DNA of 64,000 bases from Burkholderiales bacterium RIFCSPHIGHO2_12_FULL_63_20 (lineage in GTDB: Bacteria; Pseudomonadota; Gammaproteobacteria; Burkholderiales; Burkholderiaceae_C), in assembly GCA_001770775.1 (NCBI GenBank), contig MESA01000011.1, forward strand, positions 5,079 through 69,078, given 5' to 3'. A program made the translations under genes and the position numbers. Under the pieces are notes generated by a model that worked only from the letters and a program-made list of their open reading frames with translations, had not been told where the DNA came from and searched no databases. Of the stretch, positions 1 through 64,000 are shown piece after piece; the first letter of the stretch is position 1; every line of letters starts with the position of its first letter.

Positions 1-1
1 C

Positions 2-70
2 ATGCAGGCCCAGGAGCTGGTGCACGCCGTGGCCGTGTTTCAGTTGGACCACCACCGCGCGGCGGCCTGA
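2..70 (+). CDS. C-terminal end of a methyl-accepting chemotaxis protein (partial)
   Basis: Only the last 22 codons are inside the window. They read MQAQELVHAVAVFQLD followed by a short His/Ala tail and TGA. The pattern of a Gln/Leu-rich helix ending in AVAVFxLD is typical of the extreme C-terminus of Burkholderiales methyl-accepting chemotaxis proteins, just after the signalling hairpin. The frame is open to the window edge, so the true start lies upstream; the in-frame ATG at position 2 is not expected to be the start. The assignment rests on this short tail only. Confidence 0.5.
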   Translation: MQAQELVHAVAVFQLDHHRAAA

Positions 71-89
71 GCCGCCCCACGCAGCCGGC

Positions 90-971
90 TCAGCCCTTCT
101 TGATCTGGCGCACCATGCCCTCTTGCATGACCGAGGCCACCAGGCGACCATCGCGGGTGAAGTAGCGGCCCGAACACAGCCCGCGGGCCCCACCCGCGTT
201 GGGCGATTCGATCACGTACAGCAGCCAGTCGTCGAGGCGGAAGTCACGGTGGAACCACATGGCGTGGTCCAGGCTGGCCAGGCGCACATCGCCGCGCAGC
301 ATGCTCAACCCATGCGGCTCCGTCGCGGCCAGCAGCAGGCCGTGGTCCGACACATAGGCCAGCAAGGCACGGTGCACGAGCGGGTCATCGGGCAGCGGCG
401 CCAGGGCGCGCACCCACATGGCCGAGCCGCCCGCGTGGGGCACCGGATGCATGGGGTCTTGCGGATTCACCCGGCGCAACTCCAGGCCACGTGGCCCCAG
501 CAGCTTTTCGCTGTAGGGGCGCGGCAGCAGGTGGCGGATGGCATCGCGGCCCACACTTTCGGGCACCAGCCCCTCCGGCCCCGGCTGCGGCGGCATGGCC
601 ACCTGATGTTCCGGCCCCTCATCGGCCGTCTGGAACGAGGCCGTCAGCTCGAAGATGATCTTGCCGCTCTGACGCGCCACGACGCTGCGCATGCTGAAGC
701 TGCGGCCATCGCGCACGCGGTCCACCTCGTAGGTCACCGGGGCATGCTCGCCCGGCAACAGAAAGTAGGCATGCAGCGAATGCACCATGCGCTCGGCAGG
801 CACCGTCAGGCTGGCGGCCATCAAGGCCTGTCCCAGCGCCTGGCCACCAAACAGGGCGGGCGTGCCAATGTCGTCACTTTGAGCCAGGAAATGGTCGTTG
901 CCCTGAGGCGCCAGGCGCATCAGTTCCACCAGGCGGTTCACATCGGGATGGGCAGGCAGCAAATCGGTCAT
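90..971 (-). CDS. tesB: Acyl-CoA thioesterase II
   Basis: Hydrolyses acyl-CoA to free fatty acid and CoA; a cytosolic double hot-dog enzyme. The 293-residue product matches the usual TesB length of about 286. Visible family features are the N-terminal hot-dog with GTPALFGGQALGQAL (about residues 32-46), the SDHGLL segment carrying the catalytic Asp, the SLDHAMWFHR segment, and the C-terminal SVMQEGMVR with the catalytic Gln. I chose the ATG at 971 (MTDLLPAHPD) because the frame upstream of it has no family similarity and runs into the divergent neighbour. It is transcribed divergently from the deacetylase-like gene starting at 1090, so a shared promoter region lies between them. Confidence 0.9.
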   Translation of the reverse strand: MTDLLPAHPDVNRLVELMRLAPQGNDHFLAQSDDIGTPALFGGQALGQALMAASLTVPAERMVHSLHAYFLLPGEHAPVTYEVDRVRDGRSFSMRSVVARQSGKIIFELTASFQTADEGPEHQVAMPPQPGPEGLVPESVGRDAIRHLLPRPYSEKLLGPRGLELRRVNPQDPMHPVPHAGGSAMWVRALAPLPDDPLVHRALLAYVSDHGLLLAATEPHGLSMLRGDVRLASLDHAMWFHRDFRLDDWLLYVIESPNAGGARGLCSGRYFTRDGRLVASVMQEGMVRQIKKG

Positions 972-1089
972 GTCAGTGTCCAAACAACAGCAGTCGTGCA
1001 AGTGCATCAGTATGTACCGAGGACAGAGTGAGTTCGAGACCCCGAACCGCCTTGCAGAACCCGATGCGCACCAAACGCCAAGCCGCACA

Positions 1090-2034
1090 ATGGCAGCTGT
1101 GCAAGCCTTCTACGCCGATCACTTTGTGTTGCCCCTGCCGGATGGGCACCGCTTTCCCATGGCCAAGTACGAGATGCTGCGTGACCAGATCACGGCGCAT
1201 CTCCCTGCGGTCAGCTTGCAGCAGGCCGAGCCGGCCGACGATGCCGCCCTGTCCCTGGTGCATGACCCGGCCTACATCGACGCCGTGCGGCACGGCACCC
1301 TGAGCGCAGCACAGCAACGCGAAATCGGCTTTCCGTGGAGCCCCGGCATGAACGAGCGCGCCCGCCGCTCGGTGGGTGCCACCGTGCAGGCCTGCCGCGT
1401 GGCCCTGTCGGGCGAAGGGGTGGCGGCCAACTTGGCCGGCGGCACCCACCACGCCTATGCCGACAAAGGCAGCGGCTTTTGCGTGTTCAACGACGCTGCC
1501 GTGGCCGCCCGTCTGATGCAGCTCGAACGCCTGCGCGCCGGCATCGACCCGCCCTCGCGTCCCTTGCAGGTGGCCATCATCGACCTGGACGTGCACCAGG
1601 GCAACGGCAGCGCGCGCATCTTCCAGAACGACCCCAGCGTGTTCACCCTGTCCCTGCACGGGGCCAAGAACTTCCCCTTCCGCAAAGAGCCCAGCGACTG
1701 CGACATCGACCTGCCCGATGGCTGCACCGACGCACCCTACCTGGCCGCGCTGGAGGAGGGCCTGGCCGAGGTGGAGCGCCGATGCGAGCCCGGATTGGTG
1801 ATCTACCTGGCCGGCGCCGACCCGCACGAGGGCGATCGCCTGGGGCGCCTGCGCCTGAGTGACGCCGGCATGGCCGCCCGCGACCAGCGCGTGTTCGACT
1901 GGGCCTGGCAGCGCCACCTGCCGATCGCCATGGCGATGGCTGGCGGCTACGGCCACGACATCCAGACCACGGTGCGGGTGCAGCTGAACACCTACCGCAT
2001 CGCCCAGGCGGCGTGGGCGCGCTGGCAAGGCTGA
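1090..2034 (+). CDS. Histone deacetylase-fold protein (class IV/HDAC11-like)
   Basis: Predicted zinc-dependent amidohydrolase of the arginase/deacetylase superfamily, cytosolic, 314 residues. Motifs seen in order: GGTHHAYADKGSGFCVFND (active-site His pair), IIDLDVHQGNGSA (Asp and His zinc ligands), GADPHEGDRLG (second zinc Asp) and AGGYG (catalytic Tyr region). All expected ligands are present. The LSLHGAKNFPFRK segment is more like the class IV/HDAC11-like bacterial branch than like acetoin-utilisation AcuC. The natural substrate is unknown: acetyl-lysine, acetylpolyamine or another acyl amide are possible. I placed the start at the ATG at 1090 because homologous sequence begins at MAAVQAFYADHF; the frame is open from 970. 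It is a distant paralogue of the gene at 8142. Confidence 0.85.
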   Translation: MAAVQAFYADHFVLPLPDGHRFPMAKYEMLRDQITAHLPAVSLQQAEPADDAALSLVHDPAYIDAVRHGTLSAAQQREIGFPWSPGMNERARRSVGATVQACRVALSGEGVAANLAGGTHHAYADKGSGFCVFNDAAVAARLMQLERLRAGIDPPSRPLQVAIIDLDVHQGNGSARIFQNDPSVFTLSLHGAKNFPFRKEPSDCDIDLPDGCTDAPYLAALEEGLAEVERRCEPGLVIYLAGADPHEGDRLGRLRLSDAGMAARDQRVFDWAWQRHLPIAMAMAGGYGHDIQTTVRVQLNTYRIAQAAWARWQG

Positions 2035-2191
2035 CCCGAGAGCTGAGACAAGTTGAGGGGCTATGCCGCGCACGCGGCAGGCTTGGGACTACCATGTCCG
2101 CCAAACCCAAGAGGCACAGGCAAACCCTGATCCGACGCGCCTCCAGCCTCCCCCGGTGTCCGATAAACTGGACCGTTCACCTGTCCGGAAC

Positions 2192-2197
2192 AAGGAG
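2192..2197 (+). promoter_or_regulatory. Shine-Dalgarno AAGGAG fixing a GTG start
   Basis: AAGGAG lies eight bases ahead of GTG at 2206, which supports this non-ATG start for the methyltransferase gene. Confidence 0.8.
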
Positions 2198-2205
2198 CGT
2201 CTGTT

Positions 2206-3033
2206 GTGAAAATTGGCAATGAACTGCCACACGCCTTGTCTCCGGTGTGCCAAACCCTGCTCATCCCCCTGGTGGCCCGTGCGCGCGGTGGCGCGTGTTT
2301 TCCGGCACTGGCCTGTCACGATGCCGCGGCCGAGCAACTGCTCGAACAACTCGACATCGACCTGCGCCCTTACCTGAAAGACCGTGTCACGCTGCAGTTC
2401 ATCCTGTGGCGCACCCGGGTCATTCAGGCGACGGGTCGCGCGTTTTTCAAGGACCACCCCGACAGCCAGGGCGTCAACCTGGGCTGCGGCCTGTCACAAC
2501 ACTTTCAATGGCTGGATCAGGGCACCAACCATTGGCTCGACAGTGACCTGCCCGAGGTGATGGCCCTGCGCGACACCTGCCTCGCGGCCGATGTGCCCCG
2601 TCAGCATCACGCCGAAGTCGACCTGCGCACGCCCGGCTGGTGGCAACGCCTGGGTCTGCCCAGTGGCCCCCATGACAAGCCGGTGTTCGTGCTCTGCGAG
2701 GGGGTGCTGATGTACCTGACACCGGCGCAGGTCGAGGCCGTGCTGGCCGAGTTTGCCGAACAGGCACCGCCCGGCTCGCGCATGGTGCTCGACACCATGT
2801 CCCGGGTGGGACGTGGCATGGCCCGCTTCCATCCGACCGTGGGCCCCACCGGCGCGCAATTCCTGTGGTGCCCCGGCAGTGCGCAAGAGCTCACCCGCCC
2901 CCACCCACGCTTGAGCCTGCTGAACACGCGCAGCGTCTCGGAATGCTATGGCTGGCTGGGCTCGGTCGCCGAAACCTGGTGGATGCCGGTGACTGGCACC
3001 CCGATGTACGCCATGGTCACGCTGGGCGTCTGA
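2206..3033 (+). CDS. Class I SAM-dependent methyltransferase, LCM/O-methyltransferase family
   Basis: Predicted to transfer a methyl group from S-adenosylmethionine, probably to an oxygen or carboxylate. The 275-residue protein resembles the leucine carboxyl methyltransferase-like family (PF04072), which includes O-methyltransferases of secondary metabolism. Seen: an N-terminal helical region with RTRVIQ, the SAM-binding GVNLGCGLSQHF (about residues 88-99), WLDSDLPEV (acidic residue after strand 2) and FVLCEGVLMYLTPAQV (about 165-180), a characteristic family segment. The GTG at 2206 has an AAGGAG eight bases upstream. No pathway partner is next to it, so the substrate cannot be inferred. It stands alone between a deacetylase-like gene and the long HD-GYP sensor. 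Confidence 0.8.
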   Translation: MKIGNELPHALSPVCQTLLIPLVARARGGACFPALACHDAAAEQLLEQLDIDLRPYLKDRVTLQFILWRTRVIQATGRAFFKDHPDSQGVNLGCGLSQHFQWLDQGTNHWLDSDLPEVMALRDTCLAADVPRQHHAEVDLRTPGWWQRLGLPSGPHDKPVFVLCEGVLMYLTPAQVEAVLAEFAEQAPPGSRMVLDTMSRVGRGMARFHPTVGPTGAQFLWCPGSAQELTRPHPRLSLLNTRSVSECYGWLGSVAETWWMPVTGTPMYAMVTLGV

Positions 3034-3123
3034 GCGCCCCCCTTCCGACACCGCGCCACGTCAAACAAAACCCCTCCTCATGGCGCTAGACTGAGCCTCT
3101 CGCCGCCCTGACTGCGCCACACA

Positions 3124-6100
3124 GTGACTGTCCCCTCCTCCGTGACCGACACCGCCTGGGTGCCCTCCAGCCCGGGTACCGCGCACACCCGCGGCCCACT
3201 GCGTACCCTGCTGCCCCCCACCCTCATGGCCCTGGCCACCTGGTGGGCCAGCCAGCAGGGCTATCTGCTGGGGCACATGCTGGCCGAGCTGATCTCCGCG
3301 GTGGTGGCCTGGACGGCCCTGGCCGTGGCCACCACCTCGGTGCAGTTCACCCGCAACCACTTCGTGGTGTTCATTGCCGTGGGCATCGGCTGGTGTGCAG
3401 GGCTGGACCTGCTGCACACGCTGACCTTCAAGGGCATGAACCTGCTCCCCCTGGACAGCGCCAATCCCCCCACCCAGTTCTGGGTGGCCGCGCGTTTCCT
3501 GCAGGCGACCACGCTGCTGCTGGCGCCGCTCATGCTGCGCCGCACGCTGACCGTGATTCCCATGCACCTGGCCTTCGGCAGCGCCACCGTGCTGTGTGTG
3601 CTGCTGATTGCGTCTGGCAGTTTCCCCACGGCCTACATCGACGGGCAGGGGCTGACGCCTTTCAAGATTTATGCCGAGTACGTGATCATTGCCATGATGG
3701 GCGTGGCCGCGCTGCTGTACTGGCGCCATCGTGCCTTGATGCCAGTGCACCTGTTCCAGCGCCTGCTGGCTGCCGCCTTGGTCATGATGGTGGCGGAGTT
3801 CGCCTTCACCCGCTACGTCAGCGTGTATGCCAACGCCAACCTCGTCGGCCACCTGCTCAAGATCTACGCCTACTGGTTCGTGTACGACGCGCTGGTGCAG
3901 CACACCCTGCAGGCGCCCTTCGACATGCTGGCCCGCACCGCCAGCCGCTACGACGCCGTGCCAGAGCCCACCGTGGTCGTGGCCGCCGATGGCACCATCC
4001 AGCAGGCCAACCAGGCCGCCGCACGGTGGGTGGGCCAGTCACCTGCAGCCCTGGTCGGACAATCGGTCCGCACCCTGCTTCACCCCGCCCAAGACGCTGC
4101 CGAGGTCTGCCCGGTGTGCCAGCGTCTGCAACAGGCCCGTACCGGCTTCCTGCTCACCCTCGATCTGCCCGGCCAGCGTACCGTGGAGTGCCACGCCGCC
4201 CCGCTGCACGGCGACGGGCCGCATGCCGCCTGGGTGCTGGTGCTGCGTGACGTCACCGAACGCGAGCGTCTGAGCCGTGAGCGCGAAAGCCTGGTGCATG
4301 ACCTCAACGAGCGCGTCAAGGAGCTGCGCGGCCTGCACGGTGTCGCCAACCTGCTGAAAAGTTCCGAGCTGGATCTGCAGGGCAAGCTGGACAAACTGGT
4401 GGCCCTGCTGCCGCCTTGCTTCGTGCTGCCCAATGAGGTTCAAGCCTGCATCGACAGCAGCTGGGGGCATTTTGGCGCCAGTCTGCCCAGCCCCGTGCCT
4501 CGACGCCATCTGCAGGCCAGCATCGAGCGCAACGGCGTGCTCGTCGGCCACATCCACACCTGGTACCCCGACGCGCTCAACACCCCGCTGGCCACCTTCC
4601 TGCCTGAGGAGCGGGAGCTGGTCACCAGTGTGGCGGCCCAGCTCAATGAAACGCTGCAGCGCGTGCAGGCCGCCGAACGCGTCCAGCGCCTGACCTCTCT
4701 GTACGACATGCTCAGCGCCACCAGTCGGGAGGTGGCGCGGCGACAGCAGCGTGACGACATCCTGAGCGCCCTGCTCGGGGTCTTGCGCCGACATGGCGCC
4801 TTTCCAGCCCTGTTCATCGCCGTAGACGGCGGCGTCGGCACACCCCTGCGTCTGCACCTGCATCACGGGCTCACGTCCGAGCAGGTGGGCGTGCTCAACG
4901 AGCTGCTGGCGCAGCCCATGAGCCCCTTCGACCCCTCACAGACACGCCTGGCGCAAGGCCACGTCGTATCACAGCGGGTTCCGATGCCACCTGCACGTGC
5001 CATCGGGCATACGCTCCCCCCGTCGGCCTCTGAAAGCTGGCTCCACAGCCTCATGCACCGAGGCTTGGGCCATCAGGCGCTCATGGCGCTGCGCTGTGAG
5101 GGACGTCCGGTCGGCATCGTGGGACTGTATGCCCATGGTCTGAGCGATCTGGATGCCGAACAGACCCGCCTGCTGGAAGACATCGCCAGTGAGGTCCATG
5201 CCGCGCTCGACCGGGCGGCCTCACAGGCCCGCAGTGAGAACGCCGAAGAAACGGCGGAGCAGATGTCGCGTCGCTTCGCACAGATCTTCCACGCCAGCCC
5301 GGTCCCGATGCAACTACAACGCCGCTCGGACCTGCGCATGCTGGCGCTGAACGCCGCTCACCAGCAGTGGCTGGGCTACGCGCTCTCTGACGTGGCGGAA
5401 GAGTCGCAATGGTTCGACAGTGTGTATGCCGACGAAGCTGAGCGCGCTCTGTTCATCCGTCATTGGCATGACAGTCTCGCACGCAGCCAGGACGGTCAAC
5501 CGGTTTCGTCCCCCGAATTGACCTTGCGCTGCAAGGACGGCAGCGTGCGCATTGCCCGCGGCACCCTGACGGTGGTGGGCGACGACGTGATCGTGGCCTG
5601 GACCGATCTCACCGACATCCGCCGCAGAGAGCAGGCGCTGCGCGACAGCGAGCAGCGCTTTCGCAGCATGGTGGAGCAGACCATCAGCGGCATTTATGTG
5701 CGCCGCGAAGGCCGCTTCATTTACGTCAACCCACGCTTCGGCGAGATCCTCGGCTATGCCCCCGCCGAGCTGATGGGCCAGGACGTGTTGCGCCACACGA
5801 TGCTCGAAGGCGACAGACTGGCCCGCATCCGGGAGAGCATCGCCCAGATCGACGCTGGCACGCTGCCCAGCGCCAGCTACAGCGTACCGATGCGCCGCAA
5901 GGACGGCCAGGTGATCGAGCTGGGCATCCACGCCAAGCGCATCATCTGGGACGACGGCCTGCCCGCCACCATCGTGATGGCGCAGGACATCACCGAGCGC
6001 AAAGAGAGCGAAGACCAGATCGCCGGCTATGTGCAGCAGCTCGAAGCCGCCATGCAGGGCACCTTGCAGGCGGTCTCCAACATGGTCGAGATGCGAGACC

Positions 6101-6621
6101 CCTACACCGCCGGCCACGAGCGCCACGTCGGCCTGATCGCCGGGGCCATCGCCCGCGAGCTGGGATGGGACGAAGCGCGTTGCCGCGACCTGGAAATGAT
6201 CGGCCTGGTCCACGACATCGGCAAGATCGCCGTGCCCTCGGAAATCCTGACCAAACCCACCCGCCTGTCCAGGCTCGAAATGGAGTTGATGAAAGGCCAT
6301 GCCCAGGCGGGCTACGAGATCCTCAAGGATGTGCCCTTCCGCACCCCGGTGGCCGAGATCATCCGCCAGCACCACGAGCGCCTGGATGGCAGCGGCTACC
6401 CGCGCGGACTCAAAGGCGACGAGATCCTGCCCGAGGCCCGTGTGCTGGCGGTGGCCGACGTGCTGGAGTCCATGTCCTCACACCGGCCCTATCGGCCGGC
6501 CGTGGGCATCGACGCTGCCCTGGCCGAGCTGATGAACAACCAGGGCACCTTGTTCGATCCCGAGGCGGTGGGCGCGGCGGTGCGCCTCGTCCGCGAGCGG
6601 GGTTACGCCTTACCCACCTGA
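3124..6621 (+). CDS. MASE3-PAS-GAF-PAS-PAS-HD-GYP membrane sensor, predicted c-di-GMP phosphodiesterase
   Basis: A 1165-residue inner-membrane signalling protein. Residues about 25-265 carry roughly seven hydrophobic segments with the look of a MASE3 integral-membrane sensor. A PAS domain follows (about 275-385), then a coiled linker, one or two GAF-like regions (about 390-700), two further PAS domains (about 720-965, ending in PAC-like TERKESEDQ) and a C-terminal HD-GYP domain (about 980-1160). The HD-GYP core is intact: HDIGKIAVP near residue 1030 and HHERLDGSGYP near 1083, so c-di-GMP hydrolysis is expected. The start is a GTG at 3124; no upstream ATG fits. Its last 12 bases overlap the 3' end of the convergent GGDEF gene. 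Confidence 0.9.
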   Translation: MTVPSSVTDTAWVPSSPGTAHTRGPLRTLLPPTLMALATWWASQQGYLLGHMLAELISAVVAWTALAVATTSVQFTRNHFVVFIAVGIGWCAGLDLLHTLTFKGMNLLPLDSANPPTQFWVAARFLQATTLLLAPLMLRRTLTVIPMHLAFGSATVLCVLLIASGSFPTAYIDGQGLTPFKIYAEYVIIAMMGVAALLYWRHRALMPVHLFQRLLAAALVMMVAEFAFTRYVSVYANANLVGHLLKIYAYWFVYDALVQHTLQAPFDMLARTASRYDAVPEPTVVVAADGTIQQANQAAARWVGQSPAALVGQSVRTLLHPAQDAAEVCPVCQRLQQARTGFLLTLDLPGQRTVECHAAPLHGDGPHAAWVLVLRDVTERERLSRERESLVHDLNERVKELRGLHGVANLLKSSELDLQGKLDKLVALLPPCFVLPNEVQACIDSSWGHFGASLPSPVPRRHLQASIERNGVLVGHIHTWYPDALNTPLATFLPEERELVTSVAAQLNETLQRVQAAERVQRLTSLYDMLSATSREVARRQQRDDILSALLGVLRRHGAFPALFIAVDGGVGTPLRLHLHHGLTSEQVGVLNELLAQPMSPFDPSQTRLAQGHVVSQRVPMPPARAIGHTLPPSASESWLHSLMHRGLGHQALMALRCEGRPVGIVGLYAHGLSDLDAEQTRLLEDIASEVHAALDRAASQARSENAEETAEQMSRRFAQIFHASPVPMQLQRRSDLRMLALNAAHQQWLGYALSDVAEESQWFDSVYADEAERALFIRHWHDSLARSQDGQPVSSPELTLRCKDGSVRIARGTLTVVGDDVIVAWTDLTDIRRREQALRDSEQRFRSMVEQTISGIYVRREGRFIYVNPRFGEILGYAPAELMGQDVLRHTMLEGDRLARIRESIAQIDAGTLPSASYSVPMRRKDGQVIELGIHAKRIIWDDGLPATIVMAQDITERKESEDQIAGYVQQLEAAMQGTLQAVSNMVEMRDPYTAGHERHVGLIAGAIARELGWDEARCRDLEMIGLVHDIGKIAVPSEILTKPTRLSRLEMELMKGHAQAGYEILKDVPFRTPVAEIIRQHHERLDGSGYPRGLKGDEILPEARVLAVADVLESMSSHRPYRPAVGIDAALAELMNNQGTLFDPEAVGAAVRLVRERGYALPT

Positions 6622-7878
6622 CACCTGATTGCGCCCTGCGTGCTTGGCCTGGTAGAGCGCCTGGTCGACACGCTCGATCAAGCTGACCAGGGTCTCGCCC
6701 CGCTGCAACTCGGCCACCCCCATCGACACCGTCACGCGCCCCACCTCCCCCTGCTCGGCATCGGCCACGCGTTCACGTAGGCGCTCGGCCTGCAGCAGCG
6801 CCGCAGCCTGCTCGCAATAGGGCAACACCAGCAGAAACTCCTCGCCACCCCAGCGCACCACGCTGTCGGTGGCGCGCACCCCGGTGCGCAGCACCCCCGC
6901 GACACGCTGCAGCACCTGGTCGCCTGCCGGGTGCCCCCATGTGTCGTTGATGGCCTTGAAGTGGTCCACATCGGCCATGATCAGACAAAACGGCTTCAGC
7001 CCTTCGCGGGCGGCCAGGAAGGCCCGCTCCAGTTGCCACTCGCCGGCGCGGCGGTTCAGCAGGTCGGTCAAGGGGTCCCGTGTGGCCTGCTCCCTCAAGG
7101 TTTGCTCGGTGTGCGCACGCGCGGTCTGATCCCGGATCACGCTGACAAAGTGGGTCACCGCCCCACCGGCATCGCGGATGGGGGAGACGGTTTCCTCACA
7201 ATGAATCAGGTGCCCCTGCTTGTGCCGGTTGATGAACACCGCCCGAAAGGTCTGCCCTGACTGAATGGCTGCCCAGAGGCGGCCATAGAAGGCCTCACTG
7301 TGCTCACCGGATTTGAGCATGGAGGGGTTCTGACCCAGAGCCTCGACCCGGCTGTAGCCGGTGATCAACTCGAAGCCTTGGTTGACGAACTCGATCTCGC
7401 CCTGGGCATTGGCAATCATCACCGCATCCTGGGTGGCATCCAGCGCCTGCGCCAGCAACCGGCTAGTGGCCCGCGCCTCCGTCACCGCGCTGATGTCCTG
7501 CTGAACCGAAACGTAATGGGTGGTGATGCCCGCCTCGTCCTTCACCGGCGAAATGCTCCACTCCACGGTGTAGGGGCGACCATCCTTGCGGTAATTGATG
7601 GCCGAGCCTCGGAAGAACCGGTCGGCCCGGAGGCACTCTCGCAGGCTCTGGAGCACCTCCGGGCTGGTCAAGGGCCCCTGCAGAATGCGAGGCGTCTGAC
7701 CCAGCAACTCGGCCTCGCTGTAGCCCGTCATCTCGCACAAGGCCGGGTTGGCGTACACGATGCGCGGGCCCAGAGGCCCCGGCTGCGCATCCGTGACCAT
7801 CACGGCATTGAACGATTGTTCCACGGCGGAGCGCAGCAAGCTTGCATGTCCCAGCCATGTCTCATCATGGGAGCTCAT
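6610..7878 (-). CDS. PAS-PAS-GGDEF diguanylate cyclase
   Basis: Predicted to make c-di-GMP from two GTP. The 422-residue protein has no membrane segment. Two PAS/PAC domains (about residues 15-135 and 140-260) precede a GGDEF domain. The active site reads WGGEEF, an accepted GG(D/E)EF variant, and the inhibitory I-site RATD sits five residues before it, so product inhibition is likely. The ATG at 7878 is chosen because AAGGAGGC (7881-7888, minus strand) lies just upstream; the longer open frame to 8028 has no domain content. It is convergent with the HD-GYP sensor, with a 12-base overlap of coding ends, pairing a predicted synthase with a predicted phosphodiesterase. Confidence 0.9.
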   Translation of the reverse strand: MSSHDETWLGHASLLRSAVEQSFNAVMVTDAQPGPLGPRIVYANPALCEMTGYSEAELLGQTPRILQGPLTSPEVLQSLRECLRADRFFRGSAINYRKDGRPYTVEWSISPVKDEAGITTHYVSVQQDISAVTEARATSRLLAQALDATQDAVMIANAQGEIEFVNQGFELITGYSRVEALGQNPSMLKSGEHSEAFYGRLWAAIQSGQTFRAVFINRHKQGHLIHCEETVSPIRDAGGAVTHFVSVIRDQTARAHTEQTLREQATRDPLTDLLNRRAGEWQLERAFLAAREGLKPFCLIMADVDHFKAINDTWGHPAGDQVLQRVAGVLRTGVRATDSVVRWGGEEFLLVLPYCEQAAALLQAERLRERVADAEQGEVGRVTVSMGVAELQRGETLVSLIERVDQALYQAKHAGRNQVSGG

Positions 7879-7880
7879 TT

Positions 7881-7888
7881 GCCTCCTT
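7881..7888 (-). promoter_or_regulatory. Strong Shine-Dalgarno AAGGAGGC for the PAS-PAS-GGDEF gene
   Basis: On the minus strand AAGGAGG precedes ATG at 7878 by a few bases and decides that start over the in-frame upstream codons. Confidence 0.8.
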
Positions 7889-8141
7889 GTCAGGCATCTC
7901 GCCCACGCCGTCGTTCCATGACCCCGCGGGCCGCCATTCGTGCCACCACAATATGACAGTCTAGAACATGGCCCCCTCAGGACATGCCCGACACGACACC
8001 GCGCCCAAGGATCCGCAGCCAGCGCCACACTTGATATGGCGCAAGACCCTCGACGGACACGGGCTTACCGTGGCAACATCACTGTGTCCGATTTCGCCGG
8101 GGCTGCCCATTGCGAGCCCATCCTCCTGACAGGAGCTGCCT

Positions 8142-9068
8142 TTGCTGTCCGCCTACATCACCCACCCTGATTGCGCCCGCCACGAAATGGGCCCGCACCA
8201 CCCCGAGTGCCCCGAGCGACTGGCCGCGATCAACGACATGCTGCTGACCAAGGGTCTGCTCGACTACATGGCCCCCTACGACGCCGAGCCGGCCACCATC
8301 GACCAGCTGGAACGTGCCCACTCGGCGCTGTATGTGCAGGAGCTGTTCGCCGCCTCACCCACCGAGGGCTACCACCACGTCGACCCCGACACCAGCATGA
8401 ACCCGCACACGCTGCAGGCGGCCCTGCGCGCCGCGGGCGCCGTGGTGCAGGCCACCGACCTGGTGCTGGGTGGCAAAGCCCCGTCAGCCTTCTGCAACAT
8501 TCGCCCGCCTGGTCACCATGCCGAGCGCGACTCGGCGCAGGGCTTTTGCTTCTTCAACAACGTGACGGTGGGCATCCGCCACGCGCTGGACGTGCATGGT
8601 CTGGAACGCGTGGCCCTGATCGATTTCGACGTGCACCATGCCAATGGCAGCGAAGACATCCTGCGCGGTGACGAGCGCGTGCTGATGTGCTCCATCTACG
8701 AAAAAGGCCTGTTCCCCGACTCGGGCGATGCCCACGACGGCCCCAACATGGTCAACGTGGGCCTGCCCGCCCGCGTGGGCAGCGACGCCTTCCGCGAGGC
8801 CGTGGTCGAACAATGGCTGCCGGCGCTCGATGCCTTTGCGCCCCAATTGATCTACATCTCGGCCGGCTTCGACGCCCACCGCGAAGATGACATGGGCAAC
8901 CTGGCGTTGGTCGAAGCAGACTATGCCTGGGTCACCCAACAAATCATGCGCCTGGCCGACCGCCACTGCCGGGGCCGGGTCATCTCCTGCCTGGAAGGCG
9001 GCTACGCCCTGAGCGCACTCGCCCGCAGCACCGCCGCCCACGTCCGTTCACTCATCGGCGCCGACTGA
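8142..9068 (+). CDS. Histone deacetylase-family protein (class II-like), putative protein or small-molecule deacetylase
   Basis: A 308-residue zinc-dependent deacetylase-fold enzyme. Motifs in order: HPECPERLAAI near the N-terminus (typical of bacterial class II HDAC-like proteins), RPPGHHAERDSAQGFCFFNN (active-site His pair), LIDFDVHHANGSED (zinc Asp/His), SAGFDAHREDDMGN (zinc Asp) and EGGYAL (catalytic Tyr). The start is a TTG at 8142 with AGGAG at 8131-8135; translation from it gives the expected N-terminus. The gene ends five bases before the Pat-type acetyltransferase gene, implying one transcript. This context suggests that it removes acyl groups from lysines modified by its neighbour, an inference not proven by sequence. 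Confidence 0.88.
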   Translation: MLSAYITHPDCARHEMGPHHPECPERLAAINDMLLTKGLLDYMAPYDAEPATIDQLERAHSALYVQELFAASPTEGYHHVDPDTSMNPHTLQAALRAAGAVVQATDLVLGGKAPSAFCNIRPPGHHAERDSAQGFCFFNNVTVGIRHALDVHGLERVALIDFDVHHANGSEDILRGDERVLMCSIYEKGLFPDSGDAHDGPNMVNVGLPARVGSDAFREAVVEQWLPALDAFAPQLIYISAGFDAHREDDMGNLALVEADYAWVTQQIMRLADRHCRGRVISCLEGGYALSALARSTAAHVRSLIGAD

Positions 9069-9073
9069 CACCC

Positions 9074-11767
9074 ATGGACCAACACTTCCTCACCCCCCTG
9101 TTCGCCCCCACCTCGGTCGCCATCTTTGCCGGCCCGTCCGACGACCCCGAACAGCTGACCGAACAAGCCCGCCTGCTGCACCCCGCCTTGCGAGCTCAGC
9201 GCTTCACCGGCACCTACCGCTTCATCGACATCCGCGCCACCAGTGGCACCTTGGCCGATCTGGCCTCGGCCAAGTCCGACCTGGCCATCATCGCGCTGCC
9301 CTTCGCCGACATCGCCCCCGCCATCGAACTGGCCAGCCGCATGGACTGCACCGCCGTGATGGTGCTGTCCTCGGGCATCAGCGCCGAGCAGGCCGAGGTG
9401 CTGCACAAGGTCGCAGATCAGGCCGGCGTGCACCTGCTTGGCCCCAACGGCCTGGGCATCCAGCGCCCGCCCTCGCAGCTCAATGCCAGCGTGGCCGGCC
9501 CCTTGGCGCGCAGCGGCAGCCTGGCCCTGGTGTCGCAGTCGGGCTCACTGACCTCGTCCATGCTCGACTGGGCGGCCAGCAACGCCGTGGGGTTCTCATC
9601 GGTGGTGTCCCTGGGACCCCATTCGGCGCTCGACATCGCCGACGTGCTCGACTTCCTGGCCGCTGACCGCCAGACGCACAGCATCATCATCTACATGGAG
9701 GGCATCCACAACGCCCGCCGCTTCATGAGCGCGCTGCGCTCGGCGGCCACCGCCAAGCCGGTGGTCATCCTCAAGGCCGGTCGCAAACGGGCGGGCAACG
9801 AGGCCGCGCAAACGCACAGCAGCGCCATCGTCGGCAGTGATGACGTCTTCGACGCGGCCCTGCGCCGCGCCGGGGCCGTGCGCGTGCAGTCCTTCGTGGC
9901 GCTGTTCTCGGCCGCCAAGTGCCTGGCCTCGCGCTACCGGCCAGTGGGCCGTCACCTGGCCATCGTCACCAACGGCGGTGGGCCCGGCGTGCTGGCGGCT
10001 GACTGGGTCACCGAGATCTCGCTGGAGCTGGGCCGTCTGTCCCCCGACTCGGTCGCCGCGCTGCAGCCGCAGTTGCCGCCGAGTGCCTCCCTGACGGACC
10101 TGATCGACCTGTCGCAGAACGCCGGCCCCGAGCATTACCGCGTTGCCCTGCAGGCGGCGGCCAAGGACCGCCAGATCGACGGCGTGCTGGTCATTTTCTC
10201 GCCCAAGATCGGGGTGGACGCAGCCGAGGTCGCCAAGGTGCTGGCCGAGGTCCACCGCACCATGGGCAAGCCCTTGCTCACATGCTGGATGGGGGAGGCC
10301 TCGGTGGGCGAAGGCCGTGCCGTGCTCAAGAGCGCCGCCATCCCCACCTTCCGCACGCCGGAAGCGGCCGTGGGCGCCTTTGGCAACATCGCCAATTTCG
10401 CCCAGAACCAGCTGCTGCTGCAACAGACGCCACCACCGGCCTCGACGCTGGCCGAGCCCGACATCGAAGGCGCCCGCCTCGTCATCGAGAGCGTGCTGAC
10501 CGAGCGCCGCAAGGTGCTCACCGAGATGGAGTCCAAGACGCTGCTGGCGTCCTTCCACATCCCGGTCACCGAAACCATCCTGGCGCGCAGTGCGCCCGAG
10601 GCGATGATGATCGCGATGCAGCTGGGCTTCCCGGTGGCGCTCAAGATCGACTCGCCCGACATCACCCACAAGTCCGACGTGCAGGGCGTGGTGCTCAACG
10701 TGATGAACGGCACGCAGGCGCGCGACACCTTCACCGACATGGTCGAGCGCGTGCGCCGCCTGCAGCCCACCGCCCGCATCAATGGCGTGACGGTGCAGAA
10801 GATGGCGCGCAACCGCCGCGGGCGCGAGGTGCACATCGGCGTGGTCACCGACGATCCCTTCGGCCCGGTGATCGTGTTTGGCGCGGGCGGCACCATGATC
10901 GAGCTGATCAACGACCGCGCGATGGAATTGCCGCCGCTCAACCAGTTCCTGGCCCGCCACCTGATCAACCGTGCCCGCGTGGCCGAGACCCTGGGCGACT
11001 GGCGCGGTGCCAGCGCGGTGAACATGGACGCGCTGGAACAGCTGCTGCTGCGCGTGTCCGAGATGGTGTGCGAGCTGCCGCAACTGCGTCAGATGGACAT
11101 CAACCCCATCATCGTGGACGAAGACGGGGCCGTGGCCGTGGACGCGCGCATCGTCATCGACCATGCGCCGCAGAACATGACGGGTCGGCCCAACGCCTAC
11201 CAGCACCTGTCTATCCTGCCCTACCCGGCGCGCTACGAGCAGGTCTGGCCACTGCGGGGCGGTGGCGAGTACACGATCCGCCCGATCCACCCCGACGATG
11301 CGCAGATGCTGCAGACCTTTGCCAAGGGCCTGTCGTCCGAGAGCCGCTATTTCCGCTTCGCCTCGGCCATGACGGAGCTGCCGGCCAACATGCTCTCGCG
11401 CTTCACCCTGATCGACTACGACCGCGAGATGGCCCTGGTGGCCGTGGTGAAGGAGCGTCACGCCAACGACGACGGCGAGATCATGGAAACCGAACGCGTG
11501 GTGGGCGTGTCGCGCTACATCACCAACCCGGACCAGTCGACCTGCGAGTTCTCGCTGGTGGTGGCCGACGACTTCGCCGGCAAGGGCCTGGGCTCACGCC
11601 TGATGGAAAGCATCATGGAGGTGGCGCGCGAAAAAGGCCTGAGCGAGATCATCGGCCTGGTACTGGTCAACAACGGCAACATGCTCAAGTTGATGCGCAG
11701 CCTGGGCTTCACGGTCAAACCCAATCCGGACGACCCGGACTTCCGCCTGGTCACCCATCAGCTGTGA
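9074..11767 (+). CDS. Pat-type fusion: NDP-forming acyl-CoA synthetase domains plus C-terminal GNAT acetyltransferase
   Basis: An 897-residue relative of PatZ/YfiQ, the enzyme that acetylates lysines of proteins such as acetyl-CoA synthetase. Domain order: CoA-binding Rossmann and succinyl-CoA-ligase-like regions (about residues 1-460), an ATP-grasp domain (about 480-700, beginning LTEMESKTLLASF), then a GNAT domain (about 733-890) that starts YTIRPIHPDDAQ and contains GKGLGSRLMESI, the acetyl-CoA binding loop. Unlike the enteric enzymes, which are known to lack it, a His (residue 248, in AAQTHSSAIVG) stands where ADP-forming synthetases carry the phosphorylated His. It follows the deacetylase gene by five bases. 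Transcription may run on until the terminator-like hairpin at 11778. Confidence 0.9.
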   Translation: MDQHFLTPLFAPTSVAIFAGPSDDPEQLTEQARLLHPALRAQRFTGTYRFIDIRATSGTLADLASAKSDLAIIALPFADIAPAIELASRMDCTAVMVLSSGISAEQAEVLHKVADQAGVHLLGPNGLGIQRPPSQLNASVAGPLARSGSLALVSQSGSLTSSMLDWAASNAVGFSSVVSLGPHSALDIADVLDFLAADRQTHSIIIYMEGIHNARRFMSALRSAATAKPVVILKAGRKRAGNEAAQTHSSAIVGSDDVFDAALRRAGAVRVQSFVALFSAAKCLASRYRPVGRHLAIVTNGGGPGVLAADWVTEISLELGRLSPDSVAALQPQLPPSASLTDLIDLSQNAGPEHYRVALQAAAKDRQIDGVLVIFSPKIGVDAAEVAKVLAEVHRTMGKPLLTCWMGEASVGEGRAVLKSAAIPTFRTPEAAVGAFGNIANFAQNQLLLQQTPPPASTLAEPDIEGARLVIESVLTERRKVLTEMESKTLLASFHIPVTETILARSAPEAMMIAMQLGFPVALKIDSPDITHKSDVQGVVLNVMNGTQARDTFTDMVERVRRLQPTARINGVTVQKMARNRRGREVHIGVVTDDPFGPVIVFGAGGTMIELINDRAMELPPLNQFLARHLINRARVAETLGDWRGASAVNMDALEQLLLRVSEMVCELPQLRQMDINPIIVDEDGAVAVDARIVIDHAPQNMTGRPNAYQHLSILPYPARYEQVWPLRGGGEYTIRPIHPDDAQMLQTFAKGLSSESRYFRFASAMTELPANMLSRFTLIDYDREMALVAVVKERHANDDGEIMETERVVGVSRYITNPDQSTCEFSLVVADDFAGKGLGSRLMESIMEVAREKGLSEIIGLVLVNNGNMLKLMRSLGFTVKPNPDDPDFRLVTHQL

Positions 11768-11777
11768 GGCACAAAAA

Positions 11778-11798
11778 AAGGGGGCTTGATGCCCCCTT
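11778..11798 (-). terminator. Intrinsic terminator of the 69-residue hypothetical gene
   Basis: AAGGGGGC and GCCCCCTT pair around a five-base loop. On the minus strand the hairpin is followed by seven U, so it ends the gene at 11804-12013. In the plus direction the T-run is poor, though the stem may still slow transcription from the Pat gene. Confidence 0.75.
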
Positions 11799-11803
11799 GT
11801 CGT

Positions 11804-12013
11804 TCAGTGCAGCGTCGCCGTGGCGCCGTCCGGCGCAACCCCGCCGGGATCGAAATCCATCAGCACGCTGGCGCCTTCGAGCACCTTCCACAGGTGGGTG
11901 GGCATCTGCAGGATGCGGTCGGGGGTGCGGGCCTGGCGCACCCAGGCACCGATTTCGGTGTGCTGGTCTGCGGTGAGCAGGTTCAGTTCGAGCATCTCGT
12001 CGAGCAACATCAT
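11804..12013 (-). CDS. Small hypothetical protein, 69 residues
   Basis: I do not recognise a family. The product starts MMLLDEMLELNLL and contains a leucine-rich amphipathic stretch, TPDRILQMPTHLWKVLEG and a DFDPGG tail. It is probably cytosolic, since no signal peptide or membrane segment is visible. Reality is supported by an AAGGAGG-type ribosome site immediately upstream (about 12018-12025) and an intrinsic terminator six bases after the stop. Its own terminator and the 129-base gap upstream suggest a separate small transcription unit. Confidence 0.65.
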   Translation of the reverse strand: MMLLDEMLELNLLTADQHTEIGAWVRQARTPDRILQMPTHLWKVLEGASVLMDFDPGGVAPDGATATLH

Positions 12014-12102
12014 GGCACCCTCCTTTCCGATGTGATTCCACTATCGCACAGGTGGGGCTGGCATGGGCTCAAAACAAGAGCGTCCCCACGAGACGAGGGG
12101 CC

Positions 12103-12128
12103 CACCCTGTGACCCATGTCACAGGGTG
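12103..12128. repeat. Perfect 11-bp inverted repeat
   Basis: CACCCTGTGAC and GTCACAGGGTG flank CCAT. It lies 15 bases beyond the stop of the 104-residue gene and about 90 bases upstream of the 69-residue gene. No U-run follows in either direction, so it could be a transcript 3' hairpin or a protein-binding operator. Confidence 0.6.
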
Positions 12129-12142
12129 CGGGGATCACAGCC

Positions 12143-12457
12143 TCAGTTCGGGCCGGCGGCGAACAGCGCGGCGGCGCGGGTCTTGATTTCCAGCAGCTCG
12201 TTGACGCTCACGGAGTACTGGCCGGTCGTCTTGTTGACGTCGACGCGGAACTCCACTTCCTTGCCACGATTGCGCAGGATGCCGACGCTGAACTCGTAGT
12301 CGTCGCGGTCACATGGCAGGCCTTCGGCGTCCACGTCGTAGTCTTCGTAGTCGACTCGGCTGATGTCACCACTGGCCATGTCCAGCAGGCCGGTCGCATG
12401 GACCTCGTCGTCTTCGCTGAACTCTTCGACGATGTTGATGGGCACTTTCAAGTCCAC
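12143..12457 (-). CDS. Acidic conserved-looking hypothetical protein, 104 residues
   Basis: No family recognised. Translation from the GTG at 12457 gives MDLKVPINIVEEFSEDDEV and then a strongly acidic stretch (DYEDYDVDAEG), a region that could form beta strands (EFRVDVNKTTGQYSVSVNEL) and an alanine-rich end. An AAAGG lies upstream at moderate spacing. The open frame continues far upstream but there overlaps the methyltransferase gene in another frame, so the short form is preferred. It is the last gene of an apparent run pfkB-like, methyltransferase, this gene. A cytosolic location is likely. Confidence 0.6.
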   Translation of the reverse strand: MDLKVPINIVEEFSEDDEVHATGLLDMASGDISRVDYEDYDVDAEGLPCDRDDYEFSVGILRNRGKEVEFRVDVNKTTGQYSVSVNELLEIKTRAAALFAAGPN

Positions 12458-12513
12458 GGCGATACCTTTTGGGGGAGAAAAATGAGGGGCAAGGGGGCGA
12501 ATTCTGGCATGGA

Positions 12514-13674
12514 TCAGGCACAAGCCCCCGTGGCGGCGCCCAGTCGCCACAGGGATGTGACTTCTGCCGCACGGGCTGCATGCAGAGGGTCGTCCGGGTC
12601 GCTGGCCTTGCCATGACGGGGGCGGATGTCCAGGCGACCCAGCACCTGCAGACCGGCGGTTTCGATCCAGCCCAGCAGCTCGGCGCGGCTGCGCAGGCCC
12701 AGGTGCTCGGCCAGGTCCGACAGGATCAGCCAGCCTTCGCCGCCCGGAGCGAGGTGCACCGCCAGGCCTTGCAGAAAGCCGCGCAGCATCTGGCTGTCGG
12801 GGTCGTACACGGCCTGCTCCACCGAGGAATGGGGTCGTGCCGGCACCCAGGGCGGGTTGCACACCACCAGCGGCACACGGCCGCTCGGGAACAGATCGGT
12901 CTGCAGCAGCTCCACCTGGGGCAGCACGCCCAGGCGTTCCAGGTTTTCGCGGGCGCAGGCCAACGCGCGCGGGGCCAGGTCGGTGGCGCGCACCCGGGCA
13001 ATGCCTCGGCGCGCCAGCACGGCCGCCAGCACGCCGGTGCCGGTGCCGATGTCCCAGGCCTCGCTCTGCGTCTGCAAGGCGGCGGGCAAGGGCGCCTGCG
13101 CCACCAGGTCCAGGTACTCGCCGCGTACGGGTGAAAACACCCCGTAGTGCGGGTGAATGGAGGCCTGCAAGGCGGGGATCATCACACCCTTCTTGCGCCA
13201 CTCATGGGCGCCGATCAGGCCCTGCAGCTCGCGCAGCGACAGCACATAGGCCTCATCGGCCGGGCCGTAGGCTTCAGTGCAGGCCGCCGCCACGTCCGGC
13301 GCGCGGCGCAAGGCGATGTGGTGCCCGGCTTCCACCGGAATCAGCACCTGCCCCAAAATGCGGGCCCGCTCGGCCTGGCGCTTGCGGTGCAGGTGAAAGG
13401 CCTGGGCCGGATCGGGCGCCCCCTCACGTCCCCGCGTCTCGCGCTTGTCCAACCGGCGCACCAGCGCTTGCAGCAGCTGGCGCGCGTTGTGAAAATCGCC
13501 CTGCCACAGCAGGGCCGTGCCCTCGCAGACCAGGCGGTAGGCACGGTCGGCGGGGGTCTGGTCGTCGGCCACCACCACGCGGCGCGGCGCGGGCACGCCG
13601 GATTCGCTGCGCCAGCGGGCGGTGTGGGTCAGACCGCTCGTGTCGGTCCAGGTCAGGGTCGGGTGGTCGCTCAT
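12514..13674 (-). CDS. HemK/PrmB-like class I methyltransferase
   Basis: A 386-residue protein with a typical SAM-binding core: AWDIGTGTGVLAAVLARRG (motif I, about residues 208-226), RATDLAPRALACARENL (motif II/acidic), LLQTDLFPSGR, then VVCNPPWVP, the NPPx motif of N-methyltransferases that modify glutamine amides or adenine. The N-terminal 200 residues are helical and lack a recognised domain. Known relatives act on release factors (PrmC), ribosomal protein L3 (PrmB) or rRNA; the substrate here cannot be read from the sequence. The gene starts 23 bases after the kinase gene stop and is probably co-transcribed with it. Confidence 0.8.
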   Translation of the reverse strand: MSDHPTLTWTDTSGLTHTARWRSESGVPAPRRVVVADDQTPADRAYRLVCEGTALLWQGDFHNARQLLQALVRRLDKRETRGREGAPDPAQAFHLHRKRQAERARILGQVLIPVEAGHHIALRRAPDVAAACTEAYGPADEAYVLSLRELQGLIGAHEWRKKGVMIPALQASIHPHYGVFSPVRGEYLDLVAQAPLPAALQTQSEAWDIGTGTGVLAAVLARRGIARVRATDLAPRALACARENLERLGVLPQVELLQTDLFPSGRVPLVVCNPPWVPARPHSSVEQAVYDPDSQMLRGFLQGLAVHLAPGGEGWLILSDLAEHLGLRSRAELLGWIETAGLQVLGRLDIRPRHGKASDPDDPLHAARAAEVTSLWRLGAATGACA

Positions 13675-13697
13675 GAGGGGGCGATGGTAGCCCCTCC

Positions 13698-14636
13698 TCA
13701 GGCCGCGGTCAGCACCACGTCGCGGCGCAGGCGCGCCACATCAGCCGGATCGCACAGGTTCGTGCCCGGCGACAGCAAGGCCGCCGCGCCCGCCGCCATC
13801 GCATAGCGAAAGGCCTCGTCCAGCGCTTTGCCTTCGCTGAGCGCCCACACCAGCCCGCCCACAAAGCTGTCGCCTGCACCGATCGTGCTGGCCACGCTCA
13901 CCTGCAGGCTCTGCGCGCGCCAGGCCTGGTCGGCGGTCACCAGCAAGGCGCCGTCCTCCCCCAGGGACAAGGCCACGATCTGCGCCTGCCCCTGCGCGAT
14001 GAGCGCGCGGGCGGCGTCGCGCCACGAGGCCTCGTCCAGCAAGGGCTGGCCGGTGAGCTCGCGCAGCTCACGCAGGCTGGGTTTGACCAGGTAGACCCCT
14101 GCGGCCAGCGTCTCGACCAGCGCCGCCCCGTTGGAGTCCAGCACCAACCAGCCCCCCACCTCGCGCACGCGCCGCGCCAGGCGGGCATAGAAGTCCAGCG
14201 GCACGCCAGCGGGCAGGCCCCCGCTGACCACCACATAACGCGCCTGCGCCAGGCCGGCCACCACCGCGTCCAGGCAGGCCGTCCACTCGGGCTCGCTCAG
14301 CGTCGGGCCGGGCAGCACAAAGCGGTAGTCCTGCCCCGAACTGAGCTCATGCACCGAAAAACTCTCGCGGGTCTCGCCCGCAATGGGCACCACCTGCGAG
14401 GGCACGCCTTCGGCGTCCAGCAAGGTGCTCAGCTCCCGCCCCAGCGGGCCGCCGGCGGTGTAGATCGCGGTCACCCGGCTGCCCAGACGGTGCATCACCC
14501 GCGCCACATTGATGCCACCGCCGCCCGGATGGGTCTGCGGCGCACCACAACGCAGCTTGTGCACCGGCTCGACCCGGTCGATGGCCGTGGAGATGTCCAG
14601 GGCCGGATTCATGGTGAGGGTCAGGATGTCGGACAT
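13698..14636 (-). CDS. pfkB: PfkB-family sugar kinase, probable 6-phosphofructokinase 2 or 1-phosphofructokinase
   Basis: A ribokinase-fold kinase of about 312 residues, predicted to phosphorylate a fructose phosphate. It opens with LTLTMNPALDIS and carries HPGGGGINVARVMHRLG, the PfkB sugar-binding signature, plus the second signature ASTIGAGDSFVGGL with the catalytic Asp in GAGD near residue 250. The PGGGGINVAR form and the YRFVLPGP segment are closest to E. coli PfkB (Pfk-2), but FruK cannot be excluded. No PTS gene is adjacent, which argues mildly against FruK. Start candidates are GTG 14654, ATG 14651 and ATG 14636; none has a good ribosome site and I chose the last by similarity. Confidence 0.85.
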   Translation of the reverse strand: MSDILTLTMNPALDISTAIDRVEPVHKLRCGAPQTHPGGGGINVARVMHRLGSRVTAIYTAGGPLGRELSTLLDAEGVPSQVVPIAGETRESFSVHELSSGQDYRFVLPGPTLSEPEWTACLDAVVAGLAQARYVVVSGGLPAGVPLDFYARLARRVREVGGWLVLDSNGAALVETLAAGVYLVKPSLRELRELTGQPLLDEASWRDAARALIAQGQAQIVALSLGEDGALLVTADQAWRAQSLQVSVASTIGAGDSFVGGLVWALSEGKALDEAFRYAMAAGAAALLSPGTNLCDPADVARLRRDVVLTAA

Positions 14637-14808
14637 GCGGGCAAGGGTCATCACAAAGCAGCCCCCATCCTAAGCCGACCTGCGGCAAAGATCACGCTCA
14701 CCTGTCCGAATGCCCGACCAGGAGGCGCATCTGGCCCGTCTCTTGCGTGCGTCCCCGGACATGTCTGACCCAAGAACATGGGCCTCGACCCATGAGAAAC
14801 CGCCGAGC

Positions 14809-17334
14809 ATGAACCTGGACGACTACCTGCCTTACATGCGCGATGTGGTGCGCTGCGAAGCCTCGCTGCGCGAGCTCAACCTGATGTGGCGCGTGATCGA
14901 AGCCATGGCCGAGATGAACTGCGGCGACGATGCCAGCGGCCTGCTGCCCATGATCGCAGCCACCCGCCAGGGTTTCGAGCGCCTGGAGCGCGACCTCGTC
15001 GACAGCCTGGTGCGCCAGCGCGTGGACAACGTCATGGCCGAAGTCGGCACCCAGGCGCGCGACGTGATCGACATCGTGGTGCGCAACCTCTACGAGCGCA
15101 CCGCCGACGTCGGCTTCCTGGCCACCGACCGCGAGCTGTGCGAGTACGTCGCCGGCCTGCGCACCGACCGTGACAGCGCCGTGGAACGCCTGCGCGCCTA
15201 CCGCGACAAGTACACCGTCTACCAGGAGATCATCCTGCTCGACACCCAGGGTGCCGTGCTCGCCCACATCGACCCGCACTCCCCCATCGAGGGCAGCCGC
15301 GACCCGCTGATCCCCGCCACGCTGGCCAGCGCCTCGCATGTCGAGACCTTCCGCGTCACCGACCTTCGGCCTGGTGCCGGGCCGTCGCTGATCTACTCGC
15401 AGCGCATGCTGCACCCGCACACCCAGGCCGTGGTGGGCGTGCTGTGCCTGGTCTTTGGCTTCGAAGACGAGATGCGCGGCATCTTTGAAGCCCGCCACCG
15501 CGACGATGCGCGCTACAACATCCTGCTGCTGGACGGCGCCAACCGCGTGCTGGCCAGTGCCGACGAGGCCTGGATCCCGCGCGGGGTGCGCGTACCGGTC
15601 AACCGCTCCGGCCGGCCGGAGCTGTGCATCCACGGCGGTCGCAAGTACCTGACGCAAACCTACGCCACGCAGGGCTACCAGGGCTACCCCGGCCCGCCGG
15701 GCTGGCAAGGCCAGGTGATGGTGCCGCTGGACGTGGCCTTCACCCAGAGCGGCGCGGGCATCCTCGATCAGCTCGACGAGTCCATCGCCGAAGGCCTGCT
15801 CTCCCACGCCGCCTCGTTCTGCCCGCCGCTCTACGAAATCATCCAGGCCGCCGACACCGTGCGCCGCGTGGTCTGGAACGGCGAGGTGATGGCCGCCGGC
15901 GACCAGCGCGACCTGCGCCAGCTCAAGTCGGTGCTCGCCCAGATCAGCGACAACGGCGCGCGCAGCAACCAGCTGTTCTCACGCTCGATCCGCGACCTCT
16001 ATGACGCGGCGCTGGCCTCCAACCTGGAGGCCGCCGACTTCACCACCCGCCTGATGGTGGACCTGCTCGACCGCAACCTCTACGAGCGCTCCAACGACTG
16101 TCGCTGGTGGGCGATGACGCCCGAGCTGCGCCGCACCCTGGCCCTGCCCCGCCCCAGCGCGGCCAACCTGCAGCAACTCAACACCATCCTCGCGCACATC
16201 AACGGGCTCTACACCGTCTACACCCAGCTGGTGGTCTACGACCGGCAGGGCCGCATCGTGGCCTCGTCGCGCCCCGTCACCCCGGAGGGGCAGCCCGTCA
16301 TCGGCGAGCAGGTGGACGCCCGCGACCTGGCCGCCACCCTGGCGTTGCGCCACGCCCAGCAGTACCACGTCAGCGGCTTCGAGCCTTCGCCGCTCTACCA
16401 AGGCCGGCGCACCTACACCTACCATGCCGCCATCCGCGACCTTGAGGACCCCAACCTGGTGGTGGGCGGCATCGGCATCGTGTTCGACTCGGCCGTCGAG
16501 CTGCGCGCCATGCTGCAGGGCGGCCTGCCGCTGATGGCGCAGGCGCAAGCCGTCTACGTCGACCGCAATGGCCTCGTGCTGTCCAGCACCCTGGACGACG
16601 TCGCCACCGGCACGCGCTTTGCGCTGCCGGCCGAGTTTCACCAGCTCGCCCGCGGCGAGTCCCGCTCGCGCATCGTCGTGCGCGACGGCCAGTACGTCGT
16701 GATGGCCGCCTGCGTCTCCAGTGGCTACCGTGAGTTCAAGGTCAGCGATGGCTACCAGGACGATGTGCTGGCCGTGTGCTACTGGCCCCTGGGCGAAGTC
16801 CGTTCGATGCAGCGAGACCCCGCCCATCGCCGCGAAGCCGCCCTGCTCGAGCGCAAGGTGCTGCCCCACTGCGAGCAGTTCGCCACCTTCTTCGTGGACG
16901 ACAGCCTCTTCGCCCTGCCGGCCACCGCCGTGCTCGAAGCCTTGCCCGCCACCCAGCTCAAACGCGTCTCCGCCGACCCGTCCCGTCACCGTGTCGGCCT
17001 GCTGGCCCGCCACCGCGACGGCCGCATCGTCAAGTACCTGTGGGTGTTCGACCTCTTCAGCCTGCTCGGCCTGCCGGACAACGACAACGTCGGCAGCCAG
17101 GTCATCGTGTTCCAGCACCAAGGCGTCGAAGTGGGCCTGCTGGTGGGCGACCTGCACGCGGTCCCCGCCTTCGAGGCCCAGCAGATCTCCGTGGCCCCCG
17201 CCCTGCCCGGCAGCGCGGGCCAGGTCATCAGCCACCTGATCCGCGCCAACCAGGGCAAGCTGCTGATCCAGCTGCTGGACCCCAACGCGCTCGCCGCCCG
17301 CCTGCAGCCCGAAGCCACGCTGGCCCTGCGCTGA
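14809..17334 (+). CDS. Soluble tandem Cache-like sensor protein fused to a CheW domain
   Basis: An 841-residue protein with no visible signal peptide or transmembrane helix. The sensor part is duplicated: NLYERTADVGFLATD (about residue 93) is echoed by NLYERSNDCRWWAMT (about 422), each followed by YTVYQEIILLDTQG or YTVYTQLVVYDRQG, strand patterns like PAS/Cache folds. The last 150 residues (from EQFATFFVDDSLFALP) form a CheW-like domain, which in known systems binds CheA and receptors. No methyl-accepting hairpin is present. It may be a cytosolic ligand or redox sensor feeding a chemotaxis-type kinase. The frame is open from 14710; ATGs at 14710, 14761 and 14809 are possible and none has a clear ribosome site. 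The condensin-like operon begins 101 bases downstream on the same strand. Confidence 0.75.
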   Translation: MNLDDYLPYMRDVVRCEASLRELNLMWRVIEAMAEMNCGDDASGLLPMIAATRQGFERLERDLVDSLVRQRVDNVMAEVGTQARDVIDIVVRNLYERTADVGFLATDRELCEYVAGLRTDRDSAVERLRAYRDKYTVYQEIILLDTQGAVLAHIDPHSPIEGSRDPLIPATLASASHVETFRVTDLRPGAGPSLIYSQRMLHPHTQAVVGVLCLVFGFEDEMRGIFEARHRDDARYNILLLDGANRVLASADEAWIPRGVRVPVNRSGRPELCIHGGRKYLTQTYATQGYQGYPGPPGWQGQVMVPLDVAFTQSGAGILDQLDESIAEGLLSHAASFCPPLYEIIQAADTVRRVVWNGEVMAAGDQRDLRQLKSVLAQISDNGARSNQLFSRSIRDLYDAALASNLEAADFTTRLMVDLLDRNLYERSNDCRWWAMTPELRRTLALPRPSAANLQQLNTILAHINGLYTVYTQLVVYDRQGRIVASSRPVTPEGQPVIGEQVDARDLAATLALRHAQQYHVSGFEPSPLYQGRRTYTYHAAIRDLEDPNLVVGGIGIVFDSAVELRAMLQGGLPLMAQAQAVYVDRNGLVLSSTLDDVATGTRFALPAEFHQLARGESRSRIVVRDGQYVVMAACVSSGYREFKVSDGYQDDVLAVCYWPLGEVRSMQRDPAHRREAALLERKVLPHCEQFATFFVDDSLFALPATAVLEALPATQLKRVSADPSRHRVGLLARHRDGRIVKYLWVFDLFSLLGLPDNDNVGSQVIVFQHQGVEVGLLVGDLHAVPAFEAQQISVAPALPGSAGQVISHLIRANQGKLLIQLLDPNALAARLQPEATLALR

Positions 17335-17369
17335 CCCTGCCGCGTCGCCTCACACCCGCCGCCCTGTGA

Positions 17370-17389
17370 CGCCCCCTTACCAAGGGGCG
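17370..17389 (+). other. GC-rich hairpin between the Cache-CheW gene and the condensin-like operon
   Basis: CGCCCCCTT and AAGGGGCG can pair around ACC. No T-run follows, so it is a weak terminator at best and partial read-through into the next operon is possible. Confidence 0.35.
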
Positions 17390-17435
17390 GGCGGTGCCCG
17401 ATGGCGGGGGCCTTCCCATCCGGCAAAATGGCAGG

Positions 17436-18836
17436 ATGACCGAAGCGCCCCTTCCCGACGTGCTGCGCCCCGAGCGTGGCGGCAGTCCGCACGCCGAGTC
17501 GCCCGACAGCCCCAGCTTCGAGAGCTACTTCCGCGACCCCGACTTCCCCCCCAGCCAGCCCCTGGCCTGGGCCTTGGGCCATCGCACCGAGCTGCTCGAC
17601 GCCCTGCGTGGCCTCTTCCACGGCCCCGCCGCCATGGCCCAGCTGCGCCTGTGGTGCTTCATGGAGCTGGCCAGCCAACCCCAGGCCCGACTCTCGCGCG
17701 AGGACATCCAGCAACTCTTCCACGCCGTCTGGCCCGAGGCGCTGGAAACCGTGCTCAAGCGCCTGCGTGACCTGCACCTGCTGGCCTGGGATGCCACCAC
17801 GCAGGACTACCAGCTGCCGCCTCTGGCGCAGCAGGTGCAAAGCCTGCTCGCCCCGCTGACCACCCCGCCCGCGGTGAACGATGACGACGAGATGGCCCCC
17901 TTGCTGGCCCAGGTCGCTGGCGCCCAACAGCTCGGCCTGGTCAACGCCAACCAGCTGCGCCATCTACACGCCTCGCTGGCGCGCCTGCACGACGAATTCG
18001 CCGAGGCCATCGCCAGCGGCTCCGAAGCGCAGCTGCGCACGGCCCAGCCGCGCTTTGACCGCGCCCTGCAGCTCGTCGACCGCGCCGGCCAGGCCCTCAC
18101 CGCCCTGATCCGCGCCGACCACGAAGACCCGCGCCTGGAGCGTGAAGCCCGCGCCATCGGCCAGGAGCAGGCCCGCCTGCTGTCCATGGCCAGCCAGTTC
18201 ACCCGCGCCCTGCAGCAGGCCGACCGCCAGCGCGTCACGCTCGGCTCCACCGGCCTGACCACGTCGGACGTGCGCGCCTGGCTGCAAGCCCACCCCGCGC
18301 TGTACGAACTGATGGGCGAGGCCCTGTCCGTGCCCGTGCGCCCGGTCTTCGTCAGCCAGCACGACCTCATCGACGTGGCCGAAGGCGAGTTCGAACGCGA
18401 CCGCCCCAACCCCGAACGCAGCGTGGGCCTGCCCCCGCCCGCCGACGCCGCCGCCGGCACGCTCGACACCCTCAGCCTGCCGCCCGAACTCGGTGGCCTC
18501 ATCCACCTGCTGGGTCGCTGGTCCGAACAGCTCAGCGAGCTGCCTCCGCAGCCCGATCCGACCGACGAGAACGCGCTGCCCCCAGGCACCCGCCCGCTGC
18601 ACGACGCCATCCTGGGCGGCCGCTTCGCCCAGGCCGCCTACCGCCTGCAGCTGCTGCCCCTGCTGGGCGACGCGCAGGCCCAGACCCTCAAGGGCCTGAC
18701 CGGCGACCTCGCCCGGTCTCCCTGGCAGTGGCAAGCCAGCCCCCGCCACCTCCCGACCCAAGACGAGGCCGTGGCCCTGATCAGCGAAGGTCTGATCAGC
18801 CCCCGTCCCGTTGACGACACCCCCCCGCCCCCATGA
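17436..18836 (+). CDS. MukF/MksF/JetA-like kleisin of a condensin-type complex
   Basis: A 466-residue protein. An N-terminal winged-helix-like segment (about residues 45-135, with LRLWCFMELASQPQARLSR and VLKRLRDLHLLAWD) is followed by a long helical middle region rich in Leu, Gln and Arg (about 150-280) and a Pro-rich linker before a C-terminal helical part. This layout, its position as first gene before a MukE-like and an SMC-like gene, and the ATGA overlap with the next gene identify it as the kleisin that bridges the SMC heads. Sequence similarity alone would not be decisive. The ATG at 17436 is preferred to the in-frame ATG at 17394 because the intervening residues carry no domain. Confidence 0.7.
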   Translation: MTEAPLPDVLRPERGGSPHAESPDSPSFESYFRDPDFPPSQPLAWALGHRTELLDALRGLFHGPAAMAQLRLWCFMELASQPQARLSREDIQQLFHAVWPEALETVLKRLRDLHLLAWDATTQDYQLPPLAQQVQSLLAPLTTPPAVNDDDEMAPLLAQVAGAQQLGLVNANQLRHLHASLARLHDEFAEAIASGSEAQLRTAQPRFDRALQLVDRAGQALTALIRADHEDPRLEREARAIGQEQARLLSMASQFTRALQQADRQRVTLGSTGLTTSDVRAWLQAHPALYELMGEALSVPVRPVFVSQHDLIDVAEGEFERDRPNPERSVGLPPPADAAAGTLDTLSLPPELGGLIHLLGRWSEQLSELPPQPDPTDENALPPGTRPLHDAILGGRFAQAAYRLQLLPLLGDAQAQTLKGLTGDLARSPWQWQASPRHLPTQDEAVALISEGLISPRPVDDTPPPP

Positions 18837-19693
18837 GCTCACAACTGGACGACGCGGCCCTGCTGGCCGCCGAACTGCTGGCCCGCCGCTGGCTCCCCCG
18901 CCAGCACCCCAAGGTCAAGCGCGCCCTGATCGACGCCGACCTGTGGGCCGCCACCCAAGATCGCCTGGCCCAGGTCGGCCTGCGCCTGATCGACAACCTC
19001 TACGCCGACCACGTCAGCGTCGCCCTGCTGCGTCCCGCTGAAACGGCCGTCTTCGGCGAAGCCGGCCTCAACAGCCACAACAACATCGATCTGCCGCGCG
19101 ATGCCGTCTCGCTGCTGGTGGTGCTGTGGTCGCTGATCGTGCTGCCCAAGCGCGAACGCCAGGCCGCCCGCGCCGCCAACGCCCAGGGCGACGACCAGAA
19201 CGACATGTTCGGCAAGGACCGCCCGCTGCCCACCGCCGCCAGCGTCAGCCCGCTGGTGTCCTACCGCGCCCTGCTGGCCGACTTCGGCGTGCAACTCGGC
19301 AAGAAGACCCGCCTGGACGCCAACCTCAAGCGCCTGGAGAACCACGGCTTCATCGTCCGCAAGGGCGAAGACATCGCCGAAGGCCCGCTGCTCGACCTGC
19401 TGCTCGACTACGACGCCCTCGCCCAGCGCATCCTGCAAGGCGCCCTGGGCGACGTGCTCGCCCAGGCCAAACAGCTCGCAGGCAACCTGCCCCTGGCCCT
19501 CACCCAGCCGCCGCTGGAAGAGCTGCCCACCGACGACGAACTCGCCGAAGACGCCGCCCTGCTGGCCGACGAGGCCGGCCATCGTAGCGACGCCACCAAT
19601 GGCGAGGACGCCCAAGCCGCCCATCCCGACACGCGCCCCGCCGCAGGCTCAACCGATGAGCCCCTGACATCGACCGACCCCGACGAGGCCTGA
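18833..19693 (+). CDS. MukE/MksE/JetB-like winged-helix (KITE) subunit
   Basis: A 286-residue accessory subunit of the SMC-type complex, expected to bind the kleisin as a dimer. Seen: an N-terminal helical region (ALLAAELLARRWLPRQHPKV), a region of LRLIDNLYADHVSVALLRP, then a winged-helix-like stretch SYRALLADFGVQLGKKTRLDA ending in a LKRLENHGFIVRKG recognition part (about residues 140-190). An acidic tail (about 225-286) is probably disordered. The start ATG overlaps the stop of the kleisin gene (ATGA), and the stop is five bases before the SMC gene, so the three are translationally coupled. Confidence 0.7.
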   Translation: MSSQLDDAALLAAELLARRWLPRQHPKVKRALIDADLWAATQDRLAQVGLRLIDNLYADHVSVALLRPAETAVFGEAGLNSHNNIDLPRDAVSLLVVLWSLIVLPKRERQAARAANAQGDDQNDMFGKDRPLPTAASVSPLVSYRALLADFGVQLGKKTRLDANLKRLENHGFIVRKGEDIAEGPLLDLLLDYDALAQRILQGALGDVLAQAKQLAGNLPLALTQPPLEELPTDDELAEDAALLADEAGHRSDATNGEDAQAAHPDTRPAAGSTDEPLTSTDPDEA

Positions 19694-19698
19694 TCCGA

Positions 19699-22515
19699 AT
19701 GTTTCACCTGCAAAGCCTCGAACTGCTGCACTGGGACTACTGCCAGCGCCTGACCCTGCCGCTCGACGGCAGCATCATCACCGTCGCCGGCCCCAACGGC
19801 TCGGGCAAAACCACCCTGCTCGACGCCATGCGCACGCTGCTGGGCCTGGACTGCTCGGGCGGGCGCAACTACAAGACCTACGCCCGCCACGCCAACGCCG
19901 ACAGCGCCTGGCTGCGCGCCACCGTTGACAACCGCCCGCGCAACCGCCAGTCCTCCAACCGGCCGTTTGCCCGCTGCCTGCTCTACAGCGACGTCGTCAC
20001 CCTCGTCTGTCGCATCGACCGCAACGGCGGCGACTGGACGCGCCGCTACCTGATGGTCGAAGGCGACGTCAGCATCGAACAGCTGATCGAGCGCAACGAC
20101 AAGGACTGGCTGGGCATCGACAACTGGCGCAAGCGCCTCGAAGGCGCCGGCCTGTCGCGCGCCATCGCCAAGGTGCTCGCGCTCGAGCAAGGCCAGACCG
20201 ACCGCCTCTGCGAGTACTCGCCCAAAGAGCTGCTCAAACTGGTTTTCGACGTCTTCGGCGACCAGGACGTGCTCGACCGCTACGACGAGGCGCGCAACCA
20301 CCAACGCCAGCTCACGCAGGAAGTCGAAGCCGCCGACCGCGAGCTCTCGCACGGCAAGGCCCAGCGCGCCGAGCTCGAAATCCGCGTCAACTCCTACCGC
20401 CAGTACGAGCTCAAGTGCCAGGAGCGCGAAACCCTCGCCACCGAGGTCGTGCCCGTACTGAGCAACCACGAGACCCGCCGCGTGCTGGCCAACAAGCTGC
20501 GCGAGTTGCACCGCCAGCGCCTGCAATCGCAAGACGACCGCCGCCAGCACGCCCAGGTCAAGGCCGACCTGCTGCAGCGTCTGCAGGACCAGAGCGACAC
20601 CGCCGCGCGCGTCGAAGAGATCGAAGCGCAGGTGCGCACCGCCCGCCGCCTGCAGGAAGAAGCGCGCGATGCCGAGCGCCCCGTCGAAGCCGTCGTCAAG
20701 CGCGCCGACGAGCTGCAAGGCCTGGCCGTGGTCGAAGGCGATGCCGACAAGCTCACCACCCGCATCAGCGAGCTCAGCGAGCACAAGCAAAAGCTCTCGA
20801 CCCAGTGGCAGCGCCTCAAAGACCAGCGCGACGACGCCCAGCGCGCCATGGACGGGCTCAAAGGCCAGCGCCAGGCCCCGCCACCGCCCGAGGTCTCACG
20901 CTTCACGCGCGCCCTCAACGAGGCCGGCATCGCCCACCACCTGATCGCCGACATCATCGAGATCACTGATGAGAAATGGCGCGCGGCGGCCGAAGGCGTG
21001 CTGCGCGGCAGCCGCTGGGTCGTGGCCCTGGCCCACGCGAAACACGAAGCCCAGGCCATGGCCCTGGCCGAGAAAGAACGCTTCCGTCACTACATCGTCG
21101 CCGATGTCGAAGACGCCCCCGCCACGCCCGATCCGCACAGCCTGCTGAGCGTGCTCAGCTTCTCGGCGCCCGCCCCCCGGTGGCTGCTGCGCCAGCTGGC
21201 CAACATTCGACGCGTCCCCAGCACGCAAGACGGCGTCAAGGTCGGCGGCGAGTGGATCACGCCCGACGCCTACCACCGCGACAACCGCGGCGGCCGCTCG
21301 GTCTGGGTCGACCCTGGTCAGCACCAGTTCGGCGCCGCCGCGATGGCCGGTCGCCGCGAATCCATCGACAAGCGCCTGGCCCAGCTCGACGAGGAGATGA
21401 CCCGCCTGGTGCGCGACCAGGCTTTCTTCGACCGCCAGCTGCAGGACGCCCGCAAGGCCGCGCAAGGTTTCACCGCCGCCACCGAGCTGGCCGAACGCGA
21501 GGCCGAATTCAGCGAGGCCCGCCGCCAGCTGCCCATGCTCAAGCAGGCCCGCATGCAAGCGGGCGAGCGCTGGCAACAGGCCGAAGCCCAGCTCAAGCAC
21601 GCCGTCGTCGAGCAGACCAACGCCCAGCACGCCTACAAACAGGCGCAAGAGCGACTGGCTCATCTGGAGAGCCGCAGCGCCCAGCACGATCGCGAATGGC
21701 AGATCCGCTTTGACGACGTCATCGCGCAGGCGCTCATGTCCCGCGAGGTCAAGCTGCAGCTGCCACGCCGCTGGCGCGAGCCCGCGCGCATCGCCGAGAT
21801 GCAGGCCAAGTACGGCAACGTCACCCAGGCGCGCCTGCGCGCCGAAGCGGTCGAGCGAGAACTCCAGGAAGGCCGCTGGGAAACCGACTCCACGGTGCTG
21901 GAGCAGCTCACGCTGATGAACGCCAACGTGCTGCGCCAGGAAGACGAGCTCAGCCAGCGCAAGGCCAGCAACGCCGCCGCCGCCATCGCCGTCGACAACG
22001 CCCGCGCGCGCTACACCGACGTGCTCAAGGTCACCGTGCGCCGTTACCGCAAGAACATCATCGAACTGGGCCACCTCGCCGGGGTCGAGGTCAACGCCGA
22101 GATGCCGCACCTCGATGGCGACGACGGTCTGCTGCGCCAGGCCGAACTCAAGGTGCACTTCAACTTCGACGGCAAGGGCAGCATCGGCCTCAACGACGGT
22201 GAGGCCTCCGGTGGTCAGCAGGTCATCAAATCGCTGATCCTGCTGGTGGGCCTGATGAAGGACGACGAAAGCACCGGCGGCTTCGTTTTCATCGACGAGC
22301 CCTTCGCCCACCTGGACGTGCGCAACATCCAGCTCGTCGGCCACTTCCTGCGCTCCACCCGCGCGCAGTACGTGCTGACCACCCCGATCACGCACAACGT
22401 CGAGGTGTTCGAACCCGCCGACGTCACGCTGGTGACGGCCAAAAAGCCCAAGGGCGCGCGCTGGGCTCCGCCCATCGGCGTGCTGCAGCGCCGCCCACCC
22501 GCAGATGTGATCTGA
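19699..22515 (+). CDS. SMC-like ATPase of a MksB/JetC-type condensin
   Basis: A 938-residue SMC/MukB-like protein. The N-terminal head has Walker A GPNGSGKTT at residues 31-39. Long coiled-coil stretches (about 190-400 and 545-780) flank a central hinge-like globular region (about 400-540, with RFTRALNEAGIAHHL and HYIVADVEDA). The C-terminal head has the signature GEASGGQQVIKSL (about 834), Walker B FVFIDEPFAHLD (about 862) and the D-loop. All ATPase motifs are intact. The length fits MksB and short JetC proteins rather than MukB (about 1,490). With its two upstream partners it should form a DNA loop-extruding complex. No JetD/MksG nuclease gene follows: the next gene is convergent and encodes an oxidoreductase. 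Confidence 0.85.
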   Translation: MFHLQSLELLHWDYCQRLTLPLDGSIITVAGPNGSGKTTLLDAMRTLLGLDCSGGRNYKTYARHANADSAWLRATVDNRPRNRQSSNRPFARCLLYSDVVTLVCRIDRNGGDWTRRYLMVEGDVSIEQLIERNDKDWLGIDNWRKRLEGAGLSRAIAKVLALEQGQTDRLCEYSPKELLKLVFDVFGDQDVLDRYDEARNHQRQLTQEVEAADRELSHGKAQRAELEIRVNSYRQYELKCQERETLATEVVPVLSNHETRRVLANKLRELHRQRLQSQDDRRQHAQVKADLLQRLQDQSDTAARVEEIEAQVRTARRLQEEARDAERPVEAVVKRADELQGLAVVEGDADKLTTRISELSEHKQKLSTQWQRLKDQRDDAQRAMDGLKGQRQAPPPPEVSRFTRALNEAGIAHHLIADIIEITDEKWRAAAEGVLRGSRWVVALAHAKHEAQAMALAEKERFRHYIVADVEDAPATPDPHSLLSVLSFSAPAPRWLLRQLANIRRVPSTQDGVKVGGEWITPDAYHRDNRGGRSVWVDPGQHQFGAAAMAGRRESIDKRLAQLDEEMTRLVRDQAFFDRQLQDARKAAQGFTAATELAEREAEFSEARRQLPMLKQARMQAGERWQQAEAQLKHAVVEQTNAQHAYKQAQERLAHLESRSAQHDREWQIRFDDVIAQALMSREVKLQLPRRWREPARIAEMQAKYGNVTQARLRAEAVERELQEGRWETDSTVLEQLTLMNANVLRQEDELSQRKASNAAAAIAVDNARARYTDVLKVTVRRYRKNIIELGHLAGVEVNAEMPHLDGDDGLLRQAELKVHFNFDGKGSIGLNDGEASGGQQVIKSLILLVGLMKDDESTGGFVFIDEPFAHLDVRNIQLVGHFLRSTRAQYVLTTPITHNVEVFEPADVTLVTAKKPKGARWAPPIGVLQRRPPADVI

Positions 22516-22518
22516 GGC

Positions 22519-24111
22519 TCAGGGGCGGACGCGCCCCGGCGTCCGGGCCGGCATCAGGCTCATCGCGCGCTCGGCCAGCGCCGTGATCGTCAAGCTCGGG
22601 TTCACGCCCAGGTTGGCCGGCACCGCCGAGCCGTCCACCACATACAGGCCCGGATAGCCAAACACCTCGTGGCGGTGGTCAATCACGCCCTGCTCCGGGC
22701 TGTCGGCCACCACCGCGCCGCCCAGGATGTGCGCCGTCACGGCCTTGTTGCCGACACTCTCCAGCAAAGGGCAGATTGCCTCGCCGCCACTGACCTGCGC
22801 CAGGTGCTGCGCCGCCTGCAAGGCCTGAGGAATGAAGGCCAGGGAATGGGCCCCGGCCGACCGCCGCGTCGTCAAACGGGTGCGCCACGGCATCAAAGGG
22901 TGCCGCGCGCGCACCAACGCCAATTGCGTGTCCACGTTCTGCATCACCGTCAGCATCACCGCCCGCGCAGGCCAGTCACCGGCCACCCAGTTGCGCCAGA
23001 CCCGTCCGGGTTGACGCAGCATGGCCATCACCGTCTTCCAGCGACGCGCCCTCGGGGTCGCCGCGTCCACCAGAGGCCCACAGGTCCAGCGCATGTAGGC
23101 AAAACTGGCGGGAAAGCGATTCTGCGTGATGTGGGTGGACGCATCCGGGTAGAAGTGCGAGGTGATGGCCGCGCCATCCGCATTGGCCACCTGCCCCGGC
23201 GGCAACAGCACGCCCACGATCGACTCGCTGTTCGTGCGCACCCGCTGTCCCAGCGTCGCCGAGAGCCGGGGCAAGGACTTCGATACCTCCCGGCAATGCG
23301 ACAGCAAGTCCACCGTGCCGATGACACCGGCCGCCACGATCACCTTGCTCGCCACATAGGGCGGCAGCGCCTCGCCACCGACGCTGGACCGCACGACCAC
23401 CCGGTAACGCCCATCGGCCAGCGGCACGATGTCGGCGACCGTCGTCTCCGGCACGACACGTGCACCCTTCTTCTCAGCCAAGTACAGGTAGTTCAGGTCC
23501 AGGCTGTTCTTGGCGCCATGCTGGCATGCTGACAGGCACTCGCCGCAATGCTGGCATCCGGTCCGCTGGGGCCCCTCGCCCCCAAAGAACGGGTCCACCC
23601 CGTCGCCGTGCTGGCCAAAGTAGATGGCCTGTGACGCGATCCCGCCAAAGCTGCTGCCCGCCTGCATGGCCTGGGCCGTCCCCTGCAACCACGAATCCTG
23701 CAGACCGCGCGCCGGATTGGGCGCAGCCCCCAGCATCTTCTCTGCGGTCGCGTAGTGCGGGGCCAAAGCGCTGCGCCAATCCGACTCGGCCCGGGGCCAG
23801 TCGGCGCTGGCAAACGTGGTCGCCGGCGGCTGCAGCAGCACCCCGGCGAAGACCTGGCTGCCCCCACCCACGGCCACCCCGCCCACCACCGCCACATCCG
23901 CAAAGATCCACTGGCGAAAATACCCCCGCAGACCCAGCGCGGGCTCCCAGATCAGCCGGCGCACGCTCCGACCACCGGCTTCGATGTCCTCGCGCTGCAA
24001 GCGTCGACCTTGCTCCAGCACGACCACGTCATAGCCCTTCTCCGCCATCCGCAAGGCACTCACGGCCCCACCAAAGCCCGAACCAATCACCAGGCAATCG
24101 ACCTCTCGCAT
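22519..24111 (-). CDS. GMC-type FAD-dependent oxidoreductase, cholesterol-oxidase-like
   Basis: About 530 residues. The N-terminal dinucleotide fold is CLVIGSGFGGAVSALRMAE (FAD), followed by VVLEQGRR. A Cys-rich GCQHCGECLSACQHGAKNS (about residues 185-203) is typical of the ChoD-like branch of GMC oxidoreductases. The C-terminal half has GYPGLYVVDGSAVPANLGVN, the GMC C-terminal signature. It probably oxidises a sterol or other alcohol, or acts as an FAD dehydrogenase; the substrate is unknown. The ATG at 24111 follows the stop of the upstream gene by one base, so the two are coupled. The gene is convergent with the SMC gene, three bases apart. Confidence 0.8.
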   Translation of the reverse strand: MREVDCLVIGSGFGGAVSALRMAEKGYDVVVLEQGRRLQREDIEAGGRSVRRLIWEPALGLRGYFRQWIFADVAVVGGVAVGGGSQVFAGVLLQPPATTFASADWPRAESDWRSALAPHYATAEKMLGAAPNPARGLQDSWLQGTAQAMQAGSSFGGIASQAIYFGQHGDGVDPFFGGEGPQRTGCQHCGECLSACQHGAKNSLDLNYLYLAEKKGARVVPETTVADIVPLADGRYRVVVRSSVGGEALPPYVASKVIVAAGVIGTVDLLSHCREVSKSLPRLSATLGQRVRTNSESIVGVLLPPGQVANADGAAITSHFYPDASTHITQNRFPASFAYMRWTCGPLVDAATPRARRWKTVMAMLRQPGRVWRNWVAGDWPARAVMLTVMQNVDTQLALVRARHPLMPWRTRLTTRRSAGAHSLAFIPQALQAAQHLAQVSGGEAICPLLESVGNKAVTAHILGGAVVADSPEQGVIDHRHEVFGYPGLYVVDGSAVPANLGVNPSLTITALAERAMSLMPARTPGRVRP

Positions 24112-24112
24112 G

Positions 24113-24601
24113 TCACGCACGCTCGGTAGGGGTCAGTAAAAACGGAAAATGCAGCCGTCGGAGCAAGGGCAACTCCAAATGCATCATCCCCAACCAGCCG
24201 CCATCGCCCAACGGACGCAACTCGTCCACCGCCCATCGCCACGGCACACCAGCCTCACGGGGATACTGAAGTCGCAAAGTGGTTCGGCCATCAATGGTCG
24301 ACGGCGCCAGCGCCGACTGCATGGCCAGTGATGCCTGAAGAGGAGCGTTGCGATGCGGGCGCAACAGATTCACCGCCCGACCGTCCGCAAACCGCTTGCC
24401 GCACCATCCAGCCAAGGCTGTCAGTTTCAGCGAGGGGCCGGCACTCAGGCGCAGCCACCCGGGGCCGACAAACTCCGCCAGAAAATCCACCTCGGCCGGA
24501 ATGGCTTGCGGAGACGACAACTCGGCAAACATGGCGGGGTACTCCAACCACCCCAACCTGCGCACGCGCTCTGACGCCTGGTTCATTGTTGCCGCTCGCA
24601 T
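24113..24601 (-). CDS. Hypothetical protein, 162 residues, partner of the GMC oxidoreductase
   Basis: I do not recognise a named family with certainty. The protein has FVGPGWLRLSAGPSLKLTALAG-type strands, a basic GRAVNLLRPHRN segment, a DGRTTLRLQY stretch and ends DELRPLGDGGWLGMMHLELP followed by a basic, aromatic tail. The strand-rich pattern and the DELR...DG...LG ending resemble small lipocalin-like or DUF4334-like proteins, a weak comparison. The ATG at 24601 has GGAGG (24610-24614, minus strand) at good spacing. It is directly coupled to the GMC oxidoreductase gene, so a joint role in alcohol or sterol-like substrate oxidation is a guess from context. Confidence 0.65.
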   Translation of the reverse strand: MRAATMNQASERVRRLGWLEYPAMFAELSSPQAIPAEVDFLAEFVGPGWLRLSAGPSLKLTALAGWCGKRFADGRAVNLLRPHRNAPLQASLAMQSALAPSTIDGRTTLRLQYPREAGVPWRWAVDELRPLGDGGWLGMMHLELPLLRRLHFPFLLTPTERA

Positions 24602-24907
24602 GCTGACGACCTCCGATGCTGGTGTGACCCCAGTGTAGGAAGCCGCCATCCATCGACCATCGGCGCATGCCCCGAATGGATAACCCTCGTCAGCCATATG
24701 CCGTGAACACACGATGTCGGCAAGTCGATGCATCGCATCGGTTGTCCAAGAAGCGCTTAGAGAAAGACAGGCGGACGGCTGCGAGCATGGGCGACACCCG
24801 CACTGCGTGCTCATCGTGTGTCGTGTGGCCCATCCCGGGACAACATCCCCCGCACCAATGAAAAAACCGGGCCAGGCCCGGTTTTTTCATGCTCGAGTTG
24901 CAGACCG
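24602..24907. other. Intergenic region upstream of the GMC operon
   Basis: Apart from the GGAGG site and the hairpin at 24861-24887, I see no convincing gene. The open frames crossing it (for example 24690-24890) lack ribosome sites and codon bias. A promoter for the minus-strand pair must lie here, but no clear -35/-10 pair stands out. Confidence 0.5.
24861..24887. terminator. Bidirectional intrinsic terminator
   Basis: A GC-rich stem CCGGGC/GCCCGG with six A before and six T after. It ends the PEP-CTERM gene on the minus strand and would stop any plus-strand transcript. Confidence 0.85.
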
Positions 24908-25720
24908 TTAGACGGCCTTGCGACGGCGACCTGCGACGGCGGCACCGGCCAGGCCCATGCCCAGCAAGGCCAACATGGCGGGCTCTGGCACATCGTTGCC
25001 TGGATCACCAATGACCACACCGCCGACGGTGATGCCATCAAAGGCCAGCGCCGAGTCATAGGAGGTATCCAGCCAATTGGTCACCCCGAACTCCAGGATG
25101 TAGTTACCCGCAGCGGCGATCTGATAATTGGACTGAACCCAACCCGTGAAGCCGCAGCCACCGGAATAGCAACTACCCGAATCCGAGCCCAGCGCGGCCC
25201 AGGCAGGCGCGCCGCCGATGATGGGCACCGAGCTCGGGGTCAGGGTGGCCGTCGGTGCAGGCATGCTGAAGCCCGGCACGATGCTGCCGCTGGGGGCGGT
25301 GCGTGCAGTGAACAGCAGGGCCACTTGGGCTTGAGCGCTGTCCAGCAGGCGGGCCCAGGCGTAGTCGGCGTAGCCGGCACCGTCAGAGGTCACGTAGTTG
25401 AAGAAAAACTTCAGGTCATCGCCTGCGGCAGCCGAGAAAACCACCGAGCGCAGTGTCGAGCCGTCGGTGCCGCTTCCGGACCCGCCCACCCCAGGCAAGG
25501 CCACGCCGTTGACGCCATTGGCGGTCGACACATAGCCGTACTGGCTACCGCCAGAAGGTGCCAAGGTCACGACCCCGTTGGCGCCCAAGGTGCCAGCGTT
25601 GCCGACAGCCGTCCAGCCCGCAGGCAGGCCGCCATCAAACAATGCCGCCGACGCTTGACCAGCCAAACCGAACACCAGACCCAGCGCCCACACCGACGCC
25701 TTGATTTTGCTCACAGCCAT
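24908..25720 (-). CDS. PEP-CTERM sorting-domain protein
   Basis: An exported protein of 270 residues. The N-terminus (MAVSKIKASVWALGLVFGLA, ending ASA) is a signal peptide. The C-terminus has VPEPAMLALLGMGLAG followed by a hydrophobic helix and RRRK, the PEP-CTERM tripartite signal that exosortase cuts. The middle is a strand-rich, Gly/Ser/Ala-rich region with a CYSGGCGF pair of cysteines. Known PEP-CTERM proteins go to the cell surface or exopolysaccharide matrix and have a role in floc or biofilm formation. The ATG at 25720 has AGGAG just upstream. A sigma-54-type promoter motif lies about 100 bases upstream of the start. Confidence 0.9.
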   Translation of the reverse strand: MAVSKIKASVWALGLVFGLAGQASAALFDGGLPAGWTAVGNAGTLGANGVVTLAPSGGSQYGYVSTANGVNGVALPGVGGSGSGTDGSTLRSVVFSAAAGDDLKFFFNYVTSDGAGYADYAWARLLDSAQAQVALLFTARTAPSGSIVPGFSMPAPTATLTPSSVPIIGGAPAWAALGSDSGSCYSGGCGFTGWVQSNYQIAAAGNYILEFGVTNWLDTSYDSALAFDGITVGGVVIGDPGNDVPEPAMLALLGMGLAGAAVAGRRRKAV

Positions 25721-25817
25721 GATCTCTCCTACTTCAGTTGATTCACAGATTGGGCCCTGCAAGAGCGCCGGGCTGCCACCGCCCCACTCCAGCCAAACCA
25801 CATGTTTGCAACCATGA

Positions 25818-25833
25818 AGCAACCCTTATGCCA
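25818..25833 (-). promoter_or_regulatory. Sigma-54 (RpoN) -24/-12 promoter motif
   Basis: On the minus strand TGGCATAAGGGTTGCT fits the consensus TGGCACGN4TTGCW at exact spacing, with both the -24 GG and the -12 GC. It lies about 100 bases upstream of the PEP-CTERM start and would give a leader of about 87 bases. RpoN control through PrsK/PrsR of PEP-CTERM genes is reported for floc-forming Burkholderiales; its use here is inferred. Confidence 0.65.
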
Positions 25834-25967
25834 CCGATCCGAGGCCTATACCAATCAGTGAGTTACGTCATCAGGCACCCATCGCCCGCGCACCCGCGTA
25901 AAGTACACCGACACCCCCAAACAGGGTGGAGAAGCAAATACAGCACCGCAGCCCGCCGTCAAAGACG

Positions 25968-25998
25968 AAAAAAAACCCGCAGATTGAGCTGCGGGTTT
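25968..25998 (-). terminator. Intrinsic terminator of the atp operon
   Basis: AAACCCGCAG and CTGCGGGTTT pair around ATTGAG, and on the minus strand eight U follow. It lies 40 bases beyond the atpC stop. The remaining gap up to 25817 shows no coding potential. Confidence 0.9.
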
Positions 25999-26037
25999 CG
26001 GTGCGAAGGGCGGCCGGACAGCCTGCCCAACGCCGGA

Positions 26038-26457
26038 TCACTTCTTGTGTTGCAGGCGGCGGATGGCAGCCAGTTGGGCCACCAACTCGGCGAGCTCGCT
26101 TTGCGCGCGGGCCAGGTCCAGTTCGCCCTTGGCGTTCTGCACAGCCTCTTCGGCCAAACGCTTGGCTTCCGATGCCTTGGCTTCGTCCAGGTCATGACCG
26201 CGGATCGCGGTGTCGGCCAGAACGGTCACGCAGTGAGGCTGCACTTCCAGAATGCCGCCAGCCACGAAGACGAACTCTTCTTCGTTGTTGTCGGCGCGCT
26301 GGATGCGCACGGCGCCCGGCTTGATGCGGGTGATCAGCGGAGTGTGACGCGGCAAGATGCCAAGCTCACCCACCTCACCCGGCAGGGACACCAGCGTGGC
26401 CTCACCCGAAAAGATCAACTCTTCGGCAGAAACCACATCAACGTGAATGGTGGACAT
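26038..26457 (-). CDS. atpC: ATP synthase F1 epsilon subunit
   Basis: 139 residues, full length. It is the small regulatory subunit of the central stalk, inhibiting ATP hydrolysis. The N-terminal beta sandwich ([34 protein letters not shown]) and the C-terminal helical hairpin ([20 protein letters not shown] to the end) are both present. It is last in the operon, separated from atpD by 172 bases that contain a palindromic element, an unusually wide gap for this operon. Confidence 0.97.
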
Positions 26458-26539
26458 ATCGAGCTTTCAAATGAGGTTCAACGATTTGCACCGTCTTGAC
26501 AGACAGTTTTCACACAATCAACAAAACGGTGCAAGAAGC

Positions 26540-26629
26540 AAGCGGTTGATTCTGAATCAAGGCGCCGCGCACAGCCGTAGCGTGGCTACGGCGAGCACGG
26601 CAACGCCGAGTCAGGACCAAACGCGCCGC

Positions 26630-26631
<2 letters not shown>
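26540..26631. repeat. Palindromic intergenic element between atpD and atpC
   Basis: The core is a perfect hairpin, GCCGTAGC-GTG-GCTACGGC (26574-26592). It is flanked by a second palindrome (TGATTC-T-GAATCA) and outer arms AAGCGG...CCGCTT, the right arm touching the atpD stop codon. The layered symmetry looks like a REP-like dispersed repeat, though a second copy is not visible in this window. It could also affect atpC transcript level or stability. Confidence 0.55.
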
Positions 26632-28057
<1,426 letters not shown>

Positions 28058-28076
28058 TCAATTCAAAATCTTCGGA

Positions 28077-28943
28077 TCAGACCGCAGCCGCACCGGCAAC
28101 GATCTCGGACAGCTCGGTGGTGATCGCTGCTTGGCGGGTCTTGTTGTAGACCAGCTTCAGTTCCTTGATCACATTGCCAGCGTTGTCGGTGGCGGCCTTC
28201 ATGGCCACCATGCGCGCCGACTGCTCCGAAGCCATGTTCTCTGCCACAGCCTGGTAAACCAGCGCCTCAACGAAACGGGTCATCAACTCGTCGATCACCA
28301 GCTTGGCGTCCGGCTCATAGATGTATTCCCATGCATGAGTCGTTTCGCCGGCGAATTCGTTGGCTGCCAAAGGCAGCAACTGTTGAACCTGGGCTTCTTG
28401 CTTCATCGTGTTGATGAAGCGGGTGTAGCACAGGTAGACAGCGCTCAACTCGCCTGCGGTGTAAGCGTCGAGCAGAACCTTGACCGGACCAATGAGCTTT
28501 TCCAGGTGAGGCGTATCGCCCAGACCGACCACTTGGGCGACAACATTGGCGCCAATGCGGTTGAAAAAGCCAGTGGCCTTGTTGCCGATGGAGACCACGT
28601 CCGCCTTGATGCCTTGACCGTCCAGCTCTTTGAGCTTGGTGGTCACGGCACGCAAGACGTTGGTGTTCAAGCCACCGCACAGACCCTTGTCTGTGCTCAC
28701 CACGATGAAGCCCACCTTCTTGCCACCGGGAGCCGGCAGCATGAAGGGGTGGACATACTCGGGGTTGGCCTTGGCCAAGTTCGCCGTGATGTTGCGCACC
28801 TTTTCAGCGTAGGGGCGAGCCGCAAGCATGCGATCTTGCGCCTTGCGCATCTTCGAAGCCGCGACCATTTCCATGGCCTTGGTGATCTTCTTGGTGTTCT
28901 CGACGCTCTTGATCTGGTTGCGAATTTCCTTGCCTACGGCCAT
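28077..28943 (-). CDS. atpG: ATP synthase F1 gamma subunit
   Basis: 288 residues, the rotating central shaft of F1. The conserved N-terminal helix ([20 protein letters not shown], then [12 protein letters not shown]) and the C-terminal helix ending with [19 protein letters not shown] are present. It sits 11 bases after atpA and 34 bases before atpD, consistent with one transcript. Confidence 0.98.
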
Positions 28944-28954
28944 GGTGCGCTCCT

Positions 28955-30508
28955 TTAGGCGAAGGTCTTCTTGAACGCGACGATGGCCGATTGCAGTTCG
29001 GCTTCAGCGTCTTTGTCCAGGGCCTTCTTCTCTTCGATCTTGGCCAGCAAAGCAGCGTGGCTGGTCTTCAGGAACTGGTGCAGACCAGCTTCGAAAGGCA
29101 GCACTTGCTTGACTTCGATGTCGTCCATGTAACCCTTGTTGACGGCAAACAGCGTTGCGCCCATCAGGGAGATCGACAGAGGCTGGTACTGAGCCTGCTT
29201 CAGCAGCTCGGTCACACGGGCACCACGGTCCAGTTGCTTGCGCGTGGCAGCATCCAGATCGGAAGCGAACTGCGCGAACGCAGCCAGTTCACGGTACTGA
29301 GCCAGGTCGGTACGGATACCGCCGGACAGGCTCTTGATGACCTTGGTCTGAGCAGCACCACCCACGCGCGACACCGAGATACCGGCGTTGATGGCGGGAC
29401 GGATACCAGCGTTGAACAGGTTGGTTTCCAGGAAAATCTGACCGTCGGTGATCGAGATCACGTTGGTCGGAACGAAAGCGGACACGTCACCAGCTTGGGT
29501 TTCGATGATGGGCAGGGCGGTCAAGGAACCGGTCTTGCCCTTCACTTCGCCGTTGGTGAACGCTTCGACGTAGTCGGCGTTCACGCGAGCGGCACGCTCC
29601 AGCAGGCGGCTGTGGAGATAGAACACGTCGCCAGGGAAAGCTTCGCGGCCGGGCGGACGACGCAGCAGCAGCGAGACTTGACGGTAGGCAACGGCTTGCT
29701 TGGACAAGTCGTCGTACACGATCAGGGCGTCTTGACCGCGGTCGCGGAAGTACTCGCCCATGGCGCAACCGGAGTAGGCCGACACGAACTGCATGGCAGC
29801 CGAGTCAGAGGCCGTCGCGGCGACGACGATGGTGTACTCCATGGCGCCGGCTTGCTCCAGAGCACGCACGACGTTCTTGATCGACGAAGCCTTCTGACCG
29901 ATGGCGACGTAGATACAGGTGACGCCTTGGCCCTTCTGGTTGATGATCGCGTCGATGGCGACAGCGGTCTTGCCAGTCTGACGGTCACCAATGATCAGCT
30001 CGCGCTGACCACGGCCGACGGGCACCATCGAGTCGATGGACTTGATGCCGGTCTGCAGGGGTTGATCCACGGATTGACGCGCGATCACGCCCGGAGCGAT
30101 CTTCTCGATGGGAGAAGTCAGCTTGGCGTTGATCGGGCCCTTGCCGTCGATGGGCTGACCCAGAGGGTTCACCACGCGACCAATCAGCTCAGGACCAACG
30201 GGCACTTCCAGGATGCGACCGGTCGTCTTGACGATGTCGCCTTCCGAGATGTGCTCGTAGGCACCCAGAATCACGGCGCCGACAGAGTCGCGCTCGAGGT
30301 TCAGGGCCAGGCCGTAGGTGGGGACGCCGGAGGCATCCGCGGGGAACTCCAACATTTCGCCTTGCATGGCATCGGACAAGCCGTGCACGCGGACGATACC
30401 GTCGGTCACGGAGATGACGGTACCTTGGTTGCGAATGTCGGCAGCCGCGCCGAGACCTTCGATGCGGCTCTTGATCAGTTCGGAAATTTCTGCGGGATTC
30501 AGTTGCAT
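28955..30508 (-). CDS. atpA: ATP synthase F1 alpha subunit
   Basis: 517 residues; the nucleotide-binding non-catalytic subunit. Walker A is GDRQTGKT (about residue 170), and the conserved [25 protein letters not shown] and [19 protein letters not shown] segments are intact. Like its neighbours it has a normal length and no odd features. It is separated by 120 bases from atpH, where I see no further gene. Confidence 0.98.
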
Positions 30509-30628
30509 TGCTTTGCTCCCAGGCTGGTCAAGGGCTGCGCGAAGGCGAACCTCGTTGACAACAACCGGTGGCGCAATACCACCGGTAGAGGGTTGAGCGA
30601 CTATTCGGATGGAGGCCGGGGCTCTGGA

Positions 30629-31162
30629 TCAGGCCAGAAGAGCCGACTTCATGCGTTCCAGGCGGGCTTTGACAGAGGTGTCGAGCACCTCGTCGCCGAC
30701 CACCACGCGCACACCGCCGATGAGGCCGGCATCGACCTCAACTTTGGCTTCCAGCTTGCGACCAAAACGCTTTTCCAGCGGCCCGATGATCTCGGCCACT
30801 TGGGCGTCGGAGATCGGGAAGGCGCTGTAAATGCGGGCTTCGGCCACACCCTGGCGGGCATGCACGAGGGTCTGGAACATCTCGGCCATCAGCGGCAAAG
30901 CCGCCAGACGACCGTTGTCCAGCACAGTACGCAGGAAGTTGGCCACAGCCGGAGCCAAAGCCACCTTGGCCGCCCCCGTGATCACGCCGTAGATTTGTTC
31001 CACGGTGGCACGGGGGTTGTCAGCAAAGGTACGCAGTTCAGGATCGCTAGCGATCTGAGCCAGCGCGCCCACTTGCTCGACCAAAACTGATTGCTCAGCC
31101 TCGGAGGTGGCCTTGTACAAGGCTTCGGCGTAGGGACGGGCGATGGTGGCAAGCTCGGCCAT
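30629..31162 (-). CDS. atpH: ATP synthase delta subunit
   Basis: 177 residues, part of the peripheral stalk joining F1 to subunit b. It begins MAELATIARPYAEALYK, the family N-terminus, and ends with VDAGLIGGVRVVVGDEVLD then a basic helix. The ATG at 31162 follows the atpF stop by two bases, showing translational coupling; a GTG at 31168 is also in frame. Confidence 0.96.
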   Translation of the reverse strand: MAELATIARPYAEALYKATSEAEQSVLVEQVGALAQIASDPELRTFADNPRATVEQIYGVITGAAKVALAPAVANFLRTVLDNGRLAALPLMAEMFQTLVHARQGVAEARIYSAFPISDAQVAEIIGPLEKRFGRKLEAKVEVDAGLIGGVRVVVGDEVLDTSVKARLERMKSALLA

Positions 31163-31164
31163 GA

Positions 31165-31635
31165 TCACAGCTCCGACTTCAGGCGGCTCAGCAGGTCGGC
31201 ATGGACCTCGGCTGAGACCTCACGACGCAGAATCTGCTCGGCACCCTTGACGGCCAGACCAGCGACTTGCTCACGCAAGGTTTCACGGGCTTGGTTCGCC
31301 AGTTGATCGGCTTCTGCCTTGGCATCAGCAACGATCTTGGCACCTTCGTCGGCAGCACGCTTTTTGGCGTCTTCGACGATGGTGGCTGCGCGCTTTTCAG
31401 CGTCAGCAATGCGTTGAGCGATTTCGTCGCGGGACTGGCTGAGCTGTTCCTGGACGCTCTTGTTAGCGTTCGCCAGTTCCAGCTTTGCCTTGTCAGCCGC
31501 AGCCAGACCGTCCGCGATCTTGGTTGCGCGCTCGTCGAGTGCCTTCGTGATCGGGGGCCACACGAATTTCATCGTGAACCACCACAGGATCCCGAAAACC
31601 ACGATCTGCGCGAACAATGTTGCGTTCAGATTCAC
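31165..31635 (-). CDS. atpF: ATP synthase F0 subunit b
   Basis: 156 residues: one N-terminal membrane helix ([20 protein letters not shown]) followed by a long charged coiled coil, the peripheral stalk. The sequence from about residue 30 to the end is a nearly uninterrupted Ala/Glu/Lys-rich helix, as usual for subunit b. Confidence 0.97.
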
Positions 31636-31685
31636 GGCTCGGACCTTTCTCGGTTAATTGGAATGTTCAGTCGAGAAGGGACCGA

Positions 31686-31967
<282 letters not shown>

Positions 31968-32023
31968 TTAAGAAAGGAAGGGGAAAGGGAAAGAAAAACT
32001 TGTTCAGGTCACACCGATCGAAA

Positions 32024-32938
32024 TCAGTGACCTTGATGTGCCTGACCGATGTACACCAGGGTCAACATCATGAAGATGAAGGCCTGGAGGGCAATGATCA
32101 GGATGTGGAAGACGGCCCAGGCCGAGCCTGCCAGAACGCCCAGGATCCACAGGCCGGCGCCACCCATCGTCAGGGCCGCACCCACAGCGCCGCCCAGCAG
32201 GGCGATCAGCATGAACACCAGCTCGCCAGCGTACATGTTGCCCCACAGCCGCATGCCGTGAGAGATCGTCTTGGCGCCAAATTCCACCAGATTCAGGAAG
32301 AAGTTAGGCAAGGCCAGAGCGATCGTGCCAACCACGCCGTGGGCATGGAAAGGCGCCGTGAACAGTTCCTTGATGAAGCCGCCCACGCCCTTGATCTTCA
32401 TGTTGTAGTACAGGCAGATCAGCAGGACGGAGATCGACATGCCCAGGGTGATGGACAGGTCGGCGGTGGGCACCACACGCATGTAAGCGTGGTGCGGGTC
32501 ATGGCCAGCGACCTTGTAATACTCTTCCCACAGGCGGGGGAGCAGGTCAACGGGCAACAAGTCCATCGCGTTCATGAAGAAGATCCACACGAACACGGTC
32601 AGGGCCACAGGGGCCACGGCCTTGCGGGAGGTGGCATTCGGAACGATGCCCTTGGCTTGCGTATCGACCAGTTCGACCAGCATTTCCACCGCGGCCTGGA
32701 AGCGTCCCGGCACGCCGGAAGTGGCGCGACTGGCCGCTTTCCACAGCACAAAGACCGCCAACAATCCCAGGACCGAAGCCCAGAAGATGGAGTCGAGGTT
32801 GATGTACGACCAGTCCACAATGGACTGCGCTTCTGCTTTGTTCTGCAGATGGCGCAAGTGGTGCCCGATGTATTCCGGAGCGGTTGGCCCGTGGTGGGCC
32901 GCTTGTTCAGCCGTAGCGGCGACAGCGTCAACAGACAT
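32024..32938 (-). CDS. atpB: ATP synthase F0 subunit a
   Basis: 304 residues, the proton channel half. Several membrane helices are visible, and the conserved [19 protein letters not shown] segment contains the essential Arg facing the c ring. The N-terminal tail is Ala/His-rich. I chose the ATG at 32938 (MSVDAVAAT) over the in-frame TTG at 32944. Confidence 0.97.
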
Positions 32939-32953
32939 CAGCAACTCTCGTAA

Positions 32954-33466
32954 TCAAGATTTTTCACAGCGGCGCTGCCCGACAAGCAGCACCACCCCAA
33001 CAACTTTCAAAACCAGCACCAGGGTCACCAGCAGCGCCACCCAGTTCAGCGGTTGAACCACTTGAGGCGCCATGGCCAGCAGGGCACAGATCAGCCCCAG
33101 CTTGAGCACCTCCCAGATCAGAAGGCGCCCCACCCCGCGCCGCGCATTGCGTCCGAACACCCCGCGCGCCATCAGCAGACCGGGCACCACGACCACAGCC
33201 GTCGCGTACAGCGAGGACCATAAGGCAGACACATCACGCGACAGACCACCCCAGAGGAGCGCGACCAACACACCGAACAGCGTTTGCGCGGCCAGAACCT
33301 GCCACACAGACATCGACGGGTGCTTGGCGATCAGGGCTTGCGCCTCTTCTCGCGTCAGCGGCTCAACGGGTGGATCGATGTCTTTGGACCAGTCGGACAC
33401 ATCGAAGTCGGCATCGTGTACCGCTTTCTCGCCGCCTCGTGGCCTGGAACTTTGAGGCGTGGACAT
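32954..33466 (-). CDS. atpI: ATP synthase subunit I (AtpI)
   Basis: 170 residues; known relatives help assemble the c ring. A charged N-terminal half (to about residue 50, with PPVEPLTREEAQ) precedes four hydrophobic segments typical of AtpI. First gene of the operon, 15 bases before atpB. The long N-terminal extension is common in Burkholderiales versions. Confidence 0.9.
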   Translation of the reverse strand: MSTPQSSRPRGGEKAVHDADFDVSDWSKDIDPPVEPLTREEAQALIAKHPSMSVWQVLAAQTLFGVLVALLWGGLSRDVSALWSSLYATAVVVVPGLLMARGVFGRNARRGVGRLLIWEVLKLGLICALLAMAPQVVQPLNWVALLVTLVLVLKVVGVVLLVGQRRCEKS

Positions 33467-33552
33467 GTCGCTCGCTTAACAGCTGTTGGTGGGGCGCTTT
33501 TGGCGCCGACCTGGCACAAACACACCGACCCGGATGTCGGCAAAACCTAAAG

Positions 33553-33581
33553 ATTATACGCAGTAACCCGCACGGATCCAA
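33553..33581 (-). promoter_or_regulatory. Sigma-70 promoter of the atp operon
   Basis: On the minus strand TTGGAT, a 17-base spacer and a perfect TATAAT lie about 90 bases upstream of atpI, predicting a leader of about 80 bases. No gene is visible in the 33467-33767 gap apart from this promoter and the upstream region of the plus-strand acyltransferase gene. Confidence 0.75.
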
Positions 33582-33767
33582 GCGACCTGTCCGATTTGCT
33601 GCCGCGAGCCCCTCGAATGCGGCGAATCCGTTCAACACCCCCCATCCGAGGGAATCCCTGGGGCAAGCCCGATGGCTGCTGAGAACACGGGTCGTCATGC
33701 TGAGTACAACCTTGTCGACGGCCTTCCCTGGTGCCCTCGATGTCAGTACTCAGGTGGAGCCTCCAGC

Positions 33768-34631
33768 ATGACCTCGACAACCCGCAAAGAAAGCGTCAGC
33801 ACCTTCTACCGCCCGATACAGGGCGTCACGGTCACGCACATCAAGCAGATGTATGACCTGTATGCCTCGTTCTATGAGAACACCTCACTGGACGTGTTCC
33901 TGCACGACCTCAGCAAGAAGTCCGGTGTGATCCTGGTGACGCGAAAGTCGGACGATCAGGTTGTCGGATTTTCGACACAGACTTGCTTTGATCTGCAGGT
34001 CGAAGGGCGCCGGGTCCGCGGCATTTTCAGTGGCGACACCATCATCGAGCCCGCTTACTGGGGCAACAACGCACTGGCCTCCACCTTTCAACGCCGGGTC
34101 GTGATCGAGCGGTTCAAGCATCCGTTCACACCGTTCTACTGGTTCCTGATCTCCAAGGGCTACAAGACCTATCTGCTGTTGACCAACAACTTCTACAACT
34201 ACTACCCCAACGTGAACGGGGGTGACGAGCGGTACAGACGCGTCACCGAGGCCTATTGTGAGGCCCTGTTCCCGGAGGCCTTCGACCGGGAGCGCATGCT
34301 GCTGGACTTCGGAAACGAGTATGTGTGCCTCAAGGGCGACGTGGCCGAGATCACGCCCGAACTCAAGGCCGCCAACCCGCACATCGCGTTCTTCGAAAAG
34401 GTCAACCCGGAGTGGCGTCGTGGCACCGAGGTGCCTTGCGTGGGCTCGCTCGACTATGAAAGCGTGCTGCGCTCTTGCATCGACATGCCGCTGAAGTGGG
34501 TACGCAAGCATCTGCTGAAAACGCATCGACCGGCCGGGCTCGACCTGACGTCGACGACGCGAACCGGGGCCTCTCCGTGGCCCGACACGGATGTGATGCA
34601 CGACGCGCTGGACCGCCAGCGGGCATCCTGA
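33768..34631 (+). CDS. GNAT-like acyltransferase-fold protein
   Basis: 287 residues, unnamed family. A stretch VRGIFSGDTIIEPAYWGNN (about residues 83-101) resembles the strand-loop of GNAT enzymes and is echoed by YYSGDTRVDPFYRRRG in the protein two genes downstream. Before it lie HIKQMYDLYASFYENTSLD and LVTRKSDDQVVGFSTQ, plausible early GNAT elements. After it come aromatic-rich segments (PFTPFYWFLISKGYKTYLL, NNFYNYYPNVNGG) that could hold a hydrophobic substrate. The usual acetyl-CoA loop is weak, so the donor may differ. It looks lower in GC than its neighbours, which may indicate acquisition. The stop is two bases before the GH3 gene start; the start ATG at 33768 has a modest GGTGGAG upstream. 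Confidence 0.65.
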   Translation: MTSTTRKESVSTFYRPIQGVTVTHIKQMYDLYASFYENTSLDVFLHDLSKKSGVILVTRKSDDQVVGFSTQTCFDLQVEGRRVRGIFSGDTIIEPAYWGNNALASTFQRRVVIERFKHPFTPFYWFLISKGYKTYLLLTNNFYNYYPNVNGGDERYRRVTEAYCEALFPEAFDRERMLLDFGNEYVCLKGDVAEITPELKAANPHIAFFEKVNPEWRRGTEVPCVGSLDYESVLRSCIDMPLKWVRKHLLKTHRPAGLDLTSTTRTGASPWPDTDVMHDALDRQRAS

Positions 34632-34633
34632 GC

Positions 34634-36262
34634 ATGGGGATCGGCACCAACCTCGGGCACCAACTGCTGCGCGTTCTGGTCGCACCAGGGCGGCGCCGTT
34701 TCGAACGCCATCTGAACGATCTGGAGGGCATGCAGCGCGCGCGTCTCGCACGCTGGCTGGCCGCAGCGGCACGCGCCCCGGAAGGACAGCGTCGCGGCAT
34801 CCGTGCCGACTGGTCGTGGGAAACCTTCGCGAGCGAGCTGCCGGTGAGCAGCTACGCCGACCATGCGGAGGTGATTGCTCGTCAGCGCGAACGGCAGCAA
34901 CCCTTGTTGATCGACTCGCCGGTGATGCGCTACCAGCCCACCAGCGGCTCTACGTCAGCGGTCAAGTGGGTGCCTTACACCAAGCTGTTTCTGGAAGAGT
35001 TCGATGAGGTCATCAGCGCCTGGGTGAGCGACCTGTACAGGCAGTTCCCTCGTCAAAGCAGCGGCACGCATTACTGGTCGCTGTCGTGGGTGCCCACCGA
35101 GATGCGCGCCCAGACCACGGGCGACCTCAATGACGACATGCAACTGCTGTCGTGGGGCAAGCGCCTGCTGGCCTACCTGACGCAGGCGGCGCCGCAGGAG
35201 ATCGCGCTGGCCGAGACCTCGGAAGACTCACTGTTTGCCACCATCGCCTGGCTGGCGTCGGACGCCTCGCTGGGGTTCATCTCGGTATGGAGCCCCACCT
35301 TCGGCCTGGGCTTGCTGGAGCAGATGGCGACCTGGCGCGAGGAGCTGGCCACCGCCTTGTCGCGCGGCGACTGGGGCGCACGCACCCCCCGTATGGCGGG
35401 CCAGCCCTGCCCGACCTCGGCGCGCGCCGCGCGCTTGCTGCGCAGCTGGGACGGTCAGATGGACGCCGCCTTCTTTCAGCAACTGTGGCCCCGGCTGAAT
35501 GTGATCAGCGCCTGGGACACCGCCGCAGCGGCGCCCTGGGCGCGGCAGTTGCAGGCGCAGCTGCCGCAGGCAGGGTTTCAGGGCAAGGGACTGTGGGCCA
35601 CCGAAGGGGTGGTGACCTTCCCGTTCCAAGGTCGCTACCCGCTGGCCTACACGAGCCATGTCTATGAGTTCATCGACGCCCACGATGGGCGCGTGCTGCC
35701 GCCCTGGGCGCTGCGCGAGGGACAGGACGTGATCCCGCTGCTGACCACCGGTAGCGGCCTGGCCCGCTACCAGATGAGCGATGTCTTGCGCGTGGAGGCC
35801 CCATTGGGGCAGGTGCCCTGCTTCACGTTTTTGGGGCGCAATGACGGGGTGGACCTGGTGGGCGAGAAGACCAGCGCCACCACCGCCCAGGCGGTGCTTG
35901 ATGGCCTGCAGTTGCAAGGTGCCCTGCCTGTGACCTTGCTGGCCCTGGATGAGGCACGGGGCCGCAGCCCCGGCTACGCCTTGCTGGTCGAGTGTGCGGC
36001 CGATGCCCCCCGTGGCGCCTTGCAGCGGGACCTGGCCGACCAGGTTGAGAAGGCGCTGCAGGGCCATTTTCATTACAAGCTGGCACGCGATCTGGGACAA
36101 CTGCAGCCCGCCGCCTGCGTGGCCCTGCCCCGCATGCGCGACCTCTATCTGGCGCAGTGCCGCGAGCGCGGGATGATCGAAGGCAACATCAAGATCGAGC
36201 CGCTGCGGCACTGGTCCGGCGCGGCGCCCGCCCCCCTGAGACAGGCGCTGGACATCGTCTGA
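34634..36262 (+). CDS. GH3-family acyl-adenylating ligase
   Basis: 542 residues resembling the GH3 family, known mainly from plants, where members adenylate jasmonate, auxin or benzoates and join them to amino acids. Motifs seen: RYQPTSGSTSAVKWVPYT (ATP/AMP-binding motif 1, about residues 100-117), LGFISVWSPTFGLGLLEQM (about 210-230), ATEGVVTFPFQG (about 320) and ARYQMSDVLRVE (the YRxxDV-like motif, about 377-388), then FLGRNDGVDLVGEKT. The C-terminal small domain follows. It should activate a carboxylic acid with ATP; the acid and nucleophile are unknown. It starts two bases after the GNAT-like gene with no clear ribosome site, suggesting translational coupling. A second GNAT-like gene follows after 32 bases. 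Confidence 0.82.
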   Translation: MGIGTNLGHQLLRVLVAPGRRRFERHLNDLEGMQRARLARWLAAAARAPEGQRRGIRADWSWETFASELPVSSYADHAEVIARQRERQQPLLIDSPVMRYQPTSGSTSAVKWVPYTKLFLEEFDEVISAWVSDLYRQFPRQSSGTHYWSLSWVPTEMRAQTTGDLNDDMQLLSWGKRLLAYLTQAAPQEIALAETSEDSLFATIAWLASDASLGFISVWSPTFGLGLLEQMATWREELATALSRGDWGARTPRMAGQPCPTSARAARLLRSWDGQMDAAFFQQLWPRLNVISAWDTAAAAPWARQLQAQLPQAGFQGKGLWATEGVVTFPFQGRYPLAYTSHVYEFIDAHDGRVLPPWALREGQDVIPLLTTGSGLARYQMSDVLRVEAPLGQVPCFTFLGRNDGVDLVGEKTSATTAQAVLDGLQLQGALPVTLLALDEARGRSPGYALLVECAADAPRGALQRDLADQVEKALQGHFHYKLARDLGQLQPAACVALPRMRDLYLAQCRERGMIEGNIKIEPLRHWSGAAPAPLRQALDIV

Positions 36263-36294
36263 GCCCCGCCCCTTTCGCTTTTCACCCCTTCCCC

Positions 36295-37392
36295 ATGACC
36301 ATTTCCATCCGTCTCGGCACGCCGTCCGACAACCCTCGCATCCAGGACCTGGTCAGCAAGATCACGATGCCGGGGCCGGCCGAGCTGTGCTTTCAGCGCC
36401 AGCCAGATTTCTTTGTGGGCGCCAAGGTGATTGGCGACACGCATGTGCTGGCCGTGGCCGAGGACTCGGAGCGCCCCGAGGTGCTGGCCGGCCTGACGAT
36501 GATCTCGGGCCGCACCCTGTACATCAACGGTCAGCCCAGGCGGGTGTACTACTCGGGCGACACGCGAGTGGACCCTTTTTACCGGCGCCGCGGCATCGCA
36601 GGCCAGTTGTTCATCGAGCAAAAGAGCCACCGCAGCACCGAGGACCTGCTGCAAGGCGTCGTCATCAAGGGCAACACAGCCCCGCTGGATGCCGCTGCCA
36701 ACATGGCCGATGGCATCTTGTTCCAGTACTGGGTGACGCACACCATCGAGACCAGCTTCCTCTTTGTGCGCAAGCAGACGCCCCGCATCCCGGCGGGCGT
36801 AACGATCCGCGTCGCGACCGCGGCCGATGTGCCGCAGATGCAGGCCTTTCAGGACCGGGAGGCGCCGCGACGCCACGGCTACCCGGTCTATGACTTTCAG
36901 AAGCTGATGGCGGGCGACCCGTATTACGCGGGACTGCGCATCAGCGACTATGCGCTGGCTTGGCGCGGCGACACGCTGATCGGCATGCTGGCCGGTTGGG
37001 ATCAGAAGGCCTACAAGCAGACGCGGGTCATGGGCTTCAAGCCGGCGATCAAGGCCCTGCGCCCGCTCTACAACCTGTATGTCGGCCTGGTGGGCGGCTT
37101 CAAGCTGCCCCCGATCGGCGGAGCCCTGAACTACCTGACGCTTTACAACGTGCTGATCGCGGGCGATGACCCGGCCGTCTTCCAGGCACTGATCGACTGG
37201 ATGATGGCGCACCAAGGCCAACGCTATGACGCGCTGGCCACGGCCGTGACGCATGGGGATCCACTGGTGACGGTACCGCGCGGCTACAAGCGCCAGAAGT
37301 TGCTGTCGGAGAACTTCTGGATGAGCTATGGCGAAGACCCGCGCCCCGGCATGGACGCACGGCCGCTGTACGCCGAGCTGGGACGCCTGTAA
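36295..37392 (+). CDS. GNAT-family acyltransferase
   Basis: 365 residues, longer than a single GNAT domain. The N-terminal half (to about residue 180) carries the GNAT pattern: IRLGTPSDNPRIQDLV at the start, then VYYSGDTRVDPFYRRRGIAG, where RRRGIAG is the acyl-CoA pyrophosphate loop (about residue 100). The C-terminal half repeats a GNAT-like start (TIRVATAADVPQMQAFQD) and looks like a second, degenerate domain. It follows the GH3 gene closely on the same strand. I infer that it transfers an acyl group to, or from, the product of the GH3 enzyme, but nothing in the sequence fixes the substrate. Confidence 0.75.
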   Translation: MTISIRLGTPSDNPRIQDLVSKITMPGPAELCFQRQPDFFVGAKVIGDTHVLAVAEDSERPEVLAGLTMISGRTLYINGQPRRVYYSGDTRVDPFYRRRGIAGQLFIEQKSHRSTEDLLQGVVIKGNTAPLDAAANMADGILFQYWVTHTIETSFLFVRKQTPRIPAGVTIRVATAADVPQMQAFQDREAPRRHGYPVYDFQKLMAGDPYYAGLRISDYALAWRGDTLIGMLAGWDQKAYKQTRVMGFKPAIKALRPLYNLYVGLVGGFKLPPIGGALNYLTLYNVLIAGDDPAVFQALIDWMMAHQGQRYDALATAVTHGDPLVTVPRGYKRQKLLSENFWMSYGEDPRPGMDARPLYAELGRL

Positions 37393-37404
37393 GGCGCGCG
37401 CCCC

Positions 37405-38814
37405 TCAGGGGTGAGACTGGGCGTCTGCGCCCTGCACCAGGCGCGCCAAGGTGGCATCGAAGCGTAGCAAGAAGTCGCTCATCTCGGCATGGGTGGTTTC
37501 CGACAACTGCCAGGCGGTGGGCACGAACAGGCGGCCGTTCATCTCGGTGAGCACGGGCAGCGGTGAGATGCTGTTGACGACGCCAAACAGCTGCACCGCG
37601 CGCAGGCGCGCCCCGGGCTCGTTGACGGCATTGGCATCGCCCAGGCTGGTCGCGTGGCAGCTGATGACCGGGAAGCGTTGCGCCCGCTTGAGTTGCACGC
37701 CGATGTGCCCGATGAGGGTGCGGCCCAGCCAGGGCACCAGCTCGTCCCACAGATAGGTCCAGCACATCTCGCGGCGCTCGTAGCGCGCCTGCCCTTCGCG
37801 GATGCTGGCGTCCACCGAACGCAGCCGATCCGGCCAGGGCTTGTGGGCATCCTGCTCGATGACCAGGAAGGCGCCAACGTAGTTGCCCCACAGCGGGCCG
37901 TGTCCAGCCTGAGGTGGGTAAAAGCGCCGCAGGTTCACCGAGATGCGGATGACGGCGGCGGCCTGTGGATCGTCCGGGGCTTGGTCCAGAAAGGTCTGGG
38001 CGAGCGCGGCGATCAGCAAGGTGTTGAGCGAAACGCCCGATTGCCGGGCCAGCGCCCGCAGCTCGGCCGTGCCGGTGGACACCTCGTGCAGGCGCAAGCC
38101 GGTGGTGGAGTAGTGCAGCCCCAGCCGGGTGGGCACCTGCTGGATGTGCAGCATGGCCAGCCGGCGCGACTCGGCCACCTTGTGCCGACGCGCCTTCAAC
38201 AGTTGGCGCGGCCACTGCCACCAGCGATGCGGCGCGATCGAGCCGATCATGGCCGGCGCCTCCAGCGGCATGGGTTCGAGCGGCTGGCCGTTGAACCCGC
38301 GCAGGATCTGGCGCACGAGTTGCACCATCGTCATGCCATCGGCCAGGATGTGGGGCACACCAAACAGCAAGGCGGGCTGCCGGGGGTGTGGGACAAAGCG
38401 CACGCGCAGGCCCAGGCCGCGCTCCAGCGGCAGCACCTCGTTGATCAGCTGTCGCTGCCAGGCCTCCACCTGCTCACGATCGTCCAGATCCACCTGGGTC
38501 TCGACGCGAAAGGCCCAGTCAAAGAGCTGGTCGACGATGTCGTCGTCGGGCAGGATGCGCAGATGGTAGCGGTGCCAGCCCGGCTCCAGCTTGGCGCGCA
38601 GCTTGGGGTAGACCGTGACCAGCTCGCGCATCACGCGGCGCACCTGATCGACCGCCACGGGCCCATCCAGGCGGATCAGGTAGGGCTGGACCATGGTGGC
38701 GGCCAGGCCCTCGATGGCGGCATAGCCGTGTTCGGTGCGGTTGAGGGAAACGATGTCGCCGGTGAGGAAAGCCATGCCTGGGATGCTGGCAGAGTCCAGC
38801 GGGATCCGGCTCAT
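37405..38814 (-). CDS. Condensation/WS-DGAT-like acyltransferase
   Basis: 469 residues. The motif FGVPHILADGMTMVQLV (about residue 165) matches the HxxxDG active site shared by condensation domains, wax-ester synthase/DGAT and related CoA-dependent acyltransferases. Later segments NTLLIAALAQTFLD, RISVNLRRFYPP and LWGNYVGAFLVI fit the second half of that fold. The first residues, MSRIPLDSASIPGMAFL then GDIVSLNRTEHGYAA, are a plausible substrate-tunnel region. It probably joins an acyl-CoA to an alcohol or amine. It is convergent with the GNAT gene, 12 bases apart, and forms the fourth member of the GH3 neighbourhood. Start options are ATG 38814 and ATG 38775. Confidence 0.75.
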   Translation of the reverse strand: MSRIPLDSASIPGMAFLTGDIVSLNRTEHGYAAIEGLAATMVQPYLIRLDGPVAVDQVRRVMRELVTVYPKLRAKLEPGWHRYHLRILPDDDIVDQLFDWAFRVETQVDLDDREQVEAWQRQLINEVLPLERGLGLRVRFVPHPRQPALLFGVPHILADGMTMVQLVRQILRGFNGQPLEPMPLEAPAMIGSIAPHRWWQWPRQLLKARRHKVAESRRLAMLHIQQVPTRLGLHYSTTGLRLHEVSTGTAELRALARQSGVSLNTLLIAALAQTFLDQAPDDPQAAAVIRISVNLRRFYPPQAGHGPLWGNYVGAFLVIEQDAHKPWPDRLRSVDASIREGQARYERREMCWTYLWDELVPWLGRTLIGHIGVQLKRAQRFPVISCHATSLGDANAVNEPGARLRAVQLFGVVNSISPLPVLTEMNGRLFVPTAWQLSETTHAEMSDFLLRFDATLARLVQGADAQSHP

Positions 38815-38884
38815 GGCTTGTGCGGAGAGCCCCCCTGAATGAGCAGGCAAGCGCCGCCGCACGCGGACTGCCTACAATCTCGGG

Positions 38885-40000
<1,116 letters not shown>

Positions 40001-40011
40001 ACCCGCGAGCG

Positions 40012-40866
40012 TCAGGCTTGGTCACGAGCGGCCATCAAGGCCGCCGCCATGATCAAGGCCCCACCGACCAGGATGGGCGGGCGCAGCACCTCGCCGCCCA
40101 GCCAGACCGCCGAGCTGGCGGCGACCACCACCTCGGTGAGCATGACCACCGAGGTGATGTGCACCGGCAAGCGGGATGCACCGTACTGCAGCGCCATGTT
40201 GCCGACGAAGAACAGCGTCCCGAGCGCCAAGGCGGGCAGCAGCCAGGCCACCTGCAGCGGCGGCCAGTGCGGGATCAGGGCTTGCGAGGCCAGGACCGCC
40301 CCCAGCGCCGCCGGCAAGGTGATGCCGCCCAGGAACATCGCCAAAGCGCGCGCTGATGCGGCCTGCGCCGCCTGACGTCGCAACATCACGTTGGTGATGG
40401 CAAAGCCCATGCCGCCCAGCAGCCCTAGCCAGTCCGCCAAGCCACTGAAGGCAGGCCAACCTCCCTCGGCGGGCCGCAGCACCAACAAGGCGCCACACAA
40501 AGCCACACTCACGCGCACCACGGCCATACGGGTGACGCGCTCGCCGAGCAGCCACCACGCCAACCCCACGGCCCACAGCGGCATGAGATAGAACAGGAGC
40601 ACCACGCGCACCACTTCGCCGGTACTCACCCCCCAGTTGAACGCGGCATTGGTCGCACCCGAAGCCAGCGCCAGCACCCACAGCGCTGGCGTGCGCCACA
40701 CAGTGGCCCAGGCCTGCGGCCGTGACACGCCGATCAGGACCCCACCGAGCAGGAAGAACAGCAGCGTGGCCCACAACGGGTGTAGCCCCTGATCCTGCAG
40801 ATGGCGCAACGGCCACCACGACAGCCCCCAGACGAAGGCGTTGAACAACAAACCCAGATACGGCAT
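40012..40866 (-). CDS. EamA/DMT-family transporter
   Basis: 284 residues with about ten hydrophobic segments in two repeated halves, the EamA drug/metabolite transporter pattern. Seen: MPYLGLLFNAFVWGLSWWPL at the start, GATNAAFNWGVSTG, LVLRPAEGG, and a second half ending with VMLTEVVVAASSAVWLGGE. The substrate is unknown; relatives export amino acids or metabolites. It is convergent with hemE and lies just downstream of rlpA on the same strand (six bases), so the two may be co-transcribed. Confidence 0.85.
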   Translation of the reverse strand: MPYLGLLFNAFVWGLSWWPLRHLQDQGLHPLWATLLFFLLGGVLIGVSRPQAWATVWRTPALWVLALASGATNAAFNWGVSTGEVVRVVLLFYLMPLWAVGLAWWLLGERVTRMAVVRVSVALCGALLVLRPAEGGWPAFSGLADWLGLLGGMGFAITNVMLRRQAAQAASARALAMFLGGITLPAALGAVLASQALIPHWPPLQVAWLLPALALGTLFFVGNMALQYGASRLPVHITSVVMLTEVVVAASSAVWLGGEVLRPPILVGGALIMAAALMAARDQA

Positions 40867-40872
40867 GCAGGC

Positions 40873-41814
40873 TCAGCGGCGCTCCACCACCATCGGGTTG
40901 AGCTGGAGCGCTTCACGCGCCTGGTCGGCGGCCAGCAGCGCGTCCCGGTGGGTGGCATACGGCCCGACCTTCAGTTTGTACATCGACGACTCGTGGAACA
41001 CCGCCAACATCGGCATCAGCCCCGCCAGCTCGTCCGACACGCGCTGCTGCAGGCGATCCACGCCCTCGCGCTGACGCATGGCGGCCAGCTGCACATAAAA
41101 ACCGCGTTGGGCCGGCGTATAGGCTCGCGCAGGCGACGGTGGGGTGGCCGCTGGGGTCGTTGTTGCCATCCGCTCGGGGGCGGCTGCGACACCGCGCCCC
41201 ATCTCGACCGCGGCCTCCCCCCCCTGTGTGGCATCGGTGTCCCACACCCCACGGCGAATGTCATCGAAGGTCAGACGCGTCACCTCGACCTGCGCGTTGC
41301 CGGCCGAGGCCATGCCCAGTTTGACGGCCGCAGCGTAGCTCAGGTCGATCACACGACCGCCATGAAAAGGCCCACGGTCATTGATGCGCACGATCACGGA
41401 CTTGCCGGTTTTCACATGGCGCACTCGGGCGTAACTAGGGATGGGCAAGGTACGGTGCGCGGCCGTCAGGCCATACATGCTGAACAGCTCGCCACTGGCG
41501 GTACGTCGCCCGTGAAACTTGGTGCCATACCAGGAGGCCACGCCTTGCTCGCGCCACGGCACGTCGTCGGCCAGCGGCGCGTAGGCCTGCCCCAGCACTT
41601 CGTAAGGCTTGTTCGGGCCGCCTTTGCGGATGGGCTCGATGCGCGGCACCGGGTCGGGCAGCGCAGCGAGGTCGGTGGGCGCCTGGGCTGGCGCCCCATC
41701 ACGCTGGGACGAAGATGCCGAGCGGGGCCCGGGGCCACTGGCGCACCCGGCCAGCAGCGCCGCGACACACAGCGGCAGCCCCCACGTCAGAAGGCGAGCG
41801 GTGGAACGTTGCAT
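40873..41814 (-). CDS. rlpA: RlpA septal lytic transglycosylase lipoprotein
   Basis: 313 residues. The N-terminus has a hydrophobic stretch ending LLAGCAS, a lipobox, so it is an outer-membrane or periplasmic lipoprotein. The double-psi beta-barrel region (about residues 90-180) includes GVASWYGTKFHGRRTASGE and VRINDRGPFHGGRVIDLS, the RlpA core with the catalytic Asp. A Pro/Ala linker leads to a C-terminal SPOR-like domain (about 235-313, beginning GFYVQLAAM) that binds denuded septal glycan. RlpA cleaves such glycan and helps separate daughter cells. The ATG at 41814 is used rather than the longer frame. Confidence 0.9.
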   Translation of the reverse strand: MQRSTARLLTWGLPLCVAALLAGCASGPGPRSASSSQRDGAPAQAPTDLAALPDPVPRIEPIRKGGPNKPYEVLGQAYAPLADDVPWREQGVASWYGTKFHGRRTASGELFSMYGLTAAHRTLPIPSYARVRHVKTGKSVIVRINDRGPFHGGRVIDLSYAAAVKLGMASAGNAQVEVTRLTFDDIRRGVWDTDATQGGEAAVEMGRGVAAAPERMATTTPAATPPSPARAYTPAQRGFYVQLAAMRQREGVDRLQQRVSDELAGLMPMLAVFHESSMYKLKVGPYATHRDALLAADQAREALQLNPMVVERR

Positions 41815-41922
41815 GGTTCGCACGATAACCGATCTGGGCGTCACCCGCCCAGACACGGCGACCCCTGGCGTGTCACAGGCGGCACAATGGCGCGGTCATT
41901 GATCTTTCTGGAAACGCCGACC

Positions 41923-43197
41923 ATGTCAGAGCCACGGGCCCCCTCCATCGACCACCCCTTCGACCATCCTTTCGAGCGTGGCATGCGCAACCGCCGCGCC
42001 GCCCTGGGCGATGCCTGGGTGGACAAGTCCGTGGCCAAGGCCAATGCCTTCAACGCCGCCTTCCAGCATTTCATCACCGATTACGCTTGGCATGGCGTCT
42101 GGGGTCGCCCCGGCCTGGACTGGAAGACCCGCCGCGTGCTGGTGATGGCCGTGACCTGCGCCCTGGGCCGCTGGGACGAGTTCGAGATCCACATGCGCGG
42201 CTCGCTGACCCCGGGTAACGCCCACACGCTGACCCCTGCGGAGGTGCGCGAAGCCTTGTTCCAGATCGCCATCTACGCGGGTGTGCCGGCGGCCAACACG
42301 GGCTTTTCCAAGGCCCTGGGCATCATGCGCGAACTGGGCATCGAGCCCCCACCCCACCCTGCCGATCAATCCTGGCACCCCGGCGTGGGCCGTTCGGTGT
42401 TCACCCGCAGCCGCCCGAAACTGCACGCCACCGTACGCGACGCCCGCAGCGCCACGCCGCGCCACACGGTCATCCTCAGCCACGCGCTGGGACAGGACAG
42501 CTCGATGTGGGACCTGGTGGCCAATGAGCTGGCGGCCACCTGCCGGGTGATCTGCCCGGACACGCGCGGACATGGCCGCTCTGCCCTGCCCACCGGCACC
42601 CTGAGCCTGGACGATCTGGCCGATGACGCCGCCCGCCTGATCGACGAGGTGGCCGGTGGCGAGCCGGTGATCTGGGTGGGCCTGTCGATGGGCGGCCTGA
42701 TCGGCCAGGCCCTGGCGCTACGCCACCCGGGCAAGCTCAAAGCCCTGGTGCTGGCCAACACCCCCAGCGGCTACGACGCCGCCGGACGCGCCGCCCTGCA
42801 GCAACGCATCCAGAGCGTCGAGCACGGCGGCATGGAGGCCGTGGCCGAGGGCACGATGGAGCGCTTCTTCAGCGAGGCCTTCCGCGCCAGCCAGACCGCG
42901 GCCGTGCAACGCCATCAACGCCTGCTGCTGGCGACCGACCCCGAGGGCTACACCGCCTGCGCGGCCGCCTTGGGCGAGGCGGACCTGACGGCACACCTGG
43001 GCCAGATCCGGGTGCCGACCCTGCTGCTGGCCGCGAGCGAAGACCCCAGCACGCCACCGGTCACCATGCAGGCCATGGCCACCGCCCTGCCGCACGCTGA
43101 ATGTGTGACGCTGCCCGGCTGCGCCCACCTGAGTGCGGTGGAACAACCCTGGGCCTTCACCGATCTGGTTCAAGCCTTCATCGATCAGGTCGGCTGA
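41923..43197 (+). CDS. Fused carboxymuconolactone decarboxylase-like and alpha/beta-hydrolase (PcaC-PcaD-like) protein
   Basis: 424 residues. The N-terminal part (about 1-140) is a CMD/PcaC-like domain: FITDYAWHGVWGRPGLDW, RRVLVMAVTCALGRWDEFE, then the histidine-containing IHMRGSLTPG, and an AIYAGVPAANTGF helix. The C-terminal part (about 175-424) is an alpha/beta hydrolase with GLSMGG (nucleophile Ser), ASEDPSTPP (Asp) and GCAHLSAVEQP (His), like beta-ketoadipate enol-lactonase PcaD. Known PcaL fusions have the order PcaD-PcaC; here the order is reversed. It may act on protocatechuate-derived intermediates, but no other pca gene is near. The preferred ATG is 41923; 41887 is also in frame. 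Confidence 0.85.
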   Translation: MSEPRAPSIDHPFDHPFERGMRNRRAALGDAWVDKSVAKANAFNAAFQHFITDYAWHGVWGRPGLDWKTRRVLVMAVTCALGRWDEFEIHMRGSLTPGNAHTLTPAEVREALFQIAIYAGVPAANTGFSKALGIMRELGIEPPPHPADQSWHPGVGRSVFTRSRPKLHATVRDARSATPRHTVILSHALGQDSSMWDLVANELAATCRVICPDTRGHGRSALPTGTLSLDDLADDAARLIDEVAGGEPVIWVGLSMGGLIGQALALRHPGKLKALVLANTPSGYDAAGRAALQQRIQSVEHGGMEAVAEGTMERFFSEAFRASQTAAVQRHQRLLLATDPEGYTACAAALGEADLTAHLGQIRVPTLLLAASEDPSTPPVTMQAMATALPHAECVTLPGCAHLSAVEQPWAFTDLVQAFIDQVG

Positions 43198-43223
43198 GCG
43201 CGCTGAGACACAGATCGCCCACA

Positions 43224-43249
43224 AAAAAACCCGCCTCGGCGGGTTTTTT
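43224..43249. terminator. Bidirectional intrinsic terminator
   Basis: ACCCGCC and GGCGGGT form the stem, with A-run before and six T after. It separates the fused hydrolase gene (plus) from the PEP-CTERM gene (minus). Confidence 0.85.
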
Positions 43250-43281
43250 CACAGGAGCGCCGCACAGAGCGGCCACCGCTC

Positions 43282-43965
43282 TCAGGCTGCCTGGCGGCGA
43301 CGCGCCCACACCAGGCCGACCAGCCCCAAGCCCATCAGGGCGTAGCTGGCGGGTTCGGGCACAGCCGTGACCAGCACGGGAGCCCCCCCCACGAAGTTCA
43401 CCGTGTTGCCCAAAGCGGCCAGGCCATAGGTGCCGCCCACATTGCCCAGGCTGAGCATGATGGGGGTTTGCTGTGCAATGGTGGTCAAGGTGGCCGCGCT
43501 CAGGCCGGCGCCGGTGAGCGTCAACACAGCCGACTGGCCTTCGGCCAAGCTGCTGCCCGCGAAATCGAGATTCCACGTGTAGGCGTAGCCAATGTCCTTG
43601 ACGATGGGCGTGGCGCTGTAGCCCGCCCCGGCCGCCAGTGACGCGCCGGACAGGTTGCCCAGGGTCCCACTCGGCCCCTTGAGCCACAAGACATCCACGA
43701 AGTTGCCGGCACTGGAGAGGGCCGCGAACGTGTGGCTGTTGTGTTGAAGTGCCAACTGCACGCCGTTGCCACCAGCCAGATCGCTGATGGTCAGCTTGGC
43801 CACACTGTAGTTCAGTGTTTTGGTGTCGAAGGGGTTGTCAGCCGTGGCGGTGTTGAAGAAGGTCTTGAAGTCGATGGTGTAGCTGTCGGCCCAGGCCGAT
43901 GAGGACACCGAACCAAGCACGGCCAACGCTGCAGCCACCATGGTCTGTCGGCAAAGTTGGTTCAT
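43282..43965 (-). CDS. PEP-CTERM sorting-domain protein
   Basis: 227 residues. The signal peptide is MNQLCRQTMVAAALAVLGSV followed by SSSAWA, and the C-terminus has VPEPASYALMGLGLVGLVWA then RRR, the exosortase signal. The mature part is strand-rich and Gly/Ser/Ala-rich, with phrases such as YTIDFKTFFNTATADNPFD and SYTIDF-like starts common in FxDxA/FxxxxTD-type secreted proteins. AAGGAG lies seven bases before the ATG at 43965. Unlike the first PEP-CTERM gene, I see no good sigma-54 motif upstream. It is divergent from rep. Confidence 0.88.
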   Translation of the reverse strand: MNQLCRQTMVAAALAVLGSVSSSAWADSYTIDFKTFFNTATADNPFDTKTLNYSVAKLTISDLAGGNGVQLALQHNSHTFAALSSAGNFVDVLWLKGPSGTLGNLSGASLAAGAGYSATPIVKDIGYAYTWNLDFAGSSLAEGQSAVLTLTGAGLSAATLTTIAQQTPIMLSLGNVGGTYGLAALGNTVNFVGGAPVLVTAVPEPASYALMGLGLVGLVWARRRQAA

Positions 43966-44194
43966 GTGCGCTCCTTCAGAAAGTCCAGCCACCGGAGCAA
44001 CCGGAGGCAGTGGGGTCATTACGTCAATGGATGGTAAGCAACTGCGACCGTCATGCGTCGCGGGTTCACCCTTGAAACCCTTGATCAGGGGGCGCCAGCC
44101 AGACGCCCAATGGAACAACACACGACAAACCGGCGAGCCCGCGGTGCACTATCCTTGCACCCCTGCCCCCCGTCCGCTTGCCTCGACCGCCCAG

Positions 44195-46312
44195 ATGTCC
44201 TCCCCTGCTGATTCCGCCGCCCCCACCATGAACCCGGCCCAGATGGCCGCCGTGCAGCACCTGGACAGCCCCTGTCTGGTGCTGGCGGGCGCGGGCTCGG
44301 GCAAGACGCGCGTGATCACGCACAAGATCGCGCGGCTGCTGCAACCGGGGCCAGGTGCCGACCTGAGGCCCGCCGAGATCGGCGCCATCACCTTCACCAA
44401 CAAGGCTGCGGCGGAAATGCGCGAGCGGGTCAAGGGCCTGATCGGGCCCCGTGCAGCGGGCAAGCTGCTGGTGTGCACCTTCCACTCGCTGGGGGTCAAG
44501 CTGCTGCGCGAAGATGGCGAGGCGCTGGGCCTCAAGCCGGCGTTCTCGACCATGGACAGCGACGACGTGACCAGCATCCTGCGCGATGCGGGCGGCACCA
44601 CCGACGCCAAGCTGGCACGCAGCTGGCAGTGGACGATCAGCCTGTGGAAGAACAACGGCCTCAACAGCGCGCAGGCGCTGGCCCAGGCCCAGGACGACGA
44701 GGAACAGATCGCCGCCCGGGTCATGAAGCTGTACGAAGAGCGCCTGCTGGCCTACCAGGCCGTCGACTTCGACGACCTGATCGGCCTGCCGATGAAGCTG
44801 CTGGCCGAGCATGAGCACGTGCGCGCCAAGTGGCAACGCCAGCTGCGCCACGTGCTGATCGACGAATACCAGGACACCAACGCCACGCAGTACGAGCTGC
44901 TCAAGCTGCTGCTGGGGCCCGAAGGCATCTTCACCGCCGTGGGCGACGACGACCAGTCCATCTACGGCTGGCGCGGCGCCACGCTGGACAACCTCAAGCG
45001 CCTGCCGCAGGACTACCCCAACCTCAAGGTCATCCCGCTGGAGCAGAACTACCGCTCCACCTCGGCCATCTTGCGCGCGGCCAACCACGTCATCGCCACC
45101 AACCCCAAGCTGTTTCAAAAGACGCTGTGGTCGGACCTGGGCGAGGGCGAGCCCGTCAAGCTGATGGTGTGCGACAACGAGGAGCACGAGGCCGAGCGCG
45201 CCGTGGCGCACTTCCAGTTGCTGCGCAGCGGCCTGCTGGAGCGGCACCCGGGTGACCCGAGCAAGACCGACTGGTCGAACTTCGCCATCCTGTACCGAGC
45301 CAACCACCAGTCTCGCCCCTTCGAGCAGGCGCTGCGCAAGGCCAACATTCCTTACAAGGTCTCGGGCGGGCAGAGCTTTTTCGACAAGGCCGAGATCAAG
45401 GACCTGTGCTCTTGGCTGCGTCTGCTGCTCAACAACGACGACGACCCGGCGTTTTTGCGTGCCGTGACCACGCCCAAGCGCGGCATCGGCCACCAGACGC
45501 TGGGCGCCTTGGGCGAGTTCGCCGGCAAGTGGAAGGTCAGCCTGTTCGAAGCCTTGTTCTCGGACTCGCTGCACGCGGCGCTCAACAAGCGCGCGCTCGA
45601 CGGCCTGCACGAGTTTGGCCGCTACGTGAACGACCTGGAGTACCGCGCCCGCCACGCCTACGGCAGCGAGGAGGCCAAGGTGCTGCTGCTGGAGTGGCTC
45701 AAGGACATCGGCTACGAGCAGCACCTCTATGACAACGAAGAGAACGAGAAGGTGGCCGCCGCGCGCTGGACCAATGTGCTCGACTTCATCGACTGGGTGG
45801 CCAAGCGCTGCGGCGGGCAGATCGAGAACGACGGCGGGATGTCGGTCGAGTCGGAGAAGAAGAGCGTGCTGGAGATCGCCCAGCTGATCTCGCTGATCAC
45901 CAGCCTGGCCGAGCGCAATGCCGACCAGAACGTGGTGACGCTGTCGACCCTGCACGCCTCGAAGGGCCTGGAGTGGCCGCACGTGGTGCTGGCCGGGGTC
46001 AACGAGGGCTCCCTGCCCTTCTCTCGAGAGGAAGGCGACATCACGCCCCAGCAGGTGGAGGAAGAACGCCGCCTGATGTACGTGGGCATCACCCGCGCGC
46101 GCCTGACCCTGGGGGTGAGCGTGCTCAAACGCCGCAAGAAGGGACGCGAGTACGTGCAGGCCACGCCCAGCCGCTTCATTGCCGAGATGAAACTGGACGA
46201 AGGCGGCGGGCCGAAGGAAGACCCGCGCGAGAAACTCAAGCGGCTGCGCGAGGAAATGGCGGCCAAGGCCAAGGCCTCACAGGCGGCCGCACGCGCCGCT
46301 GACCAACAGTGA
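44195..46312 (+). CDS. rep: ATP-dependent DNA helicase Rep
   Basis: 705 residues, a superfamily 1A 3'-5' helicase that clears proteins ahead of the replication fork. Motifs: Walker A AGAGSGKT (about residue 33), DEYQDTNATQYELL (Walker B), GDDDQSIYGWRGA (motif III), PLEQNYRSTSAILRAA (motif IV), TLHASKGLEWPHVVLAG (motif V) and EEERRLMYVGITRAR (motif VI). The sequence is closer to Rep than to UvrD. The start could be ATG 44195 or ATG 44228 (MNPAQMAA); the latter matches the E. coli protein N-terminus, the former allows an extra 11 residues. Confidence 0.93.
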   Translation: MSSPADSAAPTMNPAQMAAVQHLDSPCLVLAGAGSGKTRVITHKIARLLQPGPGADLRPAEIGAITFTNKAAAEMRERVKGLIGPRAAGKLLVCTFHSLGVKLLREDGEALGLKPAFSTMDSDDVTSILRDAGGTTDAKLARSWQWTISLWKNNGLNSAQALAQAQDDEEQIAARVMKLYEERLLAYQAVDFDDLIGLPMKLLAEHEHVRAKWQRQLRHVLIDEYQDTNATQYELLKLLLGPEGIFTAVGDDDQSIYGWRGATLDNLKRLPQDYPNLKVIPLEQNYRSTSAILRAANHVIATNPKLFQKTLWSDLGEGEPVKLMVCDNEEHEAERAVAHFQLLRSGLLERHPGDPSKTDWSNFAILYRANHQSRPFEQALRKANIPYKVSGGQSFFDKAEIKDLCSWLRLLLNNDDDPAFLRAVTTPKRGIGHQTLGALGEFAGKWKVSLFEALFSDSLHAALNKRALDGLHEFGRYVNDLEYRARHAYGSEEAKVLLLEWLKDIGYEQHLYDNEENEKVAAARWTNVLDFIDWVAKRCGGQIENDGGMSVESEKKSVLEIAQLISLITSLAERNADQNVVTLSTLHASKGLEWPHVVLAGVNEGSLPFSREEGDITPQQVEEERRLMYVGITRARLTLGVSVLKRRKKGREYVQATPSRFIAEMKLDEGGGPKEDPREKLKRLREEMAAKAKASQAAARAADQQ

Positions 46313-46358
46313 GCGCTCACTTGCATGCAGCAGGTCTGCGATGACAGAAAAGCCAGGC

Positions 46359-46390
46359 AAAAAAAAACCCGAGATCGCAATCTCGGGTTT
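46359..46390 (-). terminator. Strong intrinsic terminator, minus-strand orientation
   Basis: AAACCCGAGA and TCTCGGGTTT pair around TCGCAA. On the minus strand nine U follow, on the plus strand only three. It therefore points to leftward transcription from within 46391-46558. Confidence 0.85.
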
Positions 46391-46476
46391 GGAATCCGTT
46401 TGAACGGTAAAGTGGAGAGACAAAAGAAACAAGCAGTGGTGTGAGGCCTCTCGTATCGAAAAGTTCCACGCTGCTG
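46359..46476 (-). ncRNA. Candidate small RNA
   Basis: A promoter-like pair (46483-46511) and a strong terminator (46359-46390), both in minus orientation, would produce a transcript of about 118 bases. It has a C/U-rich single-stranded centre (CTTGTTTCTTTTGTCTCTCC) that could bind Hfq or targets. No convincing open frame with a ribosome site fits inside. A minus-strand open frame of 87 codons covers the region but extends into rep and lacks support. Confidence 0.45.
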
Positions 46477-46482
46477 TGACGA

Positions 46483-46511
46483 AGTGTATCAAGTGTGAAA
46501 TAGTGACGCAA
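46483..46511 (-). promoter_or_regulatory. Sigma-70-like promoter for the candidate small RNA
   Basis: On the minus strand TTGCGT and TACACT are separated by 17 bases, giving a start near 46476. The match to consensus is fair (four of six at -10). Confidence 0.4.
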
Positions 46512-46558
46512 CTGTATTCGGCGGCGCCCCTCGGGCACACCTCAAAGGACTGATTTCA

Positions 46559-46981
46559 ATGGAATGCACGATCAACTGGCAACCGGCCTCCGGCATGGCC
46601 TTCATGGCGGAAACCGGCAGTGGCCACATCATCAACATGGACGGCGCCCCGGAAGGCGGCGGCCGCAACCTGGCCCCCCGCCCGATGGAAACCGTGCTCG
46701 CCGGCACGGGTGGCTGCACGGCCTATGACGTGGTGCTGATCCTCAAGCGCGGTCGCCACGATGTGCGCGGCTGCCAGGTCAAGCTCACCGCCGACCGTGC
46801 CGACACCGACCCCAAGGTGTTCACGAAGATCAACATGCACTTTGTGGTGACGGGCGTGAACCTGACGGACACCGCCGTGGCCCGCGCCATCCAGATGTCG
46901 CACGAAAAGTACTGCTCGGCCTCGATCATGATCGGCAAGACCGCCGAGATCACGACCAGTTTCGAGATCGTCGCAGCCTGA
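46559..46981 (+). CDS. OsmC/Ohr-family protein (YhfA-like)
   Basis: 140 residues. OsmC-family proteins reduce organic hydroperoxides with two cysteines. Both are present: TGGCTAYDVVLIL (about residue 54) and HEKYCSASIMIG (about 120). The N-terminal Glu/Arg-rich pattern and overall length fit the YhfA branch, whose physiological role is less clear than that of Ohr. AAAGGA precedes the ATG at 46559 by nine bases. It is convergent with coq7. Confidence 0.9.
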   Translation: MECTINWQPASGMAFMAETGSGHIINMDGAPEGGGRNLAPRPMETVLAGTGGCTAYDVVLILKRGRHDVRGCQVKLTADRADTDPKVFTKINMHFVVTGVNLTDTAVARAIQMSHEKYCSASIMIGKTAEITTSFEIVAA

Positions 46982-47002
46982 GCTGGCGGGCCCCGTCCGA
47001 GG

Positions 47003-47662
47003 TCAGATCCGGTGCGACACCGTGGTCATGACCTTGGCGGCCAGGCGCATCAAGCCTTGAACCGGCTTGGGCAAGGGCACGCCGCCGGCGCGTTCGGCCG
47101 CGTTGGCGTGCTGCACCTCGTCGTCACGCATCTGCGCCACGATGGCGCGAGAGGACTGGTCCCCTGCAGGCAGGCGGTCCATGTGACTGTTGAGGTGGTG
47201 CTCCACCTGACGCTCGGTTTCGACCACGAAACCCAGGCTGATCTTGTCACCGGCCTTGGCGGCCAGCAGGCCGATGCCAAAAGCACCCACGTACCACAGC
47301 GGGTTGAGCAAGCTGGTGCGGCTGCCCAGTTGCTTGAGGCGCTGCTCGGTCCAGGCGAGGTGATCGGTCTCTTCGCGAGCGGCTTCATCAAACTGGGCTT
47401 TGAGCACCGGGTCGTTGGTGCCCCAGGCCTGCGAGGCGTAGAGCGCCTGCGCGCACACCTCACCCACATGGTTCACCCGCATCAGGGCGGCCGACAGGCG
47501 CTTGTCTTCGGCGCTCAACTCACCATCGGGCTGCGCCGCCTGCGGACAGGGGCGCGCCGCCTGGTGCTCGGCAAACACCGTGCGCAAGGCCGTGTCAAAC
47601 GACATGATCAGACGGTCCGTGCCGTCGTGGCGAATGGGCGAAGCAGACGTGGGCGTGTTCAT
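47003..47662 (-). CDS. coq7: Demethoxyubiquinone hydroxylase Coq7
   Basis: 219 residues. Hydroxylates 2-polyprenyl-3-methyl-6-methoxy-1,4-benzoquinol in ubiquinone synthesis using a di-iron centre. The ligand motifs are visible: [15 protein letters not shown] (Glu and His), [16 protein letters not shown] (ExxH), [13 protein letters not shown] (ExxxxEHH-like) and [11 protein letters not shown] (ExxH). An Ala/Pro-rich N-terminal extension of about 50 residues precedes the fold. It is convergent with the OsmC gene. Confidence 0.95.
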
Positions 47663-47730
47663 AGCCGTGGATGTTAACGCCGCGCGCCCCGCCCCCGCTT
47701 GCGATGCATCAGCGAGGCGTCAGGACTGAC

Positions 47731-48885
47731 TCAGCGTTGCATCAGGCCGCGGCTGCGTGAGATGGACAGCAGCAGGCCCAGCGCCAGCCCCAGCGTGACC
47801 ATGGCCGTGCCGCCATAGCTGATGAAGGGCAAGGGCACGCCCACCACCGGCAAGATGCCGCTGACCATGCCCAGGTTGACGAAGGCGTAGGTGAAAAAGC
47901 TCAGCGCGAGGCTGCCCGCCAGCAGGCGCGAGAACAGCGTGGGCGCCTGGGAGGCGATGTAGAGCCCGCGGAAGATCAGCGCCAGGAAGCCCGCCATCAG
48001 CACCAGGGCACCGATCAGGCCATGTTCTTCGGCGTAGCCAGCAAAGGCGAAGTCGGTGGTGCGCTCGGGAATGAACTCCAGGTGGGTCTGCGTGCCCTGC
48101 ATGAAGCCCTTGCCGGTGATGCCGCCCGAGCCAATGGCGATCATCCCCTGGATGATGTGAAAGCCCTTGCCCAGCGGGTCGGCCGTCGGGTTCAGCAGGG
48201 TGCACACCCGCTGCTTCTGATAGCCGTGCAGCACCACCCAGTCCTTGTCACCCTCGCACAGCGTATCCTGAAAACCCACGATCAGGCTGATGCCCACCAC
48301 GCCGGCGATCAGCACCGGCAAAATCAGGCGCCAGCTCAGGCCCGCAAAGAAGATGACATACAAGCCGCCCGAGAGCACCAGCAAGGACGTCCCCAGGTCA
48401 GGCTGCTTGAGCACCAGGCCCACCGGGAGCAACAAGAGCCCGGCCGCCGCAGCGTAATCGAGTCCACGCAACTGCCCCTCGCGGCGCTGGAACCACCAGG
48501 CCAGCATCAAAGGGGTGGCGATCTTGAGCAACTCGGACGGCTGGATGACGATGCCGATGTTGAGCCAGCGTGTGGCGCCCTTCTTGGTGATGCCAAACAG
48601 CGCGGTGGCCACCAGCAGCACCACGCCCACGGTGTAGAGCGGCACGGCCAGGGCCATGAGGCGCTGGGGCGGCACCTGTGCCACCACGAACAGAATCACC
48701 GCGCCCAGCATCATGTTGCGGCCGTGCTCGATGAAGCGGGTGCCATGGTCGAAGCCCACCGAGTACATGTTGACCAGGCCCAGGGCGCACATGCCCAGGA
48801 TGATCGCCAGGAACGGCAGGTCAAAGCCCTGAAAGATGGGCGCCAGGCGCTGCCACCACGACGGTTTGGCAAAGGCGACGTTCAT
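47731..48885 (-). CDS. rodA: Peptidoglycan glycosyltransferase RodA
   Basis: 384 residues, about ten membrane helices. SEDS-family enzyme that polymerises lipid II in the elongasome. Seen: the WLNIGIVIQPSEL segment, KQPDLGTSLLVLSGG and, near the end, FISYGGTAMVTLGLALGLL, all family features, plus a long periplasmic loop containing GITGKGFMQGTQTHLEFIPE. It overlaps the mrdA stop by four bases (ATGA) and is the last gene of the mreBCD-mrdA-rodA run. Confidence 0.97.
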   Translation of the reverse strand: MNVAFAKPSWWQRLAPIFQGFDLPFLAIILGMCALGLVNMYSVGFDHGTRFIEHGRNMMLGAVILFVVAQVPPQRLMALAVPLYTVGVVLLVATALFGITKKGATRWLNIGIVIQPSELLKIATPLMLAWWFQRREGQLRGLDYAAAAGLLLLPVGLVLKQPDLGTSLLVLSGGLYVIFFAGLSWRLILPVLIAGVVGISLIVGFQDTLCEGDKDWVVLHGYQKQRVCTLLNPTADPLGKGFHIIQGMIAIGSGGITGKGFMQGTQTHLEFIPERTTDFAFAGYAEEHGLIGALVLMAGFLALIFRGLYIASQAPTLFSRLLAGSLALSFFTYAFVNLGMVSGILPVVGVPLPFISYGGTAMVTLGLALGLLLSISRSRGLMQR

Positions 48886-51032
48886 GGTTGCTCCCGTGAA
48901 GCGGCGGGCGCGACGACCCCGGCCCCCGAAGGCGCAGGCGCCGAGGGCTTCGGCGGCTCGGGTTGAGAAGGCGCTGAAGGAGGCACCAGCGGCTGCGACG
49001 CGGGCACCGCCACCGACGCAGCCCCCGATGCAGACGCGGCGGGCGGCGGGGTGGCCGCCGCATCCTCGGCATCGAACGCATTGCGGCGCGGGGGCAGCGG
49101 CACCTCGGCCACCGGACGACGCTGCCCGATGGGCGCGGCAGCCCGCGCCTGCTGCACGGCCACGATGTCTTCCTCGCTGGGGTAAAGGCCCAGCAGCAAA
49201 TAGTCGAGCACCCGACGGGCAATCGGTGCGGCCGCGGCGGCGCCGAAACCGGCATTCTCCACGATGATGGCCAGGGCCACGCGCGGGTTCTCGACCGGCG
49301 CGAACGCCTCGTAGAGAGAGTGGTCGCGACGGTACTCCTCCGTCCGCGAGGCCACGTACTTTTCGTTCTGCCGCAGGCCCACCGCCTGTGCCGTGCCGGT
49401 CTTGCCCCCGCTGGTGTAGGCTGCGCCGGCAAACACCCGGGTCGAAGTGCCTTCCTGGGTCACACCGTACATGGCTTCGCGGATCAGAGCTGTGTGCTCG
49501 GGCTGAAAGTCCAGGGGTGTCTGGGGCACCCGCTCCGGTAGGCGACGCTCTCGGGTCACGACGTTCTCGATCTGGCGCACCAGTCGCGGCTCATAGCGCT
49601 TGCCGTCACTCACCACGGTAGACAGCGCCGTTGCCACCTGCAGCATGGTGAAGGTGTTGTAGCCCTGGCCGATGCCCAGAGAGATCGTCTCGCCGGCATA
49701 CCAACGCTTTTGTTCCGGACGACGGTAGGCCTTGCGTTTCCATTCGGTCGAGGGCAGGATGCCGGCGACCTCACCCTGCAGGTCGATGCCGGTGAACCGG
49801 CCAAAACCCAAGGCCGACATCTCCTGGTGGATCAGGTCGACGCCCATTTCGTTGGCCAGCGAGTAGAAATAGACGTTGCTGGACTCGACGATGGCGCGGC
49901 GCATGTTCATGGCCCCGCCGCGCTCGCCGGCCGGGCTGCGGAAGCGGTTGCCGCCGAAGACGAACACGCCGTTGTCCATGATCACTGTGTTGGCCGCGCG
50001 CTTGCCGCTGTGCAGCGCGGCCAGCGCCATGAAGGGCTTGTAGGTCGACCCCGGCGGATAGGTGCCGCGCAGAGCCCGGTTCAGCAAGGGCTTGTCGGGC
50101 GACTCGTTGAGCGCCTTCCAGCTTTCCGTGTCGATGCCGTCCACGAACAGATTGGGGTCGAAGGTGGGCTTGGAGACGAAGGCCAGCACCTCGCCATTGC
50201 GCGGATCAATGGCCACCAGGGCCCCACGGCGGGAGCCGAACAGGCGCTCGATCAGGCCTTGCAGCTTGATGTCGATGGCCAGGTGCACGGTGTTGCCCGG
50301 CGTGGCGGGGTGCGAGCGCAACAGCCGCACGGCCCGGCCGCCCGCACTGGTTTCCACCTCTTCAAAGCCGGTGATGCCATGCAGCTCACGTTCGTAACTT
50401 TGCTCGATGCCCAGCTTGCCGATGCGCTCGGTGCCGCGGTAGTTGGCCTGCTCTTCATCGGGCCAATCGAGCATGGCCTCGGCTTCACGCTGGTTGATGC
50501 GCCCGATGTAGCCCAGCGCATGGCTGGCCAGCTCGCCGTAAGGGTAGTGGCGAAACAGGCGCGCCTGGATGTCGACACCGGGGAAGCGGAAGCGCTGGGC
50601 GGTGAAGCGGGCCACCTCTTCGTCGCTCAGACGGGTGCGGATCGGGATGGACTCGAAGCGCTTGGACTCCTCGCGCAGGCGCTTGAAGCGGCGTCGATCG
50701 CGCGGCTGGATCTCCACGATCTCGGCCAAGGCATTGATGGTGGCCTCGACATCGTCCACCTGGGATGGGGTGATTTCGAGCGTGTAGGCGGAGTAGTTGT
50801 TGGCCAGCACCACCCCGTTGCGATCCACGATCAGACCCCGGTTGGGGACCACGGGTACCACGGCGATGCGGTTGTTCTCCGCGCGGCTGGCCAAGTCATC
50901 GTGGCGGTCGATCTGCAACACCGTGAGGCGATAGACCAGGATGGAGAAACAGCACAGCACGAACACCGCCGCCGCCCACAGACGGCCACGGAACAGACTC
51001 AGCTCGGCATCGATGTTCTTGAGTTCGGTCAT
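48882..51032 (-). CDS. mrdA: Penicillin-binding protein 2
   Basis: 716 residues, transpeptidase partner of RodA. One N-terminal membrane helix (LWAAAVFVLCCFSILVYRL) is followed by the PBP dimer domain and the transpeptidase with PPGSTYKPF (catalytic Ser, near residue 330), ESSNVYFYSLA (SxN) and TSGGKTGTAQAVG (KTG). The last 100 residues are a Pro/Ala/Ser-rich tail, longer than in E. coli (633 residues total) but usual in Burkholderiales. The gene is 25 bases downstream of mreD. Confidence 0.96.
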   Translation of the reverse strand: MTELKNIDAELSLFRGRLWAAAVFVLCCFSILVYRLTVLQIDRHDDLASRAENNRIAVVPVVPNRGLIVDRNGVVLANNYSAYTLEITPSQVDDVEATINALAEIVEIQPRDRRRFKRLREESKRFESIPIRTRLSDEEVARFTAQRFRFPGVDIQARLFRHYPYGELASHALGYIGRINQREAEAMLDWPDEEQANYRGTERIGKLGIEQSYERELHGITGFEEVETSAGGRAVRLLRSHPATPGNTVHLAIDIKLQGLIERLFGSRRGALVAIDPRNGEVLAFVSKPTFDPNLFVDGIDTESWKALNESPDKPLLNRALRGTYPPGSTYKPFMALAALHSGKRAANTVIMDNGVFVFGGNRFRSPAGERGGAMNMRRAIVESSNVYFYSLANEMGVDLIHQEMSALGFGRFTGIDLQGEVAGILPSTEWKRKAYRRPEQKRWYAGETISLGIGQGYNTFTMLQVATALSTVVSDGKRYEPRLVRQIENVVTRERRLPERVPQTPLDFQPEHTALIREAMYGVTQEGTSTRVFAGAAYTSGGKTGTAQAVGLRQNEKYVASRTEEYRRDHSLYEAFAPVENPRVALAIIVENAGFGAAAAAPIARRVLDYLLLGLYPSEEDIVAVQQARAAAPIGQRRPVAEVPLPPRRNAFDAEDAAATPPPAASASGAASVAVPASQPLVPPSAPSQPEPPKPSAPAPSGAGVVAPAASREQP

Positions 51033-51057
51033 GCGGGCTCAGGTCGGGCCAGACCGG

Positions 51058-51573
51058 TCACAGCGGACGGTTTTTGTCACGGTCGGGCGCCCGCCGTTGG
51101 GGCGCCAGCAGCACGATGGACGCCAGTGGCCACAAGGCCGACTCCAGCACCGGCGCAATGAACAGGGTCCAGCCTGGGAAGGCCGCCCCGGCCATCAGGC
51201 GCACCAGCAGGGCCACGGCATGTGCAGCCGCAAACAGCGGCAGGATTTGCGCAGCCTGCGAGGGCACCGTGAACCACAGCAGTCGGCGATGCACCGTGAT
51301 CGCAAAAAAGCTCAACAGGGTGTAGGCCAGCGCGTGTTGACCGAGCAAAGCGCCCTGATGCACGTCCATGAACAAACCGAACACGAAGGCCACGCCCACG
51401 CCCACGCGACGGGGTTGGTGCACGTTCCAGAACACCAAGGCCACGGCCAGCAGGTCGGGCATGCCCGCCCAACGCCCCCAGGGCAAGAGGTTGAGCAGGA
51501 AGGCCACCAGCAGGGAGAACCAGATGAAGACCGGATTGACCGGGAGCAGCAAGGTGCTGCCGCGCGGCATCAT
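51058..51573 (-). CDS. mreD: Rod shape-determining protein MreD
   Basis: 171 residues with five or six hydrophobic segments and the MreD-like pattern VFWNVHQPRRVGVGVAFVFG, then FMDVHQGALLGQHALAY. Inner-membrane member of the elongasome. Its first ATG (51573) overlaps the mreC stop; an AGGAG lies just upstream. Confidence 0.93.
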   Translation of the reverse strand: MMPRGSTLLLPVNPVFIWFSLLVAFLLNLLPWGRWAGMPDLLAVALVFWNVHQPRRVGVGVAFVFGLFMDVHQGALLGQHALAYTLLSFFAITVHRRLLWFTVPSQAAQILPLFAAAHAVALLVRLMAGAAFPGWTLFIAPVLESALWPLASIVLLAPQRRAPDRDKNRPL

Positions 51574-52496
51574 GGCTGGCTCCTGGAAACGCTGACCGCC
51601 TCGGCGGCGGCATCGGCGGCGGTGGCCTCGGGACGCGGCGGCAGGCGTGCCGACATGGGCTGCAAGAGCAACACATGGCGGGAACTGTCGGGTTGGGCCA
51701 GCGGACGCAAGACGATGCGGGCAAAAGCCGAATCAGCCCGGCGGTCCACGCTCACCACCTTGGCCACGGGAACACCCGCCGGGTAGATGCCATCGAGCCC
51801 GGAGGTCTGGAGCTCATCGCCGGCTTGCACATCGGCATTGCCCGCCATGAAGCGTAGCTCCATGCCGGTGGTCTGGGGCAGGCCGTAGGCCACGCCGCGA
51901 TGCTGAGTGCGCACATTGACCACGGGCACGGCCGCGTCCTTGTCCGTGACCAGGGTCACCTCGGCGGTGACCGGATAGACCCGCGTGACCTGACCCACCA
52001 CGCCGCGCTCGTCGATCACCGGAGAGCCCAGGGTCACGCCCTGGCGGCGCCCCTGGTCGATCACGACCTTGCGGGTGTAGGGGTCGGGTGCGTCGTAGAG
52101 CACCTCGGCGGCCAGCGTGCTCACCTCGATGCGGGGGCGCAGCGCCAGCAACTCACGCAGACGCTCGTTCTCGCGCTCCAACTGGCCCATGCGGGTCACC
52201 CGTTCGGACTGCGCCGCCAGTTGCTGCTGGGTGCGGGACTGCAGTGCGCGCGCCTCTTCGACACCCGCTACATAGTGCCCCGCCATGTCCCAGGCTCGCA
52301 CCGGCGCCAGCAGCACGCTTTGCACGGGTTGCAGCAGCGTGGCGGCCACGACCCGCAGCGGCTGCGTCATCTTCCAGCGGGCATCGGCCACCATCAGAAG
52401 GATGGCCAGAGCCGAGAAAAACATCAGGCGTGTGAAGGCCGAAGGACCTTGCTTGAAAAAGGCAGGTGGTGTGCGATCCAGCGTGGCCAGCGGCAT
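51570..52496 (-). CDS. mreC: Rod shape-determining protein MreC
   Basis: 308 residues: a short cytosolic part (MPLATLDRTPPAFFKQGPS), one membrane helix (TRLMFFSALAILLMVADAR), a coiled coil (about residues 65-110) and a periplasmic beta domain containing VVIDQGRRQGVTLGSPVI and VVGQVTRVYPVTAEVTLVTD. It links MreB to PBP2/RodA. The ATG at 52496 is preferred; the frame continues to a TTG at 52526 with no homologous residues. Stop and mreD start overlap (ATGA). Confidence 0.95.
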   Translation of the reverse strand: MPLATLDRTPPAFFKQGPSAFTRLMFFSALAILLMVADARWKMTQPLRVVAATLLQPVQSVLLAPVRAWDMAGHYVAGVEEARALQSRTQQQLAAQSERVTRMGQLERENERLRELLALRPRIEVSTLAAEVLYDAPDPYTRKVVIDQGRRQGVTLGSPVIDERGVVGQVTRVYPVTAEVTLVTDKDAAVPVVNVRTQHRGVAYGLPQTTGMELRFMAGNADVQAGDELQTSGLDGIYPAGVPVAKVVSVDRRADSAFARIVLRPLAQPDSSRHVLLLQPMSARLPPRPEATAADAAAEAVSVSRSQP

Positions 52497-52538
52497 GAAG
52501 GCAAACGGACCCGAAGGTCCGTACAACAGTGGAAGGGG

Positions 52539-53636
<1,098 letters not shown>

Positions 53637-53876
53637 TCACGCACGAGGCTGCACGACCTGTTTGCGGTGGCCCGCTGATGGATGAGACGGGCGGCCCGGT
53701 GGCGACCTCTGCAAGGTTCGCGACACACCCGATCGCCTGTCCGAAAATCTGGCAAACATCCTTTCAAACCGCCTTAACCAACCCTGGACAAATGTGGTTT
53801 GTGGATAACCTAAGATAATACCCCATGGCCTGCCCTCTAACGGGCAGTGCAACCGTCTGTTACCCCTGGAAAAACC

Positions 53877-54176
53877 ATGGCCCTGACCCCTCAAGACGTC
53901 AGTCGCATTGCCCAACTCGCCCGCCTTGAACTGCGCGACGACGAACAGGCTGCGATGCTGACCCAGCTCAACGAGTTTTTTGACATCGTCGAGAAAATGC
54001 GTGCCGTCGACACCTCGGGCGTCGAGCCGCTCTACACCCCGCTGTCGGCCATCGAAGACGTGACGCTGCGCCTGCGCGCGGACGCCGTCACCGAGCCCAA
54101 CAACCGTGAGGCCAACATGGCCAACGCCCCCGCCCAGGATGGCGGCCTGTTCCTGGTGCCCAAGGTGATCGAATGA
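53877..54176 (+). CDS. gatC: Aspartyl/glutamyl-tRNA amidotransferase subunit C
   Basis: 99 residues. Small clamp between GatA and GatB in the complex that amidates mischarged Glu-tRNA(Gln) and Asp-tRNA(Asn). Typical start [19 protein letters not shown] and the conserved [13 protein letters not shown] and LRADAVTE segments. Its stop overlaps the gatA ATG (ATGA). Confidence 0.96.
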
Positions 54177-55663
54177 GCGCGTTGCATGATCTGACCCTGG
54201 CCCAGCAGAGCCAGGCACTGGCCACCGGCCAGACGACCTCCGTCGCCCTGACCCAGCATGCGCTGGACCGCATTGCGGCCCACGCCGACCTGGGCGCTTT
54301 CCTGCATGTGGACGCCGCCGGCGCGCTGGCCGCGGCCGCCGCCTCGGATGCCCGCCGTGCCGCAGGCCAGGCACTGGGACCGCTTGATGGCGTGCCCGTG
54401 GCCCACAAGGACATCTTCGTCACGCAAGGCCAGCCGACCACGGCAGCCTCGAAGATGCTCAAGGGCTACCAAAGCCCATTCGATGCCACCGTGGTGGCCA
54501 AGCTGAAAGCTGCCGGCACCGTGTCGGTGGGCAAGCTCAACTGCGACGAGTTCGCCATGGGCGGCGCCACCGAGAACTCGGCCTATGGCGTGGCCCGCAA
54601 CCCCTGGATGCGCGCGCAGATCGCGGGCGGCTCCTCGGGCGGCTCGGCCGTGGCCATCTCGGGCCGACTGGTCAGCGGCGCCACCGGCTCCGACACCGGC
54701 GGCTCGATCCGCCAACCGGCCGCCCTCACCGGCATCACCGGCATCAAGCCCACCTATGGCCGTTGCTCGCGCTTTGGCATGATCGCGTTTGCTTCGTCGC
54801 TGGACCAGGCTGGCCCGATGGCCCGCACCGCCGAAGACTGCGCCCTGCTGCTGCAGGCCATGAGCGGTTTCGACGAGCGCGATGCCACCAGCGCCCAGCA
54901 GCCCGTACCCGACTTCGTGGCCGCGCTGACCGCGCCGCGTGCCGGCGCCACCGCCGATGCGCCCCTGCAAGGCCTGCGCGTGGGCGTGCCCAAGGAATTC
55001 TTCGGCGACGGCGTGAGCGCCGATGTGCTGGCCGCCAACCGCGCAGCACTGGCTCAGCTGGAGAGCCTGGGCGCCACGCTGGTGGACATCAGCCTGCCGC
55101 GCACCGAGCTGTCAATTCCGGTGTACTACATCATCGCGCCGGCTGAGGCCTCGTCCAACCTGAGCCGCTTTGATGGCGTCAAGTTCGGCCATCGCGCCGC
55201 CAAGTACAGCGATCTCAACGACATGTACCGCAAGACGCGCGCCGAAGGCTTTGGTGCCGAGGTCAAGCGCCGGATCATGATCGGCACCTATGTGCTGTCG
55301 CACGGCTATTACGACGCCTACTATCTGCAGGCGCAAAAGCTGCGCCGCATGATCGCCGACGACTTCCAGGCGGCCTTCCAGGTCTGCGACGTGATCGCCG
55401 GCCCGGTCTCGCCCACGGTGGCGCGCCCCATTGGTTCCTCGACCGATCCGGTGCAGGAGTACCTCGCCGACATCTTCACCCTGCCCGCCTCGCTGGCCGG
55501 TCTGCCTGGCATGAGCGTGCCCTGCGGCTTTGGTGAACACCAGTTGCCCGTGGGCCTGCAGCTCATCGGTAACTACTGGCAGGAAGCGCAGCTGCTGCAC
55601 ACGGCACATGCCTTCCAGCAGGCCACCGACTGGCACCAGCGCGCCCCCGCCACCCTGGGCTGA
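54173..55663 (+). CDS. gatA: Aspartyl/glutamyl-tRNA amidotransferase subunit A
   Basis: 496 residues, the amidase that frees ammonia from glutamine. The Ser-cis-Ser-Lys catalytic set is visible: VAHKDIF (Lys), [13 protein letters not shown] and [13 protein letters not shown] (both serines). Length and layout are normal. It overlaps gatC by four bases and is followed by gatB after 23 bases. Confidence 0.98.
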
Positions 55664-55686
55664 TTCACCGAGACGAGAGACACACC

Positions 55687-57165
<1,479 letters not shown>

Positions 57166-57944
57166 CGCCCGCCGGGGCACTCGGTACGGAAGCCACCGGC
57201 ACCGTACCGGGCGCGACCCCGGTCCACATCTTGCGTAAACGCGCCAGTTCGGCGTCGTACAGGGCGTTGAGGCGCACCATCTCGGTCCGCTGTTGCTGGA
57301 TGATGTCGCGCTGGGCCTGCTGCTGCGCGTCGCTGGCCTCGATCTGGGTGCGCAGCTTGCCCGGCAGACGCTTGCCCTTGTAGAACTCGGTTTCGGCATC
57401 GAGCGGCTTGCGCTCGGCACGCAACTCTTCGAGGCGCTTGTCGGACAGGGCGATGCCCTTGTGCAGGTCGTCCATGGCCGCCTGACGGGCCTTGTTGTGG
57501 GCCGCCTCGTCCGGATAGCGCATCAGCAGGTTGCGGTCGCGGCGGATGGCATCTTTCTGCGCCGCCTCGGCCAAGGCGCGCTCGCGCTTGCGCGCTTCGA
57601 CCGCGGCCCGCTCTTCAGGACTCATGCGCGGAGGAATCACCATGCGCTGCGAGCCGTCTTTGTTGAGCACGCGCTGCTCGCGGTCGAGGCACTCGGCGAT
57701 CAGGCGATCGGAGGTCACTCGTTTACCGCTGCCGTCCGTGCAGGTGTAGATGGCCCCGGTGGTCGACTTCGTTTGGGCCGACACGCTGCCGATGCCACCG
57801 GCCCAGACCACCAGACCGGCCAGCGCCAGCGTCGACCAGGCGAAGGAGCGACGGGGGGGGCAAGCGGCAATCAGGGGGCACTTCAGCATGGCAACTCCGG
57901 CAAAGATGGCGAACGCCGCGCCATCGGTTTCATCATAGAACGCG

Positions 57945-58622
57945 TCAAACCCCGTAACGTTGACGGTAGGCGAGCACCGCAGGGTGGAAAGCCGTCAAGG
58001 CCGGGTCGGATTGGGTCTCCAGATAGCGCAACAGGTCGCCCAAGGTGGCAATGGCCACCACGGGCAGCCCGTAGTGCTGCTCGACCTGCTGCACGGCGCT
58101 TTCGGCCGCGTCCTGGCCGTTGGCGGTGGCTTTTTCCTGGCGGTCAAGGGCGATGGTGACGCCGCAAGGGGTGGCTCCTGCCGCCTTGATCAGCTCGATG
58201 GACTCGCGCACGGAGGTGCCGGCCGAAATCACGTCATCGATGATGAGCACGCGGCCCTGCACCGGCGCGCCCACCAGGGTGCCGCCTTCGCCGTGGTCTT
58301 TGGCCTCTTTGCGGTTGTAGGCAAAGGGCTTGTTGTGACCCAGGCGGGCCAATTCGATGGAGACAGCGGCCGCCAGCGTGATGCCTTTGTAGGCCGGGCC
58401 GAAGAGCATGTCGAACTGCAGACCGGACTCGATCAGGCGACGTGCATAGAATTCAGCCAGGCGGCCCAGCTTGGCGCCGTCGTCGAACAAGCCGGCATTG
58501 AAGAAATAGGGCGACAGGCGCCCGGCCTTGGTCTTGAACTCTCCAAACCGCAGCACCTTGGATTGCACCGCAAAGGCCACGAAGTCCTGCGCGAGTGTGT
58601 CGTTGGAAAGGGTGTTGCTCAT
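57945..58622 (-). CDS. pyrE: Orotate phosphoribosyltransferase
   Basis: 225 residues. Joins orotate to PRPP in pyrimidine synthesis. The PRPP-binding motif RVLIIDDVISAGTSVRESI is intact, and FGPAYKGITLAAAVSIELA and FAYNRKEAKDHGEGG carry the usual substrate contacts. Divergent from the exonuclease III gene with only 15 bases between the start codons, so their promoters must overlap the coding starts. Confidence 0.97.
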   Translation of the reverse strand: MSNTLSNDTLAQDFVAFAVQSKVLRFGEFKTKAGRLSPYFFNAGLFDDGAKLGRLAEFYARRLIESGLQFDMLFGPAYKGITLAAAVSIELARLGHNKPFAYNRKEAKDHGEGGTLVGAPVQGRVLIIDDVISAGTSVRESIELIKAAGATPCGVTIALDRQEKATANGQDAAESAVQQVEQHYGLPVVAIATLGDLLRYLETQSDPALTAFHPAVLAYRQRYGV

Positions 58623-58637
58623 GATGAATGGTGTCTT

Positions 58638-59450
58638 GTGTTTCGTCTGGTCTCTCTCAACCTCAACGGCATCCGCTCGGCGGCAACCAAAGGGCTCGTG
58701 CCCTGGGCTGAAAGTGTGTCAGCCGATTGTATGGGCGTGCAGGAGTTGAAGGTGCATGTCAACGACATGCCGGCCCCGCTGAAGGCCTTTGCCGGTATGA
58801 ATGGACATTTTCATCACGCCGAGAAGAAGGGCTATTCCGGGGTCGGGCTGTACACCAAGCATGAACCCTCGGATGTGATCATTGGCCTGGGGGAAGCAGA
58901 TGCGGGTGGCGAGTTTGACGCAGAGGGGCGTTATGTGGAACTGCGTTTCGACAAGCCAGGGCGCAAGCTGTCGCTGATCAGTTGCTACTTTCCCAGTGGC
59001 TCCAGCAGCGAGGAGCGCCAGCAGGCCAAGTTCCGCTTTCTGGACATGATCGAGCCGCATCTGGCCGCCTTGCGTGGGGAGCGCGAGTTCATCTTGCTGG
59101 GTGACGTCAACATCGCCCACAAGGAAATCGACCTGAAAAACTGGAAGGGCAACCTGAAGAACAGCGGTTTCTTGCCGGAGGAGCGGGCCTGGATGACGCG
59201 GCTGCTGGACCCGGCCGGCAGCACCCGTCTGGTGGACGTGTACCGACACCTGCACCCCGACACCACCGAGGAATGCTACACATGGTGGAGCAACCGGGGA
59301 CAGGCCCGCGCCAAGAACGTGGGCTGGCGGATTGACTATCACCTGGCAACGCCTGGGTTGGCCGAGACGGCCCGGCAGGCGGCGGTGTTCAAGGACCAGT
59401 GGTTCAGCGACCATGCGCCGTTGACCATTGATTACGACTTCAGTTTGTAA
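58638..59450 (+). CDS. xth: Exodeoxyribonuclease III
   Basis: 270 residues. Repair nuclease acting at abasic sites and 3' ends. Motifs: VSLNLNGIRSAATKGL, DCMGVQELKV (catalytic Glu), GYSGVGLYTK, ILLGDVNIAHKEIDLKN (Asp/Asn), GWRIDYHLAT and SDHAPLTIDY (catalytic Asp-His). The start is most likely the GTG at 58638; there is no in-frame ATG before the first motif, and the frame upstream runs antisense to pyrE. Confidence 0.93.
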   Translation: MFRLVSLNLNGIRSAATKGLVPWAESVSADCMGVQELKVHVNDMPAPLKAFAGMNGHFHHAEKKGYSGVGLYTKHEPSDVIIGLGEADAGGEFDAEGRYVELRFDKPGRKLSLISCYFPSGSSSEERQQAKFRFLDMIEPHLAALRGEREFILLGDVNIAHKEIDLKNWKGNLKNSGFLPEERAWMTRLLDPAGSTRLVDVYRHLHPDTTEECYTWWSNRGQARAKNVGWRIDYHLATPGLAETARQAAVFKDQWFSDHAPLTIDYDFSL

Positions 59451-59526
59451 GCCGGTGGGGCGGGCATGTTGGCGGGGGCGCAGGGCGCATGCGGTGCGAC
59501 CCTTTTAAAACCAACAATAATATTAA

Positions 59527-59556
59527 TTGACCGCCACATTCTGATGGTGATATAAA
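59527..59556 (+). promoter_or_regulatory. Sigma-70 promoter with AT-rich upstream region
   Basis: TTGACC and TATAAA with an 18-base spacer, preceded by AT-rich TTTTAAAACCAACAATAATA. Predicted start near 59563, giving long leaders of about 187 bases to the hypothetical gene and about 500 to the RRM gene. It is the only obvious element in the non-coding stretch 59451-59749 besides the hairpin at 59630. Confidence 0.75.
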
Positions 59557-59629
59557 GCCTTCTTGCGCAGTGACAGCAACGGCAACGCCTTCTTCAAGGT
59601 GTCAAACCGCCCGATGCTGACCGCATTCA

Positions 59630-59644
59630 GCGACCTTTGGTCGC
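59630..59644 (+). other. Hairpin in the long leader, attenuator-like
   Basis: GCGACC and GGTCGC pair around TTT and are followed by CCTTTT, a terminator-like form with a short T-run. Confidence 0.4.
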
Positions 59645-59749
59645 CCTTTTGGTCTGCCGAGCTGCAGCCAACCGAGCCACTCGATGCTCACGCAGGTCGA
59701 TTCAAGCCTGCGGTCCTGATTGATCAAGATTTCAAATACCACCATCTCC

Positions 59750-59959
59750 ATGGGCAAGTACGTCGTTTCGCCCGCGACACACCCGACCGATTGCGGCCGC
59801 TTCCGCGCCTCCTTCTCGGTCCAACGCTCACACGGCAACGGCAGCTACGCCCGCGTGTTCCGTTTTGACAAAACCTTTGCCTCACGCGACGCCGCCCGGC
59901 TCTTTGCCGTCACCCAGGGCTGGCTGGAAACGTGCATGCCGCAACCTTCCACGTGCTGA
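59750..59959 (+). CDS. Small basic hypothetical protein, 69 residues
   Basis: I do not recognise a named family. The product reads MGKYVVSPATHPTDCGRFRA then a central FSVQRSHGNGSYARVFRFDK and FASRDAARLFAVTQGWLE, a compact basic fold with a plausible strand-helix order. It sits upstream of the RRM gene behind a shared promoter, which suggests co-expression. The ATG at 59750 is chosen by the look of the sequence; the frame is open from a TTG at 59720. No clear ribosome site. Confidence 0.55.
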   Translation: MGKYVVSPATHPTDCGRFRASFSVQRSHGNGSYARVFRFDKTFASRDAARLFAVTQGWLETCMPQPSTC

Positions 59960-60062
59960 TGGTCTGCGCACAGCAGATCCCATCCCCACCTCCCCGTCGC
60001 TGCGGACTCCACTTCGCACACCCGCACCCTGGCGGTGCACCCTCATTCAGAAAGGCTCTTCC

Positions 60063-60413
60063 ATGAGCAGCAAAATCTACGTGGGCAACCTGCCCTACTC
60101 CGTGACCGACGCAAGCCTGAAAAGCAACTTTGCCGAATTTGGCAGCGTCTCCTCTGCCAAGGTCATGATGGACCGTGAAACCGGCAACTCCAAGGGCTTC
60201 GGCTTCGTGGAAATGGCTTCGCTCGAAATGGCCCAGGCCGCCATCACCGCGCTGCACGGCATGTCCGTCGATGGCCGCTCGATTGTCGTGAGCCTGGCTC
60301 GTCCCCGCGAAGAAAATGGCGGCTCGGGTGGCTACAGCGCGGCTGGTTACAGTTCAGCCAAACGTTCGGACATCGGCTATGGCACGGGTGGCTACGGTGG
60401 TGGTCGCTACTGA
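60063..60413 (+). CDS. Single-RRM RNA-binding protein with glycine-rich tail
   Basis: 116 residues. An RRM fills residues 1-80: RNP2 is KIYVGNLPYSV and RNP1 is SKGFGFVEMAS, both with the aromatic residues that stack on RNA. The tail is Gly/Tyr/Ser-rich (GGYSAAGYSSAK, GTGGYGGGRY), like cyanobacterial Rbp and cold-induced proteins. It probably acts as an RNA chaperone, perhaps at low temperature; this is known only for relatives. AAAGG lies about ten bases before the ATG at 60063. A strong terminator follows. Confidence 0.9.
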   Translation: MSSKIYVGNLPYSVTDASLKSNFAEFGSVSSAKVMMDRETGNSKGFGFVEMASLEMAQAAITALHGMSVDGRSIVVSLARPREENGGSGGYSAAGYSSAKRSDIGYGTGGYGGGRY

Positions 60414-60431
60414 ACCCCGTCGCGTTCTGTG

Positions 60432-60462
60432 AAAAACCGGCTCAGCAGAGCCGGTTTTTTTT
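60432..60462 (+). terminator. Intrinsic terminator after the RRM gene
   Basis: ACCGGCTC and GAGCCGGT pair around AGCA with a run of eight T after. A-run upstream gives partial activity for the opposite strand. Confidence 0.9.
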
Positions 60463-60487
60463 CGTCCTGACCAGGTCGGCTGCTCGT

Positions 60488-61435
60488 TCAACCCGCCACC
60501 GGCCCGGCCTCAATGCGGTTCTTGCCGGTCTTCTTGGCGACATACAGCCGCTGATCGACGACCTCCAGGAAGTGGGAGGGCTTGATGTGGTCGTCGGGAA
60601 TGATGGTGCCGACGCCGATGCTGACCGTGATCCGTTGGTCATGCGGTGATTGCGCGTGGACGATCGCCTGTTTCTGAATCAGGCGCCGGCAGCGTTCGGC
60701 CACTTTCAGTGCCACCGAGGCATCGGCTTCGGGCAGCAGGACGATGAACTCTTCTCCGCCAAAGCGCGCGGCCAGGTCGCGTGGGCCGTCGAGTGCCAGG
60801 CTCAGCGTCTGCGCGATGTCCACCAGACACCGGTCGCCCTGGACATGGCCGTACAGATCGTTGTACTGCTTGAAGCAGTCGACGTCGAACAGCAAGATGG
60901 ACAAGGGCTGGCGTTGGCGGACGGCGCTGTCCCACTCCAGTTCGAGGCTGGCATCAAAGCGGCGCCGGTTGGCGATGTTGGTCAAACCGTCCTTGAACGA
61001 CAGGGCTTCCAGCTCCTTTTGCAGGGCAAGCAGCTTCTCTTCGGTCTTCTTGCGTTCGCTGATGTCGAACATGAAGCCGATCAGCGCGTCAACCTCGCCT
61101 TGCTCATTGCGCACCACATGCACCACATCGCGGATCCACACGTAGCCGTTGTCCTTGGTCAGGGCCCGGTAGTCGGCTTCGTGATCGACCCCGGCCTGGG
61201 ATTGCGCAACGCAAAAGTTCACCACGTACTCGCGGTCGTCCGGGTGCATGCGCATGGCCCAGTCTTCGACGCTCATCCAGCTTTCCGGGGCCCAGCCCAG
61301 CAGTGCTTCAATTTGGGGCCCGATGTAGGCAAACTTCTTGGTGGCCCAATCGATTTTCCACGGAATGGCCTGGGTCGACTCCAGGAGGGTTCGGTACACC
61401 GCGTTGTCGTTGCTGAGGTCACTCACGTCGGACAT
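60488..61435 (-). CDS. PAS-GGDEF diguanylate cyclase
   Basis: 315 residues, cytosolic. One PAS domain of the PAS_3 type (about residues 15-130, with EALLGWAPESWMSVEDWAM, HPDDREY and ADYRALTKDNGYVWIRD) precedes a GGDEF domain (about 150-310) with RFGGEEFIVLLP. The active site is intact, so c-di-GMP synthesis is expected. The residue four places before the D of the I-site position is not Arg (GPRD rather than RxxD), so product inhibition may be lost. The ATG is at 61435. Leftmost of three minus-strand signalling genes. Confidence 0.9.
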   Translation of the reverse strand: MSDVSDLSNDNAVYRTLLESTQAIPWKIDWATKKFAYIGPQIEALLGWAPESWMSVEDWAMRMHPDDREYVVNFCVAQSQAGVDHEADYRALTKDNGYVWIRDVVHVVRNEQGEVDALIGFMFDISERKKTEEKLLALQKELEALSFKDGLTNIANRRRFDASLELEWDSAVRQRQPLSILLFDVDCFKQYNDLYGHVQGDRCLVDIAQTLSLALDGPRDLAARFGGEEFIVLLPEADASVALKVAERCRRLIQKQAIVHAQSPHDQRITVSIGVGTIIPDDHIKPSHFLEVVDQRLYVAKKTGKNRIEAGPVAG

Positions 61436-61534
61436 GGTCGATTTCTCGCTGCTCTAGGTAGAGACGCTCATCATGACCGCTCCGCGTCGTGTCTGCATGC
61501 ACACTGCATCACACAAGGCCCGAAAAGTGGTGAC

Positions 61535-62665
61535 TCAGACGCTGCCGATCAACTCAGCGAGCCGTTCGTCGGAAATCCACACCGGCATCGCCTGGGGCGA
61601 CAGCAGGGCCACCACGGCATGGTCGTCGCGGGCGCTGTCACGCAGCACCGATGTCGGCGTCGGCTCGCTGGCGGCGTTCGTCAGCGTGGCCACCAAGGGA
61701 CGGTGCGCCTTCTCGCCGTTGCGGACCACCACACCCAACTCACCCGAGGCCAGGCGAACCATGCTGCCCGGCGGATAGACGCCAAAAGCCTTGATGAGCG
61801 CCAAGGTCAGGGGACTGGAGGCGGACATCTGATGGAGACGGCGTCCGGCCTGGTGTGGACTCATTGCTGGTCGGTTCGCGCGGCGGCTCAGCTGCGCCGT
61901 GTACACATCGGCAAAACGCAGCAACTCTGCCAACTCACCCACGTCCGTCATGCGACAAGGGTAGCCGGAACCATCGGGCACCTCGTGGTGGGTGCGCACG
62001 GCTTCCAGCCAGGCCATGTCGGCGATGCCGACCGCGCTCAACATTTCAGCGCCACGAATCGGGTGCGCATGAATCACCTCGCGCTGCTTGGCGGTCAGGG
62101 GTGAGACCTGATCGGACAGGCGCGCCTGCAGGTCGAGGATGGCCAGGTTCATCGTCAAGGCCGCCTGGAAGGCCTGACGTTGTTCGTGAGGCTGCCAGCC
62201 GAGCTGACGCGCGGCAGCGTGACACGCCGTGGCGGCATGGATCGAGTGGTTCACCCCGTAATGCCCGGAACCGGTCACGGGCTGGCGCACCACCTGTGAG
62301 AGCGCCAGCTCCGGCGACAGGTCGATGAGCACCAGCAACTGGTCGGTGACGCTGGCGAGCGCACCGACCATCTGCGATGGGGGCCCGCACAGGGCCTGCT
62401 TGACCTCCCCCGTCACGCGGCTCCACTCGGCAGGCAGGCGGGGCAATCTCAGGGCCGGCGACTCGCGCTGCGCCAGCTGCAGGGTGTCTGCCACTTCGTC
62501 AAACTCGACCATGGCGCCCAACTGGAGCAAGGCTTGCAACTGCGCCTCATTGGCGATGACCTCACCCCGTGTCAGCAGCAGGCGCTGGGCGTCGCGCACG
62601 CTGAAGGGCAGGGGTTCACCGAGCGTGATCTGGTTCTGGACAGAAGCGAGGGAGCAGACGGGCAT
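61535..62665 (-). CDS. HD-GYP-like protein lacking the HD pair
   Basis: 376 residues. The C-terminal two thirds (about residues 130-300) align with HD-GYP domains: NHSIHAATACHAAARQLGW, IHAHPIRGAEMLS and HHEVPDGSGYP, then RFADVYTAQLSRR. The usual LHDIGK is replaced by TMNLAILDLQ, so the metal-binding His-Asp pair is missing and phosphodiesterase activity is doubtful. An N-terminal region (about 1-120) is unassigned, and the last 70 residues form a beta-rich tail. It may be a c-di-GMP receptor or regulatory subunit rather than an enzyme. Its neighbours on the same strand are both GGDEF proteins. Confidence 0.8.
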   Translation of the reverse strand: MPVCSLASVQNQITLGEPLPFSVRDAQRLLLTRGEVIANEAQLQALLQLGAMVEFDEVADTLQLAQRESPALRLPRLPAEWSRVTGEVKQALCGPPSQMVGALASVTDQLLVLIDLSPELALSQVVRQPVTGSGHYGVNHSIHAATACHAAARQLGWQPHEQRQAFQAALTMNLAILDLQARLSDQVSPLTAKQREVIHAHPIRGAEMLSAVGIADMAWLEAVRTHHEVPDGSGYPCRMTDVGELAELLRFADVYTAQLSRRANRPAMSPHQAGRRLHQMSASSPLTLALIKAFGVYPPGSMVRLASGELGVVVRNGEKAHRPLVATLTNAASEPTPTSVLRDSARDDHAVVALLSPQAMPVWISDERLAELIGSV

Positions 62666-62709
62666 GAGAAGCAGACAAGGAAAACGTCCGGAACACGGCG
62701 GTGGTCAGG

Positions 62710-63999
62710 TCAGGCCACGCTGTGCAGGTGCGAGGTCAGGGTCGCCGCCTCGACGCGGTTGCGGCCCAGACGCTTGGCGTGCAGCAGGGCCCGGTCGGCC
62801 GCTTCGGTGAGGTCGGCGGCCGCGTCGAACATGGGGAACGACGCCACGCCGGCGCTGAAGGTGGCGTGCAGAGCGCCGCCTGGATGCGCATGGGGCAAGG
62901 CCCCAAAGTCGCTGCGGATGCGGTCGATGACGGCCACAGCCTGATCCAGATTCACCCCCGGCAGCGCGATGAGGAATTCTTCGCCACCGTAGCGCCCGAT
63001 GAGGTCGCTGGAGCGCAGGCGTCCCTTGAGCAGCCAAGCCAGGGCTCGGATCACCTGGTCTCCCACCGGGTGGCCGTAGGTGTCGTTGATGGCCTTGAAG
63101 TGATCGATGTCGATCATGGCGACGGTCAAAGCGCCCTGCCCTGTCGGCTGGCTCTGTTCGTCGTGTCGGTTGGGTGCGCCCAGTTGCTGCACGAGGCTGG
63201 CCAGGCGGGACTTGGCGGCCGTGTGGTTGAGCAGGCCCGTCAGGCCATCGAGCCGGGTCGAGCGCTGGGTCTCGCGGAAACGTTCGATCTTGGTCTTGAC
63301 CACGGCGGCGAGCAGCACCGGGTTGAACGGCTTGGTGAGGAACTGATCTCCGCCCAGACGCAGGGCTTCGACCTGCATGCCGACATCGGTGGCGCCAGAC
63401 AGGTAGACGATGGGCAGGGTGCTGTAGGCCGACATCTGGCGCAGCACGCGGGTGGCCTCGACGCCGTTGAAGCGCGGCATGAACATGTCCATCAGCACGA
63501 GGTCGGGCCGGTACGATTCGAGCACGTCGAACAGGGTGCCGGGGTCGCGGATGGCGTGGCTGTCGATGCCGTGTTCGGCCAGGGTGCGTTGAATCAGGGC
63601 CACGGCCACGCGCGAGTCTTCCACCACGAGGACACGGTATTTTTCCTGCTCGATGTTCTGCACCAGGTCCAGGATACGGTCGAGCACGCGAGCGGATTGC
63701 TCTTCGGCCGGGATGGCGACATCGATGCCGGCGCGCATCAGCTCGACGATGGGCTCGATGGCCGACGCCACGCCCAGGTAGAACAGCTGGCTGGCCGGGC
63801 AGGTGCCACGGATGGCGGTGATGCACGCCAGGTCATCGGTCTGCATGCCGCCTGAGGCCGGGATGAACAGCACGGCCAGCGGCCGATCGCCGACGGGTGG
63901 CTCGGCCCCCCAGGGCAGCTCGACCGTCTGGAAGCCGAAGTAGCGCAGCTGGTGTCCCAGGGCCTCGACCAGGTCGGCTTGCCCGGGCGCACTGATGAG
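62710..63999 (-). CDS. REC-like/REC/GGDEF response regulator (5' end beyond the window)
   Basis: At least 430 residues; the frame stays open to the window edge, so the start is outside. The first visible part (LISAPGQADLVEALGHQLRY to about residue 120) resembles a receiver fold but lacks an obvious phosphoacceptor pattern. The next is a full receiver (about 125-245) with LVVEDSRVAVALIQ, DLVLMDMFMPRFNGVEA (phosphoacceptor Asp) and DQFLTKPFNP (Lys). A GGDEF domain follows with RYGGEEFLIALPG and the I-site RSSD five residues before it, so a phosphorylation-controlled, product-inhibited cyclase is expected. A GTG at 63873 would give a shorter form. Confidence 0.85.
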   Translation of the reverse strand, partial: LISAPGQADLVEALGHQLRYFGFQTVELPWGAEPPVGDRPLAVLFIPASGGMQTDDLACITAIRGTCPASQLFYLGVASAIEPIVELMRAGIDVAIPAEEQSARVLDRILDLVQNIEQEKYRVLVVEDSRVAVALIQRTLAEHGIDSHAIRDPGTLFDVLESYRPDLVLMDMFMPRFNGVEATRVLRQMSAYSTLPIVYLSGATDVGMQVEALRLGGDQFLTKPFNPVLLAAVVKTKIERFRETQRSTRLDGLTGLLNHTAAKSRLASLVQQLGAPNRHDEQSQPTGQGALTVAMIDIDHFKAINDTYGHPVGDQVIRALAWLLKGRLRSSDLIGRYGGEEFLIALPGVNLDQAVAVIDRIRSDFGALPHAHPGGALHATFSAGVASFPMFDAAADLTEAADRALLHAKRLGRNRVEAATLTSHLHSVA

Positions 64000-64000
64000 C

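Follow-up and report, generated by a model that had tools for sequence, protein, structure and literature searches.

What could be made by four neighbouring genes that encode a GH3-type amide ligase, two GNAT-like proteins, and a condensation-type acyltransferase with an HxxxDG motif, and do these genes belong together at all? The genes lie in a stretch of 64,000 nucleotides, referred to here as the window, of a genome that groups with Aquabacterium. A sequence-only reading of that stretch had proposed that the four proteins together might activate an acid as its adenylate, link it to an amine, and attach a fatty acyl chain. The ORF coordinates (Table 1) reproduced the gene set of that reading along with its spacing, the gaps along GNAT1, GH3, GNAT2, and the HxxxDG gene being 2, 32, and 12 bases. 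A promoter scan of the intergenic region in which the promoter of the block would be expected gave no match to a sigma-70-like promoter.

Table 1. Features of the block and its surroundings, in positions of the window.
Feature	Position	Strand	Remarks
atpI (ATP synthase genes)	32954-33466	-	flanks the block on the GNAT1 side
Intergenic region atpI (-) / GNAT1 (+)	33467..33767	.	expected place of the block promoter
GNAT1	33768-34631	+	287 aa; single GNAT fold (predicted), without a Pfam family
GH3 adenylate-forming amide ligase	34634-36262	+	542 aa
GNAT2, tandem-GNAT protein (predicted)	36295-37392	+	365 aa
HxxxDG acyltransferase, condensation/PapA superfamily	37405-38814	-	469 aa; convergent with the trio
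hemE	38885-40000	+	flanks the block beyond the HxxxDG gene
alpha/beta-hydrolase, CMD fusion	41983-43197		from the Pfam scan of ten window neighbours

Domains and motifs of the four proteins

The GH3 protein matched the N-terminal GH3 domain of Pfam (PF03321; 2.4e-31, 109.6 bits), the central domain (PF23571; 2.4e-11, 44 bits), and—at 8.8e-5 and 23.6 bits, a score that is exactly the cut-off of 23.6—the C-terminal domain (PF23572), so that all three domains were at the Pfam cut-off, as befits a GH3 adenylating amide ligase. Motif 1 reads TSGSTSAVK (103-111), motif 2 WATE (321-324), and motif 3 GLARYQMSD (375-383). In an alignment of 28 sequences T103, G105, S106, K111, T323, E324, Y379, D383, and K520 were invariant and S104 was conserved in at least 90%; K520 is the C-terminal lysine that belongs to the motif set of GH3 adenylating ligases. 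A comparison by eye with the motifs in excerpts of PMC12493201 located the three nucleotide-binding motifs and the C-terminal lysine in the window protein, with motif 1 one residue shorter than in the planctomycete enzyme OlsH, and with S104 corresponding to the motif-1 serine that those excerpts describe as essential in OlsH. The domains and motifs together bear out the GH3 identity proposed earlier. Among the solved structures, the GH3 profile matched plant GH3 chains with a best E-value of 1.4e-16; the window enzyme shares the GH3 domains and the adenylation motifs with the plant GH3.15, GH3.5, GH3.12, and JAR1, whereas the similarity is low and its own setting is a bacterial block with acyltransferases and, in relatives, pumps.

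The GH3-like OlsH, according to the same excerpts of PMC12493201 (2025), makes N-acyl-ornithine from a free fatty acid, ornithine, and ATP, which activity supports the GH3 chemistry that we propose below. OlsH yielded product in cell-free extracts, though living E. coli formed none (PMC12493201). With the adenylation motifs kept in the window protein and OlsH as a precedent, the adenylation of an acid and its joining to an amine would be the natural reading of the predicted activity, as had been suggested. The OlsH/OlsI system of Singulisphaera acidiphila resembles the window block in that a bacterial GH3-family ligase stands in an operon with an acyltransferase and in that the likely opening reaction is the ATP-dependent formation of an amide from a free acid; but that operon, as described in the excerpts, consists of olsH, the methyltransferase gene olsG, and olsI, without GNATs, an HxxxDG protein, or an exporter. 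An alpha/beta-hydrolase O-acyltransferase of the OlsI type was in turn absent from the annotated neighbours within the block, and the only hydrolase among the ten Pfam-scanned neighbours was the CMD fusion, so we rejected that assignment. The earlier statement that no such bacterial pathway had been described holds for this gene set, of which we found no description among the matches listed from the open-licence PMC literature (preprints lying outside that scope) and for which the available main text of PMC12493201 makes no mention of GNAT, Acinetobacter, or Alcanivorax; but it does not hold for GH3-dependent amide-lipid synthesis in bacteria, which is already known from OlsH (PMC12493201, in excerpt), only the present architecture being apparently undescribed.

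GNAT1 had no Pfam match at E-values up to 1 except TLD at 0.1, no NCBIfam match at E-values up to 1 and hence no usable name, only chance-level matches in a profile search of the PDB sequences, and, in Pfam and NCBIfam, no match to N-acyl synthases of the LuxI or OlsB/FeeM type. Its AlphaFold model (pLDDT 85.6; alignment of 46 sequences) resembled GNATs, AAC(2') and Eis-like ones included, with E-values down to 2.2e-6 among the 50 Foldseek matches listed and with TM scores among those matches of about 0.35 when normalized to the query and 0.5 when normalized to the AAC(2') targets, which resemblance makes GNAT1 a single GNAT fold. The R/Q-x-x-G-x-G/A loop for acetyl-CoA was, by eye, absent; the protein has an invariant W98-G99 instead, and the aligned loop region is, likewise by eye, without a conserved R/Q three residues ahead of the Gly. 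GNAT2 for its part gave only GNAT matches below the Pfam cut-off (best 6.1e-4), and its model (pLDDT 92.3; alignment of 34 sequences) resembled tandem GNATs and N-myristoyltransferases, with E-values down to 6.5e-13 among the 50 Foldseek matches listed. The fold matched over a long stretch those of the mycothiol synthase MshD, the tandem GNAT of the clavulanic acid pathway, glucosamine N-acetyltransferase, and the N-myristoyltransferases, but the TM scores on the query were mostly about 0.4-0.6 and the identities 8-15% among the matches listed, and GNAT2 has no assigned family. A CoA-type loop, RRRGIA here and RGG in the consensus of the relatives, was recognized by eye in the N-terminal half, so that GNAT2 combines a modelled GNAT fold with a CoA loop. 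The models therefore bear out the description of both proteins as GNAT-like, with one fold in GNAT1 and a tandem in GNAT2.

The fourth protein scored above the Pfam cut-off for Condensation (3.8e-8; 32.9 bits versus 30.6) and below that for PapA_C (27 versus 30), and its H155, D159, and G160 were invariant in 11 sequences, which combination of family score and motif confirms a condensation-type acyltransferase. Both the invariant HxxxDG and the Condensation score are as in the PapA and NRPS condensation-domain acyltransferases, and an NRPS structure was matched at 1.3e-6; the window protein nevertheless differs in being stand-alone, with no carrier protein or synthetase found by eye among the called neighbours.

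Recurrence of the block in other genomes

The GH3 gene was found in 39 of the 42 genomes of Aquabacterium, the genus of the window—a count that includes one genome with only a divergent type, 32% identical (G323), and one with only a fragment at a contig edge (G308)—and in all 31 of good quality. In the family sample it occurred in 10 of 299 genomes, four of which were those of the genus itself, and PF03321 was present in 17 of 300 genomes of the order sample. The view that GH3 enzymes are sparse in bacteria accordingly stands for this order but not for bacteria at large, since excerpts of PMC12493201 count more than 7500 bacterial matches, almost 90% of them in Bacteroidota, and consider the bacterial GH3s to be widespread and possibly to make other amino lipids.

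Among 21 loci from 21 genomes of the genus, GNAT1 preceded GH3 in every one and GNAT2 followed it in 20, the exception (L027) being cut by the contig end. When named genomes were scanned with the GNAT1 alignment, the best 80 of 477 relatives were kept—loci that overlap in species with the genomes of the genus sample—and among these 80 GH3 lay downstream of GNAT1 on the same strand in 69, and GNAT2 in 67; the two GH3-bearing loci without GNAT2 finish at a contig end, and the GNAT2 of a further locus (L121), itself at a contig end, may be partial. The hosts include Aquabacterium, Alcanivorax, Pseudomonas benzenivorans, P. segetis, Thalassolituus, Agitococcus, and, from the Moraxellaceae, Acinetobacter sp. 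NIPH 298. GNAT1 stood alone, without GH3, in 11 of these best 80 loci, and therefore has another use as well. GH3 was carried by about a quarter of the genomes in a sample of Moraxellaceae (48 of 199), and both GNATs were present in all 30 of the best loci. The counts of the trio, the HxxxDG gene, and the exporters over the 80 loci rest on tblastn; gene calls outside the window were made with an in-house caller that misses genes (it found 19 of the 33 GNAT1 of the Aquabacterium type).

Some match to the GH3 profile was obtained in 17 of 369 genomes of a gammaproteobacterial sample, with GNAT1 inside the locus in 7 of those 17, a number that includes the centre of the sample (G629), picked for having the block; and in the order sample GNAT1 lay within 4 of 16 other GH3 loci, whose sequence extends no more than 1.5 kb past the match. 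Since GNAT1 is near only part of the GH3 loci in these samples, not every bacterial GH3 belongs to the arrangement under study.

The HxxxDG protein (ACYLTRANSFERASES) was near GH3 in 49 of the 69 GH3-bearing loci from the best 80 of 477, as the type of the window in 24 and as a shorter type, c6, in 25; the two types are related (hhalign probability 93.9, E 1.6e-7), and in the c6 type HxxxDG was invariant in 16 sequences. This gene is less strictly kept than the trio, being present in 24 of the 33 Aquabacterium-type loci: in four of the others (L068, L089, L092, L098) hemE follows and the gene was not detected, with about 2 kb unassigned in L092, and the remaining five are cut short or end before hemE.

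The pairwise distances of the trio proteins correlated over 50 loci (r 0.88, 0.91, and 0.94), but the neighbouring recR and acyl-CoA dehydrogenase-like genes, used as a control, correlated with the trio almost equally (r 0.91-0.96; 14 and 16 loci), which indicates that the co-divergence reflects mainly shared descent and no special tie; we therefore dropped it as specific evidence for the trio. The conservation across genomes, on the other hand, led us to reject a chance adjacency of the genes in the block, and GNAT1-GH3-GNAT2 is almost certainly a real functional unit. A lack of co-occurrence in other genomes, which would have spoken against the original proposal, was not what the gene neighbourhoods revealed: the trio recurs in Burkholderiales, Alcanivorax, Pseudomonas, Thalassolituus, and Moraxellaceae. 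As to that proposal as a whole, the co-occurrence and, as judged from the motifs, the predicted adenylation and amide formation are retained, whereas the sparsity of GH3 in all bacteria is not.

Exporters and distant versions

An exporter was detected in 44 of the 69 GH3-bearing loci—RND in 27, an RND-like MMPL type in 1, ABC-2 in 13, and MFS in 3—which is a raw count, and in which each type was set by Pfam on one example. All 44 lie on the strand of the trio, and 43 start 1.2-3.5 kb after GH3, the other (L146) being just upstream of the trio. An ABC-2 transporter with HlyD accompanies 13 Aquabacterium loci, an RND pump those of Alcanivorax and several Moraxellaceae, MFS with HlyD those of two Pseudomonas, and MFS with HlyD plus an outer-membrane channel that of the named Acinetobacter. 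Ten of 17 wider Moraxellaceae loci have the order MFP-MFS-GNAT1-GH3-outer-membrane channel-GNAT2, with the channel gene inside the block; in the other seven, over stretches of up to 15 kb, the queried pump genes were absent, and one of those (L187) has GNAT2 upstream instead. Pumps beside the block in relatives are of the EmrAB and RND types, with the difference that they adjoin a biosynthetic block. That three unrelated pump superfamilies are found on the same strand at one such block is what most strongly suggests that the product is secreted. The exporters and tailoring enzymes of the relatives, which could not be seen in a reading of the window sequence, carry most of the functional signal.

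No exporter was seen in 25 of the 69 loci, several of which are cut short, though many from Aquabacterium are not; neither a pump nor an HxxxDG protein was found in nine, of which only two (L068, L089) extend 4 kb or more downstream of GH3. No exporter adjoins the window locus, and the Aquabacterium ABC permease has no close counterpart in the genome (best match 28% identity), so that export there would use another pump or none.

For Acinetobacter, excerpts of PMC5997985 name the A. baumannii GH3 F911_01944, together with F911_01941 (efflux), 01943, and 01946, among the predicted neighbours of an outer-membrane channel protein in a network, which neighbourhood fits the Acinetobacter gene arrangement found here. 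Excerpts of PMC10812440 describe two EmrAB-like pumps of A. baumannii, encoded in operons without a channel gene, that contribute nothing to antibiotic non-susceptibility; that AmfAB or AmfCD of A. baumannii is connected with the block is a guess on our part.

GNAT1 and GH3 recur at 24-35% identity with other neighbours. In three such loci (L047, L049, L050) the trio is accompanied by a Rieske oxygenase, fatty-acid desaturases of two kinds, and a gene of the Asp/Arg-hydroxylase family, as assigned by Pfam for the proteins of L047 and by similarity for the neighbours in L049 and L050, which two also contain a PAP2 gene. Another (L054) contains, besides GNAT1 and GH3, a Rieske-type gene and genes that by eye resemble FabA/FabB. 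The distance between GNAT1 and GH3 is about 7 kb in L057, where a fatty-acid hydroxylase is present together with an AurF-like gene, whose relative in L056 scored below the AurF cut-off. In neither L054 nor L057 was a GNAT2 detected. In L052, finally, the trio is accompanied by four related genes, one of them Pfam-checked as a B12-binding radical SAM. The window block itself contains no tailoring enzyme, but the Rieske, desaturase, hydroxylase, and B12-radical SAM neighbours of the distant versions point to a lipid-like substrate.

A predicted secreted amide lipid and the competing readings

We give an even chance to the block's being a biosynthesis-and-export cassette for an N-acylated, lipid-like amide, which product is a prediction. 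On the basis of the family, the motifs, and OlsH, the GH3 protein would convert a carboxylic acid, most probably a free fatty acid, into its adenylate and couple it to an amine or an amino acid. As the folds and motifs suggest, GNAT2 may then move an acyl group from a CoA thioester onto the conjugate or a precursor, GNAT1 may carry out a second acyl transfer from a donor that is perhaps not acetyl-CoA, and the HxxxDG protein may form a further ester or amide, the order of the steps after GH3 being a guess; the product would leave through a pump that differs by lineage. Such a cassette would provide a concrete, testable function for an orphan block whose GH3 gene is common in Aquabacterium and occurs in about a quarter of the sampled Moraxellaceae, would suggest a physiological role for the adjoining pumps of the multidrug-efflux type, and would extend bacterial GH3 chemistry beyond OlsH, the one demonstrated case that we found, to an architecture in which several acyltransferases are combined with export. 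The desaturase and Rieske genes of the distant versions suggest a family of related products. More tentatively, and with doubts that outweigh our confidence, we envisage that a GNAT-GH3-GNAT core produces secreted amide lipids of a class not yet described, its carriers being hydrocarbon-degrading Gammaproteobacteria, Aquabacterium, and Acinetobacter, with dedicated pumps recruited repeatedly from unrelated transporter superfamilies and with GNAT1 as a new type of non-acetyl-CoA GNAT acyltransferase. If so, these lipids would be surfactants, signals, or metal-binding amphiphiles, and some of the pumps annotated as multidrug efflux would exist to export the product of the cassette.

The same genes could instead serve in detoxification: the GH3 enzyme would couple an amino acid to carboxylic acids that harm the cell, the GNATs would acetylate, and the pump would remove the product. 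The modelled folds of GNAT1 and GNAT2 do resemble those of the drug-acetylating AAC(2') and Eis, pumps of the multidrug type adjoin the block in relatives, and many hosts of the named loci are, we presume, hydrocarbon degraders. Plant GH3s, moreover, conjugate acids that include auxinic herbicides (PMC12493201, in excerpt). An HxxxDG acyltransferase and, in the distant versions, desaturases and hydroxylases nevertheless fit building better than disposal, and the excerpts of PMC10812440 report no pump-specific decrease in susceptibility for the two A. baumannii EmrAB-like pumps, whose adjacency to the block is only conjectural; on balance we hold detoxification to be unlikely, though worth keeping in mind. 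A membrane amino-lipid synthesis in the manner of OlsH/OlsI, whose product would remain in the membrane while the pumps were lipid transporters or bystanders, would suit the window locus, which is without a pump, and would accord with OlsH as a bacterial GH3 that starts ornithine-lipid synthesis (PMC12493201, in excerpt). We nonetheless regard it as quite improbable: the block has no alpha/beta-hydrolase, and pumps recur beside it in relatives. The window genome, in addition, has elsewhere three matches to PF13444, a family that presumably includes the OlsB-type N-acyltransferases.

A role in conjugating plant auxin or jasmonate in association with plants would be in keeping with the plant GH3s' being the nearest solved structures by sequence; but the matches to those enzymes were partial for most chains and no plant source was evident for the genomes of the named loci, most of which are without a stated source, and for these reasons we rejected such conjugation as the main role, considering it exceedingly improbable. 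There remains a signal molecule, that is, an acylated small compound sensed by the AraC-type regulator that lies upstream on the opposite strand in 27 non-Aquabacterium loci, the type of that regulator being taken from the one example checked (AraC HTH plus Arabinose_bd). The makers of LuxI-type signals have the GNAT fold. Against this, the neighbours of the window block are atpI on one side and the HxxxDG gene with hemE on the other, with no regulator, and GNAT1 is without a Pfam or NCBIfam match to signal synthases, so we think a signalling function very improbable.

In six Aquabacterium loci a match to an AraC gene was also scored, at a distance of about 8 kb upstream; this gene is probably unrelated.

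GNAT1 in a second context

Paralogues of GNAT1, the single GNAT-fold protein of the trio, occur at 11 loci (L101, L106, L110, L114, L116, L117, L119, L124, L138, L140, and L145), mostly in records labelled Aquabacterium, and neither GH3 nor the tandem-GNAT protein GNAT2 was detected within any of those loci. GNAT1 therefore has a second context besides the GH3–GNAT2 neighbourhood. The window's own genome contains a single GNAT1 match.

Variant and distant arrangements

At locus L052 (L052:9071-17568), GNAT1 and GH3 are followed by four related genes interleaved with GNAT2, one of which four, the member that we checked, was assigned by Pfam to the B12-binding radical SAM proteins; this arrangement is a variant of the trio with radical chemistry. 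Open frames of 862-889 aa at L032, L034, L035, and L036 contain GH3 domains, and GNAT1 was not found within those loci; the frames are possibly GH3 fusions.

Rieske-oxygenase and fatty-acid-desaturase genes flank the distant versions at L047, L049, L050, and L065, the last of which originates from G323, a genome placed in the window's genus, whose sole GH3 match is of the divergent type. Genes resembling those of fatty-acid synthases (ketosynthase and FabA type, judged by eye) lie near the block at L193:694-1926 and L054:4279-6131.

Accompanying genes

Near the AraC-type regulator upstream of the trio, a gene family recurs at 18 loci (L100:6604-7596 and 17 others) in Alcanivorax, Agitococcus, and related loci, the one checked member of which family matched an AdeT1/2 solute-binding protein. 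Further genes of the window are tabulated.

Other genes in the window
Feature	Window position	Basis
PEP-CTERM motif protein	24908-25720	motif match
PEP-CTERM motif protein	43282-43908	motif match
Carboxymuconolactone decarboxylase domain fused to alpha/beta-hydrolase	41983-43197	
Two putative histone-deacetylase-family genes and a large putative acetyltransferase-like gene, one region	1090-2034, 8187-9068, 9074-11767	by eye
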